From contig NZ_JAATVU010000001.1 in NCBI RefSeq assembly GCF_013184745.1, forward strand, positions 124,001-188,000: a DNA stretch of 64,000 bases, in the 5' to 3' direction. Below are positions 1 to 64,000 of the stretch, piece by piece (position 1 is the first letter of the stretch; each line of letters starts with the position of its first letter). The notes below the pieces were generated by a model, which had not been told where the DNA came from, ran no database searches, and was given only the letters and a program-made list of their open reading frames with translations. Source of the stretch: Mangrovicoccus sp. HB161399 (GTDB lineage Bacteria; Pseudomonadota; Alphaproteobacteria; Rhodobacterales; Rhodobacteraceae). A program made the translations under genes and the position numbers.

Positions 1-1757
1 TAGCCTTCGCCGCCCTCGATATTGGCCTTCAGGTAGTCGATGTTGTGGATGCTGCGCCAATGGCTGTCGGCATGGTCCGCGTCATCCCGCCAATCCGACA
101 GCGGCATGTAGTTGTCGATGCCGACAAAATCGATATCCCCATGTGCCCAGAGCGGGTCGAGATGGAAATAGCGGCTGCCATCCTGCGAGGAATAGCCGAA
201 ATACTCCGACCAGTCCGCCGCATAGCCCAGCTTCGTTCCCGCCCCCAGCACCTGGCGCACGTCCTCCGCCAGGCGGCAGAACGCCTCCACCGCCGGAAAG
301 CTGTGGTTCTCGGCGCGCAGCTGCGTCAGGCTGCGCATCTCGGAGCCGATGACGAAGGCGTCGATCCCCCCCGCCGCCTTGCACAGATGCGCATAGTGCA
401 GGATGAACCGGCGGTAGCTCCACTCGGCGGGTCCAGAATAGGACACCGTGCTGCCGTCCACCGAGAAATCCGAAACTTCGGCCGTCCCGAAGAACGCGGC
501 CACCTCGTCCCTGGCTGCTGCCGTTCCGTCCGGGCTACCCTCGACGCCTGGGGCCAGCGATCCGGTGATCCGCCCGCGCCACGGCAGCGGCGGCTGCTCC
601 GGCCCGCCCCACCAGGGATTGACCAGCCCATTGCCCTCGAGCTGCTCCATCAGGATGAACGGATAGAGCACCACGTCCTTGCCGCGCCGGTTCAGCTCCC
701 TGATGGCTTCGACCACCGCGGCATCTGCAGGCGTGCCTCCATAGAGCGGACGGCCATCCACCGGCGGCACGACCTCGGCCTCCAGCCGGTCCAGCCCAGA
801 CACCTTCCAAGGCATCCTGTCCGATCCGACCAGCTGCTGTTCCACCTTCGGCCTCAGCGTGCAGCGGTTGCAGCGCAGGTCGTCGCCGAACCAGGACACG
901 ACCAGCAGCGCAGACCCGCAATTCGGCAGTTCGGAGTCGAGCTGGTCCATGGAGGTCAGGAAATCCGACTTGCCCGAAGGCGAGTTGCGGTTGCCCGGAA
1001 CCGAGCGCCCGATCCCCTTGTCATAGTGCACCACCGATGTCGCCAGCGTGTACTCCCCGCTTCCGGGCATCAGCGCCACCGCCTTGATCGCGCGCGTCAT
1101 CGACGGCACGTCGCCTTCGCTCTCCGCCTGGGCCGGGCGCAGCACCTCGAAGCTGAATTGCGGCACGCGGTTCCCGAAGCGCTCGAGATCCAGGCCGGAG
1201 ATCACGACATAGGCCAGCCCGCGATAGGACGGAGCATTCTCCAGGCCCTCGGTGGCGGCGATCTTCGGATCGGGTTCCTGGTCCTCGGTGCCGCAGTAGA
1301 CAGAAATGTCCAGCTTGTTGCGCCCGATGACCTTCCCGTCCGCCCAGATCCGCCCGATATCCGAGATCTCTCCTTCGCACAGCGCGATGGCCAGGCTGAT
1401 CGAGTAGCTGTAGCTGGTGACCGTGGTCGACGGCGCGCTGCCCTTGCCGCCGCCGCCCGACTTCTTCTTGCGCTTCCTCTCCTTGAAGCGGGTCGACCAG
1501 ATCACCTGGCCCGGCACGCGCATGCGGCCGTAGACCTGCTGGATCGCGGCCCCCTCCGAGGCCGACGTCACGCGCAGGCGGTCGACCCGGCCGGTCTCCA
1601 CCGCCTGCGAACCGCTGCCCAGCAGCCGCTGGTCGATCAGGCGCCCGGCAACCGCCCCGGCCGCCCGGCCGATCGCGGCCGCGGACAAGCCGAGGACGGA
1701 TCCGTCGATCGAGGCGCCTACCGATGCGCCGACTGCGCCCAGGACGATTGTCGCCAT
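1..1757 (-). CDS. GTA tail-tip / host-specificity protein (RcGTA g15-like), 3' end outside the window
   Basis: About 585 residues are visible; RcGTA g15 proteins are roughly 1,300, so the C-terminal half lies beyond position 1. The ATG at 1757 shares one base with the stop of the NlpC/P60 gene, so the two are translationally coupled. The N-terminus begins MATIVLGAVGAS with a small hydrophobic helix, followed by a basic and Gly-rich linker and the motif TTVTSYSYS. Further on the sequence FVIGSEMRSL and the stretch to DNYMPLSDW match the TIM-barrel-like domain of GTA tail-tip proteins. Its place as last gene of the cluster fits the family. By homology it forms the baseplate and tail tip that contacts the recipient cell. 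Confidence 0.9.
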   Translation of the reverse strand, partial: MATIVLGAVGASVGASIDGSVLGLSAAAIGRAAGAVAGRLIDQRLLGSGSQAVETGRVDRLRVTSASEGAAIQQVYGRMRVPGQVIWSTRFKERKRKKKSGGGGKGSAPSTTVTSYSYSISLAIALCEGEISDIGRIWADGKVIGRNKLDISVYCGTEDQEPDPKIAATEGLENAPSYRGLAYVVISGLDLERFGNRVPQFSFEVLRPAQAESEGDVPSMTRAIKAVALMPGSGEYTLATSVVHYDKGIGRSVPGNRNSPSGKSDFLTSMDQLDSELPNCGSALLVVSWFGDDLRCNRCTLRPKVEQQLVGSDRMPWKVSGLDRLEAEVVPPVDGRPLYGGTPADAAVVEAIRELNRRGKDVVLYPFILMEQLEGNGLVNPWWGGPEQPPLPWRGRITGSLAPGVEGSPDGTAAARDEVAAFFGTAEVSDFSVDGSTVSYSGPAEWSYRRFILHYAHLCKAAGGIDAFVIGSEMRSLTQLRAENHSFPAVEAFCRLAEDVRQVLGAGTKLGYAADWSEYFGYSSQDGSRYFHLDPLWAHGDIDFVGIDNYMPLSDWRDDADHADSHWRSIHNIDYLKANIEGGEG

Positions 1758-2203
1758 CACTTCACCTCGTCAGGAAATCGGAACCGCGCCACGATGCGGC
1801 GGGCCCAGGGTTGGGTCAGCGGGGTCTCGATCACCCCATGCCCGGAATAGGCGTGGATCACCGTCTGCATGCCGCGCAGCTCGGCGGCGATCCCCAGATG
1901 CTTGGCGACCGCCCCGTCCCGCATCCGGAACAGCAGCACGTCGCCCGGTTGCCGTTCGCCGTCCGGCGCCGGATGCAGATAGCTCTCGGCCGCGCGCCAC
2001 AGCAGTTCCTCGCGCTGCGGCTCCCCCCAATCGGCAGAATAGCCGGGCACCGCGGCGGGCTCCTGCCCGTGCAGCTCCCGCCACAGGCCGCGGATCAGCC
2101 CGAGACAGTCGGTCCCTGCCTGCCTGGTGGAGCACTGATGCCGGTAGGGCGTGCCGATCCAGCCACGGGCAAGGGCCACGACATCGCATGTCTTGCCGCT
2201 CAT
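1757..2203 (-). CDS. NlpC/P60 cell-wall peptidase of the GTA tail (RcGTA g14-like)
   Basis: 148 residues, the usual size for GTA g14. The nucleophile motif TDCLGLIRG places the catalytic Cys at 33; His102 (in AKHLGIA) is the likely general base and His117 (VIHAYS) is also conserved. NlpC/P60 enzymes hydrolyse peptide links in murein, so this tail peptidase probably helps DNA cross the recipient's peptidoglycan. It overlaps the upstream DUF2163 gene by four bases (ATGA) and the downstream tail-tip gene by one base. No signal peptide is visible, as expected for a protein built into the particle. Confidence 0.93.
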   Translation of the reverse strand: MSGKTCDVVALARGWIGTPYRHQCSTRQAGTDCLGLIRGLWRELHGQEPAAVPGYSADWGEPQREELLWRAAESYLHPAPDGERQPGDVLLFRMRDGAVAKHLGIAAELRGMQTVIHAYSGHGVIETPLTQPWARRIVARFRFPDEVK

Positions 2204-3084
2204 CTGTACCTGCTCCCGCCGTCATTGCCGCCGCTGCGGCTGGGATAGCTCATCAGCCAGTCCTCTCCCGGAATGTGCGGGCATCCGCGGAAGTTCAGGA
2301 AATTGCCGTATTTCACCTTGCAGGTCTCCGCCCGCTTGTCGCAACCGGCCACCAGACGCACGGCATCCCCCGGCACGATCCCGCCGCGGATCTCCTCCCA
2401 GAGCTCCACGGTCCGGGACAGCCCGCCCCGGTCGGACTTCACATGGCCCGCCAGGCCTGCCGCCGCGCCATCCAGCACCTCGAACCGTCCCTGCTCGAAC
2501 CAGCGGTCGGCATATTGCCCGAGCGAAGGCAGGACGAACCGGCTGCGCCCGACCATCGAGGCCACCACGGTCTCCACCGTGTAGTCAGGCCCCGACAGGT
2601 CCAGCCCGCAGCGCGCGTCGCCCAGCTGCGCTGAACAGCCCCGCTGGAATACCCGCCCCTGCGTCTGGTTCAGCCCCTCGGACAGCCCGCGCAGCTCCGC
2701 GCGGAACTCCCCCGCTTCCATCTTCACCTCGCCCAGCGCCCCGCGGAACTGCAGCGCCCGCTGCTCGGCATCGGTCCAGTTCACGATCCAGCTCGCCACC
2801 TCGGCCCCGTCGAACAGTCCGGCCTTCAGCTCCGCCTCCGAGACCGAGCTGTCGCTGAGGACGCCCGAAGCCTCGCTGTTGTCAACCGACAGGCCGGTGG
2901 TCTGCGACAGGGCATTGGCCGTCAGCCCCGTCCCCGCCTTGAAGGTCACGCCCCCGAAGGACAGGTCGCGGTCGTGATCGGTGAAACCGAACACGGCGCC
3001 ATCCTTCCGCGCGACCCGCCAGCAATGGCAGACGGTAGTATGGCCACCCGAGAGGTGATCCAGGAAATCTCCGGTGACAGGCAT
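2200..3084 (-). CDS. DUF2163 phage/GTA tail protein (RcGTA g13-like)
   Basis: 294 residues. The N-terminus (MPVTGDFLDHLSGG, then CHCWRVARKDG and TDHDRDL) is characteristic of the DUF2163 family that precedes the NlpC peptidase in GTA and related tail modules. A Cys-rich C-terminus (CDKRAETCKVKY, FRGCPHIPG) matches the Cys cluster that binds an iron-sulphur cluster in the RcGTA hub protein; that cofactor is inferred from the homologue. It probably forms the baseplate hub. Start and stop overlap both neighbours (one base upstream, four bases downstream). Confidence 0.92.
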   Translation of the reverse strand: MPVTGDFLDHLSGGHTTVCHCWRVARKDGAVFGFTDHDRDLSFGGVTFKAGTGLTANALSQTTGLSVDNSEASGVLSDSSVSEAELKAGLFDGAEVASWIVNWTDAEQRALQFRGALGEVKMEAGEFRAELRGLSEGLNQTQGRVFQRGCSAQLGDARCGLDLSGPDYTVETVVASMVGRSRFVLPSLGQYADRWFEQGRFEVLDGAAAGLAGHVKSDRGGLSRTVELWEEIRGGIVPGDAVRLVAGCDKRAETCKVKYGNFLNFRGCPHIPGEDWLMSYPSRSGGNDGGSRYR

Positions 3085-3716
3085 CAGACCCTCAGCTCCA
3101 CGATCGGCACATTGGGAACGTCGCCTGCCTGGAAGCTGGCGACAGAGGTCACGATCCGGTCGGTGTCGAAACGCACCGGCACGTCGAACTCGAACCCGGC
3201 CGTCACGACCGTCCCGTCCGCCGGCGCCACGTTGAACACGACCTGTCCGGAAGCCGGGTCCACAACGAAATCCGGTCCCTCCCCCGCCTCCGCACCGTCA
3301 ACGGCGACCTTCACCGTGCCCTCCACCGGCTTCCTGATCGGGCGATCATAGGTCTGCGCGCCCGAAGCATAGGTCTTGCTCAGCTGGAAGACCCGCGCTG
3401 TCCCGTCCCCGGTGCCGATCGCCTGGTCCATGGCCGACACTTCCGCCGACGGCAGGCCGCTGCGGTAATCCGCCCAGTCCTTCCAGCGGAAGCCATAAAG
3501 CTGCCCCTGCCGCGCCTCGAAGAAGGCGATCAGCGTCTCGATGTCGTCAAGCGAGCGCATCCCCATTCCCGCGTCATAGCGGCGGCGCGAATGCGACCAG
3601 GGAGTGTTGCGCTCCTCGTAGCCGTTCGCCAGCGTGACGATCGCGGTCCGCCGCTCCGGGCCGCCCATGGAGCCGAAGCTCAGCGAGGCGGGAAACCTGA
3701 CCTCATGAAATGCCAT
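3084..3716 (-). CDS. DUF2460 distal tail protein (RcGTA g12-like)
   Basis: 210 residues, full length for DUF2460. Typical N-terminal sequence AFHEVRFPASLSFGSMGG and the conserved aromatic segment GQLYGFRWKDWADY, where the protein folds as the distal tail ring. It joins the tail tube to the baseplate hub in the RcGTA structure (known from the family). It ends one base inside the DUF2163 start and begins 17 bases after the tape measure stop, consistent with one polycistronic message. Confidence 0.92.
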   Translation of the reverse strand: MAFHEVRFPASLSFGSMGGPERRTAIVTLANGYEERNTPWSHSRRRYDAGMGMRSLDDIETLIAFFEARQGQLYGFRWKDWADYRSGLPSAEVSAMDQAIGTGDGTARVFQLSKTYASGAQTYDRPIRKPVEGTVKVAVDGAEAGEGPDFVVDPASGQVVFNVAPADGTVVTAGFEFDVPVRFDTDRIVTSVASFQAGDVPNVPIVELRV

Positions 3717-3733
3717 CGGACTGTCCTTTCAGT

Positions 3734-4393
3734 TCAGCGGTTGCGCTGCCCGCGCGACAGGGCCCGGCCCATCTGCGCGGCGATCTGGCCCTGGCTGCGG
3801 CGGAAGCTGTCGGCATCGGGCGTGCTGATGTTCATCACCACGCTGACCCCGGACCCTCCCTGGGCGCGCACGCCGAGCGAGCCGTCGGGACCGCGGCTGA
3901 GCGGCATGATCGCCTCCGGCCCTGCCTCGCCCATCAGCCCGGTCGCCCCGCGCATCGGGAAGGCGGTCGGGCTGGAGACGACGCCGCCCTTGGCGAAGGG
4001 CATCACCCGCCCCTGGGCAAAGCTGCCGCCCTTCTCGAAGGGCATGATCCCCGACATCGCCGCCGAGACGCCGCTGCCCAGCAGGCCGCCGACATGCTTC
4101 ATCACCGGGTTCACCGCCGAGGCATAGGCGGCATTGACCATCGACTCGCCGATCTTGGAAAACGCATCCTGCAGCCGCATGCCGTCGAAGATCACGCCGT
4201 CGAAGGCCGAACGCAGGCCCCGGCTGATCCCCGAGGACAGGGTCGAGACCTGCTTCGAGGTGTCCAGGATGGTGGCGCGCATCTGCTCCAGCTCGCCTGC
4301 GAAGGCAGAGGCCACCACCTGCGTTCCGGCCAGGCTCTCCTCCAGCGCATCCACCTGGTCGGCGAAATCGTCGAGCCCCGTCACGTCACTCAT
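3734..4393 (-). CDS. GTA tail tape measure protein (RcGTA g11-like)
   Basis: 219 residues if read from the ATG at 4393 (MSDVTGLDDFADQ). An in-frame ATG nine bases earlier (4402) sits directly against the GGAGG box, whereas the one at 4393 has GGAGG at a nine-base spacing, so 4393 is preferred. The protein is Ala/Gly-rich with a helical N-terminal half and two repeated segments, MPFEKGGSFAQG and MPFAKGGVVSSP, as in short phage tape measures. The small size fits the very short tail of GTA particles, because tape measure length sets tail length. It overlaps the upstream chaperone gene by eight bases. Confidence 0.88.
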   Translation of the reverse strand: MSDVTGLDDFADQVDALEESLAGTQVVASAFAGELEQMRATILDTSKQVSTLSSGISRGLRSAFDGVIFDGMRLQDAFSKIGESMVNAAYASAVNPVMKHVGGLLGSGVSAAMSGIMPFEKGGSFAQGRVMPFAKGGVVSSPTAFPMRGATGLMGEAGPEAIMPLSRGPDGSLGVRAQGGSGVSVVMNISTPDADSFRRSQGQIAAQMGRALSRGQRNR

Positions 4394-4589
4394 CGCGTCC
4401 ATCCTCCGTCACATCGGGAAAGCGCCTGGCCAGCTCTTCCAGCCCGGCCCGGCCCAGGGGGCCCGCCCGCGCGTCGCGGCCGAGCATGATCACCAGTTCC
4501 GCGGGCGTCAGGGCCCAGAATTCGCGGGGCGTCAGCCGCAGCTCGTGCAGCCCCGCGCGCATCAGCCCCGGCCAGTCCAGCCCGCTCAC
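4386..4589 (-). CDS. Small GTA tail assembly chaperone (RcGTA g10.5-like)
   Basis: 67 residues starting at a GTG that overlaps the stop of the g10-like gene in the tetranucleotide GTGA. The visible sequence has the pattern PREFWALTPAELVIML, typical of the short tail-assembly chaperone that sits before the tape measure in GTA clusters. Longer upstream starts in the same frame would run far into the g10 gene and are unlikely. It probably guards the tape measure before tail tube polymerisation. The gene is easily missed in annotation because of its size and GTG start. Confidence 0.85.
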   Translation of the reverse strand: MSGLDWPGLMRAGLHELRLTPREFWALTPAELVIMLGRDARAGPLGRAGLEELARRFPDVTEDGRDE

Positions 4590-4912
4590 GCCGCGGCGCC
4601 GCCCGGCACGGCAAAGGCCCGCGCCAGCAGCAGGGCCGCCGCCCGGGCCGCCTCCACCGGTCCGCCCTCGATTTCGACGCTCAGCAGATCCTCCGCCTCG
4701 CCGCGCCAGCCGCCGCCGCGCAGCCCCGCCACGATGAGCGCCAGCACGTCGCGGCTGGAATAGGCGGAACGCTCGAACCGCTCGACCATGCCCACCAGGC
4801 TGTCCGAGCCCAGCGAGCTCTCCAGTTCCGCCAGTGCGCCCAGCGTCAGCTTCAGCACATGCGGGCTGCCGTCGAGCACCAGCCGCACCTCTCCGGCATA
4901 GGGGTTGGCCAT
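4586..4912 (-). CDS. GTA family protein, tail completion/assembly (RcGTA g10-like)
   Basis: 108 residues beginning MANPYAGEVRLVLDG, a start typical of the GTA gp10 family. It has the conserved central motif LKLTLGALAELE and DVLALIVAGLRGGGW. The position between the major tail protein and the tape measure matches tail assembly chaperones of siphophages, and that role is inferred from position. It overlaps the major tail gene by one base (TGATG) and the small chaperone gene by four. Confidence 0.87.
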   Translation of the reverse strand: MANPYAGEVRLVLDGSPHVLKLTLGALAELESSLGSDSLVGMVERFERSAYSSRDVLALIVAGLRGGGWRGEAEDLLSVEIEGGPVEAARAAALLLARAFAVPGGAAA

Positions 4913-5325
4913 CAGAGCGCCGTGAAGACCAGCGCGCCGGCCGAGGCCATGGACAGCTCGTAGGTCGCCTCGCCGTCATGCGTTCCGGCATACTCGATCG
5001 AACTGATCTGGAACGGTCCCTCGACCGTGCCGAAATCCGGGATGATCACCTGGAAGGCCGGGATCAGCCCGGAGAAGAAGATCGCGCGCGCCCGCTCGTC
5101 GGTGCTCTGGTCCTTGAACACGCCGGAACCGGAGATGCTCGCCGACTTCATGCCCGCCCCCGCCAGCAGTTCGCGCCAGCCGCCCGCGCTTTCCAGCGAG
5201 GTCACGTCGACCTGCTCGGCATTGAAGCTGATCCGCGTCGCGCGCAGCCCGGCCATGGTCGCGAAGCTGCCCGCCCCGTCCATGTCCACCTTGATCAGCA
5301 GGTCTTTTCCAGTCTGAGCCGCCAT
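4912..5325 (-). CDS. GTA major tail tube protein (RcGTA g9-like)
   Basis: 137 residues from the ATG at 5325 (MAAQTGKDLLIKVD), which has GGAGA upstream at good spacing; longer upstream frames are not credible. The features AGLRATRISFNAEQVDVTS and GEATYELSMASAGAL are the diagnostic ends of the phage major tail protein TP901-1/GTA family. It polymerises as hexamer rings into the tail tube. It is separated from the upstream DUF3168 gene by 16 bases, one of the few non-overlapping junctions in the tail block, which would allow its own strong ribosome binding site for a high-copy protein. Confidence 0.92.
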   Translation of the reverse strand: MAAQTGKDLLIKVDMDGAGSFATMAGLRATRISFNAEQVDVTSLESAGGWRELLAGAGMKSASISGSGVFKDQSTDERARAIFFSGLIPAFQVIIPDFGTVEGPFQISSIEYAGTHDGEATYELSMASAGALVFTAL

Positions 5326-5341
5326 GGCTTCTCTCCATCTG

Positions 5342-5752
5342 TTAGCTGTCTTCGACGATTGCGCGGAACCACATGTCGATCCGCCGTCCCCGGTTGCCGT
5401 CGATGCGCCGCGCCCGGGCCCTTCGGAAATCCAGCGCCAGGAGGCGCCCCCGCTCCAGCACCAGGCCAGCGCCGTCAAGCCGGTCCGACACCGCGCCCGC
5501 CGCTGCCTTGAGCTGGCCGAATCCTGCGACCGTGCCGATCACGCTGACCGCCAGCCGGTGGGTGGTCACGCTGCCGGAGCTGTCCGTACGCGCCGCGGCA
5601 TCTTCCGCCCCGAGCGACACGTAGAGATCCGGCACGGTGCCCTCGGGCGGCGCGTCGAAAACATGCGCCCCCACCAGCCCGGCCAGCGTCTCGTCGCCGC
5701 TCAGCGCCTCATAGACCGCCCCCTGGAGGGCCTTCGAAACGCCGTAGCTCAT
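5342..5752 (-). CDS. DUF3168 tail completion protein (RcGTA g8-like)
   Basis: 136 residues. N-terminal MSYGVSKALQGAVYEAL and the segment DAPPEGTVPDLYVSLGAED are characteristic of DUF3168, the tail terminator that caps the tail tube at the head-tail junction. The ATG overlaps the stop of the head-tail adaptor gene by four bases (ATGA). The order adaptor, terminator, tube protein is the standard one in siphophages and GTAs. Confidence 0.9.
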   Translation of the reverse strand: MSYGVSKALQGAVYEALSGDETLAGLVGAHVFDAPPEGTVPDLYVSLGAEDAAARTDSSGSVTTHRLAVSVIGTVAGFGQLKAAAGAVSDRLDGAGLVLERGRLLALDFRRARARRIDGNRGRRIDMWFRAIVEDS

Positions 5753-6087
5753 GCTGCCGTCTCCTCGACCGCGTCGCAGCGCAGGTAGCGTCCCGCGGCA
5801 TCGGCCTCGGTGACTGCCACGACGCGCCAGATGCGGGGTCCTTCGCGGAAGCGCTGGCCGGGCTCCGGGCGCGAAACCGCCCCGACCGGGGCGCCGCGGA
5901 CGATGATCTCGGCCGGAACGCCGCTCACCGCGACATCGCCGCGGCTCTGGTGGCGGCCGCGGGACGGGCGGATGCTGGCCCAGTGCGATCCGAGGACCGC
6001 CCAGGCCCGGCCATGCCCGCCCAGCCCGTCGGGCACGCGCTCCGGCGCCTCCAGGACGAGGTGGCGGGTGAGGTCCGAGGGGGTCAT
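5749..6087 (-). CDS. Head-tail adaptor protein (RcGTA g7-like)
   Basis: 112 residues from the ATG at 6087, which overlaps the connector stop by four bases; much longer upstream extensions in this frame are artefacts. The sequence RHLVLEAPERVPDGLGG and the C-terminal IWRVVAVTEADAAGRYL are typical of phage head closure / head-tail adaptor proteins. It would form the ring under the portal and connector. Coupled upstream and downstream by four-base overlaps. Confidence 0.9.
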   Translation of the reverse strand: MTPSDLTRHLVLEAPERVPDGLGGHGRAWAVLGSHWASIRPSRGRHQSRGDVAVSGVPAEIIVRGAPVGAVSRPEPGQRFREGPRIWRVVAVTEADAAGRYLRCDAVEETAA

Positions 6088-6683
6088 GCCGCGCTCCCTC
6101 CGAGGATGCGCACCGTGCGGTAGCGCTCGATCAGCTGGGTCACACCGGCGGGAAAGGCGCCGTCCTTCATGTCGCCGCCATGGCGCATCTCGTAGTAATG
6201 CGCGGCCAGGATCATCACCGCCTGCGCCAGATCGCCGGGCATCGACGCCCAGTCGGCCGCATAGCCCGCGGTGAAGCCGATCTCGGCAAAGCCGTAGGTC
6301 GGGATCGAGGGCAGACGGCCATAGACCGAACGCAGCACCGGCCGCTGCGTCGAAGGCTCCAGCACCACCGTCTCCAGATCGACATCGACTGCGTCGCCGG
6401 TCCGCGTCACCAGCTTCATCCAGGAAATCGCGCCGACCGGCGCCACCGGGAAGGCCTGGGCCTCGGGCTGGCGCCAGGCATCGGCCTGCCAGATGAAGGT
6501 CCTCTCGATCAGCACCTTGCCGGTCCGGGACTCGATCGAGGCGATGGCAGCCCGCAGCGCGGCTTCGAGGACCGCGTCCTGCAGCGATTCCTCGCCGAAG
6601 CCGGTGCCCATCCGCAGGTGCTCCTTCAGGCCCGCGAGGGGCAGCTCCGCGGCAGACAGTCCGGATTGCTCTTTCAGTCTCAT
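6084..6683 (-). CDS. Head-tail connector protein (RcGTA g6-like, DUF/gp6 adaptor family)
   Basis: 199 residues. It starts with MRLKEQSGL after GGAGATCGAGC, a clear ribosome binding site, and shows the family pattern LKEHLRMGTGFGEESLQDA followed by AAIASIESRTGKVL. These proteins assemble on the portal to start the neck. A 144-base gap separates it from the capsid gene upstream, the longest gap between adjacent genes inside this cluster. Confidence 0.9.
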   Translation of the reverse strand: MRLKEQSGLSAAELPLAGLKEHLRMGTGFGEESLQDAVLEAALRAAIASIESRTGKVLIERTFIWQADAWRQPEAQAFPVAPVGAISWMKLVTRTGDAVDVDLETVVLEPSTQRPVLRSVYGRLPSIPTYGFAEIGFTAGYAADWASMPGDLAQAVMILAAHYYEMRHGGDMKDGAFPAGVTQLIERYRTVRILGGSAA

Positions 6684-6827
6684 GCTCGATCTCCAGTGGC
6701 GACATGCAGGTTGCGGAGCGTCCCGCGCTTCCCCCCGCCCGCGCGGTTGGAATGGCTAGAGGACAGGGAAGCCCGCCGGGGCGCTCCTGGGGCCCGGCCC
6801 TGCCAGGCCGGACCCGTTCCGTCAGGA

Positions 6828-8033
6828 TCAGGCGCTGAAGCGCAGGAGCTTGATCGCGGCAAAGTCCGACACGTCGCCGCCGACACGCTTGGTCGCGTAG
6901 AACAGGACATGCGGCTTGGCGGAGAAGGGATCGCGCAGGATCCGCAGGTCGGGACGCTCGGCAATGGTGTAGCCGGCCGCGAAGTCGCCGAAGGCGATGG
7001 CATCGGCATTGTTTGCGATGTCCGGCATGTCCTCGGCAATCAGCACCGGATATCCCATCAGCCGCGCAGGCTCGCCTGCTGCGAGACCGTCGGACCACAG
7101 GAAGCGGCCATCAGCATCCTTCATCTTGCGCACGGCACCGGCGGTCTTGGAATTCATCACGAAGGTCGCGTTGGCACGGTATTCGGCGCCCAGGCTGTAG
7201 ACCAGCTCGATGATCGCATCCGCCGGGGAAGCGCTGTCGAAGTCGCCGTCCACGCCGGTAACCACCAGACCCAGGCGGCCCCAGCTCCAGTTGCTTTCGA
7301 CGGCCTTGGCCTGCGCCAGAATGCCCTTGGGCTTGTCGACGCCGTCGCCCGAGATGAAGGCCGCCGCCTCGGCACGGGCGAAACGGTCGGCGATGCGCCC
7401 GGCCAGCCAGGCCTCGATGTCGAAGGCACTGTCGTCGAGAAGGCGCTGCGACGCCTTCGGCAGGGCGGAAAGCTCGTGCAGCGGGATCGAGATGCGCTCG
7501 ATCTGCGGCGCCGAGGTCTCCGTCAGGCTGGCTGCCTCGGTCGTCCAGGAATAATCGGCGTTGTTCTGGTCGATCAGGACGTCATAGGAGCTCGCCTCGA
7601 CATTCACGACAGTGGCGATCGCCCGGATCGAGGCGGCGGAGGCCATGGTGGACCGGATCATGTCCGAGGTCTTCGGATCGACCAGGTAGCCGCCGTCGGA
7701 ATTCACCGCCAGCGACTTCGACTCCATCTCGAGGCCGCGCAGCGCGGACTCGTCGCCGGAGCGCACATAGGCATCGAATGCCTTCTGATGGGGCGCCTCG
7801 GCCTCGACGGCTGCGCTCAGGGCGGGGCGGCGGGCAAAGGCGGTCTTGCGGTCCAGCATGGTCACTCTCTCGTCAGTTGCTTGAAGTTGCTGTTTCATTT
7901 CGGCCTGAAACACCGTCAGGTCCTGCATCAGTCCGGCCAGCGCGGTCTTCACCTCGGCAGCCGCAGACAGGGGTGCGGCCTGGGCCCCGGGCATGTCTGC
8001 CCCGGCCCGAGCCTTCGTCTCGGGATTGGTCAT
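6828..8033 (-). CDS. GTA major capsid protein, HK97 fold (RcGTA g5-like)
   Basis: 401 residues, normal for GTA capsids. The N-terminal region to about residue 65 is helical and charged (the delta/scaffold domain, removed by the prohead protease in the family). The rest shows the HK97 core, including SKSLAVNSDGGYLVDP and the C-terminal RVGGDVSDFAAIKLLRFSA. The start has AGAGGA upstream. It lies directly downstream of the protease gene, as in all HK97-type modules. GTA capsids package only a few kilobases of random host DNA; that function is inferred from the cluster. Confidence 0.95.
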   Translation of the reverse strand: MTNPETKARAGADMPGAQAAPLSAAAEVKTALAGLMQDLTVFQAEMKQQLQATDERVTMLDRKTAFARRPALSAAVEAEAPHQKAFDAYVRSGDESALRGLEMESKSLAVNSDGGYLVDPKTSDMIRSTMASAASIRAIATVVNVEASSYDVLIDQNNADYSWTTEAASLTETSAPQIERISIPLHELSALPKASQRLLDDSAFDIEAWLAGRIADRFARAEAAAFISGDGVDKPKGILAQAKAVESNWSWGRLGLVVTGVDGDFDSASPADAIIELVYSLGAEYRANATFVMNSKTAGAVRKMKDADGRFLWSDGLAAGEPARLMGYPVLIAEDMPDIANNADAIAFGDFAAGYTIAERPDLRILRDPFSAKPHVLFYATKRVGGDVSDFAAIKLLRFSA

Positions 8034-8063
8034 CGTCGTTCCTCTGATGGTGAAAACGCTGGC

Positions 8064-8636
8064 TCAGCCTTGCCCGGCCAGCACCTCGCGGGCGTGCCGG
8101 AACACTCCCGCCAGTTCCCGCAGCGTCTCTTCTGCGGAATCCCCGGATTTCGCGGCCATGGGCTGCGACAGCCGCGCGTCGGGCAGCATCGGGAAGGTCA
8201 CCAGAGACACTTCCCAAAGCTCGACCTCGTTGAGCACCCGGCGCCCTTCGGCATCCTTCGAGGCGCGGATCGTGCGGTAGCCGATCGACAGGCCGTCGAT
8301 CGCGCCCGCCTCGATCAGCCGCGCCGCCTCGCGGCCCTTCTCGACCTCGGTCAGCAGCCGCCCCTTGACGTGGAGCCCCTTGGCGTCCTCGCGCACCTCG
8401 GTCCAGATGCCGATCGGCTGGGCCGGGTCGTGCTGCCACAGCAGCTTCACCCGCCGGCCGGTCTCCGCCAGCCGCTTCAGGCTTGCCTCGTAGGCACCTT
8501 TCGCCACCACGTCGCCGCCCTGGTCTGTGGCGCCGAAGAGGCTGGCATAGCCCTCGATCTCGTGGCCGTCGGTCACCACGACCCCTTCGTCGAAGCGGCA
8601 GAACTTCTGCTCGAGTCCGTTGCCTGTCAGATACAT
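8064..8636 (-). CDS. HK97-family prohead protease (RcGTA g4-like)
   Basis: 190 residues. The protease signature is intact: His69 in LLWQHDPAQPIG and Ser117 in GAIDGLSIGYR, with EIEGYASLFG near the N-terminus. It cleaves the delta domain of the capsid protein during head maturation. The ATG at 8636 follows GGAGGGCCCTAGG, where the TAG is the stop of the small gene upstream, so the two are separated by a single base. Confidence 0.93.
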   Translation of the reverse strand: MYLTGNGLEQKFCRFDEGVVVTDGHEIEGYASLFGATDQGGDVVAKGAYEASLKRLAETGRRVKLLWQHDPAQPIGIWTEVREDAKGLHVKGRLLTEVEKGREAARLIEAGAIDGLSIGYRTIRASKDAEGRRVLNEVELWEVSLVTFPMLPDARLSQPMAAKSGDSAEETLRELAGVFRHAREVLAGQG

Positions 8637-8637
8637 C

Positions 8638-8898
8638 CTAGGGCCCTCCTGTCGGGGTCATCATCAGCAAAGTCTTCACCGCCTGGGCGAGGATCACGGC
8701 CACCACGCCATAGACCGTCAGCCACAGCCGCCGCTCCATCCGCTCCATCAGCGCCTCGATCCGTTCCAGCCGCACGTCGACCGCCGCGAATTTCATGTCG
8801 AGGATCTTGTCATGGGCCTCCTGGAACTCCTTGGGGCCGTACTGGAACGGTTCGAACAGAAACCGGGACCCCGTGGGAACCCGTTTCAGTTCAGTCAC
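8638..8898 (-). CDS. Small membrane-type GTA protein (RcGTA g3.5-like)
   Basis: 86 residues from a GTG start that overlaps the portal stop by eight bases. The N-terminal half is a charged helix (VRLERIEALMERMERRL) and the C-terminal half one hydrophobic segment (YGVVAVILAQAVKTLL). A small gene with this layout sits between portal and protease in GTA clusters; its molecular role is unknown. A position-specific role in head assembly at the membrane is possible but not shown by the sequence. Confidence 0.8.
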   Translation of the reverse strand: MTELKRVPTGSRFLFEPFQYGPKEFQEAHDKILDMKFAAVDVRLERIEALMERMERRLWLTVYGVVAVILAQAVKTLLMMTPTGGP

Positions 8899-10078
8899 CT
8901 GGCGCCTCCTCCGCAGCGAGCGGCGGCAGGCCCAGCATCTGGCGCTTCTCCGCCGCGCTCAGGAAATCCGCCCCGGCGATCCGGCGCCACTGCGCCTCGC
9001 GCTCGGCGGCCAGCGCCGGAACCTGGTCCAGGTCGGGCCTGATCTCGACGGAATGGCCGGTGAAGCCGGTCAGCCAGTGGCTCAGGCTCGCCACCACCCG
9101 GCTCGCCAGCGGCAGCACGGTCAGGCGGTAGAAGGCGCGGTTGGCCTCCTGGTAGTTCGCGTAGGTCGCGTCGCCCGGAATGCCCAGCAGCATCGGCGGC
9201 ACCCCGAAGGCCAGCGCGATCTCGCGCGCCGCAGCCTCCTTGGTCTTCTGGAACTCCATGTCCGAGGGCGAGAACCCCATCGGCTTCCAGTCCAGGCCGC
9301 CTTCCAGCAGCATCGGCCGCCCGGCATTGCGCGCGCCCTGGTAATTCGCCTCCATCTCGTCGACCAGCCGCTGGTACTGGTCGTCCGACATGCTCCCCAT
9401 GCCGTCCGAGGACTGGTAGACCAGCGCACCCGAAGGCCGCGCCGCGTTGTCGAGCAGCGATTTCGACCATTTCGAGGCCGCGTTGTGGACGTCGATCGCC
9501 ACTGCGGCCGCCTGCATCGGCGCCAGGCCGTAATGGTCGTCCTGCGGGTGGAAGCTGCGGATATGGCAGACCGGCTGCGCGCCACCCGTCATGTCGAAAC
9601 GCAGCTTGCGGCCGTTGACGTCGTACTGGTAGGCGACCGGCCAGCCATCGGCACCGGGGATCACCGACATCCGGTCCGAACGCAGCACATGCAGCTCGAC
9701 CGGCAGCCCGTCCTCGCCGCCCACCGCCTCGACATAGCCATTGCCGGAGAGCAGCAGCTGGCCGTAGAGCGCTTCCAGGAACTCCGCCCGGCCCTGCCCG
9801 GCATTCGGGCGGCCGATCAGCCCGCCGACAGGGTGGATGTCGTAGCGCTGGCAGCTGTCCTGCACCACCAGCGGCAGGGCGGCCGCCGCCTCGGCGATCA
9901 GCTTCACCGAACGGAAGCCGACCGGGTTGCCGGTGAAGCCGTTGCGGGTCAGCGAACCGACATCGCGCGGAGACCAGGCGACCCTGCCGGCCCCGGACCA
10001 GGCGATCAGCGGCCCGGTGGCCGATGCCTTCTGCTCCGGGGCCGCCGCGCCCTCGCGCCTCAGGAAATCGAATATCAT
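8891..10078 (-). CDS. GTA portal protein (RcGTA g3-like, HK97 portal family)
   Basis: 395 residues from the ATG at 10078 (MIFDFLRREG), chosen because AAGGAG lies nine bases upstream; a longer start would add 16 residues of unlikely sequence. Motifs of HK97-type portals are present: NPVGFRSVKLIAEAAAALPL, then HPVGGLIGRPN and GVPPMLLGIPGDATYANY. It forms the dodecameric DNA gateway of the capsid and docks the terminase. It follows the terminase gene after 114 bases that include an AT-rich patch. Confidence 0.94.
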   Translation of the reverse strand: MIFDFLRREGAAAPEQKASATGPLIAWSGAGRVAWSPRDVGSLTRNGFTGNPVGFRSVKLIAEAAAALPLVVQDSCQRYDIHPVGGLIGRPNAGQGRAEFLEALYGQLLLSGNGYVEAVGGEDGLPVELHVLRSDRMSVIPGADGWPVAYQYDVNGRKLRFDMTGGAQPVCHIRSFHPQDDHYGLAPMQAAAVAIDVHNAASKWSKSLLDNAARPSGALVYQSSDGMGSMSDDQYQRLVDEMEANYQGARNAGRPMLLEGGLDWKPMGFSPSDMEFQKTKEAAAREIALAFGVPPMLLGIPGDATYANYQEANRAFYRLTVLPLASRVVASLSHWLTGFTGHSVEIRPDLDQVPALAAEREAQWRRIAGADFLSAAEKRQMLGLPPLAAEEAPGD

Positions 10079-10192
10079 CGGCCACAACTCCTTCGTTCCG
10101 CTTCGCCAGCAGCTCTCCGCCGACATGGGGGAGAATGTTCGAATTCAGTTAAAATCCGCGCCATCCACCGCGCGGAGGGGGTTACCGGACCG

Positions 10193-11602
10193 TTAAAGCC
10201 CGCGGAGACGCGGACGGGTCCAGCGCTGCGCCGGCTCGATCATCAGGTCGGTCATCGCCCAGACCAGCGCATCGACGCGGTCGGGGCTGCCCTTGCCCTG
10301 GTAGCCCTGCGCCGTCATCTGGCACATCTGGTCCTCGAGGCTCGCCAGCCCGCGCACATGGCGCACCCGCCCCTGCTCGTAGAGCGCCGCGACAGGCTCC
10401 GCCCGCGCCACCTTGCCCTTGGTCGCCCGCACCGCACGGAACGCCACCAGAGGATCGATCTGCCGGATCACGCTTTCCACGAGGTCGCCGCCCTGGTTGA
10501 CCTCCGCCACCATCCGGTCGGCGCCGTGCCGCGCCATCGCCTCCAGGGCCGCCTGCGCCCAGACCTGCGGACTCGCCCCCCTGACGGAGGCATCCTCCAG
10601 CACGCAGGCCTGCCAGTCCTGCGGCTGTCCCTGCGTCCGAGCGCCGACCACGACGATGCCGCATTCGTCCGACCCGTCATGGCCCGTCACCGGCGGATCG
10701 ACCGCCACGACCACCCGGTCCATCTGCGGCGGCCGGTCGAGGCCCAGCGCCTCCAGCATGCCCATGGTCCACATCGCGCCTTCGGCATCCTCCAGCAGGA
10801 TGCCGTCCAGCTCCTGCCGTCCCAGGCGCGAGCCGTCGTAGCGCGCCCGCACCTCCTCGAGGAAACTCGCCGCCAGATAGGCCTTGTTCGCCTCCGTCGG
10901 CGCATGGGTCACCACCGTGCTCGGCGTGTCGAGGATGCGCTTCAGCACGCCCACGTTCCGCGGCGTCGTCGTCACCACCTGCCGCGGCGTCTGGCCCAGC
11001 CTGAGCGAGAACTGCAGCATGTCCCAGGCGTCCTCCGCCCGCTTCCACTTCGCCAGCTCGTCCACCCAGGCGGCATCGAACTGAGGCCCGCGCAGCGCCT
11101 CCGGCTCATGGGCGGAGAACGCCTCGGCGATCGCGCCGTTCGGCCATTCCAGCCGCTTCTTGGACGCCACCCATTGCGGCCGCCGGTCCGGCGGCGAACA
11201 GGCCAGGATGCCGCTGTCGCCCTCGATCATCACCGCGCGCACCTGGTCGAAGGTCTCGCCGACCAGCGCCACGCGCCGCGAGCGCCCGGCATCCAAGGGC
11301 AACGAGCCCTCCACCTCGGAGCGCACCCATTCCGACCCAGCGCGCGTCTTTCCTGCGCCGCGCCCGCCCATGATCACCCAGGTCTTCCAGTCGCCCTGCG
11401 GCGGCAGCTGGTGCGGCAGCGCCCAGAACTCGAAACAGAAAGGGAGCGCAAGAAGCGCTCCCTCCGACAATCCGTTCAGGAACTCATCCCTGACCGTCTG
11501 CTCTGCGCAGGCAAGCCAGGCGGCGCCCGATCTCAGATCGGGCGGCATCGAAGTCGATGGCGAAGTCATGCGCGATCCCGGCACGTTGCTTATTTCGTTC
11601 AT
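10193..11602 (-). CDS. Terminase large subunit / DNA packaging ATPase (RcGTA g2-like)
   Basis: 469 residues. Walker A motif GGRGAGKT at residues 79-86 with the adjacent TRAGSEWVRSE; a RuvC-like nuclease domain begins near VVVAVDPPVTGHDGSDECG, with Asp residues as metal ligands. It powers headful packaging. The ATG at 11602 is preceded by AGGA at nine bases and lies inside the small terminase gene, giving a 119-base overlap. In-frame ATGs at codons 12 and 19 would shorten the overlap, so the exact start is open. GTA terminases show relaxed packaging specificity (family knowledge). Confidence 0.94.
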   Translation of the reverse strand: MNEISNVPGSRMTSPSTSMPPDLRSGAAWLACAEQTVRDEFLNGLSEGALLALPFCFEFWALPHQLPPQGDWKTWVIMGGRGAGKTRAGSEWVRSEVEGSLPLDAGRSRRVALVGETFDQVRAVMIEGDSGILACSPPDRRPQWVASKKRLEWPNGAIAEAFSAHEPEALRGPQFDAAWVDELAKWKRAEDAWDMLQFSLRLGQTPRQVVTTTPRNVGVLKRILDTPSTVVTHAPTEANKAYLAASFLEEVRARYDGSRLGRQELDGILLEDAEGAMWTMGMLEALGLDRPPQMDRVVVAVDPPVTGHDGSDECGIVVVGARTQGQPQDWQACVLEDASVRGASPQVWAQAALEAMARHGADRMVAEVNQGGDLVESVIRQIDPLVAFRAVRATKGKVARAEPVAALYEQGRVRHVRGLASLEDQMCQMTAQGYQGKGSPDRVDALVWAMTDLMIEPAQRWTRPRLRGL

Positions 11603-11813
11603 CGAGCTTCATCCTCGCTTTCAGGGCCGTGTCCGAGGCGGCATCGAGCGCGGCGACGATTTTCTTCGCCTCCGCGGCATCGCTGCAATCCCCGTCCTCG
11701 AGTTTCCGGATCATCTCGTTCAGAGCCCGCGAAGCGCGCTCGAACTTGTCAAAGGCATCCGCGACGATCGCCGCGGCGCCGCCGTTTTCCTGCTCAGCAC
11801 AGATCAACGTCAT
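11484..11813 (-). CDS. GTA small terminase-like protein (RcGTA g1-like)
   Basis: 109 residues from the ATG at 11813 (MTLICAEQENGG). It is helical and charged: FDKFERASRALNEMIRKLED, then KARMKLDERNKQRAGIAHDF. Size, position and overlap with the large terminase fit RcGTA g1, which acts as the small terminase. Earlier in-frame starts would add 67 residues with no coding character. It is the first gene of the cluster, so the GTA promoter should lie upstream within 11814-12666. The ribosome binding site is weak (TAGGTTGG). Confidence 0.78.
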   Translation of the reverse strand: MTLICAEQENGGAAAIVADAFDKFERASRALNEMIRKLEDGDCSDAAEAKKIVAALDAASDTALKARMKLDERNKQRAGIAHDFAIDFDAARSEIGRRLACLRRADGQG

Positions 11814-12666
11814 TGGGTACCAACCTACTCTCTCATGCGTGGAACACCGCACGAGCAGAGACGAAAAAAGGCACCGTCCAGGTCGCCCCGGGGTGCCTTG
11901 CCCATCTCTTCTAGCTTGCCTGAAGTGATACTCCGGAACGGGCGGCCTGTCAAGCGCGGCGAGCCGCCAGACGAAGCACAACCCGTTCTGATCATTAGGA
12001 AATTTGTGAACCAACCGTTAACGCGGACGGGCTTCCGCAACGCTTTCCGCGGCTTGCCGCAGCTGCGAGACCTTAACCGCCCTCACCGGCGCCTCCGCGC
12101 GGGCCGCGGACCGCAGGTGCGGAATTCCCGGCCCTCTCCTGCCGCAGCCGTCCGTCCAATCGGTGCCATCCGGCCGGGCGACTCGCACCTGGTTAACGGA
12201 ACCTTGCCGGAAAACCGCTGCAAAGGGCCCCTCGCCGGTTGCCCGGGCCGCCTGTCCGCGCCCGAGCCGGGAGAGAATGCCGGGGCAGGCCCGCAAGCCG
12301 CCCCGTCAACCAGTCCGATCCGGCCTTCCGCACCCATGAAAGTCTCACACCCAGCCGCTGACGCCGGGCGGCTGGCCGACCACCGAAGGCCTGGCTGGAA
12401 GGATCGCCGCCTGTTGCAAGCCGGATCTGCAACACCATCCGGAAGGCTGCCGGGAAACGGCCCCGGCACCTGGCTGGCGCCCGTCGCAGCAGCCGAACCC
12501 CGGAAAGCCGCCCTTGGCGACTTCGGCTGGACGGGCTGGCTGCGCCTCGCGGCGACATCGGCCCTGCCCATGCCGCCATCGTCCTGTGCGGCGGCATCGC
12601 GGCCGCCGCCGGGCGCCGGAGGACAGGCAGCGCTTGACCCGCCCAGCGCCGGCTGCAGGCACGAAA
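11814..12666. other. Gene-free stretch upstream of the GTA cluster
   Basis: About 850 bases between the first GTA gene and the DUF1523 terminator. Open frames exist on both strands but are Pro/Arg/Gly-rich, overlap one another and match no family I know. Near 11985-12030 the DNA is relatively AT-rich with GTTAAC, and CTTAAC and GTTAAC half-sites recur near 12074 and 12187. The main GTA promoter, bound by GafA in R. capsulatus, should lie here, but I cannot define -35 and -10 boxes by eye. Confidence 0.55.
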
Positions 12667-12686
12667 AAGGGGGCCGCGGCCCCCTT
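12664..12686 (-). terminator. Intrinsic terminator of the DUF1523 gene
   Basis: A perfect 20-base palindrome at 12667-12686 (AAGGGGGCCG and its complement) is followed, reading the minus strand, by a run of five T (12664-12668). It lies 24 bases past the stop of the DUF1523 gene and would separate that gene from the GTA cluster downstream on the same strand. Confidence 0.8.
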
Positions 12687-12709
12687 CCCGTCCTATGCCG
12701 CGATCCGCC

Positions 12710-13342
12710 TCAGCGGCGGAACCAGCCCTTGTTTTTGACCGGCGCCCGCTCGGCGGCCTTCTCGTCCTCGTCGCCGTCGAAGACATCCGCCACCCGGTCG
12801 ATCATCGGGTCGACGCGCTTGTCCCAGAAGCGGTGGATCGCCCGGTAGGCCAGCGCGCAGGCCACGATCAGCGCCAGGATGACGATGATGTTGAAGACCG
12901 GCCAGGGCTTCGCGTCGGGGCCGTCGATGGAATAGACCTTCAGCGCGTTGGGATAGATCGAGAACATCTCGCTGCGCCAGCCATAGCTCTTGACCACCGC
13001 CCAGTTCGGGTTGTCCGCCGAGGAGATCAGGTCCGAGGCCTCGGCCTGGACGTTGGCGCTGTCGAACTTGAAATAGGGCGGCCAGCCCCAGCCGGTATCC
13101 TCGTTGCGGAACACCTTCGGCTTGCCGCCCTCGCGGATCGTCTGGATGATGTAGATGTCCCGCGTCCCGTCGGACCCCTGCTTTTCGGAATTGGCGAAGA
13201 ACCAGCTGCCCGAGGTATCCATCCGCTGGGTCTCGGTATTGACCACCCGCACGACATATTGCCGGGGCAGCGTGTAGCTGAGGAAGCCTGCCACGATCAC
13301 GACGACCGCTGCGAACAGGATCAGGCTCAGTTTACGCATCAT
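12710..13342 (-). CDS. DUF1523 family membrane-anchored protein
   Basis: 210 residues. An N-terminal hydrophobic helix (LILFAAVVVIVAGFL) is followed by an extracytoplasmic domain with YVVRVVNTETQRMD and GWPPYFKFDSANVQAEA, the DUF1523 signature. A second membrane segment lies near residues 148-165 (VFNIIVILALIVACALAY), and the C-terminus is charged. The function of DUF1523 is unknown; it is common in Rhodobacteraceae. GGAG lies ten bases before the first of two tandem ATGs. It is divergent from the P1 peptidase gene. Confidence 0.88.
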   Translation of the reverse strand: MMRKLSLILFAAVVVIVAGFLSYTLPRQYVVRVVNTETQRMDTSGSWFFANSEKQGSDGTRDIYIIQTIREGGKPKVFRNEDTGWGWPPYFKFDSANVQAEASDLISSADNPNWAVVKSYGWRSEMFSIYPNALKVYSIDGPDAKPWPVFNIIVILALIVACALAYRAIHRFWDKRVDPMIDRVADVFDGDEDEKAAERAPVKNKGWFRR

Positions 13343-13607
13343 CGATAAAGTTCTCCGTCTCCGCCGCGCTGCCGGGCCGGATGTCCCGGTTTCCCGGCCG
13401 GACCGGGCGGAGCGGTCCGGGCGGGCATGTCTTCAGTGTCCGGGGGCGAACGCGCCTGCCACGGCCGGGGTTCCCGCCGGGCACCGGCCCTTCGGGACCG
13501 TCCGGCGTCTTGCGCGGGGCGGGGTCCGGCATGTCAAAGGCCTTTCGGCAGAGGGCGTCCTGGGTCTTATATAGGGAAAGCGCCGGGCAGCTGAAAGGGC
13601 GAAGACC

Positions 13608-14609
13608 ATGATGACTCCGGGGGAGCGCAACCTGATCACCGATGTCGGCGGGCTGCGCGTGGGCAATGCCGCGGATGCGGCGGCGAAGACCGGCGTGACC
13701 GTGCTGACCGCCGACCGCCCCTTCACCGCCGCGGTCCACGTGATGGGCGGCGCGCCCGGCACGCGCGAAACTGACGCGCTGGCGGCGGACAAGCTGGTGC
13801 AGGGGGTCGACGCGCTGGTGCTCTCCGGCGGCTCGGCCTTCGGGCTCGACGCCGCCTCCGGCGTGATGCAGGGGCTGCGCGCCATGGGGCGCGGCTACCA
13901 GGTCGGCAGCCAGAGGGTGCCGATCGTGCCGGCCGCGATCCTCTTCGACCTGCTCAACGGCGGCGACAAGGGCTGGGCCGACAGCCCCTATCCCGCGCTC
14001 GGCCACCGCGCGCTGATGACCGCCGGGCCGGTCTTCGATCTCGGCTCGGCCGGGGCCGGCACCGGCGCCTCGGCAGGGCCGCTCAAGGGAGGGCTCGGCT
14101 CCGCCTCGCTGCGCCTGCCCTGCGGACTGACCGTCGGCGCGCTTGTGGCGGTCAACGCGCTCGGCGCGGTGACGGTCGGAGACGGGCCGGAATTCTGGGC
14201 CGCGCCCTGGGAGGCCGGGGCGGAATTCGGCGGGCGCGGCATGGCGCAGGCCGCGCCGCCGCTGTTGGAGGCGCAGCTGCCGCGCGCGCTCGGCGAATCC
14301 ACCACCATCGCCATCGTCGCCACCAATGCCCAGCTGACCAAGGCCCAGGCCCATCGCATGGCAGTGGCAGCCCATGACGGCATGGCCCGGGCCATCCTGC
14401 CCTCGCATACCCCGCTGGACGGCGACCTCGTCTTCGCCGCCGCGACCGGCACGCAGCCGCTGACCGAGCCGCTGGCGCAGGAAATGCAGCTCGGCCATGC
14501 CGCCGCGACCTGCCTCGCCCGCGCCATCGCCCGCGGCGTCTACGAGGCCAGCGAAGCGCCCGGCGACGTGGTGCCGACCTGGAAGGCGCGCTTCGCGGCG
14601 GAGGGCTGA
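13608..14609 (+). CDS. P1-family (S58, DmpA-like) peptidase / aminopeptidase
   Basis: 333 residues. Family features: an N-terminal LITDVGGLRVGNA, then LSGGSAFGLDAASGV and, at residues 229-240, the GESTTIAIVATN block where DmpA-type N-terminal nucleophile hydrolases self-cleave before a Ser/Thr (here Ser231). Substrate range in the family is D- or beta-aminopeptidase or related acyl hydrolase activity and cannot be read from sequence. The start is preceded by GAAAGG. The gene converges with the LysR gene, the stops being only three bases apart. Confidence 0.9.
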   Translation: MMTPGERNLITDVGGLRVGNAADAAAKTGVTVLTADRPFTAAVHVMGGAPGTRETDALAADKLVQGVDALVLSGGSAFGLDAASGVMQGLRAMGRGYQVGSQRVPIVPAAILFDLLNGGDKGWADSPYPALGHRALMTAGPVFDLGSAGAGTGASAGPLKGGLGSASLRLPCGLTVGALVAVNALGAVTVGDGPEFWAAPWEAGAEFGGRGMAQAAPPLLEAQLPRALGESTTIAIVATNAQLTKAQAHRMAVAAHDGMARAILPSHTPLDGDLVFAAATGTQPLTEPLAQEMQLGHAAATCLARAIARGVYEASEAPGDVVPTWKARFAAEG

Positions 14610-14612
14610 GGC

Positions 14613-15548
14613 TCAGACCGGCGACTGGCCCGCCGCGCGGATCACCGTCTCGCGCAACCACAGGTGGCGCCGGGACTGGCTCTGGCGGCTGTGCCAGACC
14701 ATGTCGTACTGCACCCGCGGCAGTTCCATCGGCGGCGGGCAATGCGCCAGCCCGGAAAGGGCGGTCGCACCGAAGCGCGCCTGCATCGTGGTGATCATCG
14801 AGGTGCCGCGCACCAGGGCCCCCAGCAGGCCGATCTCTGCCACTTCCAGGTGGATCTGCCGCTTCAGCCCCATTTCGGCCAGGCGCCGGTCGACCAGCGA
14901 GGGCCGCCCGCCGCCGAAATTCAGCACCGCGTGCTGTGCCATGGCGAAGTCTTCGAGGCTGGCGACCGGCCCGCGCTGCTGCGGATCGTGGAACACCGCC
15001 AGCTGGTCGCACAGCAGGGGCACGCTCTCGAATTCCTGGGCATAGGGCCCCATCCGCACGCCGATCGCCAGATCGACCGAAGGATCGTCGAGCAGCGACC
15101 GGGCGATGCCCGCGCGGCCCAGCGGCAGGAAGCGCACCGGCAGGTCCGGCGCCTCGCGGCGCAGCGCGCCGAGAATGGCGGCGGCCTCGACATGCAGTTC
15201 GTGCGCGTTGCAGGCGATGGTAACGGCGCGGGTCTCGCGCGAGGGCATGAAATCCTGCGGCTCGCTGAGCGCCTCCAGCGCCGACAGCGCCTGGCGGATC
15301 CGCGGCGCCAGATAGTCCGCCTGGGCGGTCGGCACTATGTTGCGCCCGTCCTTGACGAAGAGCGGATCGTCCAGGCCGCGCCGCAGCCGTTCCAGCCCGT
15401 GGCTGACCGTCGACTGCGTGAGGCCCAGCCGCTCGGCCGCCCGGCTGACAGAATTGCTTTCGTAGACCTCCAGAAAGAGGCGCAGGAGACGTCCGTCTAT
15501 GGAATGGACCGGCAGCTGTGACACGGCAAAACCTTTTTCGCCGCACAT
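14613..15548 (-). CDS. LysR-family transcriptional regulator
   Basis: 311 residues from the ATG at 15548; a GTG at 15524 has a better AAAAAGG site and would give 303. The N-terminal winged helix-turn-helix is clear (LRLFLEVYESNSVSRAAERL, then TQSTVSHGLERLR). The co-inducer domain has LAPRIRQALSALEAL and a C-terminal LWLRETVIRAAG. The layout resembles the NodD/PcpR-like subgroup. The ligand and targets are unknown; it is not divergent from an obvious target, since the neighbour on one side is convergent and on the other lies in the same direction upstream. Confidence 0.92.
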   Translation of the reverse strand: MCGEKGFAVSQLPVHSIDGRLLRLFLEVYESNSVSRAAERLGLTQSTVSHGLERLRRGLDDPLFVKDGRNIVPTAQADYLAPRIRQALSALEALSEPQDFMPSRETRAVTIACNAHELHVEAAAILGALRREAPDLPVRFLPLGRAGIARSLLDDPSVDLAIGVRMGPYAQEFESVPLLCDQLAVFHDPQQRGPVASLEDFAMAQHAVLNFGGGRPSLVDRRLAEMGLKRQIHLEVAEIGLLGALVRGTSMITTMQARFGATALSGLAHCPPPMELPRVQYDMVWHSRQSQSRRHLWLRETVIRAAGQSPV

Positions 15549-15624
15549 GATAGCCAACTTGCTTCGAAGGCAAGTATTGAACGCCTTACACAGACAGACG
15601 CTGCGGGAAGTGCGGCAAAAATGA

Positions 15625-15652
15625 GGAAAAGCAGCCCGCGGAGCAGGCTGCT
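15625..15652 (-). terminator. Intrinsic terminator after the phytase-like gene
   Basis: Seven-base stem (AGCAGCC at 15630-15636 with GGCTGCT at 15646-15652) followed on the minus strand by TTTTCC and, a little later, a second T run. It lies 26 bases beyond the phytase-like stop and before the LysR gene. Confidence 0.7.
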
Positions 15653-15678
15653 GTCCAGATCTTCGGACGGACGGGCGC

Positions 15679-17853
15679 TCAGTCGAGCTTGCCCACGGAG
15701 AAGAACATCGTCTCTCCGGAATGGTCGTCGACGCCGTCATTGTCGGTGGAGACCCAGGCCGTGCCGTCCGCGGCGATGGCCAGGCCCTCGACCTTGTCGA
15801 GCACGAAGCCCCCCGTGGCCGTCAGGTCGGGGATGAGGTCGCGGACCTCTTCCTTCGGCACGATCGGCATGTCGCCCCCGGTCAGAGAGGCGGGCACCAT
15901 GGCCGAGGCCGGGATGCGGTAGATCTTCTTGGTCACCGCGTTCTCGCCGATCTGGTTGTCGCGCTCGACGACATAGACGTAATCGCCATGCAGGGTGATC
16001 TCGCTCAGCCCGACCCAGCCGGTCTCCGGCTGCGCCTTGCCGTAGCGCACCGCGCCCCATTCGCCGGTCGCGGGGGTGTAGGCGACGAGCTTCACGGTGT
16101 TCTCCGGATCGTCCTTCCACTCGCGCTGCGTGGCCATCCACAGCGTGCCGCCGATCTTGGCGATGCCCTCGAAGCCGAAGCGGGTCTGGTTCGCCGCCAG
16201 CGCCTCTGGGATCAGCACCTCCTCGATGATTGCGCCGTCCATGCCGACCTTGTAGATCGCATGCGGGATGCCCTTGTCGGCATTGCCCTCGTTGGCCACC
16301 CAGAACGCATCGCCGTCGAGCGTGATGCCCTCCATGTCCATGTGCGCGGCCGGGGCGCCGTCTCGGGTGACGCGGATCGCCTTGACGATCTTCGCCGGGC
16401 TCGAGGAGACGTCGATCTGGAAGATCGTCGGCTGCTTGCCGTAGAAGCTGTCGGTCACCGCGTAGAGCGTGCCGTCCTCTGCCGCCACCTGTCCCGAGAT
16501 CGCGCCCCAGCCGACCAGCACGCCGTTCCCGTCGCGCAGCCCGTCCGCGGTCAGCATCGGATAGGCGGCCGGCGCCTCCTGGTACTGGTAGATCATCGCA
16601 TGGGCGCGCACGCCGCCATCCTCGATCAGGTCGGTCTCGTTGGCCGAGGCGATCAGCCCGCGGCTCTCGATCACGGCGAAGCTCTCCGGGCCGATGCCCG
16701 AGGGCAGCAGCTGCTTCAGCACCGGGTTGGCCGGGTCGGTGACGTCATAGACGCCGAAGGCGCCGCCGCGCTCGGAACCGACGAAGGCCATCGGCACGCC
16801 GCCGAAAGTGCCATGCGCCAGGGATTCCGGCTCCACGCCCTTCGCGTCCGACCGCTTGTCCGGATAGTGGCCGATGGAGACCAGCGCATGCTCGAAGGAG
16901 GAATTCGACTCGTAGACGACGGAGCCGTCCTTGTTCCAGATGGTCCAGCCGCGGCTGCCGCCATCCATGTCGCCTTCGTTTGCCGTGGCGAAATGGTCGT
17001 CATCAAGCCATTTCACGGTGTCGGGCTCGCGCAGGCGGCCCGGCTGCTCGCTGACCGGCAGGATCGAGGCGCGGTCGTCGTCCAGATCCACCTCGGCCAG
17101 GTCGACGGCCCCGGCGGAGAAGCTGGCGATCACCTCGCCCTCCTTCGAGACGACGACGATATGGTTGTTCTCCTGCATCGTCATCACGGTCTCTCCGAGG
17201 CCGTTGATGTCGACATATTCCGGCTCGGGGTCTTCCGGCGCGACCTCGGCCAGGCCGGTGACGTCCACGGTCTTCAGGCTGGCGCAGTCGGCGCCCGCAT
17301 CGGTGACGTCCAGCATCGACAGCCAGCCCGCGGGCATCTGGCCGACGCGGCCGTCGCCCAGGTCTTCGTCGCGCTCGTTCTCGATGGCGATGGCGATGAA
17401 GCTGCCGTCCTTCGCCGCGGCGATGCTGTCGGGCTGGCCGCCCAGGTCGCATTCGGCCGTCACGGCCTTCGAGGCGAGGTCGATGGTGACCAGCTTGCCC
17501 GACGGATCGGCATAGGACCCGGAGGTGTTGACGGCGGCATAGGCGCGGGTGCCGATCACGGCGACCGAGGTCGGTTCGCCCTGCATGTCGACATTGCCCA
17601 GCGGCTTCGGCGCGGCCGGATCGGTGATGTCGATCAGGCCGATCACGCCCAGCGGGCTGTCGGAATAGACCAGCGTCATGCCGTCGGGCGTAGCGACCAT
17701 GATTTCCGGCGAGGTCTCGCGGGCGGTGTCCTCGCCCTCGGCCATGTTGTGCCAGGTGGCGAAACTGGCGATGCGGTTGAAATTCATCTCGGCCATCGCC
17801 GACCCGGCGGCCAGCGCGAGCACGGAGGTCAGGCACATAAGGCGTGCGGTCAT
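15679..17853 (-). CDS. Exported esterase-like/phytase-like beta-propeller protein
   Basis: 724 residues from the ATG at 17853, which has AGGGGA upstream; the frame stays open much further upstream but that part lacks coding character. A Sec signal peptide (MTARLMCLTSVLALAAGSAMA) ends near residue 21. Repeated blade-like segments (GLIDITDPAAPKPLG; GVYDVTDPANPVLKQ) and Asp-rich loops indicate a choice-of-anchor / beta-propeller N-terminal half, and the C-terminal half (from about residue 440) matches the esterase-like activity of phytase family (MDMEGITLDGDAFWVANEG; FEGIAKIGGTLWMATQRE). A periplasmic phosphoester hydrolase role is inferred from the family. Confidence 0.86.
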   Translation of the reverse strand: MTARLMCLTSVLALAAGSAMAEMNFNRIASFATWHNMAEGEDTARETSPEIMVATPDGMTLVYSDSPLGVIGLIDITDPAAPKPLGNVDMQGEPTSVAVIGTRAYAAVNTSGSYADPSGKLVTIDLASKAVTAECDLGGQPDSIAAAKDGSFIAIAIENERDEDLGDGRVGQMPAGWLSMLDVTDAGADCASLKTVDVTGLAEVAPEDPEPEYVDINGLGETVMTMQENNHIVVVSKEGEVIASFSAGAVDLAEVDLDDDRASILPVSEQPGRLREPDTVKWLDDDHFATANEGDMDGGSRGWTIWNKDGSVVYESNSSFEHALVSIGHYPDKRSDAKGVEPESLAHGTFGGVPMAFVGSERGGAFGVYDVTDPANPVLKQLLPSGIGPESFAVIESRGLIASANETDLIEDGGVRAHAMIYQYQEAPAAYPMLTADGLRDGNGVLVGWGAISGQVAAEDGTLYAVTDSFYGKQPTIFQIDVSSSPAKIVKAIRVTRDGAPAAHMDMEGITLDGDAFWVANEGNADKGIPHAIYKVGMDGAIIEEVLIPEALAANQTRFGFEGIAKIGGTLWMATQREWKDDPENTVKLVAYTPATGEWGAVRYGKAQPETGWVGLSEITLHGDYVYVVERDNQIGENAVTKKIYRIPASAMVPASLTGGDMPIVPKEEVRDLIPDLTATGGFVLDKVEGLAIAADGTAWVSTDNDGVDDHSGETMFFSVGKLD

Positions 17854-18727
17854 GGGAATCCCCTGGTTCCGGTGCAAATCGCGCCACAGGTCCCTGCGCA
17901 CCGCAACGCGCGCATGACGGTTCCGTGTCAGTTTCGTGAAACCTCGCGGGCGCGCGGCACGGATCCTGCACGGGCTGCCGCACTGGTTGCGGGCGCAGCG
18001 CGATGGCGGCGGTGCCTCCGGCCGGAGCTTGCGCCGGACCCCCATTTCGGCAGATGCCGGCCGGCCGCCGCAGGCCAATCGCCGGTCCCGCAGCTCGTGC
18101 GGCCCGCCGCAGCCCTGCCAAGCGGATCCCGCGGGCGCCCCTGTCCAGGCATGCTGCCCGGCGCCCAAGCTGGCCCCGCCCAGCACACCGGCGGGAAAGC
18201 CCCGGCGGAGCCACATCGGCGCGCCGATGGCGCCCATTGGATGGCCGCTCCAGAGCGGAATCGCCTTGCCGGGAAAAGTGCGGGTGTCACGGACAGGAGG
18301 TTGTCCGGCCGTCAGGCGCGACGTGCCGCTGTTCCGGCGCTTCGACACGTCGGCGCCATTGCAGCATGCCAGCGGGCTTCGGCGAGCGGGCTCGCCGCCT
18401 TGCCCGAAGCGGGGCGAGCGCTTGCCGGCCGAACCCGGGCAACGCCGGCAGCGGACAGTTCTTCCGGCCGGAATCCGCCCCGGGGCGGCCGCGGGGCCCG
18501 CAGCGCCGATGCAGAAGGTCAGCGGCGCATCCCGACCTTGCCGGAACCGGCCGAACGGTTCGCCCGACCTGCCCCAGCCTGGCGCCGAAAAGCGCCCGCA
18601 CCGCTCCGGATCATGGCCCGTCGAGCGCCCGGGCCGACCCGGACAGCTTCCCGGACGGACCTGCGAGCGTCTGGAAGGCCGCCAGCAGCGCGCTGCGCGG
18701 GACCAGGATGCCGCCCGCGGCCGCCTG
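17854..18727. other. Gene-free GC-rich stretch
   Basis: About 870 bases between the start of the phytase-like gene and the end of the DUF1501 gene. Long frames on both strands are Arg/Pro/Gly-rich and match nothing. Several short perfect dyads occur, for example CGGCGAGC facing GCTCGCCG near 18381-18398. The promoter of the phytase-like gene should lie at its left end, where the sequence is least GC-rich (about 17900-17945). Confidence 0.5.
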
Positions 18728-19909
18728 TCAGAGGACGATCTGCGGCGCGCCGCCCATGTCGAGCCCCGGGAAGACCGTCCTTTCCAGATCGCCCGCGCCG
18801 GTGCCGTAAAGCGTGCGGATCGCCCCGGCCGCCAGCGCCCGGACGTCGCCGGTCGGCATCAGGTCGCGGCGGTCGTAGAGCGAGGCCTCGTCGAGACCCG
18901 GCCAGCCGCCGAAGACCTTGCCGCCGCGCACCGCCCCCCCGGCCATCAGCATCGCGCCGCCGGTGCCGTGATCGGTTCCCTTGGTGCCGTTCTCCCGCGC
19001 AGTGCGGCCGAACTCGGTCATGGCCACGATCGCCGTGCGGTCCCAGACCGGGCCAAGGCCCGCCTGGAGGTGCAGGATCGTCTCGCGCAGCTGCTTCAGC
19101 GGCCGCTTCAGCGCCGCCTCCTGCCCGCCATGGGTGTCCCAGCCGGTGATCGAAAAGGCCGCCAGCCGGGTCTCGCCCAGAAGCTGCTGCGACAGGTATT
19201 CCGCCACCTGGACATGCTGCGGCTGCGAGCGGTCGGCGCTTTCGGCATCCTCCGCGGCCAGCTCGAACATCCGCGCCGCCTGGTCGCGGAACAGCGGATC
19301 GTCATGGAAGACCAGCTCCGCCAGCCGCTTGCCCTGCGGGCTGAGCGTGTCCGCCCGCTGGGGGTACCAGTTGCTGGCCGGGGCCGGGCCGCGCAGGATC
19401 AGGTCCGACTCGCGCCCCACGGCAAAGGCCGTGCGCGCCGTCGCGCCGGGGATCAGGCCCGCCAGCCGGTTCAGCCAGCCCGAGTCGCGGCTATGCGCGC
19501 CCTCCATCGCCGGCAGCCCGGCCTCGAGGATGTCCTGCCCCTCGAAATGGCTGCGCTTGTCGCGGTAGGGCGTCGACACCGCATGGGCGAAGCCCAGCTG
19601 CCCGGCCTGCCAGAGCGGCATCAGCTCGGCCAGTTCCGGATGGAGCGCGAAGAAGCCGTCGAGCGGCAGCGCCTCCGGCCCCGCGGCCAGCCCCGGCCGC
19701 AGCGCCGCATAGTCCGGATCGCCCACCGGGCGCAGCACGTCGAGCCCGTCCATCGCGCCCCTGAGGACGATCACCACCAGCCGGTGGTCGGAGGGGGCGG
19801 AGGCCAGGGTGACCGGCGTCACCAGCGGGCTGGCCGCCAGGCAGCAGCCGGTGAAGCCGCGGAGCAGCGTGCGGCGCGTCAGCCGGGCGGATCGGGAAAA
19901 GTCCTGCAT
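18728..19909 (-). CDS. DUF1501 family exported protein
   Basis: 393 residues. A twin-arginine type leader (RLTRRTLLRGFTGCCLAA) points to Tat export. The mature part carries the DUF1501 (sulphatase-like fold) features RLVVIVLRGAMDGLDVLRP near residue 45, SITGWDTHGGQ near 255 and VAMTEFGRTARENGTKGTDH near 295. DUF1501 proteins nearly always pair with DUF1800 proteins, as here, and the pair is linked to periplasmic or surface functions that remain undefined. Confidence 0.9.
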   Translation of the reverse strand: MQDFSRSARLTRRTLLRGFTGCCLAASPLVTPVTLASAPSDHRLVVIVLRGAMDGLDVLRPVGDPDYAALRPGLAAGPEALPLDGFFALHPELAELMPLWQAGQLGFAHAVSTPYRDKRSHFEGQDILEAGLPAMEGAHSRDSGWLNRLAGLIPGATARTAFAVGRESDLILRGPAPASNWYPQRADTLSPQGKRLAELVFHDDPLFRDQAARMFELAAEDAESADRSQPQHVQVAEYLSQQLLGETRLAAFSITGWDTHGGQEAALKRPLKQLRETILHLQAGLGPVWDRTAIVAMTEFGRTARENGTKGTDHGTGGAMLMAGGAVRGGKVFGGWPGLDEASLYDRRDLMPTGDVRALAAGAIRTLYGTGAGDLERTVFPGLDMGGAPQIVL

Positions 19910-19925
19910 CGTCGCGACTCCTGTC

Positions 19926-21323
19926 CTAGCGTCTCTGGAATTCCGGCGAGATCAGCACCAGGCCGATCCCCTCGCCGCGCGTCTCGGCAGCCCCGGCGGC
20001 AAAGCGCAGCCGCTCCCCCGCCAGCGGCCCCAGTGCCGCCTCGGCCAGCTGCAGCGGCTCCGCCATCGCGGGCACGCCCGGCATGGAGGAGGCCCGCATC
20101 GCCCATTTCAGCCGCTGCGCCAGCGCATTGGCGGTGATCCAGGCCGCCCCTTCCTCGGGCCAGCCGTTCGGCCCGTCGGGCTCGCCCCAGCGCTGTCCCA
20201 TGAAAATCAGCGGATTGACCAGATCCCGGTAGGTCTGGCGCGGCGTCTCCCGCGCGGTGGCGACGAGGGCATGCGGATCGGCGCCCAGGCCGCGCAGCGC
20301 GCTGGTGACGTAATCCACCGGCCGCTTGATCTTCTGCAGCTCGGGCGCCCAGGCGGCGGGATGCGACAGCATCGCGTCATAGACCTGCATCAGGTCGCCC
20401 CCGCTCTCGCGGTAGCGCGCGGCCATCGAGGCCACCAGGTCCTCGTCCGGCGTGTCGGAAACGAAATGCACCGCCAGCTTGCGGCTGAGATGCGCAGCCG
20501 TGTCGGGATGCACCGCCAGGTAGTCGAGCGCGTTCAGGATGTCCTGCAGCTGGTCGCGCCGCGGGCTGGAGGAGAATCCCAGCACATGTTCGGCCCCGGG
20601 CTCGGCGCGGCCCGGCTGGAAAACCATTTCCATCTCGTTCGTCACGTTGAGCCCCGCCAGCAGCTCGGCCATCTGGCGGACATCCTCCTGGCCGTAGCCC
20701 GCATCGACCCCGACGGTATGCAGCTCCAGCAGCTCCCGGCCGAGATTCTCGTTCAGACCCAGCCGCCGGTTCGGCCGGTTTTCCGCCAGCTTCGAGCCGG
20801 GTCCGACCGAGGTGTTCTGGTTGAGATACTGCAGCATGACCGGATGCAGTTCGGCCGCCTTCAGCATGTCGGCGAACTTGCCCGCCACGTTCGGCCGGAT
20901 CGCGGCGTCGACATAGGTGTCCACCCGGTTCCGCAGGAAGGCCCCCCGCCCCGCGGCCGTGAAATGGTCCGCCCAGAACAGGGTCAGCCGGTCGCGGAAC
21001 CCGTCATCCGCGGCGACCCCGCGCGACACGGTCGATGCCAGCCCCTCCAGCCAGTGGCGGCGCTCCGACTTGCGGATTTCCTTGAGCATGTCGAGGACCT
21101 CCTGCGGATCGGCGTCACCCTGGTTCCTGGCCTTGACCAGCGCGCGATAGGGTTCGACCCAGGGCAGCACGTCGTCCATCGGCGAGACCGGGAAGGCCGC
21201 GGCGCCGCTGTCGGGGCCTGACAGCGCGTCCAGCATGGCTTGTGCCGAGGCGGGATCGGGATGGACCGGACTGCGCCCGGTGCCGAAGCGGATGGCGGCG
21301 AGATGGGGCTGGAACAAGGACAC
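19926..21323 (-). CDS. DUF1800 family protein
   Basis: 465 residues from a GTG at 21323 preceded by AGAGGGAC; a longer frame upstream lacks coding character. Family motifs: LAAIRFGTGRSP at the N-terminus, DRLTLFWADHFTA near residue 128, NENLGRELLELHTVGVD near 215 and HLSRKLAVHFVSD near 290. No export signal is obvious, unlike its DUF1501 partner. The 16-base gap to the DUF1501 gene indicates one transcript. Confidence 0.9.
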   Translation of the reverse strand: MSLFQPHLAAIRFGTGRSPVHPDPASAQAMLDALSGPDSGAAAFPVSPMDDVLPWVEPYRALVKARNQGDADPQEVLDMLKEIRKSERRHWLEGLASTVSRGVAADDGFRDRLTLFWADHFTAAGRGAFLRNRVDTYVDAAIRPNVAGKFADMLKAAELHPVMLQYLNQNTSVGPGSKLAENRPNRRLGLNENLGRELLELHTVGVDAGYGQEDVRQMAELLAGLNVTNEMEMVFQPGRAEPGAEHVLGFSSSPRRDQLQDILNALDYLAVHPDTAAHLSRKLAVHFVSDTPDEDLVASMAARYRESGGDLMQVYDAMLSHPAAWAPELQKIKRPVDYVTSALRGLGADPHALVATARETPRQTYRDLVNPLIFMGQRWGEPDGPNGWPEEGAAWITANALAQRLKWAMRASSMPGVPAMAEPLQLAEAALGPLAGERLRFAAGAAETRGEGIGLVLISPEFQRR

Positions 21324-21706
21324 GTCCCTCTGCTGGACCTGGATACCCGGGCATTTCCGGCAGATTACACGAAAACCGCGCCGGCCGTCATGACTTCGCG
21401 GTGAACCCGGCGGGTTGCCGCCTGCCCCGTCCCTACCGCAGGAAGCGCGGGCCGCGCACTCGCCCCGGGATTGCAGGCCGGCCGCCCCCGATGGCCTGCG
21501 GCCTGCCCGGTTCCGCGGCACCCGGCATGTGCGAGTCGGCCGATTGCACGGCGCCCCGCCGAATGCGCATTTGCGCACCAAAATTCGTGAAATTATTCAT
21601 TCTGTGCGTCATAGATCACATCAACCCGGCATCTCCGGAAAATCCGGCCGGACAAACGGGCCGGGAGGGGTTGAACCCCCGGCCCGCAGCACGTAGATGA
21701 GCCGTC
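21324..21706. other. Intergenic region holding the promoters of the DUF1800 operon and the SRP RNA
   Basis: No gene is seen in 21324-21706. The segment 21577-21625 is much more AT-rich than its surroundings (ATTCGTGAAATTATTCATTC is part of it) and is the best place for a promoter toward ffs. A TGCGCA pair separated by TT lies at 21564-21577. Confidence 0.45.
21658..21685. repeat. Stable hairpin just upstream of ffs
   Basis: GGGCCGGG at 21658-21665 pairs perfectly with CCCGGCCC at 21678-21685, and the inner bases GGTT/AACC can extend the stem. There is no T run on either side, so it is not a standard intrinsic terminator. It may mark the 5' boundary of the SRP RNA precursor. Confidence 0.5.
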
Positions 21707-21800
21707 GAGAGGTTGGCGCGGGCAGGCACCTCGCCAACCCGGTCAGGTCCGGAAGGAAGCAGCCGTAACGAGCCCCGCTTGGGTCGTTGTCCAGCCTCTC
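21707..21800 (+). ncRNA. ffs: Bacterial signal recognition particle RNA (4.5S, small type)
   Basis: Recognised by the conserved domain IV: GGTCAGGTCCGGAAGGAAGC followed by AGCC, the binding platform for Ffh. The outer helix closes between GAGAGGTTGG at 21707-21716 and CCAGCCTCTC at 21791-21800 with one G-U pair, giving about 94 nucleotides. Ends are defined by this helix and may be off by a few bases. With Ffh and FtsY the RNA targets nascent membrane proteins to SecYEG. Its place upstream of dnaX recalls the arrangement in many bacteria. Confidence 0.95.
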
Positions 21801-21814
21801 ACTCCACTCCCCCG

Positions 21815-22207
21815 TCATGCCGACTTGAGGAACTCCTCGGCGACCTCGTCGATCGTGGTTGTCCCGGCCATTGCCTTGATGAGCAATTCGAGAACGAGGC
21901 CGATCATCTTGAGCTTGAGCGAATACGGCAGGATCGGAACGCTCAGCAAGTCCGCCAGGATAGGGGCGAGGTTTTCCTTCAGGATGTCCGCCGCCATGTC
22001 CTCGAGCTGGAAGGCGGGATCGTTCAGCGCGTCGAGATACTCGTTCTGAACCTTCGAGGTGATGATGATGTCGATGGCGATCACGAATTTGACCCAGGCC
22101 TTGCGTTCGCTCTTGCCCCTGACGAGCGGCAGGTCGAACTTCCGGTCGAGGGCTTCCGCAAGTTTCTTCTGCTGGGAGTCGCTGAGAAATGTCTGTTTTT
22201 CGGACAT
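21815..22207 (-). CDS. Small uncharacterised helical protein
   Basis: 130 residues, not recognised. The sequence is predicted almost wholly helical, with LSDSQQKKLAEALDRKFDLP at the N-terminus, then KAWVKFVIAIDIIITSKV and a hydrophobic LPYSLKLKMIGLVLELLIKA near the C-terminus. It is Lys/Ile-rich and visibly less GC-rich than neighbouring genes, which suggests recent acquisition. No signal peptide; the hydrophobic stretches contain charges and look amphipathic rather than membrane spanning. It points toward ffs, ending 15 bases from it, and diverges from dnaX. Confidence 0.75.
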   Translation of the reverse strand: MSEKQTFLSDSQQKKLAEALDRKFDLPLVRGKSERKAWVKFVIAIDIIITSKVQNEYLDALNDPAFQLEDMAADILKENLAPILADLLSVPILPYSLKLKMIGLVLELLIKAMAGTTTIDEVAEEFLKSA

Positions 22208-22230
22208 GTCAAAATTCCATCTGTCAAAAT
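22207..22230. promoter_or_regulatory. Direct repeat TGTCAAAAT x2 in the divergent promoter region
   Basis: Two exact copies of TGTCAAAAT at 22207-22215 and 22222-22230, 15 bases apart, covering the start codon of the small unknown gene on the minus strand. On the minus strand both copies read ATTTTGACA, resembling -35 boxes. The region is AT-rich in contrast to both neighbours. Confidence 0.45.
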
Positions 22231-22393
22231 GCAGTTTTCAATGGTTCGCGCATGAAAAGAAGCGCGCCCTGACGCTAGGGCATCGGCGCGGGAATGTCAC
22301 CCCCATGCGGCGCAGCCACCTCGCACATAGCCCGCTCTGGACCCGGTCCAGCACAGCGCATAGGGTGCGGCGACGGCAAGGACAGGACAGGGC

Positions 22394-24142
22394 ATGAGCG
22401 ACACCGATCAGGGCTACCGCGTGCTGGCGCGCAAGTACCGCCCCGAAACCTTCGACGACCTGATGGGCCAGGAGGCCATGGTCCGGACGCTGAAGAACGC
22501 CTTCGAGGCAGGCCGGATCGCGCAGGCCTTCATCATGACCGGCATCCGCGGCACCGGAAAGACCACCACCGCGCGGATCATCGCCAAGGGCATGAACTGC
22601 ATCGGCCCCGACGGCCAGGGCGGCCCCACGACGAAGCCCTGCGGCCAGTGCGAGCATTGCCGCGCGATTTCGGAAGGCCGCCATGTCGACGTGCTGGAGA
22701 TGGACGCCGCCTCCAATACCGGCGTCGACGACATCCGCTCGATGGTGCTCGACACCGTTGCCTATGCGCCGAGCCAGGCGCGCTACAAGATCTTCATCAT
22801 CGACGAGGTCCACATGCTGTCGAAGAGCGCGTTCAACGCGCTGCTGAAGACGCTGGAGGAACCGCCGCGCCACGTGAAGTTCATCTTCGCCACCACCGAG
22901 ATCAACAAGGTCCCGGTGACCGTGCTCAGCCGCTGCCAGCGTTTCGACCTGCGCCGGATCGAGCCCGAGGTGATGATGGCGATGCTCTCGAAGATCGCCG
23001 CCTCGGAAGGCGCGGAAATCGGCGGAGATGCGCTGGCGCTGATCACGCGGGCCGCCGAAGGCTCGGCGCGCGACGCGACCTCGCTGCTCGACCAGGCGAT
23101 CAGCCACGGCGCTGGCGAGACCACCGCCGAGCAGGTCCGGGCGATGCTGGGCCTCGCCGACCGCGGGCGGGTGATGGACCTCTTCGACATGATCATGGGC
23201 GGGCGCGCGGCCGAGGCGCTGGCCGAACTGGCGCAGCAATATGCCGAGGGCGCCGACCCGATGGCGGTGATGCGCGACCTCGCCGAGATCACCCACTGGC
23301 TGTCGGTGGTCAAGATCACCCCCGAGGCGGCCGATGACCCCACGCTGCCGCCGGACGAGCGCAGCCGCGGCGCCGAGATGGCCGGGCGGCTGCCGATGCG
23401 GGCGCTGACCCGGATGTGGCAGATGCTGCTCAAGGCGCTCGAGGAAGTCGGCGCAGCGCCGAACGCGATGATGGCCGCCGAGATGGCGGTGATCCGGCTG
23501 ACCCATGTCGCCGACCTGCCGCCGCCCGACGAGCTGATCCGCAAGCTGCAGTCGACGCCCGCCCCCGCGGGCCCGGCCCCGAACGGCGCGGGCCATGGCG
23601 GCGGCCAGGCCTCCGCCCCCGTCGCCCGCGCCGCGGCGCCGGTGCGGATGGCAGGCGGCACCGCCGCGCAGCCGGTGGCGCAGGCCGCCCCCGCGCTCTC
23701 GGCCTTCCCCAGCTTCGAGGCGGTGCTGGAGCTGATCCGCGACAGGCGCGACATGCATCTGCTGGTCGAGGCCGAAACCGGCATCCGCCTGGTCTCCTAC
23801 AGCCCGGGCCGGATCGAGTTCACCCCGGCGCCGGGCGCGGCGCGCGACCTGGCGGCCAAGCTCGGCACCCGGCTGCAGCAATGGACCGGCGCCCGCTGGG
23901 CGGTAACCGTGTCGAATGCCGGCGGGCAGCCGACCGTGGCCGAGACCCGCGATGCCGAGAAGTCCGAAGCGCTCGACCGGGCGCGCAGCCATCCCGGCAT
24001 CGCCGCCGTCCTGGCGGTGCTGCCGCAGGCGCGGCTGGTCGAGGTGCGCCCGGTGCCCGCGCCCGAGGAGGAGGCTGCGGCCGAGGCCCTGCCGGAAATC
24101 GAGGAAATCGACGAGGACTGGGATCCCTTCGAGTCGGAATGA
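22394..24142 (+). CDS. dnaX: DNA polymerase III subunits gamma and tau
   Basis: 582 residues. AAA+ clamp-loader core: Walker A GIRGTGKT at residues 50-57, zinc-binding cysteines at 69, 83, 86 and 89, Walker B IIDEVH around 135-140 and the sensor SRC in VTVLSRCQRFDL. A Pro/Ala-rich linker (about 385-445) leads to the tau-type C-terminal domain (FEAVLELIRDRRDMHLLVEA) and an acidic tail. It loads the beta clamp and ties the polymerase cores together. It is followed by ybaB, the usual neighbour. Confidence 0.97.
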   Translation: MSDTDQGYRVLARKYRPETFDDLMGQEAMVRTLKNAFEAGRIAQAFIMTGIRGTGKTTTARIIAKGMNCIGPDGQGGPTTKPCGQCEHCRAISEGRHVDVLEMDAASNTGVDDIRSMVLDTVAYAPSQARYKIFIIDEVHMLSKSAFNALLKTLEEPPRHVKFIFATTEINKVPVTVLSRCQRFDLRRIEPEVMMAMLSKIAASEGAEIGGDALALITRAAEGSARDATSLLDQAISHGAGETTAEQVRAMLGLADRGRVMDLFDMIMGGRAAEALAELAQQYAEGADPMAVMRDLAEITHWLSVVKITPEAADDPTLPPDERSRGAEMAGRLPMRALTRMWQMLLKALEEVGAAPNAMMAAEMAVIRLTHVADLPPPDELIRKLQSTPAPAGPAPNGAGHGGGQASAPVARAAAPVRMAGGTAAQPVAQAAPALSAFPSFEAVLELIRDRRDMHLLVEAETGIRLVSYSPGRIEFTPAPGAARDLAAKLGTRLQQWTGARWAVTVSNAGGQPTVAETRDAEKSEALDRARSHPGIAAVLAVLPQARLVEVRPVPAPEEEAAAEALPEIEEIDEDWDPFESE

Positions 24143-24220
24143 GCCGCGCCTGCGGCTTGTGCACGGACCCGTGAGTCCCTAGATCCGCCGGGAACACGCG
24201 AACCACACGGGAGAACCGCG

Positions 24221-24568
24221 ATGCTGAAAGGTCTGGGCGCCCTGGGCGACATGGGCAAGATGATGAAGGCCGCGCAGGAGATGCAGTCCAAGATGGCTGC
24301 GCTGCAGGACGAGCTGGACACGATCATCGTCGAGGGCGAATCCGGCGCCGGGCTGGTGCGCGCCACCGCCACGGCCAAGGGCGAGCTGAAGAGCCTCGAG
24401 ATCGATCCCAAGGTCTTCTCCCCCGAGGACAAGGAAATGGCCGAGGATCTGATCCTGGCCGCGATCAAGGACACCCAGGCCCGCGCCTCGAAGCGCGCCC
24501 AGACGGAAATGGGCAAGCTGGCCGAGAGCATGGGTCTGCCGGCCGACATGAAGCTGCCGGGCATGTGA
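24221..24568 (+). CDS. ybaB: YbaB/EbfC family nucleoid-associated protein
   Basis: 115 residues. Starts MLKGLGALGDMGKMMKAAQE and shows the family core MAALQDELDTIIVEGESGAG followed by VRATATAKGELKSLEIDP. Forms tweezer-like dimers that bind DNA. It lies 78 bases after dnaX; recR, which commonly follows it, is not present here. Confidence 0.95.
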   Translation: MLKGLGALGDMGKMMKAAQEMQSKMAALQDELDTIIVEGESGAGLVRATATAKGELKSLEIDPKVFSPEDKEMAEDLILAAIKDTQARASKRAQTEMGKLAESMGLPADMKLPGM

Positions 24569-24572
24569 GCCT

Positions 24573-24617
24573 GCCGCCCGTTCCGCGGCGCGCCGGCCGG
24601 ACCGCGGAACGGGCGGC
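24573..24617 (+). terminator. Very long hairpin ending the dnaX-ybaB unit
   Basis: A perfect 16-base stem (GCCGCCCGTTCCGCGG at 24573-24588 with its complement at 24602-24617) encloses a 13-base loop. It starts four bases after the ybaB stop. No T run follows, so termination may need Rho or the structure may protect the 3' end. Confidence 0.6.
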
Positions 24618-25417
24618 CGCCAGGTACAGCGGCAGCCGGGTCCGGCACTCGTACCACGCGGTCGGTGCCCTGTTCTGTCCGCCGGGTCGGAATCCCTGAA
24701 TATCCCCTGCCCCTCGAAACCGCCCCTGCCGGGGCTCTGGCCGGACCTTGACCGGCCGGGCCTCCGGGCGCGGCGGCAGCCGGGTCCGGCCCTGCGGCCG
24801 CGTGCCGCCTCCGGCGAAGGTCGCAGTTTGCAGCCGAGGTCAGTGGGCCGCGCGCCCGGCCTGACTTGACCCAGGGCCGCGCGGCGCGCTCCGCGCAAGA
24901 TGGCCCCATCTGGAGACGAGCGGACGGGCCAAGCTCCACAGCCCTTCTCTTCCCCGCCATCGCCGCCGCCACAGCGGCGGAGCCGTTCGGGCTGGTCAAG
25001 ATTGTTGTCGGCCCGAGTTCTTCGAGAGGGCCTGCCTGCGCCGCCATTCAGGCGGGGCCAACCGGGCCAGCCACGGCCCGCTGCTCAACTCCCGATCAAA
25101 GGGCCCGGAGCATCAAGGACTGGAACCATTCCGGGGCGGTGCCGCCTCCGGCTTCGTCTGGATGCCTTCGACACTGTCCTCCGGATGGCCAGCATTGACG
25201 GCTCCGTGCCGGGCCCAGATGCGCCATGCCTGCATCGTGCACCGCAATGTCCAGGAGTTCATGCCCGCCGGCCGCGAAGCCCTGACGGAGGGGCGCCCGC
25301 GGCTCCCCCTCACCCCGGCCCTCTCCCCGAGGGGGAGAGGGAGCGGCCAGGAACGGAAAGCGGGCGCCCCTTCCGGAGCGCCCGCAAATGTTCCGTCCGG
25401 TCCGGCCGCCGCGGCGG
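24618..25417. other. Gene-free stretch between ybaB and DUF2065
   Basis: About 800 bases between two convergent transcription units. Frames on both strands overlap, are Pro/Arg/Gly-rich and match no family I recognise. It contains the dispersed palindromic repeat at 25306-25341. The genes usually found on each side of such a junction (recR after ybaB, a DegP-type protease after DUF2065) are absent. Confidence 0.5.
25306..25341 (+). repeat. Dispersed palindromic intergenic repeat, copy 1
   Basis: 36 bases beginning CCCCTCACCCCGGCCCTCTC and ending in GAGAGGG; the second part folds into a stem of about ten pairs (CCCTCTCCCC with GGGGAGAGGG). An inverted copy at 46568-46603 differs at only about three positions. 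Elements of this type are widespread in proteobacterial intergenic DNA. Confidence 0.75.
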
Positions 25418-25609
25418 TCAGGACCCGCCGCGCGCGAGCCACAGCAGCAGCACGCCGAGCGCCACCGCGCCGAGCCCGATCCCGCGCCGCGCATCCATCG
25501 AGAAGCGCGACAGCGCCTCGATCAGATCCTCCAGCCGCGACGGCAGGAGCGCGAAGACCAGCCCCTCGAAGACCAGCACGAAGCCGATCGCGGTCAGGAC
25601 CACAGACAT
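25418..25609 (-). CDS. DUF2065 small membrane protein
   Basis: 63 residues with two membrane segments (LTAIGFVLVFEGLVFALLP and IGLGAVALGVLLLWLA) separated by a short amphipathic loop. This is the standard DUF2065 layout and gene position after hflC; its role is unknown, possibly with the HflKC complex. The ATG shares one base with the hflC stop (TGATG). Confidence 0.9.
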   Translation of the reverse strand: MSVVLTAIGFVLVFEGLVFALLPSRLEDLIEALSRFSMDARRGIGLGAVALGVLLLWLARGGS

Positions 25610-26484
25610 CAGCGGCCCTGCGGGCTGCCGAGATAGTTGAAGAACTCGCTGTCCGGCGTGATCACCATCGAGGAGTTGCCCGATTTCAGCGCCCGCTCAT
25701 AGGCGGTCAGCGAGCGGTAGAATTCGAAGAAGCCCTCGTCCTGGCCATAGGCTTCGGCGAAGATCTTGTTGCGCTCGGCATCGGCCTCGCCTCGGGTGAT
25801 CTCCGCCTCGCGCTGCGCCTCGGAGGTGATCTCCACCACCGTGCGGTCGGCCTGCGCGCGGACCCGCTGGGCGGCTTCCTCGCCGCGGGCGATCTCGTCG
25901 GCCGCCTCGCGTTCGCGCTCGGCGCGCATCCGCGCGAACGTCGCCTCGAGGTTCTGCTCGGGCAGGTTGGTCTGCTTCAGCCGCACGTCCAGCACCTCGA
26001 GCCCGAGCGACTGCGCGCGGGTGCGCGAGGCGTCGGTGATCTGCTGCATCAGCCCCGCCCGGTCCTCGGAGAGGATGGTGTTCGAGGTCACCCCGTCCTG
26101 GCCGAGGACGGCGCGGATCTGCGGGTTGATGATGCCTTCGAGGCGGCTCTCGGCGGTGGCCAGGCTGCCGGTGCCGATCGCTTCGCGGAACTGGCGCGGA
26201 TCGGAGATCCGGTAGCGCGCGAAGGCGTCGACCACCAGGCGGCGGTCATCCGAGGGGGTCACCTCGATCGTGGCGGTGTCGAGCGACAGGATGCGGTCGT
26301 CATAGCGCACGAGATCGTTGATGAAGGGCCATTTGAAGGCCAGGCCCGGCTCTTCCTTGACCGACTGGATCTGGCCGAAGCGCAGGACCAGCACCTTCTG
26401 CCTTTCGTCGACGATGAAGATCGAGGAAGACAGCAGGACGACGGCAATGACGGCGCCGATGATGATGTAGTGGATCTTGGTCAT
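25609..26484 (-). CDS. hflC: HflC, membrane protease modulator (SPFH family)
   Basis: 291 residues from the ATG at 26484, which has AGGA upstream. A GTG at 26502 overlapping the hflK stop would add six residues. One N-terminal membrane helix (YIIIGAVIAVVLLSSSIF) is followed by the SPFH/band 7 domain (FIVDERQKVLVLRFG; IEVTPSDDRRLVVDAFARYR) and a long charged coiled coil (ARMRAEREREAADEIARGEE). With HflK it forms the periplasmic cage that regulates FtsH. Confidence 0.95.
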   Translation of the reverse strand: MTKIHYIIIGAVIAVVLLSSSIFIVDERQKVLVLRFGQIQSVKEEPGLAFKWPFINDLVRYDDRILSLDTATIEVTPSDDRRLVVDAFARYRISDPRQFREAIGTGSLATAESRLEGIINPQIRAVLGQDGVTSNTILSEDRAGLMQQITDASRTRAQSLGLEVLDVRLKQTNLPEQNLEATFARMRAEREREAADEIARGEEAAQRVRAQADRTVVEITSEAQREAEITRGEADAERNKIFAEAYGQDEGFFEFYRSLTAYERALKSGNSSMVITPDSEFFNYLGSPQGR

Positions 26485-26498
26485 GGCTTGCGTCTTCC

Positions 26499-27653
26499 TC
26501 ACTCGGCCGGCGCCGTGCGGCGCAGCTCGTTCAGCGGCAGGTAGGGCACGACGCCGCTGCCGCCCTCGCCGGCCACGGAGGGATCGAGGATCACCTTGTC
26601 GACGTCGCCCAGCACCTTCTCCATCGTCTCGAGATAGAGGCGCTTGCGCGTCACTTCGGGCGCCTGGCGGTACTCGCCCAGGACCGCTGTGAAGCGGCTG
26701 GCCTCGCCCTCGGCCTCGTTGACCACGCGGGCCCGGTAGCCCTCGGCCTCTTCCAGCGCCTGGGCGGCCTCGCCGCGCGCGCCCGCGAGGACGCGGTTGG
26801 AATAGGCATCGGCCTGGCGCTGCAGCCGGTCGCGCTCCTGCTCGGCCGCCTGGACCTCGCGGAAGCTGTCGATCACCTCCTGCGGCGGGTCGGCCTTGTC
26901 GAGGTTGACCCGGACGATGTTGATGCCCGCGCCGTAGCTGTCGAGCGTCGCCTGGATCAGCTCGTGCGCCTGGTCCTGGATCAGCCCGCGGTCGCGGTTC
27001 AGGATCGGCGCCAGCTCGGACTGGGCGATGATCTCGCGCATCGCCGATTCCGACACGGCGCGCACGGTCATCTGCGGGTCGCGCAGGTTGAACAGGAAGG
27101 CCGCCGCATCGGTGACGTTCCAGACCACCTGGTAGTCGATGTCCACGACCGCCTCGTCGGTGGTCAGCATCAGCCCGGCATCCTCGGCGCCGTTGGCGCG
27201 GCTGCGGCCGACGCCGAGTTCCTCGACGCGTTCGACGGAAACCGGGATGACCTCATGCGTGACGAAGGGCCAGGGCGCGAAGTTCAGGCCCTCGGTGCCG
27301 GTCTGGCTGTACTTGCCGAGGAAGAGCTCCACCGAGTTCTCTTCCGGACGCACGGTATAGAGCGAATTGTAGAGCCAGAAGCCCACCACCGCGACGCCGA
27401 TCAGGCCCCAGGTGCCGCGGTTCATCTTGAACCCGCCGCCGCCGAAGCCGCCGCCGTTGCCGCCGTTGCCCTTGCCGCCGCGGCCGCCGAGAATGACGCG
27501 CAGCTGCTCCTGGCCCTTCTTCATGATCTCGTCGATCTCCGGGATCTGGGACCCCTCGCCGCCCGGCTTCCTGCCGCCTCCGCCGCGGTTGTCGTTCCCC
27601 CCGCCCGAGCCGCGGTTGCCGCCGCCGCCCCAGGGTCCTCCGGAATTTGCCAT
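26499..27653 (-). CDS. hflK: HflK, membrane protease modulator (SPFH family)
   Basis: 384 residues from the ATG at 27653 (MANSGGPWGGGGN) with GGGGA upstream. The N-terminal tail of about 80 residues is extremely Gly/Asn-rich, as in other HflK proteins, and cytoplasmic. A membrane helix (WGLIGVAVVGFWLYNSLYTV) precedes the SPFH domain (ENSVELFLGKYSQTG) and the coiled-coil end. Upstream of hflC in the usual order. Confidence 0.95.
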   Translation of the reverse strand: MANSGGPWGGGGNRGSGGGNDNRGGGGRKPGGEGSQIPEIDEIMKKGQEQLRVILGGRGGKGNGGNGGGFGGGGFKMNRGTWGLIGVAVVGFWLYNSLYTVRPEENSVELFLGKYSQTGTEGLNFAPWPFVTHEVIPVSVERVEELGVGRSRANGAEDAGLMLTTDEAVVDIDYQVVWNVTDAAAFLFNLRDPQMTVRAVSESAMREIIAQSELAPILNRDRGLIQDQAHELIQATLDSYGAGINIVRVNLDKADPPQEVIDSFREVQAAEQERDRLQRQADAYSNRVLAGARGEAAQALEEAEGYRARVVNEAEGEASRFTAVLGEYRQAPEVTRKRLYLETMEKVLGDVDKVILDPSVAGEGGSGVVPYLPLNELRRTAPAE

Positions 27654-27714
27654 ATGCGTTATTTCCCCGTGTGGTATCACGTTTCTGAGAAGATGCGGAT
27701 CATCACCCGCGGAT

Positions 27715-29073
27715 TCAAGCGCTGCGGGTCGGGTTCCGCATCGTTACCAGTTCTTCGGCCATGGTGGGATGCACCGCGCAGGTCCGGTCGAAATCGGCTT
27801 TCGTCGCGCCCATCTTGACCGCGATGCCCGCGAGCTGGATCATCTCGCCGGCCGAGGGCGCGACGATATGGCAGCCGATCACCACGTCGTCCTCCTTGCG
27901 GACGATCAGCTTCATGAAGACCCGCTCCTCGCGGCCGGCGAAGCCCGACTGCATCGCCTTGAAGGAGGTCGTGTAGATGTCGGCGGCAATGCCCTGCGCC
28001 TTGGCGTCCTCTTCCGAGATGCCGGTGGTGCCGATTTCGGGCTGGGTGAAGATCGCGGACGGGATCAGGTCGTGGTCGACCGCGGTCGGGTTGCCCTTGA
28101 ACACGGTCTCGACGAAGGCCATCGCCTCGCGGATCGCCACCGGCGTCAGGTTCACCCGGTCGGTCGCGTCGCCGATCGCGTAGATCGAGGGCACCTTGGT
28201 CTGGCTGAACTGGTCGACCTTGACCGCGCCGTTGGCGTCCATCTCGATGCCCAGCTCGAACAGGCCGAGGCTGTCGGTGTTGGGCTTGCGGCCCGTGGCG
28301 AACATCACCAGGTCGAAGGTCCGCTGCGAGCCGTCGGTGCCGTGGACCAGGATGCCGTCCCCGGTCTTTTCCATCGACACGGTGTTGGTGTGTGCGCAGA
28401 GCTCGATCCCGGCCTTGCCCATCTGGTCCGCCACCAGGTCGACGGTCTCGCGGTCGAAGCCGCGCAGGATCTGCTCGCCCCGGAAGAACTGGGTCACTTC
28501 CACGCCCAGGCCGTTCATGATGCCCGCGAATTCGCAGGCGATGTAGCCGCCCCCGACGATCAGCAGGCGCTTGGGCAGCTCCTCGAGATGGAACATCTCG
28601 TTCGAGGTCACCGCCAGCTCGTGGCCGGGGAATTCCGGCACGAAGGGCCAGCCGCCGGTCGCGATCAGGATGGTCTTGGCGGTCTTCGACTCGCCGCTGT
28701 CGAGCATCACCTCGTGCGGGCCGGTGACGACCGCGCGGTGCTTCACCCAGTCCACGCCGGAATTGTTCAGCAGCCGCTCGTATACGCCTTCGAGCCGGTC
28801 GAGCTCGGTTTCCAGCTGGCCCTTGAACTTGCTCCAGTCGAAGCCGCCCGCGGTGACGTCCCAGCCATAGGCCGCGGCATCGGCCATGTGGCCCGGATAG
28901 GAGGAGGCGAAGACCATCAGCTTCTTCGGCACGCAGCCGCGGATCACGCAGGTGCCGCCCATGCGGCTTTCCTCTGCGAGGCCCACCTTCGCGCCTTCGG
29001 CCGCCGCGACGCGCGCCGCGCGCACGCCGCCGGAGCCGCCGCCAATGACGAACAGATCGTAATCGAAACTCAT
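27715..29073 (-). CDS. gor: Glutathione-disulfide reductase
   Basis: 452 residues, full length. FAD-binding GGGSGG at 11-16, redox-active pair Cys42/Cys47 in GGTCVIRGCVPKK, NAD(P) motif in LLIVGGGYIACEFAG, and the C-terminal HPTMAEE with the catalytic His/Glu. Reduces oxidised glutathione with NADPH in the cytoplasm. It follows rpiA by 17 bases and precedes hflK, so redox, pentose phosphate and membrane quality-control genes are co-directional. Confidence 0.95.
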   Translation of the reverse strand: MSFDYDLFVIGGGSGGVRAARVAAAEGAKVGLAEESRMGGTCVIRGCVPKKLMVFASSYPGHMADAAAYGWDVTAGGFDWSKFKGQLETELDRLEGVYERLLNNSGVDWVKHRAVVTGPHEVMLDSGESKTAKTILIATGGWPFVPEFPGHELAVTSNEMFHLEELPKRLLIVGGGYIACEFAGIMNGLGVEVTQFFRGEQILRGFDRETVDLVADQMGKAGIELCAHTNTVSMEKTGDGILVHGTDGSQRTFDLVMFATGRKPNTDSLGLFELGIEMDANGAVKVDQFSQTKVPSIYAIGDATDRVNLTPVAIREAMAFVETVFKGNPTAVDHDLIPSAIFTQPEIGTTGISEEDAKAQGIAADIYTTSFKAMQSGFAGREERVFMKLIVRKEDDVVIGCHIVAPSAGEMIQLAGIAVKMGATKADFDRTCAVHPTMAEELVTMRNPTRSA

Positions 29074-29090
29074 CGGTAATCCTTCACTTC

Positions 29091-29867
29091 TCAGGCGGTC
29101 GGGAGGAGCGCCGCCAGTTCCATGATGACATCGCCCCAGGCGGGCGTCTGGTCATGCATGCGGGTTTCATGCTTGCCGTCGGGATGGCCGATGATCACCG
29201 TGTCGCAGAGCCCGATGAACAGCCCGTGCTCGACCACGCCGGGAATGTCCGCCAGCGCCATGGACAGCGATTCCGGATCGGCAATGCGTTTCAGATGCGC
29301 GTCGATGACGTAGTTGCCCTGGTCGGTCAGCACCGGCGCGCCGTCCTTCATCCGCAGGACCGTTTCGCGCCCGTCGACTTCGGAGGCGGCCAGCACCTCG
29401 CGGATCCGCTTCTCGGTGCCCTTCCAGCCGAAGGGGATCACCTCGATCGGCAGCGGGAAGGCGCCCAGCGTCTCGACGTCCTTGGAGGGATCGGTGATGA
29501 CGATCATCCGGTCCGAGGCCGCGGCGACCAGCTTTTCGCGCAAGTGAGCCGCGCCGCCGCCCTTGATCAGCCGCATGTGGCCGTCAAATTCGTCCGCGCC
29601 GTCGATGGTGACGTCAATCCGGTCGACATCGTCGAGGCCCACCACGGTCAGCCCCAGCGCGCGGGCCAGTCCGGCGGTCCGCTCGGAGGTCGGCACGCAG
29701 GTGAGGGTCATCCCCTCGTCCTTCGCCCGCTTCGCCAGCGCACGGACCATCCAGGCGGCGGTGGAGCCGGTCCCGAGCCCGACGGTCATCCCGTCCTCGA
29801 TCTCGGCAACGGAGGCCATGGCGGCCGCGAATTTCCCGGCCTCTGCCGGAGACAGCGTGTCAGACAT
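29091..29867 (-). CDS. rpiA: Ribose-5-phosphate isomerase A
   Basis: 258 residues from the ATG at 29867 with AGAGGA at six bases. Family motifs GLGTGSTAAWMVRALAKR near residue 30, IDGADEFDGHMRLIKGGGAA near 85 (catalytic Asp and Glu) and the KGGGAAHLREK loop. Interconverts ribose 5-phosphate and ribulose 5-phosphate. The neighbouring NADPH-using gor shares the pentose phosphate link. Confidence 0.95.
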   Translation of the reverse strand: MSDTLSPAEAGKFAAAMASVAEIEDGMTVGLGTGSTAAWMVRALAKRAKDEGMTLTCVPTSERTAGLARALGLTVVGLDDVDRIDVTIDGADEFDGHMRLIKGGGAAHLREKLVAAASDRMIVITDPSKDVETLGAFPLPIEVIPFGWKGTEKRIREVLAASEVDGRETVLRMKDGAPVLTDQGNYVIDAHLKRIADPESLSMALADIPGVVEHGLFIGLCDTVIIGHPDGKHETRMHDQTPAWGDVIMELAALLPTA

Positions 29868-29935
29868 CGTCGATCCTCTTTCCTGACAGGAGATATAGGG
29901 AATGCCGCGCCCTGCCGCGACCCCCAATCGGCCAG

Positions 29936-30604
29936 TTACCAGCCGGGTGCGTCCTCGAGCGCGTCGAGGAGCGGCGGCAGCGCCGTCAGCGGCAGCATCA
30001 GGAGGAGCTTCGGCGCATGCGGTGCGATCATGACATGGCCAAGCGCGCGGTTCGAGGTGGCGCTCTGCCCGTCAGGGGCGAAGGCCAGCCCGTCGAGCGG
30101 CCAGTGCAGCCCGCGGCTTTCGGCGGTGACGCGCCCCATCGGGAACAGGCTGACCGGCGTTCCTGGGTCGAGATCGAGCGCCAGCCGCGGCGGCGCCAGC
30201 AGGCAGACATCCTCGGGACCGATCACCAGCGCGCGCCGCTTCGGCAGCCGCGCCATGACGTTGAACACCGCAAGCAGGTGGTCCATCCGCCCGGCCGCGA
30301 AGCCGACGGCCAGGACCAGCGGCGCCTCGATCCGCGCCAGGCACTTGTGGAAATCGGTGCTGTCCTGCTCGGCGACATGGTGCAGCCGGTCGGCGGGGAT
30401 CGCCGCATGCACCCCGGCATCGAGCGAATCGAAATCGCCGATCACGGCGAGCGGCATGTGCCCGGCCTCCAGCGCCGCCCCCGCGCCGCCATCGGCGGCG
30501 ACCAGCACGGGCGCATGGGACAGCGCCGCCGCGATCTCTTCCGGGGCGACCGGGCCGCCGCCGACCAGGGTGACGGCGCTCTGCGTGCGGATCAGCGCGC
30601 TCAC
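29936..30604 (-). CDS. Thiamine diphosphokinase
   Basis: 222 residues from a GTG at 30604 that overlaps the DUF2842 stop (GTGA). Motifs of the family: LVAADGGAGAALEAGHMP, IGDFDSLDA (metal-binding Asp residues) and EQDSTDFHKCLA, then GFAAGRMDHLLAVFN. It transfers pyrophosphate from ATP to thiamine to make the active cofactor. No other thiamine gene is near. Confidence 0.92.
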   Translation of the reverse strand: MSALIRTQSAVTLVGGGPVAPEEIAAALSHAPVLVAADGGAGAALEAGHMPLAVIGDFDSLDAGVHAAIPADRLHHVAEQDSTDFHKCLARIEAPLVLAVGFAAGRMDHLLAVFNVMARLPKRRALVIGPEDVCLLAPPRLALDLDPGTPVSLFPMGRVTAESRGLHWPLDGLAFAPDGQSATSNRALGHVMIAPHAPKLLLMLPLTALPPLLDALEDAPGW

Positions 30605-30819
30605 TCGCCGTCCCGGTCGGCCTGGCCGACGCCGCGGAACACCGCGCGGAAGGGCAGCGCCCAGACCAGGCCCAGCCCGACATAGACGCCGAGCTCCAGC
30701 CAGATCGAGGGACGGTCGAACTGCGCGACGATGGTCACCGCCGCCACGACGTAGAGCGGCAGCCCGACCAGCAGTATGACGAGCGACCAGCGCCGCCGAG
30801 CCTTGTAGGAAAGCGCCAT
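30601..30819 (-). CDS. DUF2842 small membrane protein
   Basis: 72 residues, two membrane segments (LVILLVGLPLYVVAAVTIVA and LELGVYVGLGLVWALPF) with the conserved start YKARRRW. DUF2842 is an alphaproteobacterial family without known function. It is coupled to the thiamine diphosphokinase gene by a four-base overlap, a conserved-looking but unexplained link. Confidence 0.88.
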   Translation of the reverse strand: MALSYKARRRWSLVILLVGLPLYVVAAVTIVAQFDRPSIWLELGVYVGLGLVWALPFRAVFRGVGQADRDGE

Positions 30820-30892
30820 CGGGGGTCCTCCCTTGTCCGCCCATGTTCCGCCGCCCGAGGCTATCCCAGAGGGCGGCGGAGTCCAGTGCCGA

Positions 30893-32188
30893 TCAGTCGG
30901 CGAAGGGGTCGGTGACCAGGATCGTGTCGTCGCGCTCGGGCGAGGTCGACAGCAGCGCCACCGGACAGTCGATCAACTCCTCGATGCGGCGGACATACTT
31001 GATCGCCGCGCCCGGCAGGTCGGCCCAGCTGCGCGCGCCCTCGGTGCTTTCGTTCCAGCCTTCCAGTTCCTCGTAGACCGGCGTGCAGCGCGCCTGCGCC
31101 TCGGCCGCGGTCGGCAGGTAGTCCAGCACTTCGCCGTCGAGCTCGTAGCCGACGCAGATCTTCAGCGTCTCGAAGCCGTCGAGCACGTCGAGCTTGGTCA
31201 GCGCGATGCCGGTCACGCCCGAAGTGGCGCAGGTCTGGCGCACCAGCGCTGCGTCGAACCAGCCGCAGCGGCGCTTGCGCCCCGTGACCGTGCCGAATTC
31301 ATGGCCGCGCGTGCCCAGGCGGTTGCCCGTCTCGTCGTCCAGCTCGGTCGGGAACGGGCCCTCGCCGACGCGGGTGGTATAGGCCTTCACGATGCCCAGC
31401 ACGTAGTCGATCGCGCCCGGGCCGAGGCCCACGCCGGTCGCCGCCTGGCCCGCGATGACGTTGGACGAGGTCACGAAGGGATAGGTGCCGAAGTCGATGT
31501 CCAGCAGCGCGCCCTGCGCGCCTTCGAACAGGATGCGCTTGCCCGCTTTCCGCTTCTCGGTCAGCACCTTCCAGACCGGCGCGGCATAGGGCAGGATCTG
31601 CGGCGCGATCTCCTTCAGCTTCTCGATCAGCGCGGCGCGGTCGATCGGCTCGATGCCCAGTCCCTTGCGCAGCGGGTCGTGGTGCTGCAGCGCGCGGTCG
31701 ACGCGGGCGACCAGCGTCGCCTCGTCCGCCAGATCCGCGACCCGGACGCAGCGGCGGCCGACCTTGTCCTCGTAGGCCGGGCCGATGCCACGGCCGGTGG
31801 TGCCGATCTTGGTGCCCTTCGACGCCGCTTCCTCGCGCGCGCGGTCCAGCTCGCCGTGGAACGGCAGGATCAGCGGGGTGTTCTCGGCGATCATCAGCGT
31901 CTCGGGCGAGATGTCGACGCCCTGCTCGCGGATCTTGGCGATCTCGCCGACCAGGTGCCAGGGATCGAGAACCACGCCGTTGCCGATGACCGACAGCTTG
32001 CCGCCGCGCACCACGCCCGAGGGCAGCGCGTTCAGCTTGTAGACCTGGCCGCCGATGACCAGGGTATGGCCCGCGTTGTGGCCGCCCTGGAAGCGCGCGA
32101 TGACATCCGCACGCTCGGACAGCCAGTCAACGATCTTCCCCTTACCCTCATCGCCCCACTGGGCGCCGACGACGACGACATTGGCCAT
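30893..32188 (-). CDS. purA: Adenylosuccinate synthetase
   Basis: 431 residues from the ATG at 32188 (GGAGA upstream). GTP-binding GDEGKGK at residues 12-18, catalytic [14 protein letters not shown], then [14 protein letters not shown] and the C-terminal Asp-containing GTP specificity region. Makes adenylosuccinate from IMP and aspartate in AMP biosynthesis. Divergent from the small lipoprotein gene. Confidence 0.97.
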
Positions 32189-32397
32189 GGTTCTCTCCAT
32201 TCAGTCCGCGGCGTGCATATCCAAACGCAACGCGGGACGAAACCGCAAAATCGGGCAGATCCGACGCTTGGCACGCCCTGCAGGTCCGCCGGAGGCGGCA
32301 GGCGGCGCGCCGCCGGTCCGGCAGGCGTGCCGATGCCGTCTTGCCGCGGCACGGACGGCATGCGAGAGCCGGAACGACAGACATCCCGGGAATCGCC

Positions 32398-32820
32398 ATG
32401 ACCACTGCGCCCTCGCGCCTGCCCTGCCTCGCCCTTCTTGCCCTCCTCGCCGCCTGCGGCACGCCGGAGCACCTGAAGACGCCGGTCACGGCTGCGCCGC
32501 AGCCGCTGCCCGCACCGGTCGACCCTTCGGACCCGCTTTCCGCCTATCCGGCCCTGAGCTCGCGCGACTACGGCGCCTGCGCGGTGGTGCTGCTGACCGG
32601 ACGCGCGCTCGACGACCCGGACAGCTTCAACGCGCGCCGCGAGGAGATGCAGGCGGCGGCGGTCGGGATGATGTCCCAGGCCCCTGACCCGGCGAAGGCA
32701 AACGAGACCGCCGAAGCCGTCAGCACCGCCGATGACAGCCGCTTCTACGCCTATGTCAGCGCCAACCGCGACGGCTGCCGCGACCGCTACCCGGCCTATG
32801 CCCGCCAGATCGGCGCCTGA
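32398..32820 (+). CDS. Small exported lipoprotein, function unknown
   Basis: 140 residues from the ATG at 32398. Signal peptide with lipobox LAACG, lipidated Cys at 20, then a Pro-rich linker and a domain with SRDYGACAVVLLTGRALDD and a C-terminal SANRDGCRDRYPAYA. Two cysteines in the mature domain could form a disulphide. No family recognised. Confidence 0.8.
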   Translation: MTTAPSRLPCLALLALLAACGTPEHLKTPVTAAPQPLPAPVDPSDPLSAYPALSSRDYGACAVVLLTGRALDDPDSFNARREEMQAAAVGMMSQAPDPAKANETAEAVSTADDSRFYAYVSANRDGCRDRYPAYARQIGA

Positions 32821-32906
32821 TCCGGCCGGCGGGGCGGCACCGGCCTTGCCCGGCGCCGCATCCGCGCGCAAGATCCGACCCGAGTTCCGCAATCCGCGAG
32901 CCTGAC

Positions 32907-33308
32907 ATGTCCGAAATCCTGCCCCGCTGGGCGATCGCATTCGCGCTGGTCGCCGCCACCTTCAATCCGACCCCCTACAGCTATGTCGGCTGGGCGCTGC
33001 ATCACGGCTGGGAGACGCTCTCGGTCGCGGTGCTGCTCGGCCTGCTGCTGTTCGCGGTCTGGGTGATCTTCCTGCGTGCCACGCTGCGGTCGATCGGTCC
33101 CTTCGGCATGGGGCTCGTCGCGGCGATCTTCGCTGCCGCGGTCTGGGTGCTTCACGACATGGGCGTTCTGGCGCTCGACAATGACGCGGTGACGGGATGG
33201 CTGGCCATTCTCGGCCTGTCGCTGGTGCTCGGCACCGGACTCGGCTGGAGCCATGTCCGCCGCCGGATGTCCGGCCAGGCGGATGTCGACGATGTCGAGG
33301 AAGACTGA
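32907..33308 (+). CDS. Four-helix membrane protein, DUF6524-like
   Basis: 133 residues with four hydrophobic segments: WAIAFALVAATF, LSVAVLLGLLLFAVWVIFL, MGLVAAIFAAAVWVLHD and WLAILGLSLVLGTGLG. The N-terminal motif FNPTPYSYVGWAL is what I recall for DUF6524; the assignment is from memory and moderately sure. The acidic C-terminus (ADVDDVEED) is cytoplasmic or periplasmic depending on topology. Function unknown. Confidence 0.75.
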   Translation: MSEILPRWAIAFALVAATFNPTPYSYVGWALHHGWETLSVAVLLGLLLFAVWVIFLRATLRSIGPFGMGLVAAIFAAAVWVLHDMGVLALDNDAVTGWLAILGLSLVLGTGLGWSHVRRRMSGQADVDDVEED

Positions 33309-33323
33309 GAACCGGCGCCCGGG

Positions 33324-34988
33324 CTAGTTCGACAGCGCGAGGTTGCGCATCTTCTCGACATGGGACTGCATGTAGTAGCTGCCCGCATCCTCGCCCAGGT
33401 AGTCGAGGAAATCCTGCGCCGCAGCTTCCGCCGCATCGCTGCCGATCCCGGACGACCAGGAATAGGCCAGCGCCCGCCCGTAGTCGATCAGCGCGGCATC
33501 CACCGCCGCCGGATCGTCGAGACAGCTGCGAACCGCCGCCTTCAGCCCCGCTGCGCGCGCATCCCATTCCGCCCGGGCACTGCCGGCAAGACCGGCATTC
33601 AGGCTCATCTGGATCAGGCGGTTGTAGTAGTAGAAGACTGCGGCATAGGCCTGCCATCCGGTGCCCGGATCAGCGCAGGGCTCCGGCTCCGCGCCACCGT
33701 GCCAGGCCGCATCGACATACGGCGCCAGCCCGTCCACCGGGAAGGTCTGGATCAGCCGCCGCGCCTGCTGCCGGATGCCCGCATCCGGGTCCGCGAGCAG
33801 CGCGACGATCTGCGGATAGTCCTCCTCGCCCAGGAAGGGGACGGTGAAATCGAGGCTGCGCCCCGCGGCAGGCTTGAGCTCCGGATGCGCGTATCGGCCG
33901 CCTTCGATCAGGCCGTGCAGCAGGCTGACCGCCAGATCGGGATTCTCCGCCGGCGCGGTCCCGAAGAGATCCGCTAGAGCCGCGCCGGCATAGTCGCCGA
34001 AATTCTCGCCCAGGAAACGGCGCGCCCTGAGCCGGACGGCGCTGTCGGGATCGCCGAGCCGGGGCCGCAATTCGGCATACAACAGACCCGGCTCCTGCGC
34101 CGAGACCGCCCCGAAAGTGGCGAGCCGTCCCGCGAATTCGCGCAGGCCCGGCCCGGCCTCCGGCACGGCAAGCGCGCCGAAATCGGTGAATTCCCCCGCA
34201 TCGGGTGCCGAGGGCACGACCAGCTTGCGGAAATAGACCTGCGAATTGCTGAGATCGACCCAGAGGAATCCTTTCAGCCGCTGGCTTTGATAGGGATATT
34301 CGAAACAGTCGTCGACCGAGGGCTGTCCTGCGCGGCCGCGCTTGAAGCGGACCCCGAACGCCCCGTCGAACGGGTAGGAAAGCAGGACTTCGCCCTGCGG
34401 CGGCGCCGACACGAATTGCAGGTTCATCTCGCAGACCGAGCCGCCGGCCGGATCGGACAGCGTGAGGCCGTAGATGCCGGGGCTGGCATGGGCGAGGATC
34501 TGCAGGGTCTTCTGGGCCCGTCCCGAGGTCTTCTCGCGGTACCAGAGGTCTTCGTGCACGTCGACGACGATGTCCCGGCCAATCCGCTCGAAGGAAATCT
34601 CGCCCATGTCGGTGCCGCGGCAGCCTTCCGGATACAGCATCCAGAAGGCGGCGAGGTAGACGGCGACCAGCGCGACGCCGCCGCCGAGATAGAACTTGCC
34701 CGGCGCGCCCATGGCGCTGGTCCCGAAATCGCCCTCGACCGCGGCGCCGCCGCCGAGAAAGGCCCCGGCCATGGCCGCGCCGACCGCGAAGGCCAGCCCG
34801 GTGAATGTGAAGGCGGCGCAGTTCATCGTCATGCCGCTGGTCTGGGTGAAGACCGCCATGCCGACGAGGAAGAGGAACAGCCCTGCGGCAAAACAGGCGC
34901 CGACGATCTTCTGCCATCGCGAGGCCGATACCGGCAGGACTGGCGGGGTGGCGGCACCCGGCGGGGCGGGATCGGAATCGCCGGACAT
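33324..34988 (-). CDS. Large membrane protein with C-terminal helical repeats, unknown function
   Basis: 554 residues from the ATG at 34988 with GGAGA six bases upstream; a longer frame upstream is not credible. Three membrane helices lie near residues 27-46, 57-80 and 97-117. A mainly beta domain follows (about 130-250) with Cys pairs and many hydrophobic strands. From about 290 to 450 there are HEAT-like helical repeats, for example LGDPDSAVRLRARRFLGEN and LLADPDAGIRQQARRLIQTF. No family recognised. It is divergent from secG and converges with the four-helix protein. Confidence 0.8.
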   Translation of the reverse strand: MSGDSDPAPPGAATPPVLPVSASRWQKIVGACFAAGLFLFLVGMAVFTQTSGMTMNCAAFTFTGLAFAVGAAMAGAFLGGGAAVEGDFGTSAMGAPGKFYLGGGVALVAVYLAAFWMLYPEGCRGTDMGEISFERIGRDIVVDVHEDLWYREKTSGRAQKTLQILAHASPGIYGLTLSDPAGGSVCEMNLQFVSAPPQGEVLLSYPFDGAFGVRFKRGRAGQPSVDDCFEYPYQSQRLKGFLWVDLSNSQVYFRKLVVPSAPDAGEFTDFGALAVPEAGPGLREFAGRLATFGAVSAQEPGLLYAELRPRLGDPDSAVRLRARRFLGENFGDYAGAALADLFGTAPAENPDLAVSLLHGLIEGGRYAHPELKPAAGRSLDFTVPFLGEEDYPQIVALLADPDAGIRQQARRLIQTFPVDGLAPYVDAAWHGGAEPEPCADPGTGWQAYAAVFYYYNRLIQMSLNAGLAGSARAEWDARAAGLKAAVRSCLDDPAAVDAALIDYGRALAYSWSSGIGSDAAEAAAQDFLDYLGEDAGSYYMQSHVEKMRNLALSN

Positions 34989-35175
34989 GTCGGGTCTCCT
35001 CCGGATCGCGGCAAAAGGGGTCTGTGAAAATCGGCCGCCTGCAATGTCCGCAACCATATCACGCAGGCTGCCGCTAGGGAAGGAAGGCACGGCAGGCAGC
35101 CCGCTTTCGCTACGGGGTTGCGTCCGCGGGCCGCGGGCACTAGGTAGGCCCCGATCCGAACACCAGGTCCCACGC

Positions 35176-37336
<2,161 letters not shown>

Positions 37337-37345
37337 TCCCGCCGG

Positions 37346-39085
37346 TCAGGCAGACCTGGCCCTGCGCTCCCGGCGCAGGCGCCTGCCTTGCCTGGCCTCT
37401 TCCGCGTTGCGGGTGAGGACGTCCATTTCATCCTCTTCCGCCCGCTTCTTCTCCGCCGTGGACGTGCCTTCGTCCGCGGCCGAGGGCGCCTCGATATTCT
37501 CGGGATTCCTTGTGCCCCCGCCAAAGGCCCGCAAGGCGTTGGTCAGCTGCGACAGGCTGCTGAACACCTTGTACCAGAACGGCCCGCCGAGCCCGATCAG
37601 GATCCCCGCCAGCAGCGCGTTGAACGTCCAGGATATCCAGGCCCAGGTCCTTTCCTGCCCCGTCCAGTTGGCGCGCTCGGTGCAGAGCGGGTCAAGGTCG
37701 ACGCCGTCCATCTCCATGCAATGCGGCCAGTAATGCAGGCCGACGGGCAGGACCGGCTGGTCCAGGACGGGAGCAAGCGCGGCGCGCAGATCCTTCAGCT
37801 GCTGTTCGAAATCTTCGCGGCCGAGCGCCTTGGCAAAGGCGTCGAGCGCATCCCGGATGCCGGTCAGGGCCTCGAGCCGCGCCGCATCCGCGCCGCCCGC
37901 GGCCTCCGCATCCAACGGAGCCAGGATCGGCGCCATCGCGTCGGTCAGCGCCCTCAGCTGCCCGGCAATCTTGGCCACGTCCTGGTCCGACAGCGCCGCC
38001 AGCGCGTCGCGCACATTGCCAAGGTCCTCAGGCGAATCCTGTTCCAGCAGAGGCTGCAGCGTCTCAAGGAATCCGGCCAGCGTGGTCTTCAGCGTGTCGA
38101 TTTCCGCGGCGAAATCCACCACCCCCGCTTCGCCGGCATGCGCCTCCAGATCGTCGAGGGTCGCGTTCAGCTGGGCCAGCTGCTCCGAATACTGCTTGCC
38201 GACCTCCTCGCCCATGGCGATCAGGCTCTGGCGCAGCGCATCGTCGTTCATCACGGCGTTCACCAGGCGCACGGCGTGGATGTTGAAAATCGGGGCCAGC
38301 AGAACGGAAATGAGCACGGTCCACAGCTGCGCCTTGCGGCGGAACTGCTCGCTGACCGTGGCGCGGTAGCGTTCGTACATGCGCTGCCAGTCCTGCCATT
38401 GCTGCCGGACCGCCTCGCGCTTCCCCAGCAGCGGCGACTCCTTCGCGATCCGCATTCCGTGCTCGACGATCTCGGAACCCAGCTCGCTGCCGGCCAGCCG
38501 CTGGAGGAAGGCATAGGTGCTGAGCGACTGGACCAGCAGGCGGCGCTGGAGGAACTGGTAGCCATGCCCGGTTCCGATTTTGCGGCCCATCCGGTCCGGA
38601 AGAACGACCTGCACGCCCCGCTTCAGCTTGGAAAAGATGGATTCGCCCTGCGTACCGTCCCCGTCCAGATGCGCATCGACCTTGAAATGGACCGGACTGC
38701 AGGTCATCTCGTCGGCCAGCCGCATGCGCCGCTTCTCCCAGTCGAGGGACCATTTCTCGGTCAGGTGCTTCGCGACGGCGAGACGTTCCTTGGGGTCGAG
38801 ATCCTCGACGGCCTTTCCCGCCGCGGCAGCGGCCTCCCCCAGCGCCTTGGCGATATCCGTGGCCTGGGCGTCGGACAGCAGGTCCGAGCACAGCACGTTC
38901 TCCGGATCCTTCAGATGCGGCATCCGCTGGTCAACCATGCGGTCGAGCATCTGCATCACTGCCTTCCTGAGCAGCGCCGGACGCGTGTTGAGGGTCCGCA
39001 GCAGGATCTCGACGATCCCGGTGGCCATTGTGGAGAAGATGATCATCGCGACGGCAAAGGCCATCGCTCCTTCCAAAACCTGCAT
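37346..39085 (-). CDS. Large membrane-anchored helical protein, unknown function
   Basis: 579 residues from the ATG at 39085, which has GGAGG at six bases. Membrane segments are visible near residues 8-28, 254-273 and 500-530 (SWTFNALLAGILIGLGGPFW is part of the last). Between the last two lies a long helical region rich in LNATLDDLEAHAGEAG-like heptads, likely coiled coil. The segment GGPFWYKVFSSLSQLTNALR is shared by many uncharacterised membrane proteins. The C-terminus is very basic (RRLRRERRARS). Divergent from the DsbA-like gene and convergent with pyrG, nine bases apart. Confidence 0.82.
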   Translation of the reverse strand: MQVLEGAMAFAVAMIIFSTMATGIVEILLRTLNTRPALLRKAVMQMLDRMVDQRMPHLKDPENVLCSDLLSDAQATDIAKALGEAAAAAGKAVEDLDPKERLAVAKHLTEKWSLDWEKRRMRLADEMTCSPVHFKVDAHLDGDGTQGESIFSKLKRGVQVVLPDRMGRKIGTGHGYQFLQRRLLVQSLSTYAFLQRLAGSELGSEIVEHGMRIAKESPLLGKREAVRQQWQDWQRMYERYRATVSEQFRRKAQLWTVLISVLLAPIFNIHAVRLVNAVMNDDALRQSLIAMGEEVGKQYSEQLAQLNATLDDLEAHAGEAGVVDFAAEIDTLKTTLAGFLETLQPLLEQDSPEDLGNVRDALAALSDQDVAKIAGQLRALTDAMAPILAPLDAEAAGGADAARLEALTGIRDALDAFAKALGREDFEQQLKDLRAALAPVLDQPVLPVGLHYWPHCMEMDGVDLDPLCTERANWTGQERTWAWISWTFNALLAGILIGLGGPFWYKVFSSLSQLTNALRAFGGGTRNPENIEAPSAADEGTSTAEKKRAEEDEMDVLTRNAEEARQGRRLRRERRARSA

Positions 39086-39205
39086 GCCATTCCTCCCGAA
39101 TGACCGGAAATCGACGTTAAAAAATAGTTTACCTAGGGTAATACCCCATCGTCGGCACGCCTGGCAAGCATGGCGTTCCCGACCCATCCGTGCCAGTCAG
39201 GCGGC

Positions 39206-39937
39206 ATGGCCCTGTCCCGACGCTCCCTCCTCCTCGCCGCCGGTGCCGCTGCCGCCGTGCTCGGCGTGCCGCGCGCGCTGAGGCACTTCGCGCCGCTTCC
39301 CCCGGCGGAGCCCATCCCCGGCCTGCCCGGCTTCCGCCGTATCGAAAGCGGCGGGATCACCCTGCCGCCCGCGCTGGCCGGGATGGAGGGCAGCACCTCC
39401 GCCGGGATCGGCGCCGAGATCGCCGCGGTGCGGCGCGATCCCGCTGCCGCGCTCTTCGGGGCTCCGCGGCCCGGCACCGTGCCGGTCGCCGTCTTCACCG
39501 ACGTGAACTGCCCCAATTGCCGCCAGATCGAGCCTCTGCTGCTCGACTGGGCCGAAAACCGGCAGGACCGGGCATCGATGGCCTGGCACGAGCTGCCGCT
39601 GCTCGGGCCCACCAGCGAAAGCGCGGCGCGCGCCGCGCTGGCCGCCGGGCTGCAGGGCGGCTACCTGCCGGTCCATGCGCGGCTGATGCAGAGCCGGTTC
39701 CGGCCCTCGCCCGCCTATCTGCGCGACCTTGCCCAAGCTGCCGGGCTAGATGCGGACCGGATGGCGGCCGACATGCAGGGACCGGAGGTGGAGGCCGCGC
39801 TGCGCCATGCCCGGGCGCTCGCCCATGTCTTCGCCATTCCCGGCACGCCCGCGCTGGCCATCGGCCGCACGCTGGCAATCGGCGCGCTCGGCGATGCGCA
39901 GATGAACCGGCTGCTTTCCCGCGCTGCGACCGCATGA
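39206..39937 (+). CDS. DsbA-family thiol:disulphide oxidoreductase
   Basis: 243 residues from the ATG at 39206. A twin-arginine-like leader (MALSRRSLLLAAGAAAAVLG) suggests export. The thioredoxin fold has the active site CPNC in VFTDVNCPNCRQIEPLL (residues about 104-107), an insertion of helices, and the cis-Pro in FAIPGTPALAIG. CPNC is less common than CPHC in DsbA. It probably works in the periplasm; its partner is unknown. Confidence 0.9.
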   Translation: MALSRRSLLLAAGAAAAVLGVPRALRHFAPLPPAEPIPGLPGFRRIESGGITLPPALAGMEGSTSAGIGAEIAAVRRDPAAALFGAPRPGTVPVAVFTDVNCPNCRQIEPLLLDWAENRQDRASMAWHELPLLGPTSESAARAALAAGLQGGYLPVHARLMQSRFRPSPAYLRDLAQAAGLDADRMAADMQGPEVEAALRHARALAHVFAIPGTPALAIGRTLAIGALGDAQMNRLLSRAATA

Positions 39938-39997
39938 ACGGGCCCGTTCGCCGATTTGTGTCTTGGCGGAGCGCGCCGGGCAGCCTAAGTCCATGCC

Positions 39998-40438
39998 ATG
40001 TTCGGTGACCTTCTCAGAACCCTGCTAGAGCCCGGCCCCGCACGGCTGCCGGAACCGGATGCCCGCCTGGCGCTCGCGGCGCTGCTGGTGCGCGTCGCCC
40101 GTTCCGACGGCGACTATGCCGATGTCGAGATTGCGCGGATCGACAAGGTCCTGTCGCGCAAGCACGGGCTCTCGCCCTTCGAGGCCGCCAAGCTGCGCCG
40201 CGAGGCCGAAGAGCTGGAACGGCAGGCCCCGGACACGGTGCGTTTCACCCGCGCGATCAAGGACAGCGTCCCCTACGAGGAGCGCGAGACGGTGATCGAG
40301 GCGCTCTGGGAAGTCGTGCTGGCTGATGGCGACCGCGACGACGAAGAGGATTCTCTCCTGCGCATGGTCGCCAATTTCCTCGGCGTGAACGACCGCGACA
40401 GCGCGCTCGCCCGCCAGCGGGTCGAACGCCGCCTCTGA
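39998..40438 (+). CDS. TerB-family protein
   Basis: 146 residues. The TerB fold is clear: ALAALLVRVARSDGDYADVE followed by KHGLSPFEAAKLRREAEEL and VVLADGDRDDEEDSLLRMVA, two Asp-rich metal-binding helices. Despite the name, single TerB proteins of this type in alphaproteobacteria have no shown role in tellurite resistance; no other ter gene is near. Cytoplasmic. Confidence 0.88.
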   Translation: MFGDLLRTLLEPGPARLPEPDARLALAALLVRVARSDGDYADVEIARIDKVLSRKHGLSPFEAAKLRREAEELERQAPDTVRFTRAIKDSVPYEERETVIEALWEVVLADGDRDDEEDSLLRMVANFLGVNDRDSALARQRVERRL

Positions 40439-41259
40439 CGCCGGAGACCTCCGCACGGGCTTCGCGCCGCAGGACGTTGCATCCCGAGCCCGAGCTGTCG
40501 ATTGCGGGAGCTTGCGCAGCTCGGCCTTGCGGCGTGATTTTCCGGCTTGGAAGCTGCTGCGCCGACGGAACGGCTTTCCTCGGTTCCCCGGGCCCGTGAT
40601 CTGCTTCCGCGGGAGCTGCCGCCCGCATCGCCGTCGACCGGCCACGCCGGCGGCGACAGCCGGGATGGCGTCATGCTCGGCATGTTCGGCATGTTCACCG
40701 GCGGGCCGGACCTGGCCATCGCAAGCGTCGGCCCGAACATGGATCCCAGTTCCGCGACGGCTGCATGGCACTGCAAGTCGGCAGCCCAGCCGGGCCGAAA
40801 GACAATCCTGCCGCCCGGACCGTCGCCTCCGCTGTGGACATCCCCTGCCTTGCCAAGCAGGCGCCTAACCGCCCTCGAGGGTCCCGGTGATGCTTTCGCG
40901 GCGGAGATGACCGGCGCGCTCTGCCTGACCGTGGCGGCCAATCGGAATTTCTCCCGAAGCTGCGGCGCATCGGCCATGCCTCCGGCCCAGCCGGCAATCG
41001 ACCGCGGGTGCGGAACGGCACACCTGCTGCAGCGTCGATGAAGCCCTGCCGCTGGCGGCGGGCGGCCTGGCCATGCCCGGGATCCTGCGCGCTCGAAGGG
41101 CCCGCGGCCGTGCCCGGCCTGCCCCGCTCCGGAGGCCGCGTGCCGCGGCTGCCCAAGCGGCGGGCACATGCCCGCATTTTCCGCCCCTCCCGCGACGCAA
41201 GCCCTTGCGCTCTGCGCGCAAGGCTGACGTAAATGGTCCGACGTCATGGGGGACAGAGC
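40439..41259. other. Gene-free GC-rich stretch upstream of the ABC transporter operon
   Basis: About 820 bases. Frames on both strands have no recognisable product; the longest forward frame (40547-41041) is Pro/Ser-rich and lacks a ribosome binding site. The promoter of the transporter operon must lie near the right end; no clear -35/-10 is visible. A short direct repeat GGCATGTTC x2 lies at about 40679-40696. Confidence 0.5.
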
Positions 41260-42030
41260 GTGGGACAAACGCCCGTCATCGAGATCAGGGATCTGCACAA
41301 GGCCTACGGGCCGCTGGAAGTTCTGAAGGGCGTGTCGATCAAGGCCGAGCGCGGCCATGTCGTGTCGCTGATCGGCTCGTCCGGCTCGGGCAAGTCGACG
41401 CTCCTGCGCTGCTGCAACCTTCTGGAGGACAGCCAGCAGGGCGAGATCCTCTTCGACGGCGAACCGATTTCCTGGAAGGGCCGCGGCCCCGACCGCCGCC
41501 CCGGCGATCCGAAACAGGTCCGCCGCGTCCGCACCAGCCTGTCGATGGTGTTCCAGCAGTTCAATCTCTGGGCGCACATGACCGTCCTGCAGAACGTGAT
41601 GGAGTGCCCGCTGACCGTGCTGGGCGAGGACCGCGCCGAAGTGGAGGCCCGCGCCCGCCAGCTTCTGGACCGGGTCGGCATCGGCGACAAGTGCGACGTC
41701 TACCCGGCGCAGATGTCCGGCGGCCAGCAGCAGCGCGCCGCGATCGCCCGCGCGCTTGCCATGCAGCCCAAGGCGCTGCTGTTCGACGAACCGACCTCGG
41801 CGCTCGATCCCGAACTGGAGCAGGAGGTGGTCAAGGTGATCCGCAGCCTCGCCGAAGAGGGCCGCACCATGATGCTGGTGACCCATGACATGCGCATGGC
41901 GCGCGACATCTCCGACCATGTCGTGTTCCTGCACCAGGGCCTCATCGAGGAGGAGGGCCCGCCGTCCGAGCTCTTCTCCGCCCCGAAATCCGAGCGGCTG
42001 CAGCAATTCCTTGCAGCGACGGCCGCCTGA
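41260..42030 (+). CDS. Polar amino acid ABC transporter, ATP-binding subunit
   Basis: 256 residues from a GTG at 41260, which has GGGGGA at seven bases; an ATG at 41233 would add nine residues. Walker A GSSGSGKST at 39-47, Q-loop FQQFNLWAHMTV, signature SGGQQQR, Walker B LLFDEPTSALDP and the switch His in LVTHDM. Belongs to the HisP/GlnQ group. First gene of a six-gene operon with binding protein, two permeases, a glutamine synthetase-like protein and an amidotransferase. Confidence 0.94.
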   Translation: MGQTPVIEIRDLHKAYGPLEVLKGVSIKAERGHVVSLIGSSGSGKSTLLRCCNLLEDSQQGEILFDGEPISWKGRGPDRRPGDPKQVRRVRTSLSMVFQQFNLWAHMTVLQNVMECPLTVLGEDRAEVEARARQLLDRVGIGDKCDVYPAQMSGGQQQRAAIARALAMQPKALLFDEPTSALDPELEQEVVKVIRSLAEEGRTMMLVTHDMRMARDISDHVVFLHQGLIEEEGPPSELFSAPKSERLQQFLAATAA

Positions 42031-42060
42031 CACCGACAAGAACGAACGAGGGACACTTCC

Positions 42061-42780
42061 ATGAGAAACCTGCTTCTGGGCACCGCCATGCTGGCCGCGA
42101 GCACATGCGCCGCACTGGCACAGGACACCGTGCGCATGGCCACGGAGGGCGCCTATCCTCCCTACAACTTCATCAACGATGCCAACGAGGTGGACGGGCT
42201 CGACATCGATGTCGGCAACGAGATCTGCGCCCGCGCCGAACTGGACTGCACCTGGGTCACCAACGACTGGGACAGCATCATCCCGAACCTCGTCTCCGGC
42301 AACTACGACGCGATCCTCGCAGGCATGTCGATCACCGACCAGCGCGACGAGGTGATCGATTTCACCCAGGCCTATTTCCCGCCGGATCCCTCCGCCTATG
42401 CCGGAATGGGCGATGTCGATGTCGGATCGGCGGTGATCGCCGCGCAGACCGGCACGATCCAGGCCGCCCATGTCGCGGAGACCGGCGCGACGCTGGTCGA
42501 ATTCGCCACCCCCGACGAGACCGTCGCCGCGGTCCGCAACGGCGAGGTCGACGCGGTGCTGGCCGACAAGGGCTTCCTCGCGCCGATCGTGAGCGAGGAT
42601 CCCGACCTGGAATTCATCGGCGAGGACGTGATCCTCGGCAAGGGCATCGGCATCGGCCTGCGCGAGAGCGACACCGAGCTGAAGGAGAAGATGGACGCCG
42701 CGCTGACCTCGATGAAGGAGGACGGCAAGCTCGCCGAACTGATGGCAAAATGGTTCCCGGACGTCGATCCGAATTTCTGA
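42061..42780 (+). CDS. Amino acid ABC transporter periplasmic binding protein (Lys/Arg/Orn-type)
   Basis: 239 residues. Sec signal peptide ending near AALA-QDT at residue 20. Family motifs: ATEGAYPPYNF, VDGLDIDVGNEIC, TNDWDSIIPNLVSGNYDAIL and AGMSITDQRDEVIDFTQAYF. The closest type is the lysine/arginine/ornithine or histidine binding family; the ligand cannot be told from sequence, and the company of gamma-glutamyl-type enzymes leaves amines or amides possible. It starts 30 bases after the ATPase gene. Confidence 0.93.
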   Translation: MRNLLLGTAMLAASTCAALAQDTVRMATEGAYPPYNFINDANEVDGLDIDVGNEICARAELDCTWVTNDWDSIIPNLVSGNYDAILAGMSITDQRDEVIDFTQAYFPPDPSAYAGMGDVDVGSAVIAAQTGTIQAAHVAETGATLVEFATPDETVAAVRNGEVDAVLADKGFLAPIVSEDPDLEFIGEDVILGKGIGIGLRESDTELKEKMDAALTSMKEDGKLAELMAKWFPDVDPNF

Positions 42781-42820
42781 AGCACGCGGCGCCCGGGCCT
42801 GACCCGGGCGCCCCAAGCGC

Positions 42821-43702
42821 ATGTTCGAGTTCTGCTCAGACCCCTCCGCCCTCGGCGACCTGAAATGGATGGCCTGCTACCTGACCACGGGCAAGCAGTT
42901 CGCCTTCTACTGGTCCTTCGGCACGGTCCTGCTGCTGCTGGCCGTCACCGCGCCCGCAGCCCTGGCCTTCGGCTTCGCCGGCGCCATGGCCGCGCGCGCC
43001 CGCTTCGCGCCGCTGCGCTGGCTCGGCCTCGCCTATACCTCGATGGTCAGGGGCATTCCGGACATCATCTTCTTCCTGTTCGTGCCGATCGCGCTGGACC
43101 AGCTGTTCGAATGGCTGCGCCACAGGGCGCTGTGCCCGGACTGGGACCAGCCGGTGCGGCAGGGCAACGATTTCGTGGTCTGCGCCGCCGCCAAGCTGCC
43201 GCAGAGCTCCGCTCCGCAATGGATCCATGAAAGCTACGGCTTCGCGCTGGCCGTGCTGGCCTTCGCAATCGTCTTCGGCGCCTTCGCGGCCAACGTGCTG
43301 TCGGGCGCGATGAAGGCGGTGCCGCGGGCGCAGATGGAGACCGCCGAAGCCTACGGCATGACCCATGGCCAGGCCTTCTGGAGGATCATGGTGCCGCAGA
43401 TGTGGGTCTATGCCCTGCCCGGCCTGTCGAACCTGTGGCAGATCCTCGTCAAGGCCACGCCGCTGCTGTTCCTCCTGGGCGTCGAGGACATCGTCTACTG
43501 GGCGCGAGAGCTCGGCGGCTCGAAGACCTCGACCTTCGCCTACCCGCATCCGGACTGGCGGATCTGGTACTTCCTGGCGCTGCTCGTGTTCTACCTGCTG
43601 CTGACGTCGGTGTCCGAGCGCGTCTTCGCCCGGCTGTCACGGCGGCTGAGCCACGGACAGGCGACGGCGGCGGGCGAGAAGCTGAGAAAGGCCGCGGCAT
43701 GA
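42821..43702 (+). CDS. Amino acid ABC transporter permease (HisQ-like)
   Basis: 293 residues. About five hydrophobic segments, the EAA loop ETAEAYGMTHGQAFWRIMVP near residue 175, and an insert with Cys residues (LCPDWDQP; VVCAAAKLP) between helices, common in alphaproteobacterial permeases. It overlaps the next permease by four bases (ATGA). Confidence 0.92.
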   Translation: MFEFCSDPSALGDLKWMACYLTTGKQFAFYWSFGTVLLLLAVTAPAALAFGFAGAMAARARFAPLRWLGLAYTSMVRGIPDIIFFLFVPIALDQLFEWLRHRALCPDWDQPVRQGNDFVVCAAAKLPQSSAPQWIHESYGFALAVLAFAIVFGAFAANVLSGAMKAVPRAQMETAEAYGMTHGQAFWRIMVPQMWVYALPGLSNLWQILVKATPLLFLLGVEDIVYWARELGGSKTSTFAYPHPDWRIWYFLALLVFYLLLTSVSERVFARLSRRLSHGQATAAGEKLRKAAA

Positions 43703-44538
43703 GCTGCTTGGACACCATCCAGGCCTATGGCCTGCGCGCCATCGGCCTCGGCGAGCGGCTGCTGCCCCGGACGGACTTCACCCTGTGCGACCAGTTCGTG
43801 CTGATCGGCTCGGGGCTGATCTGGAACGTCTATTTCGGGCTCCTGGCACTGTTCTTCGGCTTCTGGTTCGCGGTCGCGCTGGCCATGGGCAAGAATTCGG
43901 ACCACCTTGCGGCGCGCAAGCCTGCCGAGTGGTTCATCTTCGTATTCCGCGGCTCGCCGCTCTTCATCCAGTTCTTCATAGCCTACCAGGCCTTCGTGCT
44001 CCTGCCCCGCGACGGCATTCCGATCAACCTCGGGATCGTGGAACTCACCGCCGACACGCGCTGGCTGACCAAGGCCTGGGCCGGGGCGCTGATCGTGCTG
44101 TTCCTCAACACCTCAGCCTATGCCGCCGAGATCTTCTCGGGCGCGCTGCGCTCCATCCCCAAGGGCGACCTCGAGGCCGCCGATGCCTACGGCATGTCCA
44201 CTTGGCAGAAATTCCGCCGGGTGACCTTCCCGACCATGCTGCGCCTGGGCTGGCCCGCCTACACGAACGAGGCGATCTTCCTCTTCCACGCCACGACGCT
44301 GGTCTTCTTCTCCGGCTTCCCGGCCTGGCAGCAGCAGGGCGACGCGCTCTACTACGCCAACTACTTCGCCGACAAGACCTTCAACCCCTTCATCCCCTAT
44401 CCCATCGTTGCGGGGTATTTCGTGATCGTGACCCTCTGCGTCATCACCGGCTTCGGGCTGGTCAACCGCCGCCTGAACCGCCACCTCGCCCCGTCGCAGC
44501 GCCAGCGCCTGCGCTTCCGCCTGCAGCTGGTGCGCTGA
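43699..44538 (+). CDS. Amino acid ABC transporter permease (HisM-like)
   Basis: 279 residues starting MSCLDTIQAYGLRA at a four-base overlap with the previous permease. The EAA loop EAADAYGMSTWQKFRRVTFP is intact, and GSPLFIQFFIAYQ is the usual N-terminal permease motif. Forms the heteromeric channel with the first permease. Ends one base before the glutamine synthetase-like gene. Confidence 0.93.
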   Translation: MSCLDTIQAYGLRAIGLGERLLPRTDFTLCDQFVLIGSGLIWNVYFGLLALFFGFWFAVALAMGKNSDHLAARKPAEWFIFVFRGSPLFIQFFIAYQAFVLLPRDGIPINLGIVELTADTRWLTKAWAGALIVLFLNTSAYAAEIFSGALRSIPKGDLEAADAYGMSTWQKFRRVTFPTMLRLGWPAYTNEAIFLFHATTLVFFSGFPAWQQQGDALYYANYFADKTFNPFIPYPIVAGYFVIVTLCVITGFGLVNRRLNRHLAPSQRQRLRFRLQLVR

Positions 44539-44539
44539 G

Positions 44540-45835
44540 ATGGAGATCGAGACCGCCTCCCTCCGCGCCGCCTGCGCCGACCTCAACGGCCAGATGCGCG
44601 GCAAGCGCCTGCCCGGCTCGGCCGCCGCCAGGATCGAATTCACCGGGCTCAGGATGCCGCTGTCCACCCTGTCGCTCGACGTGCTGGGCCATGCCGCGCT
44701 GGCCGGCCCCGCCGATGGCGACGGCCAGCTGCGGGTGACCGAGCGCGGCCCGGTGCCGATGCCCTGGCTCGTGCAGGCCGCCACGCTGATGCCGATGTGG
44801 ATGTTCACCGATGACGGCCGCCCCTCGCCCACCTGCCCGCGCCATGCGCTGTCGAAGGTGATCGGCCGCTGGCACAAGCGGGGCTGGAAGGTGAAGGCCG
44901 CCCCCTCGATCGAGGTGATGCTGGTCGACGATACCGGCGCCGCGCTGGCCCCCGCCAACGCCCCGGATTCCGGCCGCCCGCTGCGCGCCTCGCAAGCGGG
45001 CAGCGTCGCCCAGCTCGACGCCTTCGCCGCCTTCTTCGACGACGTCTATTTCGGCGCCGAGGCCATGGGCCTCCAGCTCGACGAGACCGTCTCCGGCGCG
45101 GGCCTGGCGCAGTTCCGGCTCAGCCTCGGCCCGGTCCCCGCGATGCGCGCCGCCGACGACCTGTGGCTGCTGAAGGCGCTGATCCGCGGCACAGCGCGCG
45201 CCCACGACATGGCCGCCTGCTTCCTGGCCAAGCCCTTCGAGGAGCAGCCCGGCAACGGCCTGCACATCTCCTACTGGGCGGACGGGCCGCAGGGGAACGT
45301 CTTCGACAACGGGCTCCAGGCCGGGTCCGCGATCATGCGCCAGGCAGTGGCCGGGGGGCTTTCCTGCCTGCCCGGCGCGACGCTGCTTTTCGCGCCGCAC
45401 GAGGGCAGCTATGCCCGCTTCGCCCCCGACAGCCTGGCGCCGACCTCCGCCAGCTGGGGCTACGAGAACCGCTCCTGCGCGATCCGCATCCCGGCGGGCG
45501 ACCCGGCCGAGCGGCGGATCGAGCACCGCGCCGCCGGGGCGGACACCAATCCCTACCTCGTGATGGCCGCGATCCTCGGCGGCGGCATTGCCGGGATCGA
45601 GGACGGGCTCGCCCCGCCCGAGCCGGTGATCGGCTCCGCCTACGGCCAGCGCGTGCTGCAGTTCCCGATGGACTGGGACGGCGCGATCGAGCGGTTTTCC
45701 GGCTCGCCGCGCATGGCGCGGATCTTCCCTCCGGACCTGATCGAGACTATGTCGGCGGTGAAGCGTCAGGAACAGCACCAGATGGCAAAGCTCTCGGCCG
45801 CCGAAACGGTGATGACCCTGATGGACGCCGTCTGA
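44540..45835 (+). CDS. Glutamine synthetase-like protein with altered metal ligands
   Basis: 431 residues. The C-terminal catalytic fold of the glutamine synthetase/PuuA family is recognisable: NGLHISYW (His242), WGYENRSCAIRIP (Arg311, Arg317) and RRIEHRAAGADTNPYL (Glu328). Several conserved ligands differ: the ExE motif is SIE (Ser123, Glu125), and the second Glu of the metal site, normally in GxGQxE, is Arg193 in GLAQFRL; the preceding Glu is not at the normal spacing (Gly186, nearest Glu182). Full length and in frame. Whether it is an active gamma-glutamyl ligase is open. Operonic with the transporter. Confidence 0.82.
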   Translation: MEIETASLRAACADLNGQMRGKRLPGSAAARIEFTGLRMPLSTLSLDVLGHAALAGPADGDGQLRVTERGPVPMPWLVQAATLMPMWMFTDDGRPSPTCPRHALSKVIGRWHKRGWKVKAAPSIEVMLVDDTGAALAPANAPDSGRPLRASQAGSVAQLDAFAAFFDDVYFGAEAMGLQLDETVSGAGLAQFRLSLGPVPAMRAADDLWLLKALIRGTARAHDMAACFLAKPFEEQPGNGLHISYWADGPQGNVFDNGLQAGSAIMRQAVAGGLSCLPGATLLFAPHEGSYARFAPDSLAPTSASWGYENRSCAIRIPAGDPAERRIEHRAAGADTNPYLVMAAILGGGIAGIEDGLAPPEPVIGSAYGQRVLQFPMDWDGAIERFSGSPRMARIFPPDLIETMSAVKRQEQHQMAKLSAAETVMTLMDAV

Positions 45836-45851
45836 GTTCCGGAGAGTTTCC

Positions 45852-46556
45852 ATGACTGCCCCCCGCCCGCGCATCGGGATCCTGAAATGCGGCCATGTGG
45901 CCGAAAGCATCGAGACCGCCCACGGCACCTATACCGAATGGTTCCGCAACTTCCTCGGGCCGCAGGGCTTCGAGATGCCGGTCTGGGCCGTGGTCGACGG
46001 CGAATTCCCGGACAGCCCGGACGACTGCGACGGCTGGCTGGTGACCGGCTCGCCGCTCGGCGCCTACGAGGACCACGCCTTCATCCCGCGGCTGGAGGCC
46101 TTCCTGCGCGAGATCCGCGCGGCGGACAAGCCGCTGGTCGGCATCTGCTTCGGGCACCAGATCATCGCCCAGGCCTTCGGCGGCAAGGTCGCGAGGCATC
46201 CCGGCGGCATCAAGATCGGGCGCCAGAGCTACGAGGTCGAGGGGCTGGGCCCGCTCGCTCTGAATGCCTGGCATGGCGACCAGGTGGTCGAGCTGCCCGA
46301 GGGCGCGCGGGTGATCGCGACCGGCGAGGACGTGCCCGTGGGCGCGATGCGCATCGGCGAGCGCATCCTGACGCTGCAGACCCATCCCGAGATGACCAAC
46401 GAATGCCTTCTGGGCCTCGTCGATCTGCGCCGCGGCACCGGCATCTTCGCGCCGGGCCAGGTCGAGACCGCGGAAAAATCGGCGGAAACGCCCGTGGACA
46501 GTGCCCGGGCTGCCGGCTGGATCGGCGATTTCTACCGGTCGGCGCTCGGCGCCTGA
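45852..46556 (+). CDS. Class I glutamine amidotransferase-like hydrolase
   Basis: 234 residues. Catalytic triad visible: Cys99 in GICFGHQ, His178 and Glu180 in LQTHPEM. It belongs to the stand-alone GuaA-like amidotransferases, not to the PuuD/C26 group. In an operon with a transporter and a glutamine synthetase-like protein it might hydrolyse a gamma-glutamyl amide, but that is inference. It starts 16 bases after the synthetase-like gene. Confidence 0.9.
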   Translation: MTAPRPRIGILKCGHVAESIETAHGTYTEWFRNFLGPQGFEMPVWAVVDGEFPDSPDDCDGWLVTGSPLGAYEDHAFIPRLEAFLREIRAADKPLVGICFGHQIIAQAFGGKVARHPGGIKIGRQSYEVEGLGPLALNAWHGDQVVELPEGARVIATGEDVPVGAMRIGERILTLQTHPEMTNECLLGLVDLRRGTGIFAPGQVETAEKSAETPVDSARAAGWIGDFYRSALGA

Positions 46557-46567
46557 TCCGGCGCCTT

Positions 46568-46603
46568 CCCTCTCCCCGCCGGGGAGAGGGCCAGGGTGAG
46601 GGG
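46568..46603 (-). repeat. Dispersed palindromic intergenic repeat, copy 2 (inverted)
   Basis: CCCTCTCCCC at 46568-46577 pairs with GGGGAGAGGG at 46581-46590, followed by CCAGGGTGAGGGG. In reverse complement it matches the copy at 25306-25341 at about 33 of 36 positions. It lies between two convergent genes and may also act as a transcription stop. Confidence 0.75.
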
Positions 46604-46619
46604 CGGCTGCCGCCCGCGC

Positions 46620-47828
46620 TCAGCCCATCACCTCCTGCGCCGCCGCAACCAGCGCATCCGAGATCACGTCAAGTTCCGGCAGGGTCAGCCGTGCCGGCAG
46701 CCGCGTGTCGCAGGCCGACATCAGCATCGCGCGGGTCTTCGGCAGGTCCGGCAGATCGCCGAGGAACTTCCAGTTCCAGAACGCCCGCGCATTGTCCTCC
46801 GAAAGCCCGAAGACCTGAACCGACACGCCCCGCGCCTTGGCGGCCGCCATGAAGGCCCGCGCCTGCTCCCCGTCCATGCCCTTGAGCGTGAATTGCAGCG
46901 AATCCGGCGCGCGGGTCTCGGGCTCCAGGCAGGGCGGCACGTCGAGCCACGGCGACCGGTTCAGCCGCTCCGCCACGTAGTCGTGGTTGCGCAGCCCGTC
47001 GCGCACCCGACGCGGCAGCTCGCCCAGCTGCGGGCGGATGATCGCCGCGGAAAGGTTCGACAGCCGCGTGTTGTAGAGCGGAAGCTTGTTCTGCCATTCG
47101 GACACGATCTCGGCGACCAGCCCGTGCTTGGCCCAGTTGTGCTCGTAGGCGCCCGACATGATGACGGCGCGCGCGATGATGCCCGGGTCGTCGGTGACCA
47201 GCATGCCGCCCTCGCCCGCATTCAGCAGCTTGTAGGACTGGAAGGAGAAGCAGCCCACCTTGCCCAGCGTGCCGATCTTCTTCCCGTGCCAGAGCGTGCC
47301 CAGCGAATGCGCCGCGTCCTCAATCACCGGCACGCCCTTGGCTTCGGCCAGCTCCAGGATCGCGTCCATGTCGGAGGTATGGCCGCGCATGTGCGAGATC
47401 AGCACGCAGGCGATGTCACCGGTGAACTTCTCCGCGAAATCCGCCATGTCGATCCGGTAGTTCGCCCCGACCTCGACCAGGACCGGCTCGCACTCCGCGT
47501 GGACGACGGCAGAAGGAACGGCCGCGAAGGTGAAGGCCGGGATCAGCACCTTGGCGCCCTTGGGCAGCCCCAGCGCCTTCATCGACAGGAACAGCGCCGC
47601 CGAGCAGGACGCCACGGCGAGGGCGTATTTCGTTCCCATCATCTCCGCGAATTCGCGCTCAAGCAGCGCGACCGGCGCATCGGCGGCGGCGGTGTAGCGG
47701 AACAGGTCGCCCGAGGCGAGCAGGCGCTCGACCTCCCGCCGCGCCGCCTCCGGGATCGGCTCCGCGTCATAGACATTCGGGGCAAGGACCGGAGTTGCGG
47801 CAATCGGCGGGGCGAGATCTTCGGGCAT
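46620..47828 (-). CDS. DegT/DnrJ/EryC1/StrS-family PLP aminotransferase
   Basis: 402 residues from the ATG at 47828; AGGAAA lies upstream. PLP lysine Lys200 in FSFQSYKLLNAGEGG, with IPAFTFAAVPSAVVHA near 96 and VIEDAAHSLGT near 169. The family uses L-Glu or L-Gln to aminate keto sugars or related carbonyls. No sugar nucleotide gene is nearby, so its substrate is unknown. Convergent with the amidotransferase and divergent from hisB. Confidence 0.9.
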   Translation of the reverse strand: MPEDLAPPIAATPVLAPNVYDAEPIPEAARREVERLLASGDLFRYTAAADAPVALLEREFAEMMGTKYALAVASCSAALFLSMKALGLPKGAKVLIPAFTFAAVPSAVVHAECEPVLVEVGANYRIDMADFAEKFTGDIACVLISHMRGHTSDMDAILELAEAKGVPVIEDAAHSLGTLWHGKKIGTLGKVGCFSFQSYKLLNAGEGGMLVTDDPGIIARAVIMSGAYEHNWAKHGLVAEIVSEWQNKLPLYNTRLSNLSAAIIRPQLGELPRRVRDGLRNHDYVAERLNRSPWLDVPPCLEPETRAPDSLQFTLKGMDGEQARAFMAAAKARGVSVQVFGLSEDNARAFWNWKFLGDLPDLPKTRAMLMSACDTRLPARLTLPELDVISDALVAAAQEVMG

Positions 47829-47987
47829 TTTCGGATTTCCTGAAAGTCTGTTTCGGGAAAACCGTAGCCCGGATTCGGTCACAGATCCATGACGCCCTCT
47901 CCCGCGGACGCGATGATGCAGCCGTGTCACAGGGTCTTTTCCTCGCCGGCCCTTGCCGCTAGACGGGGCGCGCAGGAGGACGTTCCG

Positions 47988-48575
47988 ATGCGCCAAGCCA
48001 CGATCACCCGCAAGACCGCGGAAACCGACATCACCCTGACCGTCGATCTCGACGGCACCGGGACCTACGACGTGAAGACCGGGGTCGGCTTCTTCGACCA
48101 CATGCTCGACCAGCTCGCGCGTCACAGCCTGATGGACCTGACGCTGCGCGCGACAGGCGACCTGCATATCGACGACCACCACACGGTGGAGGATTGCGGC
48201 ATCGCCATCGGCCAGGCGCTGTCGAAGGCCGTCGGCGACAAGAAGGGCATCCTGCGCTACGGCTCCTGCCTGCTGCCGATGGACGACGCGCTGGTGCGCG
48301 CCGCGCTGGACCTGTCGGGCCGCCCCTTCCTCGTTTGGAACGTGGATTTCCCGACCCAGAAGATCGGCACCTTCGACACCGAGCTGGTGCGCGAGTTCTT
48401 CCAGGCGATCGCCACCCATGGCGGGATCACGCTGCATGTCGACTGCCTGCACGGGGTCAACAGCCACCATATCGCCGAGGCCGCCTTCAAGGCCGTGGCG
48501 CGCGCGCTGCGCGACGCGCTGGAGACCGATCCGCGCAAATCCGACGCGATCCCGTCCACCAAGGGCATGCTCTGA
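47988..48575 (+). CDS. hisB: Imidazoleglycerol-phosphate dehydratase
   Basis: 195 residues from the ATG at 47988 with AGGAGGA upstream. Two metal-binding repeats typical of the monofunctional enzyme: [14 protein letters not shown] and [18 protein letters not shown], then [19 protein letters not shown]. Catalyses step six of histidine synthesis. The stop shares one base with the hisH start (TGATG). Confidence 0.97.
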
Positions 48576-49213
48576 TGGTCACGGTGCTGATCGACTACGA
48601 GTCCGGCAACCTGCACTCGGCCGAGAAGGCGTTCCAGCGCATGGCGCGGGAAAGCGGCGCGGGAGAGGTGATCGTCTCCTCGAAGCCCGAGGACGTGGCG
48701 CGCGCCGACCGGCTGGTCCTGCCCGGCGACGGCGCGTTCCCCTCCTGCCTGCACGGTCTGCAGAGCTATGCGCAGGTCTACGAGGCGATGGTCGAGGCCG
48801 TGCAGTCGCGCGGAGTGCCCTTCCTGGGGATCTGCGTCGGCATGCAGATGCTGGCGACCTGGGGACGGGAATACGAGGACACCCGCGGGCTCGGCTGGAT
48901 CGGCGGCGAGGTGGTGAAGATCACCCCCTCGGACCCGGCGCTTAAGGTGCCGCACATGGGCTGGAACGACCTGGTGATCGATGGCACGCATCCGGTTCTG
49001 GACGGCGTGAAGACCGGCGACCACGCCTATTTCGTCCATTCCTACCAGTTCCATGTCGGCAACCCGGCGGAACGGCTGGCGCATGTGGACTACGGCGGCG
49101 AAGTGACGGCCATCGTGGCGAAGGACAACGTCATCGGCCTGCAGTTCCACCCGGAGAAGAGCCAGGCGCCCGGGCTGCGGATGATCGCCAACTTCCTGAA
49201 CTGGAAGCCCTAG
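48575..49213 (+). CDS. hisH: Imidazole glycerol phosphate synthase glutaminase subunit
   Basis: 212 residues. Glutaminase triad: Cys in LGICVGMQ and the His/Glu of LQFHPEKSQ. Supplies ammonia to HisF. hisA and hisF, which usually follow, are absent; the next gene (cobQ) converges with it and the two stops overlap by four bases. Confidence 0.96.
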
Positions 49214-50658
49214 CCGGCCAGCGACAGCAGCCGGTCGAGGTCCATATGCGCCTCGATATGCGCGGCGAGGCGGTCGAGCACGTCCTCCACCCCGGCCGCA
49301 TAGCCGAGCCCCGAAGGCGCGGCACCCAGACCGGCCAGCCAGGCCGCGCGGAACCCGTCATCGGCGAAAAGCCCGTGCAGATACGTCCCCTCGATCCGGC
49401 CATCCGGTGACATCGCGCCCTCCGGCGTGCCATCGACGGAGGCGAAGGGCCGCGCCCGGTCCGCACCTTCGGTCGCGCCGATATGGATCTCGTAGCCCTG
49501 CAGGTCACGGCCGCTCGCGGCGTGGCGCGCCGCAACGCGGGTCAGCCGCTTTTCCGGATGCATCTCGGTCACGACATCCAGCAGCCCCAGCCCCGGCATC
49601 TCGCCCGGCGGGCCTTCCAGGCCGCCGGGATCGCGGATCTCCTGCCCCAGCATCTGGTAGCCGCCGCAGATCCCCAGCACGCGGCCGCCGCGGCGCACAT
49701 GCGCCGCGAGGTCGATGTCCCAGCCCTGCGCGCGCAGGAAATCCAGGTCCCCGCGGGTCGATTTCGTGCCCGGAAGGATCACCGCGGCGCAGTCGCCGGG
49801 GATCGGCGCGCCGGGACGGACCATGGCCACCTCGACCTCGGGCTCGGCCGAGAGCGGATCGAGATCGTCGAAATTGGCGATGCGCGACAGGCAGAGGCAG
49901 GCGATCTTCACCTTGCCGCCCTTCGGCCCGGCGGCGATGTCGAGCGCGTCCTCGGCCGGAAGGCGGTGCGCCTCGCCGAACCACGGCAGCACGCCCAGGG
50001 ACGGCCAGCCGGTGCGCGCCTCGATCAGCGACACGCCGCCGTCGAAGAGCCGAACGTCGCCGCGGAACTTGTTGACGGCAAAGGCGCGGATCATCGCCGC
50101 GTCCTCCGGGTCCAGAACGGCCTGCGTGCCGACCAGCTGGGCGATCACCCCGCCGCGGTCGATGTCGCCGACCAGCACCACCGGCACGTCCGCCGCCCGC
50201 GCGAAGCCCATGTTGGCGATGTCGCCCGCCCGGAGGTTCACCTCGGCAGGCGAGCCCGCGCCTTCGACGATCACCAGATCCGCCTGCGATTTCAGCCGCT
50301 CGAAGCTCTCCAGCACCGGCGCCATCAGCGAGGGCTTGAGCTTGGCGTAGTCCCGCGCCTTCACGGTCGCGACCCTGCGGCCATGGACGACGACCTGCGC
50401 GCCGGTCTCGGTCTCGGGCTTCAGCAGCACCGGGTTCATGTCGGTGTGCGGCTCGGCCCCGCAGGCCAGCGCCTGCAGCGCCTGGGCGCGGCCGATCTCG
50501 CCCCCATCGACGGTGACGGCGGCGTTGTTCGACATGTTCTGCGGCTTGAAGGGGCGCACGGACAGCCCGCGGGCACGGAAGGCGCGGGCCAGGCCCGCGA
50601 CCAGCATGGACTTGCCCACGTTGGAGCCCGCCCCCTGGATCATGATCGCGCGCGCCAC
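49210..50658 (-). CDS. cobQ: Cobyric acid synthase
   Basis: 482 residues from a GTG at 50658; a longer start at 50691 would overlap the cupin gene. P-loop [10 protein letters not shown] near the N-terminus, [29 protein letters not shown], and a C-terminal glutamine amidotransferase-like domain with [10 protein letters not shown]. It amidates adenosylcobyrinic acid a,c-diamide in B12 synthesis. Preceded by a cupin gene in the same direction. Confidence 0.95.
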
Positions 50659-50665
50659 CGGGCGC

Positions 50666-50986
50666 TCAGTGCAGATGCGCCGGTCCGGCACTCCGGTCGA
50701 TCAGCATGACCTCGGTCTCTTCCAGCGCGGCGGCGCGGCAGCCGGTCCCGGCGGGCACGACATACATCTCGCCGCGGGTCAGCTCGACCAGCTCCTCGGG
50801 CAGCTCGATTTCCAGCGCGCCCTTGATGACATGGAAGAAATCAACCGCCCCCGCAGAGGTGTCGCAGCAGGCACCGGCAGGCAGCGTCACGCGCCGCAGC
50901 GGGCGTCCGTTGAACTCGCCCACCTGCTGCTCGTCCGAAAAAGGCACCAGCTTCTCCGCGAGGTTGACTGCCTTTACGTTGCTCAT
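50666..50986 (-). CDS. Small cupin protein
   Basis: 106 residues from the ATG at 50986 with GGAGGG at nine bases. A single cupin barrel: [20 protein letters not shown] and [19 protein letters not shown]. Metal ligands are only partly canonical. Function unknown. It ends eight bases before the cobQ start, suggesting co-transcription. Confidence 0.85.
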
Positions 50987-51026
50987 GCCCACTGCCCTCC
51001 TGGGTCGGGTTTTCTATGCCCCGTCC

Positions 51027-51051
51027 GTTCAGAATTTCTTAAAATTCGAAC
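51027..51051. promoter_or_regulatory. AT-rich palindrome upstream of cupin-cobQ
   Basis: A 25-base imperfect dyad, GTTCAGAATTT / AAAATTCGAAC, in a region otherwise GC-rich. It lies about 40 bases upstream of the cupin start on the minus strand and just beyond the YrhK-like stop. Spacing fits an operator over the promoter of the cupin-cobQ unit. No known box is matched exactly. Confidence 0.45.
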
Positions 51052-51087
51052 AAACAGAGAACCTTTTCTCCTCCGCCGGAGACCGGC

Positions 51088-51369
51088 CTAGTCCTCGGCC
51101 CGCTCGGCGAGCCGCTCCGTATCGCCCATCCGGGCGAGTCGCAATTCCCGCCAGAGCCGGATCGTGGGTTTCAGCGCGAAACAGAAGGACCCGACCAGGA
51201 ACATCCAGGTCCCGGCGGTCATCAGGCTGTCGTAGAAGAAGCAGACCGAGCCGAGGATGAACAGCAGCGCCGCCGTGAAATCGACCGCCGTATAGGCGAT
51301 TTCGAAGGCGGCGTAGAGGCGGCGCTTTTCGGCGCCGCCCTGCCGGTGATCCCGCTCGAACAGCCTCAA
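51088..51369 (-). CDS. YrhK-like small membrane protein
   Basis: 93 residues starting at a TTG that overlaps the pheS stop (TTGA). Two membrane segments lie in [20 protein letters not shown] and [18 protein letters not shown]. This two-helix pattern with charged ends fits the YrhK family, of unknown function. The start codon is unusual; coupling to pheS translation would explain it. Confidence 0.8.
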
Positions 51370-52442
51370 CGGCTGAGGCCGCCATGCAGAGTCGGGACAT
51401 CCAGGGAGGCAAAGCCGTAATGGCGCAGCCAGCGCAGGTCGCTATCGAAGAAGGCGCGCAGGTCCGGGATGCCGTATTTCAGCATCGCGATCCGGTCGAT
51501 CCCCATGCCGAAGGCAAAGCCCTGCCACACATCCGGATCGATCCCGCCGGAGCGCAGCACATGCGGATGCACCATGCCCGAGCCCAGCACTTCGAGCCAG
51601 CCGTCGCCCTCGCCGACCTTCACCATGCCGTCTTCCCAGCTGCACTGGATGTCGACTTCGGCGGAAGGCTCGGTGAAGGGGAAGTGCGAGGCGCGGAAGC
51701 GGGTTTTGACCTTGGTGCCGAAATAGGCCGAGAAGAATTCCTCCAGCACCCATTTCAGGTTGGCCATGGAGATGTCCTTGTCGATGGCGAGGCCCTCGAC
51801 CTGGTGGAACATCGGCGTGTGGGTCTGGTCGTAGTCGGCGCGGTAGACGCGGCCCGGCGCGATCACCCGGATCGGCGCGCCGGTCTTCTGCATCGCGCGG
51901 ATCTGCACCGGCGAGGTATGGGTGCGCAGCACATGCGGCGGGCGCGCGTCGCCCTCGGCACGGTGCATGTAGAACGTGTCCATCTCCTGGCGCGACGGAT
52001 GGTGGCCGGGGATGTTCAGCGCGTCGAAATTGTACCAGTCGTCCTCGATCTGCGGCCCTTCGGCGACGACGAAGCCCATGTCGGCCAGGATCGCGGTCAC
52101 TTCCTCGGTCACCTGGCTGATCGGGTGCACGGTGCCGCCGCGGCGCGCGGCCGGGCGGCCGGGCAGCGTAACGTCGAGCCATTCGGCGCGCAGGCGCTCT
52201 TCCAGCGCGGAATCCGCCAGCGCCGCCTTCTTGGCCGCGAGGGCCGAGTTGATCTCGTCCTTCAGCGCGTTCAGCGCGGGGCCCGCCACCTGGCGCTCTT
52301 CCGGGCTCATCTTGCCCAGCTCGCGCATCTTCAGGCTGATCTCGCCCTTCTTGCCGACCGCCTGCACCCGCAGCGCCTCGAGCGTGTCCTCGTCCGCCGC
52401 TCCGGCGATCAGCTCCAGATATTTCCCGCGCAACTCGCTCAT
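51366..52442 (-). CDS. pheS: Phenylalanyl-tRNA synthetase alpha subunit
   Basis: 358 residues from the ATG at 52442. N-terminal coiled coil, then class II motifs: [20 protein letters not shown]-like motif 1/2 region (here [17 protein letters not shown]), [20 protein letters not shown] and the C-terminal [20 protein letters not shown] (motif 3). Charges tRNA-Phe together with PheT. pheT is not next; a YrhK-like gene and the cupin-cobQ unit follow. Confidence 0.97.
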
Positions 52443-52654
52443 GGCCGCCTCATCCTTCAAGCTCCGCCCCCCGCTACCCAAAGGGGGGGCGAGATGCAAG
52501 CACGGCAGGCGGACGGGCCCGGTGCAGGCCGGTTGCCTACAATTTGATGCAGTTCGAAGGCAGGGTTTAACAGGCCGGAAACGCTGACGGTCCATTGACA
52601 GGCCCCGAACGGGCGCTGCCAGCCGCCGCCCGCGGCCCCAGGAAAGGAACTCGC

Positions 52655-54985
52655 ATGCTCGCACAGTTGCGCCGCATGGCAGGAAGCGTCGGCGTCAAGG
52701 TCGGCGGGATCATCGTGCTCATGGCTGCCCTGGCCGTCTCGGCCGTGGCCATATCGCTCAACGTATTCGGTGCCTTCAGCGCGGATCTCACGGCATTCGA
52801 GAACCGCGAAGTGCCCGCGCTGCGGCGCAGTTCCAGCATGACCCAGGCGGTATCTGAGATCAGCGAGAGCATGTCGCAGCTGCTGATCGCGGGCAGCAGC
52901 GACGACATTTCCGGGCTATCGGACAAGCTGGGCGGCCTGCTGGAAACCTTCGACGGCTACGCCAAGGACGTGCGCGAGGATCTGCGCCCCGGCTTCGTCG
53001 AGGACATCGCCACGATGGGCGCCGCCTTCGACGACCTCGCCGACGCCCGCCGCACCGAGTTGGAGAAGGACAACCTGACTCTGGAGCAGAGCGATGCGCT
53101 GATGGCCTCCGCCGCGGCGGCGACCGCCCGGCTGCAGGACATCTGGGCAACGGAGCTGGAACGCGCCCGCGATCCGCTGGCCGACCCGGGCCAGCGCGAC
53201 GCGGTGGAGCGGATGGACATGGCCGTCACGATGGAGCGCGCAGTCGCCGCCTTCCTGTCGGCCACGCTGTCGGGCGCCTCGGCGGACGACCTGGCCGGCG
53301 TGGCGCAGGCCGCGCAGCAGGCCGCGGAACTCTTCGCGGTGATCGAACAGGGCGCCGCGAATTTCGCCTCGGACGCCGAGCTCGCGGGCATCGTCCGCGA
53401 TATTGGCGCGGAAACGTCCCCCGATACCGGGATCCTCGCCCTGCGCGCCGCTGTGGTCGACTCCCGCGGCAAGGCCGAGACCGCCTCGGCCACCGCGGCC
53501 GCGGCCGTGGCCGAAGTCACCGCGCTCGCCCGCGGCATGGGCGGGCGCAGCGTCGACCGGATCGAGGCGGCGAGCACCTCGCTGAACGCCGCGGCCGACT
53601 CCGCCCGGGCGCGTATGTGGGTGGTGGCCGCCGCCTGCGGCGTGATCCTCGCCGCGGCCCCTGCCGGGCTCTGGTTCCTGCTGGTGCGCCCCCTCGGCCG
53701 CCTGATCGGCGCCACCGGACGGCTGGCCGCGGGCGACACCGCACCGGTCCCCTCCTATGCCGGCCATGGCGGCGAGATCGCCAGTCTCGCAAGCGCGCTG
53801 CAGGTGTTCCGCCAGAATTTCCTCGACCGCCAGCGGATGCAGGAGGAAGAGCGCGCCCGCGAGGCCGAGCAGCGCGAGGAAACCCTGCGCCGCGAGCGCG
53901 AGGACCGCGAGCGGGAGGCACGGGAGAGACAGCGCGAGGCCGAGGCGCTGGAAGCGCAGCGCGAGCAGGAGGCCCGCGAACTTCGCGAGCGCGAGGAGAT
54001 GCGCGCCGGCGCCGAGGCGGTCCAGCGCCGCCAGCAGGAGGAACAGGACCAGGTCGTGCGCGCCCTAGCCGACGGGCTGAAGAGCTTGGCCTCCGGCGAT
54101 CTCATGGCCCGGATCGACGCCGAATTCCCCGAGGCCTACGAAGAGCTGCGCGGCAATTTCAACGCCGCGCTCGGCAAGCTCGCAGAGCTGGTGATCCAGA
54201 TCTCGGGCCGGATCGGCGAAATCAGCGGAACCAGCAGCGAGATCTCCTCCGCGGCCGACGACCTGTCGCGGCGCACCGAGCAATCCGCCGCCACGCTGCA
54301 GGAAACCTCGGCCGCGCTGAACCAGCTGACCGCCGCGGTGGAAACCGCCGCCGACCGGGCGCGCCGCGCCGACGGCCTGTCCCGCGCCGCGAATTCCAAG
54401 GCCGAGGAAAGCGGCGAGGTCGTGCAGCAGGCGGTCTCCGCCATGTCGGAAATCGACGATTCCTCGCGCAAGATCTCCAAGATCATCGACGTGATCGACG
54501 ACATCGCCTTCCAGACCAACCTGCTTGCGCTCAATGCCGGGGTGGAGGCCGCCCGCGCGGGCGAGGCCGGTCGGGGCTTCGCCGTGGTTGCCTCCGAGGT
54601 CCGCGGCCTGGCGCAGCGGTCCTCCGAGGCGGCGCGCGAGATCAACGACCTCATCTCCAGCTCCACCGAGCAGATCCAGCGCGGCGTGAAGCTGGTCGAC
54701 CATAGCGGCCAGGCGCTGCGGGAGATCATCGCGGCGGTGGCCGAAATCGCGGGCAACGTTTCCGACATCTCCGCTTCCGCCCAGGAGCAGGCGCTCGGCA
54801 TCAAGGAGATCAACTCCGCAACGGTGCAGCTGGAAACCGGGATGCAGCAGAACGCGGCCATGACGGAGGAAACCACCGCGGCGAGCTTTGCCCTGAGCAA
54901 GACCGCCGAAGAGCTCAAGGCGATCGCCGCGCAGTTCCGCACCGGCGCCGCCGGGCAATCAGGCAGCATCGGCCGCGCAGCCTGA
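52655..54985 (+). CDS. Methyl-accepting chemotaxis protein with a long charged helix
   Basis: 776 residues from the ATG at 52655 (AAGGAA upstream). First membrane helix near 15-36, periplasmic four-helix sensing domain to about 325, second helix near 327-350, HAMP, then about 75 residues (391-466) of almost only Glu, Arg, Gln and Ala. A second HAMP-like segment precedes the signalling domain, whose tip is [20 protein letters not shown] and [20 protein letters not shown]. No CheR/CheB pentapeptide at the C-terminus. The ligand is unknown. Confidence 0.93.
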
Positions 54986-56036
54986 CGCGGGCGACCGGCG
55001 GACCCAGGCCCCGCCTGCTTCCTCGGGGCCGGCGGCAAGGCCAGCAGGACAGGCGACATCGCTTCTCCGGGCTTTGGGCGCCTCCGGGAATGTCCCTGCA
55101 GCAGGGCTTGGAATTTGGTCTGTCCCTGGCTGCCCGGGCGTCCGGGACCATGCCGGACAGCCCGCGCGGGACGGCGCCGGCCTGTTCCCTCCTGCTGCAG
55201 CCGCCCGGGCGGCGCCATGCCGACCGGCGGCAGAAAGCTGGGACCGGGGACGCACTGGCGGCGGGCTTGACCGGTTCTCTCATGACCCAGCTTCGGCTTC
55301 GCCGCGTCCTGCCCAGCCGCCGCCCCGCGTTAGTGGAAATGACTGTCGGACAGCAGCCGCTGGCATGCGGGAAACAGGCGAGATCGCGGGCAAGGCTCGC
55401 GAAGCCGGGCGCCGGACCACCCGGCAACTGGCTGCGTTCCGTCCACTCGCCCGGATGCAGGCCGCTGAGGATGTCCCGCCCCGTGCGGGGACCGACGCTC
55501 CTTGACACCTTTGCAGGTCCCGTCCGCATCCCAGACCGGGGGCTCCCGGCCCTCTTCTCCGTTTCCAGCCGGCTTCCGCCATGACCGAACGGACTGCGCC
55601 TGGAACCGCATGCATGGCGCCCCTTCTTCACGCGGAAAGCTGAAGCTTAGGCAATGGCCGAACGGCGCTCCTTGCACCTACGGAAGATGCAACGCCGGTC
55701 AGGAACGCACCACGGCCACAGCCGGACAGCATGGCGCGGGCCGGAGCGTCAGCGTCCGGACTCAAGGACACTCGCCGAATTGCCATGAAGGAGTTCCTAG
55801 CGGGCCTTGCCGACCGGTCATGCGGCTCCGGGGTGCTGCGCCTTAGGTGACAGTTCCACGGGGCCGCGGCGCCCCGCGGGACGGCATGTACGCTGAATGA
55901 TTGCCATGAACGGGCACGGCTTCCGGACCGGGGAGGACCGGTGCGCTGCCGCTGCCTGCAGCCCGCATCCGGTCAAGCCGTCACTCCCCTGCGCGACATC
56001 GTCCCGCTCCGCGGCCCCGGGGCGCGGGGCCGCAAA
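54986..56036. other. Gene-free stretch between the chemotaxis receptor and the D-amino acid locus
   Basis: About 1.05 kb between two convergent genes. Frames on both strands are Pro/Arg/Gly-rich and unrecognised. A stem-loop without T run (GGCCCCG at 55007-55013 with CGGGGCC at 55024-55030) follows the receptor gene and may stop its transcription. Hairpin GCGGCCCC/GGGGCCGC at 56011-56033 lies at the other end. Confidence 0.5.
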
Positions 56037-56067
56037 TGAAAAGCGGCGGGGAACGCATCCCCGCCGC
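56037..56067 (-). terminator. Intrinsic terminator of the D-amino acid operon
   Basis: Ten-base perfect stem GCGGCGGGGA (56043-56052) with TCCCCGCCGC (56058-56067) and a five-base loop. On the minus strand it is followed by TTTTCATTT. It lies about 40 bases after the transaminase stop. A second hairpin (56011-56033) follows directly. Confidence 0.8.
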
Positions 56068-56106
56068 AACCATGGCTGCCGGTCCGCCCGGCGGGGCGGG
56101 ACAGGA

Positions 56107-56961
56107 TCAGGAGGCGAGCTTCGCGCTTTCCTCGATGTAGATTTCGCGCAGGCGCTTCGCGACCGGGCCCGGCTTGCCGTCGCCCAGCTCGACGCCGTCG
56201 ACCTTGACCACCGGCATCACGAAGGTCGTGGCCGAGGTGATGAAGGCCTCCGCCGCATCCTTGGCCTCCTCGATGGTGAAGGGGCGCTCCTCGACCTGCA
56301 TCTGCGCTTCCTTCGCCATCTTCAGAACGGCCGCGCGGGTGATCCCGTGCAGGATGTCGTTCGACAGCTGGCGGGTGACGATGCGGCCGTCCTTGGTCAC
56401 GATATAGGCGTTGTTCGAGGTGCCCTCGGTCACGAAGCCGTCCTCGACCAGCCAGGCATCGTCGAACCCGGCCTTCTTGGCCGCGGTCTTGGCCATCGAC
56501 GGATAGAGCAGCTGCACCGTCTTGATGTCGCGCCGCGCCCAGCGCTGGTCGTCGGTGACGCCGACCGACAGGCCGGTTTCGGCCTTGGGCGAGTCCACCA
56601 GGCTCATGTGCATGCCGAAGAGCACGACCGTCGGGGCCAGCCCCTCGGGCATCAGGAAGTCGCGGTCGGCGACGCCGCGGGTGATCTGCAGGTAGACGCC
56701 GCCCTCGACGATGGCGTTCCTCTCCACCAGCTCCTTGTGGACGCCCAGCAGCTCTTCGGCGGACATCGGCATCTCGATGCCGAGCTCGCCCAGCGAGCGC
56801 TCCAGCCGGCGCACATGGCCGTCGAAATCGATCAGCTTGCCGCCGAGGACCGAGGTCACCTCGTAGACGCCGTCGCCCATCAGGAAGGCACGGTCGAAGA
56901 TGGAGATCTTCGCCTCTTCCGCGGGCAGGAAATCTCCGTTCAGGTACACGATGCGGGTCAT
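56107..56961 (-). CDS. D-amino-acid transaminase-like, fold type IV aminotransferase
   Basis: 284 residues from the ATG at 56961 with AGAGGA upstream. PLP Lys147 lies in RWARRDIKTVQLLYPS, with DRAFLMGDGVYEV near 23-35 and the phosphate-binding FVTEGTSNNAYIV near 177. The N-terminal VYLNGDFLPAEEAKISIFDR and overall length are those of D-alanine transaminases rather than IlvE. These exchange amino groups between D-Ala, D-Glu and other D-amino acids and keto acids. Third gene of the dgcN-dgcA operon, 16 bases after dgcA. Confidence 0.88.
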   Translation of the reverse strand: MTRIVYLNGDFLPAEEAKISIFDRAFLMGDGVYEVTSVLGGKLIDFDGHVRRLERSLGELGIEMPMSAEELLGVHKELVERNAIVEGGVYLQITRGVADRDFLMPEGLAPTVVLFGMHMSLVDSPKAETGLSVGVTDDQRWARRDIKTVQLLYPSMAKTAAKKAGFDDAWLVEDGFVTEGTSNNAYIVTKDGRIVTRQLSNDILHGITRAAVLKMAKEAQMQVEERPFTIEEAKDAAEAFITSATTFVMPVVKVDGVELGDGKPGPVAKRLREIYIEESAKLAS

Positions 56962-56977
56962 GGATGGGTCCTCTCGG

Positions 56978-57949
56978 TCAGCCCCAGAGACCGGGCTCTG
57001 GCGGATGGATGCCGTCCTGATCGTACAGGATCGGCGTGTCGCGGTCTTCGGCCAGCAGGAGCGGCGCGTCAAGATCGGTCACGCGCGCACCCTGGGCCAG
57101 CATCACCCCGGGCGCCATGGCAAGCGACGAGCCCACCATGCAGCCGACCATGATGCCATAGCCTTCGGCCATCGCCGCCTGCTTCAGCTTCAGCGCCTCG
57201 GTCAGCCCGCCAGTCTTGTCGAGCTTGATGTTGATGACGTCGTACTTGCCCTTGAGATGGTGCAGCGAAGCCCGGTCATGCGCGCTCTCGTCGGCGCAGA
57301 CCGGCACCGGCCGGTCGAGCCCGATCAGCGCTTCGTCATCGGCGGCGGGCAGCGGCTGTTCCACCAGGGTGACGCCGAGCCGGGCGAGATGCGGGGCGAG
57401 ATCGGCATAGACCTCGGCCGTCCAGCCCTCGTTCGCGTCGACGATGATTTCGGATTTGGGCGCGCCCGCGCGGACGGCCTCCAGCCGGGGCATGTCGTCG
57501 GGAGTGCCGAGCTTGATCTTCAGCAGCGGACGGAAGGCGTTCTTCGCGGCGTTGGCCTGCATCGCCTCCGGCTCGTCGAGCCCCAGCGTGTAGGCGGTGA
57601 TGACCGGCCCCGGCGCGGGAAGGCCCGCAAGATCCCAGGCTCGGACGCCGGCCCGCTTTGCCTCCAGATCCCAGAAGGCGCAGTCCACGGCATTGCGCGC
57701 CGCACCCGCGGGCAGCAGATCCTGCAGCGTCTCGCGGGTGACGTCCGCGGGCAGCGAGCGGATCAGGTCGGTGACGCTCTCCTGCGACTCGCCGTAGCGC
57801 GGATAGGGCACGCATTCGCCGCGCCCGGCAATGCCATCCCCGGTCAGGGTGACGGTGATCACCTGCGCCTCGGTCTTCGCCCCCCGCGAGATGCGGAAGG
57901 CCTGGGCCAGGCGGAAGCTTTCGGCCTGCACCTCGATCTTGAGCGTCAT
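56978..57949 (-). CDS. dgcA: N-acetyl-D-glutamate racemase / dipeptide epimerase-like enolase-superfamily enzyme
   Basis: 323 residues. Enolase-superfamily active site complete: LLKIKLG (Lys144, Lys146), DANEGW (Asp171), VEQPLP (Glu197), CADESAHD (Asp220) and INIKLDKTGG (Lys242). The fold is that of L-Ala-D/L-Glu epimerases; genes of this group next to a DUF1611 protein are DgcA enzymes that racemise N-acetyl-D-glutamate. The partner gene upstream supports this reading. Cytoplasmic. Confidence 0.88.
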   Translation of the reverse strand: MTLKIEVQAESFRLAQAFRISRGAKTEAQVITVTLTGDGIAGRGECVPYPRYGESQESVTDLIRSLPADVTRETLQDLLPAGAARNAVDCAFWDLEAKRAGVRAWDLAGLPAPGPVITAYTLGLDEPEAMQANAAKNAFRPLLKIKLGTPDDMPRLEAVRAGAPKSEIIVDANEGWTAEVYADLAPHLARLGVTLVEQPLPAADDEALIGLDRPVPVCADESAHDRASLHHLKGKYDVINIKLDKTGGLTEALKLKQAAMAEGYGIMVGCMVGSSLAMAPGVMLAQGARVTDLDAPLLLAEDRDTPILYDQDGIHPPEPGLWG

Positions 57950-58043
57950 CGCATGTCCTCTCGCACTGACGCGCGCCGGGCCCGGCCCGGCGCTTCCTGA
58001 TGTTCTTGCGGGGCCCCGGGCCGGACCCGGGGCGGGACGGCGC

Positions 58044-59048
58044 TCAGATGCCGTCGAGCGCGTCGACCAGACGGGCCGCGCCCTGGCGGAACGGGTCGAC
58101 GGCGGGCAGGCCCATCTTCTCCTCCAGCTCAGCCAGGTAGGCGTCGCCTTCCTCCGGGATCATGCCCGAGGTGTTGACCGAGATGCCCACGACCTTGCAG
58201 GCCGGATTCGCCACCTGCGCCAGCTGCAGTGCGACGTCGCGCAGCGCCTCCAGCGAGGGCAGCTGGTAGTCCGGAAGACCGCGCATGTGCGGGCGGGTCG
58301 GCTCGTGGCACAGCACCAGCGCGTCGGGCTGGCCGCCATGCACCAGCGCCATGGTCACGCCGGAATAGGAGACGTGGAACAGGCTGCCCTGCCCCTCGAT
58401 CAGGTCCCAGTGATCCGGATCGTTGTCCGGCGTCAGCGCCTCGATGGAGCCCGCCATGAAATCGGCGACCACCGCGTCGAGCGGCACGCCGCCGCCGGTG
58501 ATCAGGATGCCGGTCTGGCCGGTGGCCCGGAAGGTCGCGTTCATGCCGCGCGCGGTCATTTCCTTTTCCATGGCCAGCGCGGTGTACATCTTGCCGACCG
58601 AGCAGTCGGTTCCGACGGCAAGGCAGCGCTTGCCCGGACGCTTCACGCCGTTTGCGATCGGATAGGGCCGGTCGGGCAGGCGCACGTCATAGAGCCGGGT
58701 CCCGGCGCGGGCGGCCGCATCGACCAGGGGCTGCTGGTCGCGCAGCAGCGTGTGCAGGCCCGAGGCGAGGTCGAAGCCCTTCTCCAGCGCCTCGACCAGG
58801 ATCGACATCCAGCTGTCGGAAATGACGCCGCCGCGGTTCGCCACGCCGATCACCAGGGTCTTGGCCCCGGCGGCCCTGGCCTCGTCCAGGGTCATGTCGG
58901 GGATCTTCATGTCGGCATTGCAGCCCGGCAGGCGCAGCTGGCCCACAGCGAAATCCGGCCGCCAGTCGCGGATCCCCTGGGCCACCTTCGCAGCCAGCGG
59001 ATCGGGGGCATCGCCGAGGAACAGCAGATAGGGGTGCTGGATCATCAT
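58044..59048 (-). CDS. dgcN: D-glutamate N-acetyltransferase-type protein (DUF1611)
   Basis: 334 residues, with tandem ATGs at 59048 and 59045; the second has the better spacing from GGAG. P-loop-like GTDCSVGK at 146-153, N-terminal LLFLGDAPDPLAAKVAQGI, and TGQTGILITGGGVPLDAVVA near 180. DUF1611 proteins paired with DgcA have been described as DgcN, which acetylates D-glutamate. It lies 94 bases upstream of dgcA on the same strand, the first gene of the operon. Confidence 0.88.
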   Translation of the reverse strand: MMIQHPYLLFLGDAPDPLAAKVAQGIRDWRPDFAVGQLRLPGCNADMKIPDMTLDEARAAGAKTLVIGVANRGGVISDSWMSILVEALEKGFDLASGLHTLLRDQQPLVDAAARAGTRLYDVRLPDRPYPIANGVKRPGKRCLAVGTDCSVGKMYTALAMEKEMTARGMNATFRATGQTGILITGGGVPLDAVVADFMAGSIEALTPDNDPDHWDLIEGQGSLFHVSYSGVTMALVHGGQPDALVLCHEPTRPHMRGLPDYQLPSLEALRDVALQLAQVANPACKVVGISVNTSGMIPEEGDAYLAELEEKMGLPAVDPFRQGAARLVDALDGI

Positions 59049-59188
59049 TCACTCCGTCATTCATATTCGCGGCGATCATGCGCCGCCGCTCCTGTCTTTC
59101 AACATGAACCCTGCACTGGCATGATGAAACCGCCGATGTGGACGTATCCGCAGGCAAATCTGCCGTTTTTCCGGGACTTCCCGGCATC

Positions 59189-59226
59189 TTGCGCTGCAGC
59201 TGCGACACCTTGCGCCGCATATGCGA
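59189..59226. promoter_or_regulatory. Tandem 17-bp direct repeats between dgcN and mcl1
   Basis: TTGCGCTGCAGCTGCGA at 59189-59205 and TTGCGCCGCATATGCGA at 59210-59226 match at 14 of 17 positions and start 21 bases apart, two helical turns. Each has an internal imperfect dyad around GCA. They lie 80-117 bases upstream of the mcl1 start, in the divergent promoter region shared with dgcN. Confidence 0.55.
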
Positions 59227-59305
59227 AATTCCCGCTTGCAGATGAAGGCGCAAGGATATAACCAAAGCTGGATCAGTTTTGAAACAAAATGACCACGAGG
59301 CCCGT

Positions 59306-60265
59306 ATGAGTTTCCGCATCCAGCCCGCGGCCCCTGCCCGTCCCAACCGCTGCCAGCTCTTCGGCCCGGGCTCCCGCCCGGCCATTTTCGAGAAGATGGC
59401 AAGTTCTGCGGCGGATGTCATCAACCTCGATCTCGAGGACTCGGTCGCGCCCGACGACAAGCCGGAAGCGCGCAGGAACATCATCCAGGCGATCGGCGAC
59501 ATCGACTGGGGCAAGAAGACCCTGGCCGTGCGCATCAACGGGCTCGACACGCCCTACTGGTACCGCGACGTGGTCGACCTGCTGGAGCAGGCTTCCGACC
59601 GGATCGACCAGATCATGATCCCGAAGGTCGGCTGCGCAGGCGACATCTATGCCGTCGACGCGCTGGTCACCGCCATCGAGCGCGCCAAGGGCCGCACCAA
59701 GCCGATCAAGTTCGAGGTGATCATCGAATCCGCGGCAGGCATCGCCCATGTCGAGGAAATCGCCGCGGCCAGCCCGCGGATGGAGGCGATGAGCCTCGGC
59801 GCCGCCGATTTCGCGGCCTCGATGGGGATGCAGACCACCGGCATCGGCGGGACGCAGGAAAACTACTACATGATCCGCGAAGGCGCGAAATACTGGTCGG
59901 ATCCGTGGCACTGGGCGCAGGCCGCCATCGTCGCCGCCTGCCGCACGCATGGCGTTCTGCCGGTCGACGGTCCGTTCGGCGATTTCTCCGATGACGAGGG
60001 CTACCGCGCGCAGGCGCGCCGTTCGGCGACGCTGGGAATGGTCGGAAAATGGGCGATCCACCCCAAGCAGATCGCCATCGCCAACGAGGTCTTCACTCCG
60101 TCCGAGGAAGCCGTGGCCGAAGCGCGCGAGATCCTCGCCGCCATGGAGAAGGCCAAGGCCGAAGGCCTCGGCGCGACCGTCTACAAGGGCCGCCTGGTCG
60201 ACATCGCGTCGATCAAGCAGGCCGAAGTCATCGTGGCCCAGTCCGAGCTGATCGCAAGCAGCTGA
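59306..60265 (+). CDS. mcl1: L-malyl-CoA / beta-methylmalyl-CoA lyase
   Basis: 319 residues from the ATG at 59306, with GAGG upstream. Very close in length and sequence to Mcl1 of Rhodobacter: PARPNRCQLFGPGSRPA, NLDLEDSVAPDDKPEAR, EVIIESAAGIAHVEEIAAAS, LGAADFAASMGMQTTGIGGT and WAIHPKQIAIANEVF. It cleaves beta-methylmalyl-CoA and malyl-CoA in the ethylmalonyl-CoA pathway of acetyl-CoA assimilation. Divergent from dgcN with about 260 bases between. Confidence 0.95.
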   Translation: MSFRIQPAAPARPNRCQLFGPGSRPAIFEKMASSAADVINLDLEDSVAPDDKPEARRNIIQAIGDIDWGKKTLAVRINGLDTPYWYRDVVDLLEQASDRIDQIMIPKVGCAGDIYAVDALVTAIERAKGRTKPIKFEVIIESAAGIAHVEEIAAASPRMEAMSLGAADFAASMGMQTTGIGGTQENYYMIREGAKYWSDPWHWAQAAIVAACRTHGVLPVDGPFGDFSDDEGYRAQARRSATLGMVGKWAIHPKQIAIANEVFTPSEEAVAEAREILAAMEKAKAEGLGATVYKGRLVDIASIKQAEVIVAQSELIASS

Positions 60266-60277
60266 GACCGGTGCCCG

Positions 60278-60318
60278 GGGCCGCGCGATGTTGGGAGGCT
60301 GCGCGCGGCCCGCGTTTT
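60278..60318 (+). terminator. Intrinsic terminator of mcl1
   Basis: GGGCCGCGCG at 60278-60287 pairs with CGCGCGGCCC at 60302-60311 and is followed by CGCG and TTTT. It starts 12 bases after the mcl1 stop. Confidence 0.75.
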
Positions 60319-60445
60319 CCCGAGCCCGGAAGACAGGCGCAAATCCGCCCCGCTGCACACGTAATGCGGGAAGTGATTGCAGATACATGCATTTCAGATA
60401 ATCTCTTTGGGTTGTCTAGAATCATCTCTCTGCCGGGGGTCCTAC

Positions 60446-61018
60446 ATGAGCAATGGCTTCCTTGCCGCTGCGGTTCTTGCGCTTGCAGGCGCGGCCGGCC
60501 CGCAGCCCCAGGTTGCAACCCTCGACTTCACCGAACCCGGCCTGACCCGGCTGACCGGCTTCACGACCATCCGGCTGTCGAACGCCTCGCTGAACTCCGA
60601 AGACCGCCAGATCTTCATCGGGCCGCCGGGTGAATACGGCGAGCGCGATGGCTTGGGCGTAGCCTGCGCCACCTCCGAGACCGGCCGCTGCAATGCCGAC
60701 TGGTCCATCTCCTTCGCCGCCCCGGTGGAGGCCCTGGTCTTCTCCGCCTTCCATGTCCAGCCCGGCGACTCGGTCACCGTCACCGCCTTCCTGGACGGGC
60801 GGTTGCTGGGCCAGGCGGTGGTGGAGCGGCAGAAGACCATCGACCTGTCGGATCTCGGCGCGATCGACCGGCTGCATTTCGACGACGAGAGCGCCGAAAG
60901 CGGAATCGCCTTCGGAGATTTCCGCTTCCGGACGGCCCCGCTGCCGGCCGCCCTGCCGCTGCTGATCGGCGCGGCCGGGGCGCTCCCGCTGCTGCGCGCG
61001 GGGCGCCGCCGCCGCTGA
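60446..61018 (+). CDS. Secreted protein with a VPLPA-CTERM-like sorting tail
   Basis: 190 residues from the ATG at 60446. N-terminal signal peptide (MSNGFLAAAVLALAGAAG), a beta-rich domain with ATLDFTEPGLTRLTGF, VEALVFSAFHVQPGDSVTV and FDDESAESGIAFGDFRFRTA, then the C-terminal tail PLPAALPLLIGAAGALPLL followed by an Arg cluster. This tripartite tail is that of VPLPA-CTERM proteins, sorted by exosortase-type systems. The domain function is unknown; it may bind carbohydrate or matrix. Confidence 0.82.
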   Translation: MSNGFLAAAVLALAGAAGPQPQVATLDFTEPGLTRLTGFTTIRLSNASLNSEDRQIFIGPPGEYGERDGLGVACATSETGRCNADWSISFAAPVEALVFSAFHVQPGDSVTVTAFLDGRLLGQAVVERQKTIDLSDLGAIDRLHFDDESAESGIAFGDFRFRTAPLPAALPLLIGAAGALPLLRAGRRRR

Positions 61019-61027
61019 CGCGGCAGC

Positions 61028-61492
61028 CTATCCCGACAGCTTCATGTGGATTTCTGTCAGAGCGCCCTCCGGATCGTCGGACGGCCGGACATAGACCTCG
61101 TGCAGCGGCGCATCCGGATCGGGCGCCTCGCCCGCCAAGCCCGGCCAGTCAGCGCGCAGCCAGTCGACGGCGCCCGGCAGCGCCTCGTAGGATCCCTCCA
61201 GGCGCAGTACGGCATGGCGGCCCGGCTTCAGCACGACCGTGTCGAACAGCTCGTGGATCAGCGCCTTCTCCCCGACCGACACGCCGGCATGGCCCGACAG
61301 CTCGGAGACCGGCACCTGGCCGGGGTCGTCATGATAGACTGCCACCAGTGCCTGGCCCGGCGCCCAGAGACCGCGCGCATCGAAGATCCGGCGCACCCGA
61401 TCGAAGGTGCTGCCGATGAGGGCGTAGTCCCCGCGGTGGCGGAGCGCGGCAAGGCGCTTGGGCGGAAGATCTTGGATCGTCACGTCGTACAT
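61028..61492 (-). CDS. GyrI-like / AraC effector-binding domain protein
   Basis: 154 residues from the ATG at 61492 with GGAGA upstream; longer frames upstream are not real. A single effector-binding domain: [55 protein letters not shown] and [14 protein letters not shown]. No DNA-binding domain. Such proteins bind small molecules or inhibit gyrase in other bacteria. Convergent with the secreted protein and divergent from accA. Confidence 0.88.
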
Positions 61493-61721
61493 GCTGGGTC
61501 TCCGGTCGGTTGGGCGCGCTCCCGACAGAAACGCTAGGTTTTCGCTGCGCCATGTGCCAGACGCCCGCCCGGCATGGCACGCTAGCTGCGCGCGCCGCAG
61601 CGGCCGCCTGCCCGGAAATGCTGCAACTGCACAATTCCCGCTCCGCCCAGCGGACGCCGGCGCAGTTGCGTTTCCCTGCATCCGGCTCCATATAGCCCAC
61701 CGGAACAGACGGAGCCCACGG

Positions 61722-62732
61722 ATGCAGAGCTATCTCGATTTCGAAAAACCCCTGGCCGAGATCGAAGGCAAGGCGGAGGAGCTGCGCGCGCTGGCGCGGG
61801 GCTCCGAGGAGATCGAGGTGGAGCGCGAGGCCGAGGCGCTCGACCAGAAGGCCCGCGCGCTTCTGGTGTCGCTCTACAAGGACCTGTCGCCCTGGCGGAA
61901 ATGCCAGGTCGCGCGCCATCCGAACCGGCCGCATTGCAAGGACTACATCTCCGCGCTCTTCACCGAGTTCACGCCGCTGGCAGGCGACCGCGGCTTTTCC
62001 GACGACGCCGCCGTGATGGGCGGCCTGGCGCGGTTCAACGACCGCCCCGTCGTGGTGCTGGGCCACGAGAAGGGCCATGACACCGCCAGCCGCCTCGACC
62101 GCAATTTCGGCATGGCCCGCCCCGAGGGCTACCGCAAGGCGGTGCGCCTGATGGACATGGCCGACCGCTTCGGCCTGCCGGTGATCACGCTCGTCGACAC
62201 GCCCGGCGCCTATCCCGGCAAGGGCGCCGAGGAACGCGGCCAGTCCGAGGCAATCGCGCGGGCGACGGAGAAATGCCTCGGCATCGGCGTGCCGCTGGTC
62301 TCGGTCGTGATCGGCGAAGGCGGCTCGGGCGGCGCGGTGGGCATTGCCGCGGGCAACCGCGTCGCGATGCTGGAACACTCCGTCTATTCGGTGATCTCTC
62401 CCGAGGGCTGCGCCTCCATCCTGTGGAAGGACGCCGGCAAGATGCGCGAAGCCGCCGAGGCGCTGCGCCTGACCGCGCAGGATCTGCTGCAGCTCGGCGT
62501 GGTCGACAAGGTGATCCCGGAACCGCTGGGCGGCGCGCAGCGCGATCCCGGCGTGGCGATGGACAATGTCGGCAAGGCCATCGAGGCGATGCTGGGCGAG
62601 CTGTCGGGCCTCGACCGCAAGGCGCTGGTCGCCGAGCGGCGCAAGAAGTTCCTCGACATGGGCCGCATCGCCCTGCCCGAGCCCAGCTCCTTCATCCCCA
62701 GCCACTTCGCCCCGGGGCGCGACCGCGGCTGA
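61722..62732 (+). CDS. accA: Acetyl-CoA carboxylase carboxyltransferase subunit alpha
   Basis: 336 residues from the ATG at 61722. Starts [20 protein letters not shown] and has the core [40 protein letters not shown] and [19 protein letters not shown]. With AccD it transfers carboxyl from biotin to acetyl-CoA in fatty acid synthesis. A hairpin follows at 62765-62785. Confidence 0.97.
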
Positions 62733-62764
62733 CGCCCGGCGTTAGCTCGCATTTTAGGCACTAT

Positions 62765-62785
62765 TCCGGCGGGAATTCCGCCGGA
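62765..62785 (+). terminator. Hairpin after accA, possible terminator
   Basis: TCCGGCGG at 62765-62772 pairs with CCGCCGGA at 62778-62785 around GAATT. No T run follows, so this may be a Rho-assisted stop or only a stable structure. Confidence 0.5.
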
Positions 62786-62832
62786 TCGCCCTATCCTGCC
62801 GCCGGTTTGCCCCGGAAGAGAGGAGATCGGGC

Positions 62833-63231
62833 ATGGGACGGCGGATCGCGGCCGCGGCACTGCTGCTGGCCGGATGCAGCGGCACGATGCAGGGCGTGAC
62901 GCGCGGCACCGAGGCGCCGGTGCAGTTCTCCTACGTGCAGGGCCCCGAGTCCGACCGGCTGGCCGCCGTGATCGATGGCGAGCGCTTCGGCGGGCGGACC
63001 GAACCGGCCGGCGCCGCCGCGGACCCTGCCGCATTGGACGGGCTGCTCTCCAGCTTTTTCCTCGGCATGGATTCCGGCGCTGCGGGCGAGGCCGGGGCGA
63101 TCATGCGGGGCGACCGCGGCTCCAGCCTGGACTGCCTTCTGCACTACGCCGACGGCACGCGCTACACCCCCTCGGGCGGAACCGGACTCTGCCGACACAG
63201 CGACGGCCGGCTGATCGACATCGCCTGGTGA
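62833..63231 (+). CDS. Small lipoprotein, function unknown
   Basis: 132 residues. Lipobox LAGCSG with the lipid Cys at 15 and GAGATCGGGC before the ATG. The mature domain has SYVQGPESDRLAAVIDGERF, SLDCLLHYADGTRYTPSGGT and a second Cys in GLCRHSDGRL. Outer membrane anchored by inference. No family recognised. Confidence 0.82.
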   Translation: MGRRIAAAALLLAGCSGTMQGVTRGTEAPVQFSYVQGPESDRLAAVIDGERFGGRTEPAGAAADPAALDGLLSSFFLGMDSGAAGEAGAIMRGDRGSSLDCLLHYADGTRYTPSGGTGLCRHSDGRLIDIAW

Positions 63232-63238
63232 GGCCCGG

Positions 63239-64000
63239 TCAGGAGCCATCCGCGCGCCCGTCCTGGCCGAACATCCCCAGAATGCCGCGGGCCAGCCGTT
63301 CCTGCACCGCATCGCCGCCGGCAATGACCCGCTCCAGCGCGGGCGCCGCGACCGGCAGGTGCCGCGACAGCGCGGGCGCCGCCAGATAGGCGGCCAGCAG
63401 GATCAGCGCCGCCGCCACCGGCGTGAGGAAACCGATGCGGAAGCCGCGCCGGACCTCCGCCGCCTCGACCTGGGCGAGCGCGCGCGACCGCGCCGCCACC
63501 GGCAGGCCGCTGCGGATTTCCCGCGGCACCGGCACCTGGGCCGGCCGCTCCGGCGGCGGGGACGGCGCCATGCCCGCCCGGTCCGACAGCAGGCTGCTCA
63601 GATCCGGCGCGGGTTCGTTGTCCGACAGCGGCGGCATCGGCCGGAATCCGCCCTGCGGCGGATCCAGCGGCGCCTCCGCCTCGGGATCGGGCTCGTTGCC
63701 GGGATTTTCGCCGCTCGGACGCCAGCGCATCGCGGACTCGCCGCTGCTGCGCTCGGCCTGCTGCAGCCGCGCCAGACGGTCGCGCACCTCGCCGGGGCTG
63801 CGCCGCGGACGCGGCGCCAGCGGCAGCTCGTCCTGGCTTTCCAGCGGCATGCCCGCATCGCGGCGGCGTGCCCGCGCCTCGGTCTCGGCCTCTTCCTTCA
63901 GCACCGCCAGCACGCCGGGATCGAGTTTCCGGCGCGGCGGAAACGGCAGATCGAGCTCCGGCTCCTCTTCCAGCGGCGGCGCGGCAGGCGGCTGCATTCC
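63239..64000 (-). CDS. Single-pass membrane protein, N-terminus outside the window (zinc-ribbon type likely)
   Basis: About 253 residues are visible and the frame stays open to the window edge. A long charged Pro/Glu/Arg-rich region (RKLDPGVLAVLKEEAETEAR; LESQDELPLAPRPRRSPGEV) leads to one membrane helix (FLTPVAAALILLAAYLAAPAL) and a short C-terminal domain. Rhodobacteraceae have a family with this exact layout whose N-terminus is a CxxC zinc ribbon; that part would lie beyond 64000. An ATG at 63997 is therefore probably internal. Function unknown. Confidence 0.75.
   Translation of the reverse strand, partial: GMQPPAAPPLEEEPELDLPFPPRRKLDPGVLAVLKEEAETEARARRRDAGMPLESQDELPLAPRPRRSPGEVRDRLARLQQAERSSGESAMRWRPSGENPGNEPDPEAEAPLDPPQGGFRPMPPLSDNEPAPDLSSLLSDRAGMAPSPPPERPAQVPVPREIRSGLPVAARSRALAQVEAAEVRRGFRIGFLTPVAAALILLAAYLAAPALSRHLPVAAPALERVIAGGDAVQERLARGILGMFGQDGRADGS

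Follow-up and report, generated by a model that had tools for sequence, protein, structure and literature searches.

We analysed a divergent gene locus in the window (the whole stretch of 64,000 nucleotides under analysis), which comes from a genome assembly of 323 contigs (7.18 Mb). The minus strand carries dgcN, dgcA and a D-amino-acid transaminase gene, in this order, and a malyl-CoA lyase-like gene lies on the opposite strand. The features are as follows.

59279-60265, plus strand: malyl-CoA lyase-like divergent neighbour (4l9y, E 1.5e-188)
59049-59278: 230 nt of intergenic DNA separating the divergent dgcN and malyl-CoA lyase-like genes
58044-59048, minus strand: dgcN, D-glutamate N-acetyltransferase (DUF1611; NF041892, PF07755/PF17396, PDB 7xrj_A)
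56978-57949, minus strand: dgcA, N-acetyl-D-glutamate racemase of the enolase superfamily (NF042940, 4gfi_A, 1jpd_X)
56107-56961, minus strand: D-amino-acid transaminase gene, PLP fold type IV (NF005209, Bacillus 1daa)

The gap between dgcN and dgcA was 94 nt. The transaminase reading frame as listed opens at 57072 and encodes 321 aa. Its 5' part lies over dgcA, and every family match began at residue 38 (the ATG at 56961) or later, so that translation very probably starts at this ATG, which is preceded by GAGAGGA and separated from the dgcA stop by 16 nt. None of the three frames contained an internal stop. Published work is cited below from excerpts of the papers named.

Identity of DgcN and DgcA

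DgcN scored 551.2 bits against NF041892 (curated NCBIfam cut-off, 480), also matched PF07755 and PF17396, and aligned with PDB 7xrj_A over residues 2-332 (E 1.3e-167). The 80 named loci compared here are the best DgcN matches and hence a non-random sample. In this set, Mangrovicoccus ximenensis has the nearest DgcN (96% identical), and most other loci carry the names of Rhodobacteraceae genera. The source genome therefore appears to belong to Rhodobacterales, close to Mangrovicoccus, and the order compared below is taken to be this one.

DgcA scored 491.5 bits against NF042940 (curated cut-off, 400), and its structural matches were 4gfi_A (E 2.2e-101) and the L-Ala-D/L-Glu epimerase 1jpd_X (E 1.4e-80), with which it shares conserved segments including DLD. 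In the epimerase, the DLD segment presumably binds the amino group of the dipeptide. DgcA might accordingly be mainly an L-Ala-D/L-Glu epimerase in murein peptide recycling, so that the operon would be a peptidoglycan dipeptide route with DgcN as a side branch; its presence above the cut-off in 12 of the 29 Rhodobacterales genomes without a DgcN match also favours this reading. However, DgcA remained under the cut-off of the epimerase model NF011708 (309.3 bits against 343) while exceeding that of NF042940, and dgcA was found in 79 of the 80 named loci, each time within 400 nt after dgcN. The epimerase reading is hence improbable.

Identity and stereospecificity of the transaminase

The transaminase scored 384.3 bits against the D-amino-acid transaminase subfamily PRK06680 (NF005209; cut-off, 320). 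It stayed below the cut-off of the D-amino-acid transaminase equivalog TIGR01121 (241.3 bits against 277.45) and that of the branched-chain aminotransferase model TIGR01122 (154.5 bits against 245.55). The nearest solved relatives were the D-alanine/D-amino acid aminotransferases 9pxs, 3lqs and 1daa, the last of these from Bacillus (E 8e-46). All three products of the operon thus exceeded curated NCBIfam cut-offs, which bears out the names given to them in the sequence-only reading. The full set of PLP residues claimed there was also present, namely the PLP lysine (DIK) and the Glu (VTEG), together with the D-specific Tyr and Arg.

The motif positions of the enzyme read MxxxxYxVxS, GxY and RxF. 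Group I D-transaminases are characterised by FxxxxYxVxK, HxY and RxH, with a Tyr-Arg-His carboxylate trap, and the E. coli branched-chain enzyme by YxxxxFxGxR and YxR (excerpts of PMC12429042). In the carboxylate trap of the present enzyme, Tyr and Arg were kept and the canonical His was replaced by Phe, which places it outside the strict group I definition. Likewise, it shares with the group I enzyme of Bacillus sp. YM-1 the type IV fold, the equivalents of Tyr31, Tyr90 and Arg98, the PLP Lys and the Glu, but differs from it in having Phe in place of His100 and in its TIGR01121 score.

Subsequently, the same positions were compared in 94 related sequences (L004 and L067-L169, >90% coverage and >45% identity). 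These came nearly all from Rhodobacterales, included loci without dgcN, and counted a second copy from the source genome twice (L004 and L087). Tyr31, Val33, Tyr90, Arg98, the PLP Lys and the Glu were invariant, and the His position was Phe in 94 of 94. In 20 relatives not linked to dgcN (17 of the same class, one of them without DgcN, and three of other classes), Tyr and Arg were kept throughout (20/20), and the His position was occupied by His in 10 and by Phe in 10. From these motifs, we predict a D-amino-acid transaminase whose carboxylate trap is a variant one, outside the strict group I definition. Profiles and active-site motif agree on a D-type rather than a branched-chain enzyme, as had been proposed. 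The source genome also encodes a second transaminase of the NF005209 subfamily (362.2 bits).

Linkage of the three genes within Rhodobacterales

DgcN was matched in 167 of 196 genomes of the order (161 above the cut-off), and the transaminase family exceeded its cut-off in all 196. In the 114 genomes of the order whose gene positions were comparable, the transaminase gene lay within 6 kb of dgcN in 112, representing 61 genera, and in 111 of these it was on the same strand and downstream. The two exceptions were G124, where the genes are 62 kb apart, and G017, where they are on separate contigs. The same arrangement was observed in 19 of 19 further genomes drawn from the 36 remaining ones with DgcN, giving a total of 131 of 133.

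The named loci showed a similar picture. The order dgcN-dgcA-transaminase was present in 65 of the 66 that extend 4.5 kb or more to the right, the sole exception being a metagenome-assembled genome labelled Balneolaceae, and the gap between dgcA and the transaminase gene was below 50 nt in 46 of 73. The linkage of the trio in the order is far beyond chance, and here the association that had been set as a check for the three genes is supported. Outside the order, it was not supported as stated.

Genomes outside the order and genomes without DgcN

Outside Rhodobacterales, 50 genomes had a DgcN match, of which 45 were used; the weak matches of G209, G331, G456, G526 and G563 were dropped. Of the 26 DgcN genomes of the same class, none had a transaminase gene within 6 kb of dgcN. 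Of the 19 from other classes of the phylum, two did (G352 and G488), and both hold the whole trio. By presence, too, the association outside the order was weak: within the same class, the transaminase exceeded its cut-off in 21 of 26 genomes with DgcN and in 10 of 16 without it, and in other classes it did so in 5 of the 19 with DgcN. In the transaminase tree, the smallest clade with all 92 sequences from the order had a support of 0.36 and included seven others, and the origin of the G488 copy is therefore not settled by the tree. The G352 copy paired with that of G546 (support 0.99).

Within the order, the transaminase was kept in all 29 genomes lacking a DgcN match, nine of which were identified by elimination; accordingly, it also has a role independent of DgcN. 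We also viewed 16 neighbourhoods, 14 from genomes without DgcN and two from genomes with a weak DgcN. The transaminase gene was still located at the malyl-CoA lyase gene in 13 of them, with dgcA in between in five. In G057, a match to only the last 33 positions of DgcA directly precedes the transaminase. The simplest reading would be an old trio in the order, followed by several losses of dgcN, alone or together with dgcA, with the transaminase retained.

The same observations, namely the presence of the transaminase in every genome of the order, its position in the 13 neighbourhoods and the dgcA remnant of G057, also fit a transaminase that balances D-Ala and D-Glu for cell-wall precursors, adjoins dgcN-dgcA through the shared D-Glu, and leaves to DgcN-DgcA only the draining of excess. 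Against this, MurI-type proteins can provide D-Glu, and the tight spacing of dgcA and the transaminase gene suggests a common use. MurI-type matches were found in 194 of the 196 genomes, but only 64 genomes were above the model cut-off of 146.65 bits. That of the source genome scored 144.8 bits, just under the cut-off, and scores reached down to 139.9 bits among the matches listed. The matches of G085 and G133 had E-values of only 2.7e-23 and 1.8e-24, and none was found in G013 and G141. Since MurI-type matches are so widespread, wall D-Glu is probably independent of the transaminase, and the idea that the transaminase substitutes for a missing MurI was rejected. Taken together, we regard the balancing role as rather unlikely to be the explanation of the operon.

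Neighbouring genes and the intergenic region

The malyl-CoA lyase-like gene adjoins dgcN divergently in 58 of the 73 named loci with room for it, and probably stands outside the pathway. The sequence TTGCG-N8-CGCAA was found in 20 of the 58 intergenic regions between dgcN and the lyase gene, against a mean of 0.05 of 58 in single-base shuffles; the window had no copy of it. Upstream of dgcN genes without the lyase neighbour, it occurred in none of 17 regions, and upstream of lyase genes without dgcN in 2 of 13. In four cases viewed it started 37-55 nt from the lyase-side edge. The idea of a shared promoter site was set aside, since the sequence more likely belongs to the lyase gene.

In 18 of the named loci, and in one locus lacking DgcN, additional genes separate dgcA from the transaminase gene (gaps of at least 400 nt). 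These additional genes formed small clusters of up to four members. By eye, some resembled a dihydroxy-acid dehydratase, a Nudix protein and a membrane transporter, and no deacetylase was recognised among them.

Candidates for the release of L-glutamate

A deacetylase for N-acetyl-L-Glu had been noted as missing. By eye, none was recognised among the genes inserted in the operon, but three candidates lie elsewhere in the genome: among its 18 Peptidase_M20 matches, three exceeded the cut-off of the ArgE model TIGR01892, two of which were confirmed in a follow-up check. All three genes are on contigs other than that of the trio. The genome also has ArgJ (374 bits; cut-off, 298). ArgJ makes N-acetyl-Glu by recycling, so that arginine synthesis does not need a separate ArgE, and an ArgE-type protein would thus be free for the N-acetyl-L-Glu step. 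One of the three could therefore release L-Glu from N-acetyl-L-Glu.

N-Acetyl-L-Glu is a precursor of arginine, and this, together with the presence of ArgJ in the source genome, could be taken to mean that the route supplies arginine synthesis with N-acetyl-L-Glu from D-Glu and is biosynthetic, not catabolic. However, the recycling by ArgJ already yields N-acetyl-Glu, and the role described for DgcN-DgcA is the use of D-Glu (excerpts of PMC12363236 and PMC10845958). We consider a biosynthetic route highly improbable.

Proposed route and its relation to known systems

The breakdown of D-Glu by DgcN-DgcA has been published (Yu et al. 2023 ISME J, via PMC12363236 and PMC10845958). In PMC12363236, the irreversible racemization of acidic D-amino acids and their amides is described as a pathway with dgcN as its key gene, and its energetic cost is noted. 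The same two enzymes, both above curated cut-offs, are present here, with the difference that a D-amino-acid transaminase gene comes after dgcA. The DgcN-DgcA steps are taken from the published pathway (as summarised in PMC12363236, PMC10845958 and PMC11747546), and we infer from gene linkage that the transaminase is joined to them.

The three genes probably constitute a D-amino acid assimilation operon in which the transaminase feeds DgcN-DgcA. The transaminase would convert D-Ala and 2-oxoglutarate to pyruvate and D-Glu, and probably takes some other D-amino acids too, giving the corresponding oxo acids. DgcN would then form N-acetyl-D-Glu from D-Glu and acetyl-CoA, and DgcA would convert it to N-acetyl-L-Glu. 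Finally, an ArgE-type deacetylase encoded elsewhere would free L-Glu, or N-acetyl-L-Glu would enter arginine synthesis. Acetylation by DgcN would pull the reversible transamination toward degradation and would separate the flow from the D-Glu pool of MurI and the cell wall. The direction of the flow, the substrates, co-transcription and the joining of the three genes into a single route are all proposed on this basis. Against the coupled route stand the role of the transaminase without DgcN, the 12 genomes of the order with DgcA above the cut-off but no DgcN match, the lack of linkage in 26 of 26 DgcN genomes of the same class and 17 of 19 of other classes, the replacement of His by Phe, the second transaminase copy, and the deaminases credited in Nautella (see below).

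No description of the three-gene coupling was found in the titles and abstract openings searched, which did not cover the full text of the founding DgcN-DgcA paper. Related elements have been reported separately. As in the route proposed here, D-Ala is catabolised by a D-Ala aminotransferase in Pseudoalteromonas CF6-2, according to the title of Yu et al. 2022 AEM cited in PMC12363236. The Rhodobacteraceae strain LCG007 grows on D-Glu, D-Ala, D-Ser, D-Phe and D-Lys, and the same three enzymes are listed for it; in the text covered they are named as separate genes, with no operon, coupling or mutants (PMC11747546). In Nautella strains, also Alphaproteobacteria, the wide use of D-amino acids is credited to deaminases and not to transaminases, as known D-transaminases are poor on branched-chain and aromatic D-amino acids (excerpts of PMC4836201). 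Because of the deaminases credited in Nautella, the transaminase is not expected to be the sole route for D-amino acids. Excerpts of PMC9007349 and PMC9790009 had no bearing on the coupling; the latter describes Rhodobacterales as lacking the muropeptide importer AmpG.

The coupling is a combination of known kinds of enzymes that is largely confined to one order, and their steady grouping there suggests a shared pathway. We tentatively extend this to a proposal that falls somewhat short of likely: Rhodobacterales would possess a dedicated, old three-gene funnel, in which the His-to-Phe D-transaminase collects amino groups into D-Glu and acetylation by DgcN completes the transamination, so that several D-amino acids become L-Glu. 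Lineages losing dgcN would have redirected DgcA and the transaminase to other use.

Among marine consumers, Rhodobacterales are common. Bacterial walls contribute D-amino acids to the slowly degraded marine organic matter (excerpt of PMC10845958). If the proposed route is correct, an operon found across the order would combine general D-transamination with an irreversible exit through D-Glu, and would account for the ability of these bacteria to feed on D-Ala and other D-amino acids.

Transaminase and its neighborhood

At the position equivalent to Bacillus YM-1 His100, phenylalanine was found in all 94 aligned rows of the D-amino-acid transaminase, which come mostly from Rhodobacterales. In the 20 relatives without the linkage, this position was occupied by histidine in 10 and by phenylalanine in 10. 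The D-specific carboxylate trap would exist here in a natural variant form, with phenylalanine at this site.

A further member of this transaminase subfamily, 56% identical, is encoded in the source genome:

L087 (contig 2 of the source genome), 2213-3067, second transaminase, 362.2 bits

Its neighbors are PxpA (5-oxoprolinase subunit A), a DapA-like aldolase, an SDR enzyme and, judged by eye, a TRAP-type transporter. This cluster looks like an additional D-amino acid or oxoproline route.

In one genome (G057), the last 33 DgcA positions were matched on contig 7 at 7818-7916, immediately 5' of an intact transaminase gene; this partial match is probably a remnant of a lost operon. Separately, four loci (L094, L098, L107 and L115) carry a gene of approximately 620 codons between dgcA and the transaminase gene, judged by eye to be a dihydroxy-acid dehydratase.

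Intergenic motif

When the intergenic region between dgcN and the divergent malyl-CoA lyase-like gene (59049-59278) was examined together with 57 related regions, TTGCG or CGCAA was present in 58/58, versus 22.3/58 in single-base shuffles. The arrangement TTGCG-N8-CGCAA occurred in 20 of the 58. Where the lyase gene was absent, 12 of 17 dgcN regions contained either pentamer. The motif may be a regulator site belonging to the lyase gene.

DgcA without DgcN

A profile search placed DgcA above the curated cut-off in 12 of the 29 Rhodobacterales genomes without a DgcN match.

Genomes with DgcA above the cut-off and no DgcN match
G002, G018, G047, G062, G099, G132
G155, G156, G171, G172, G175, G191

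This result suggests a second use of DgcA, for example on L-Ala-Glu dipeptides.
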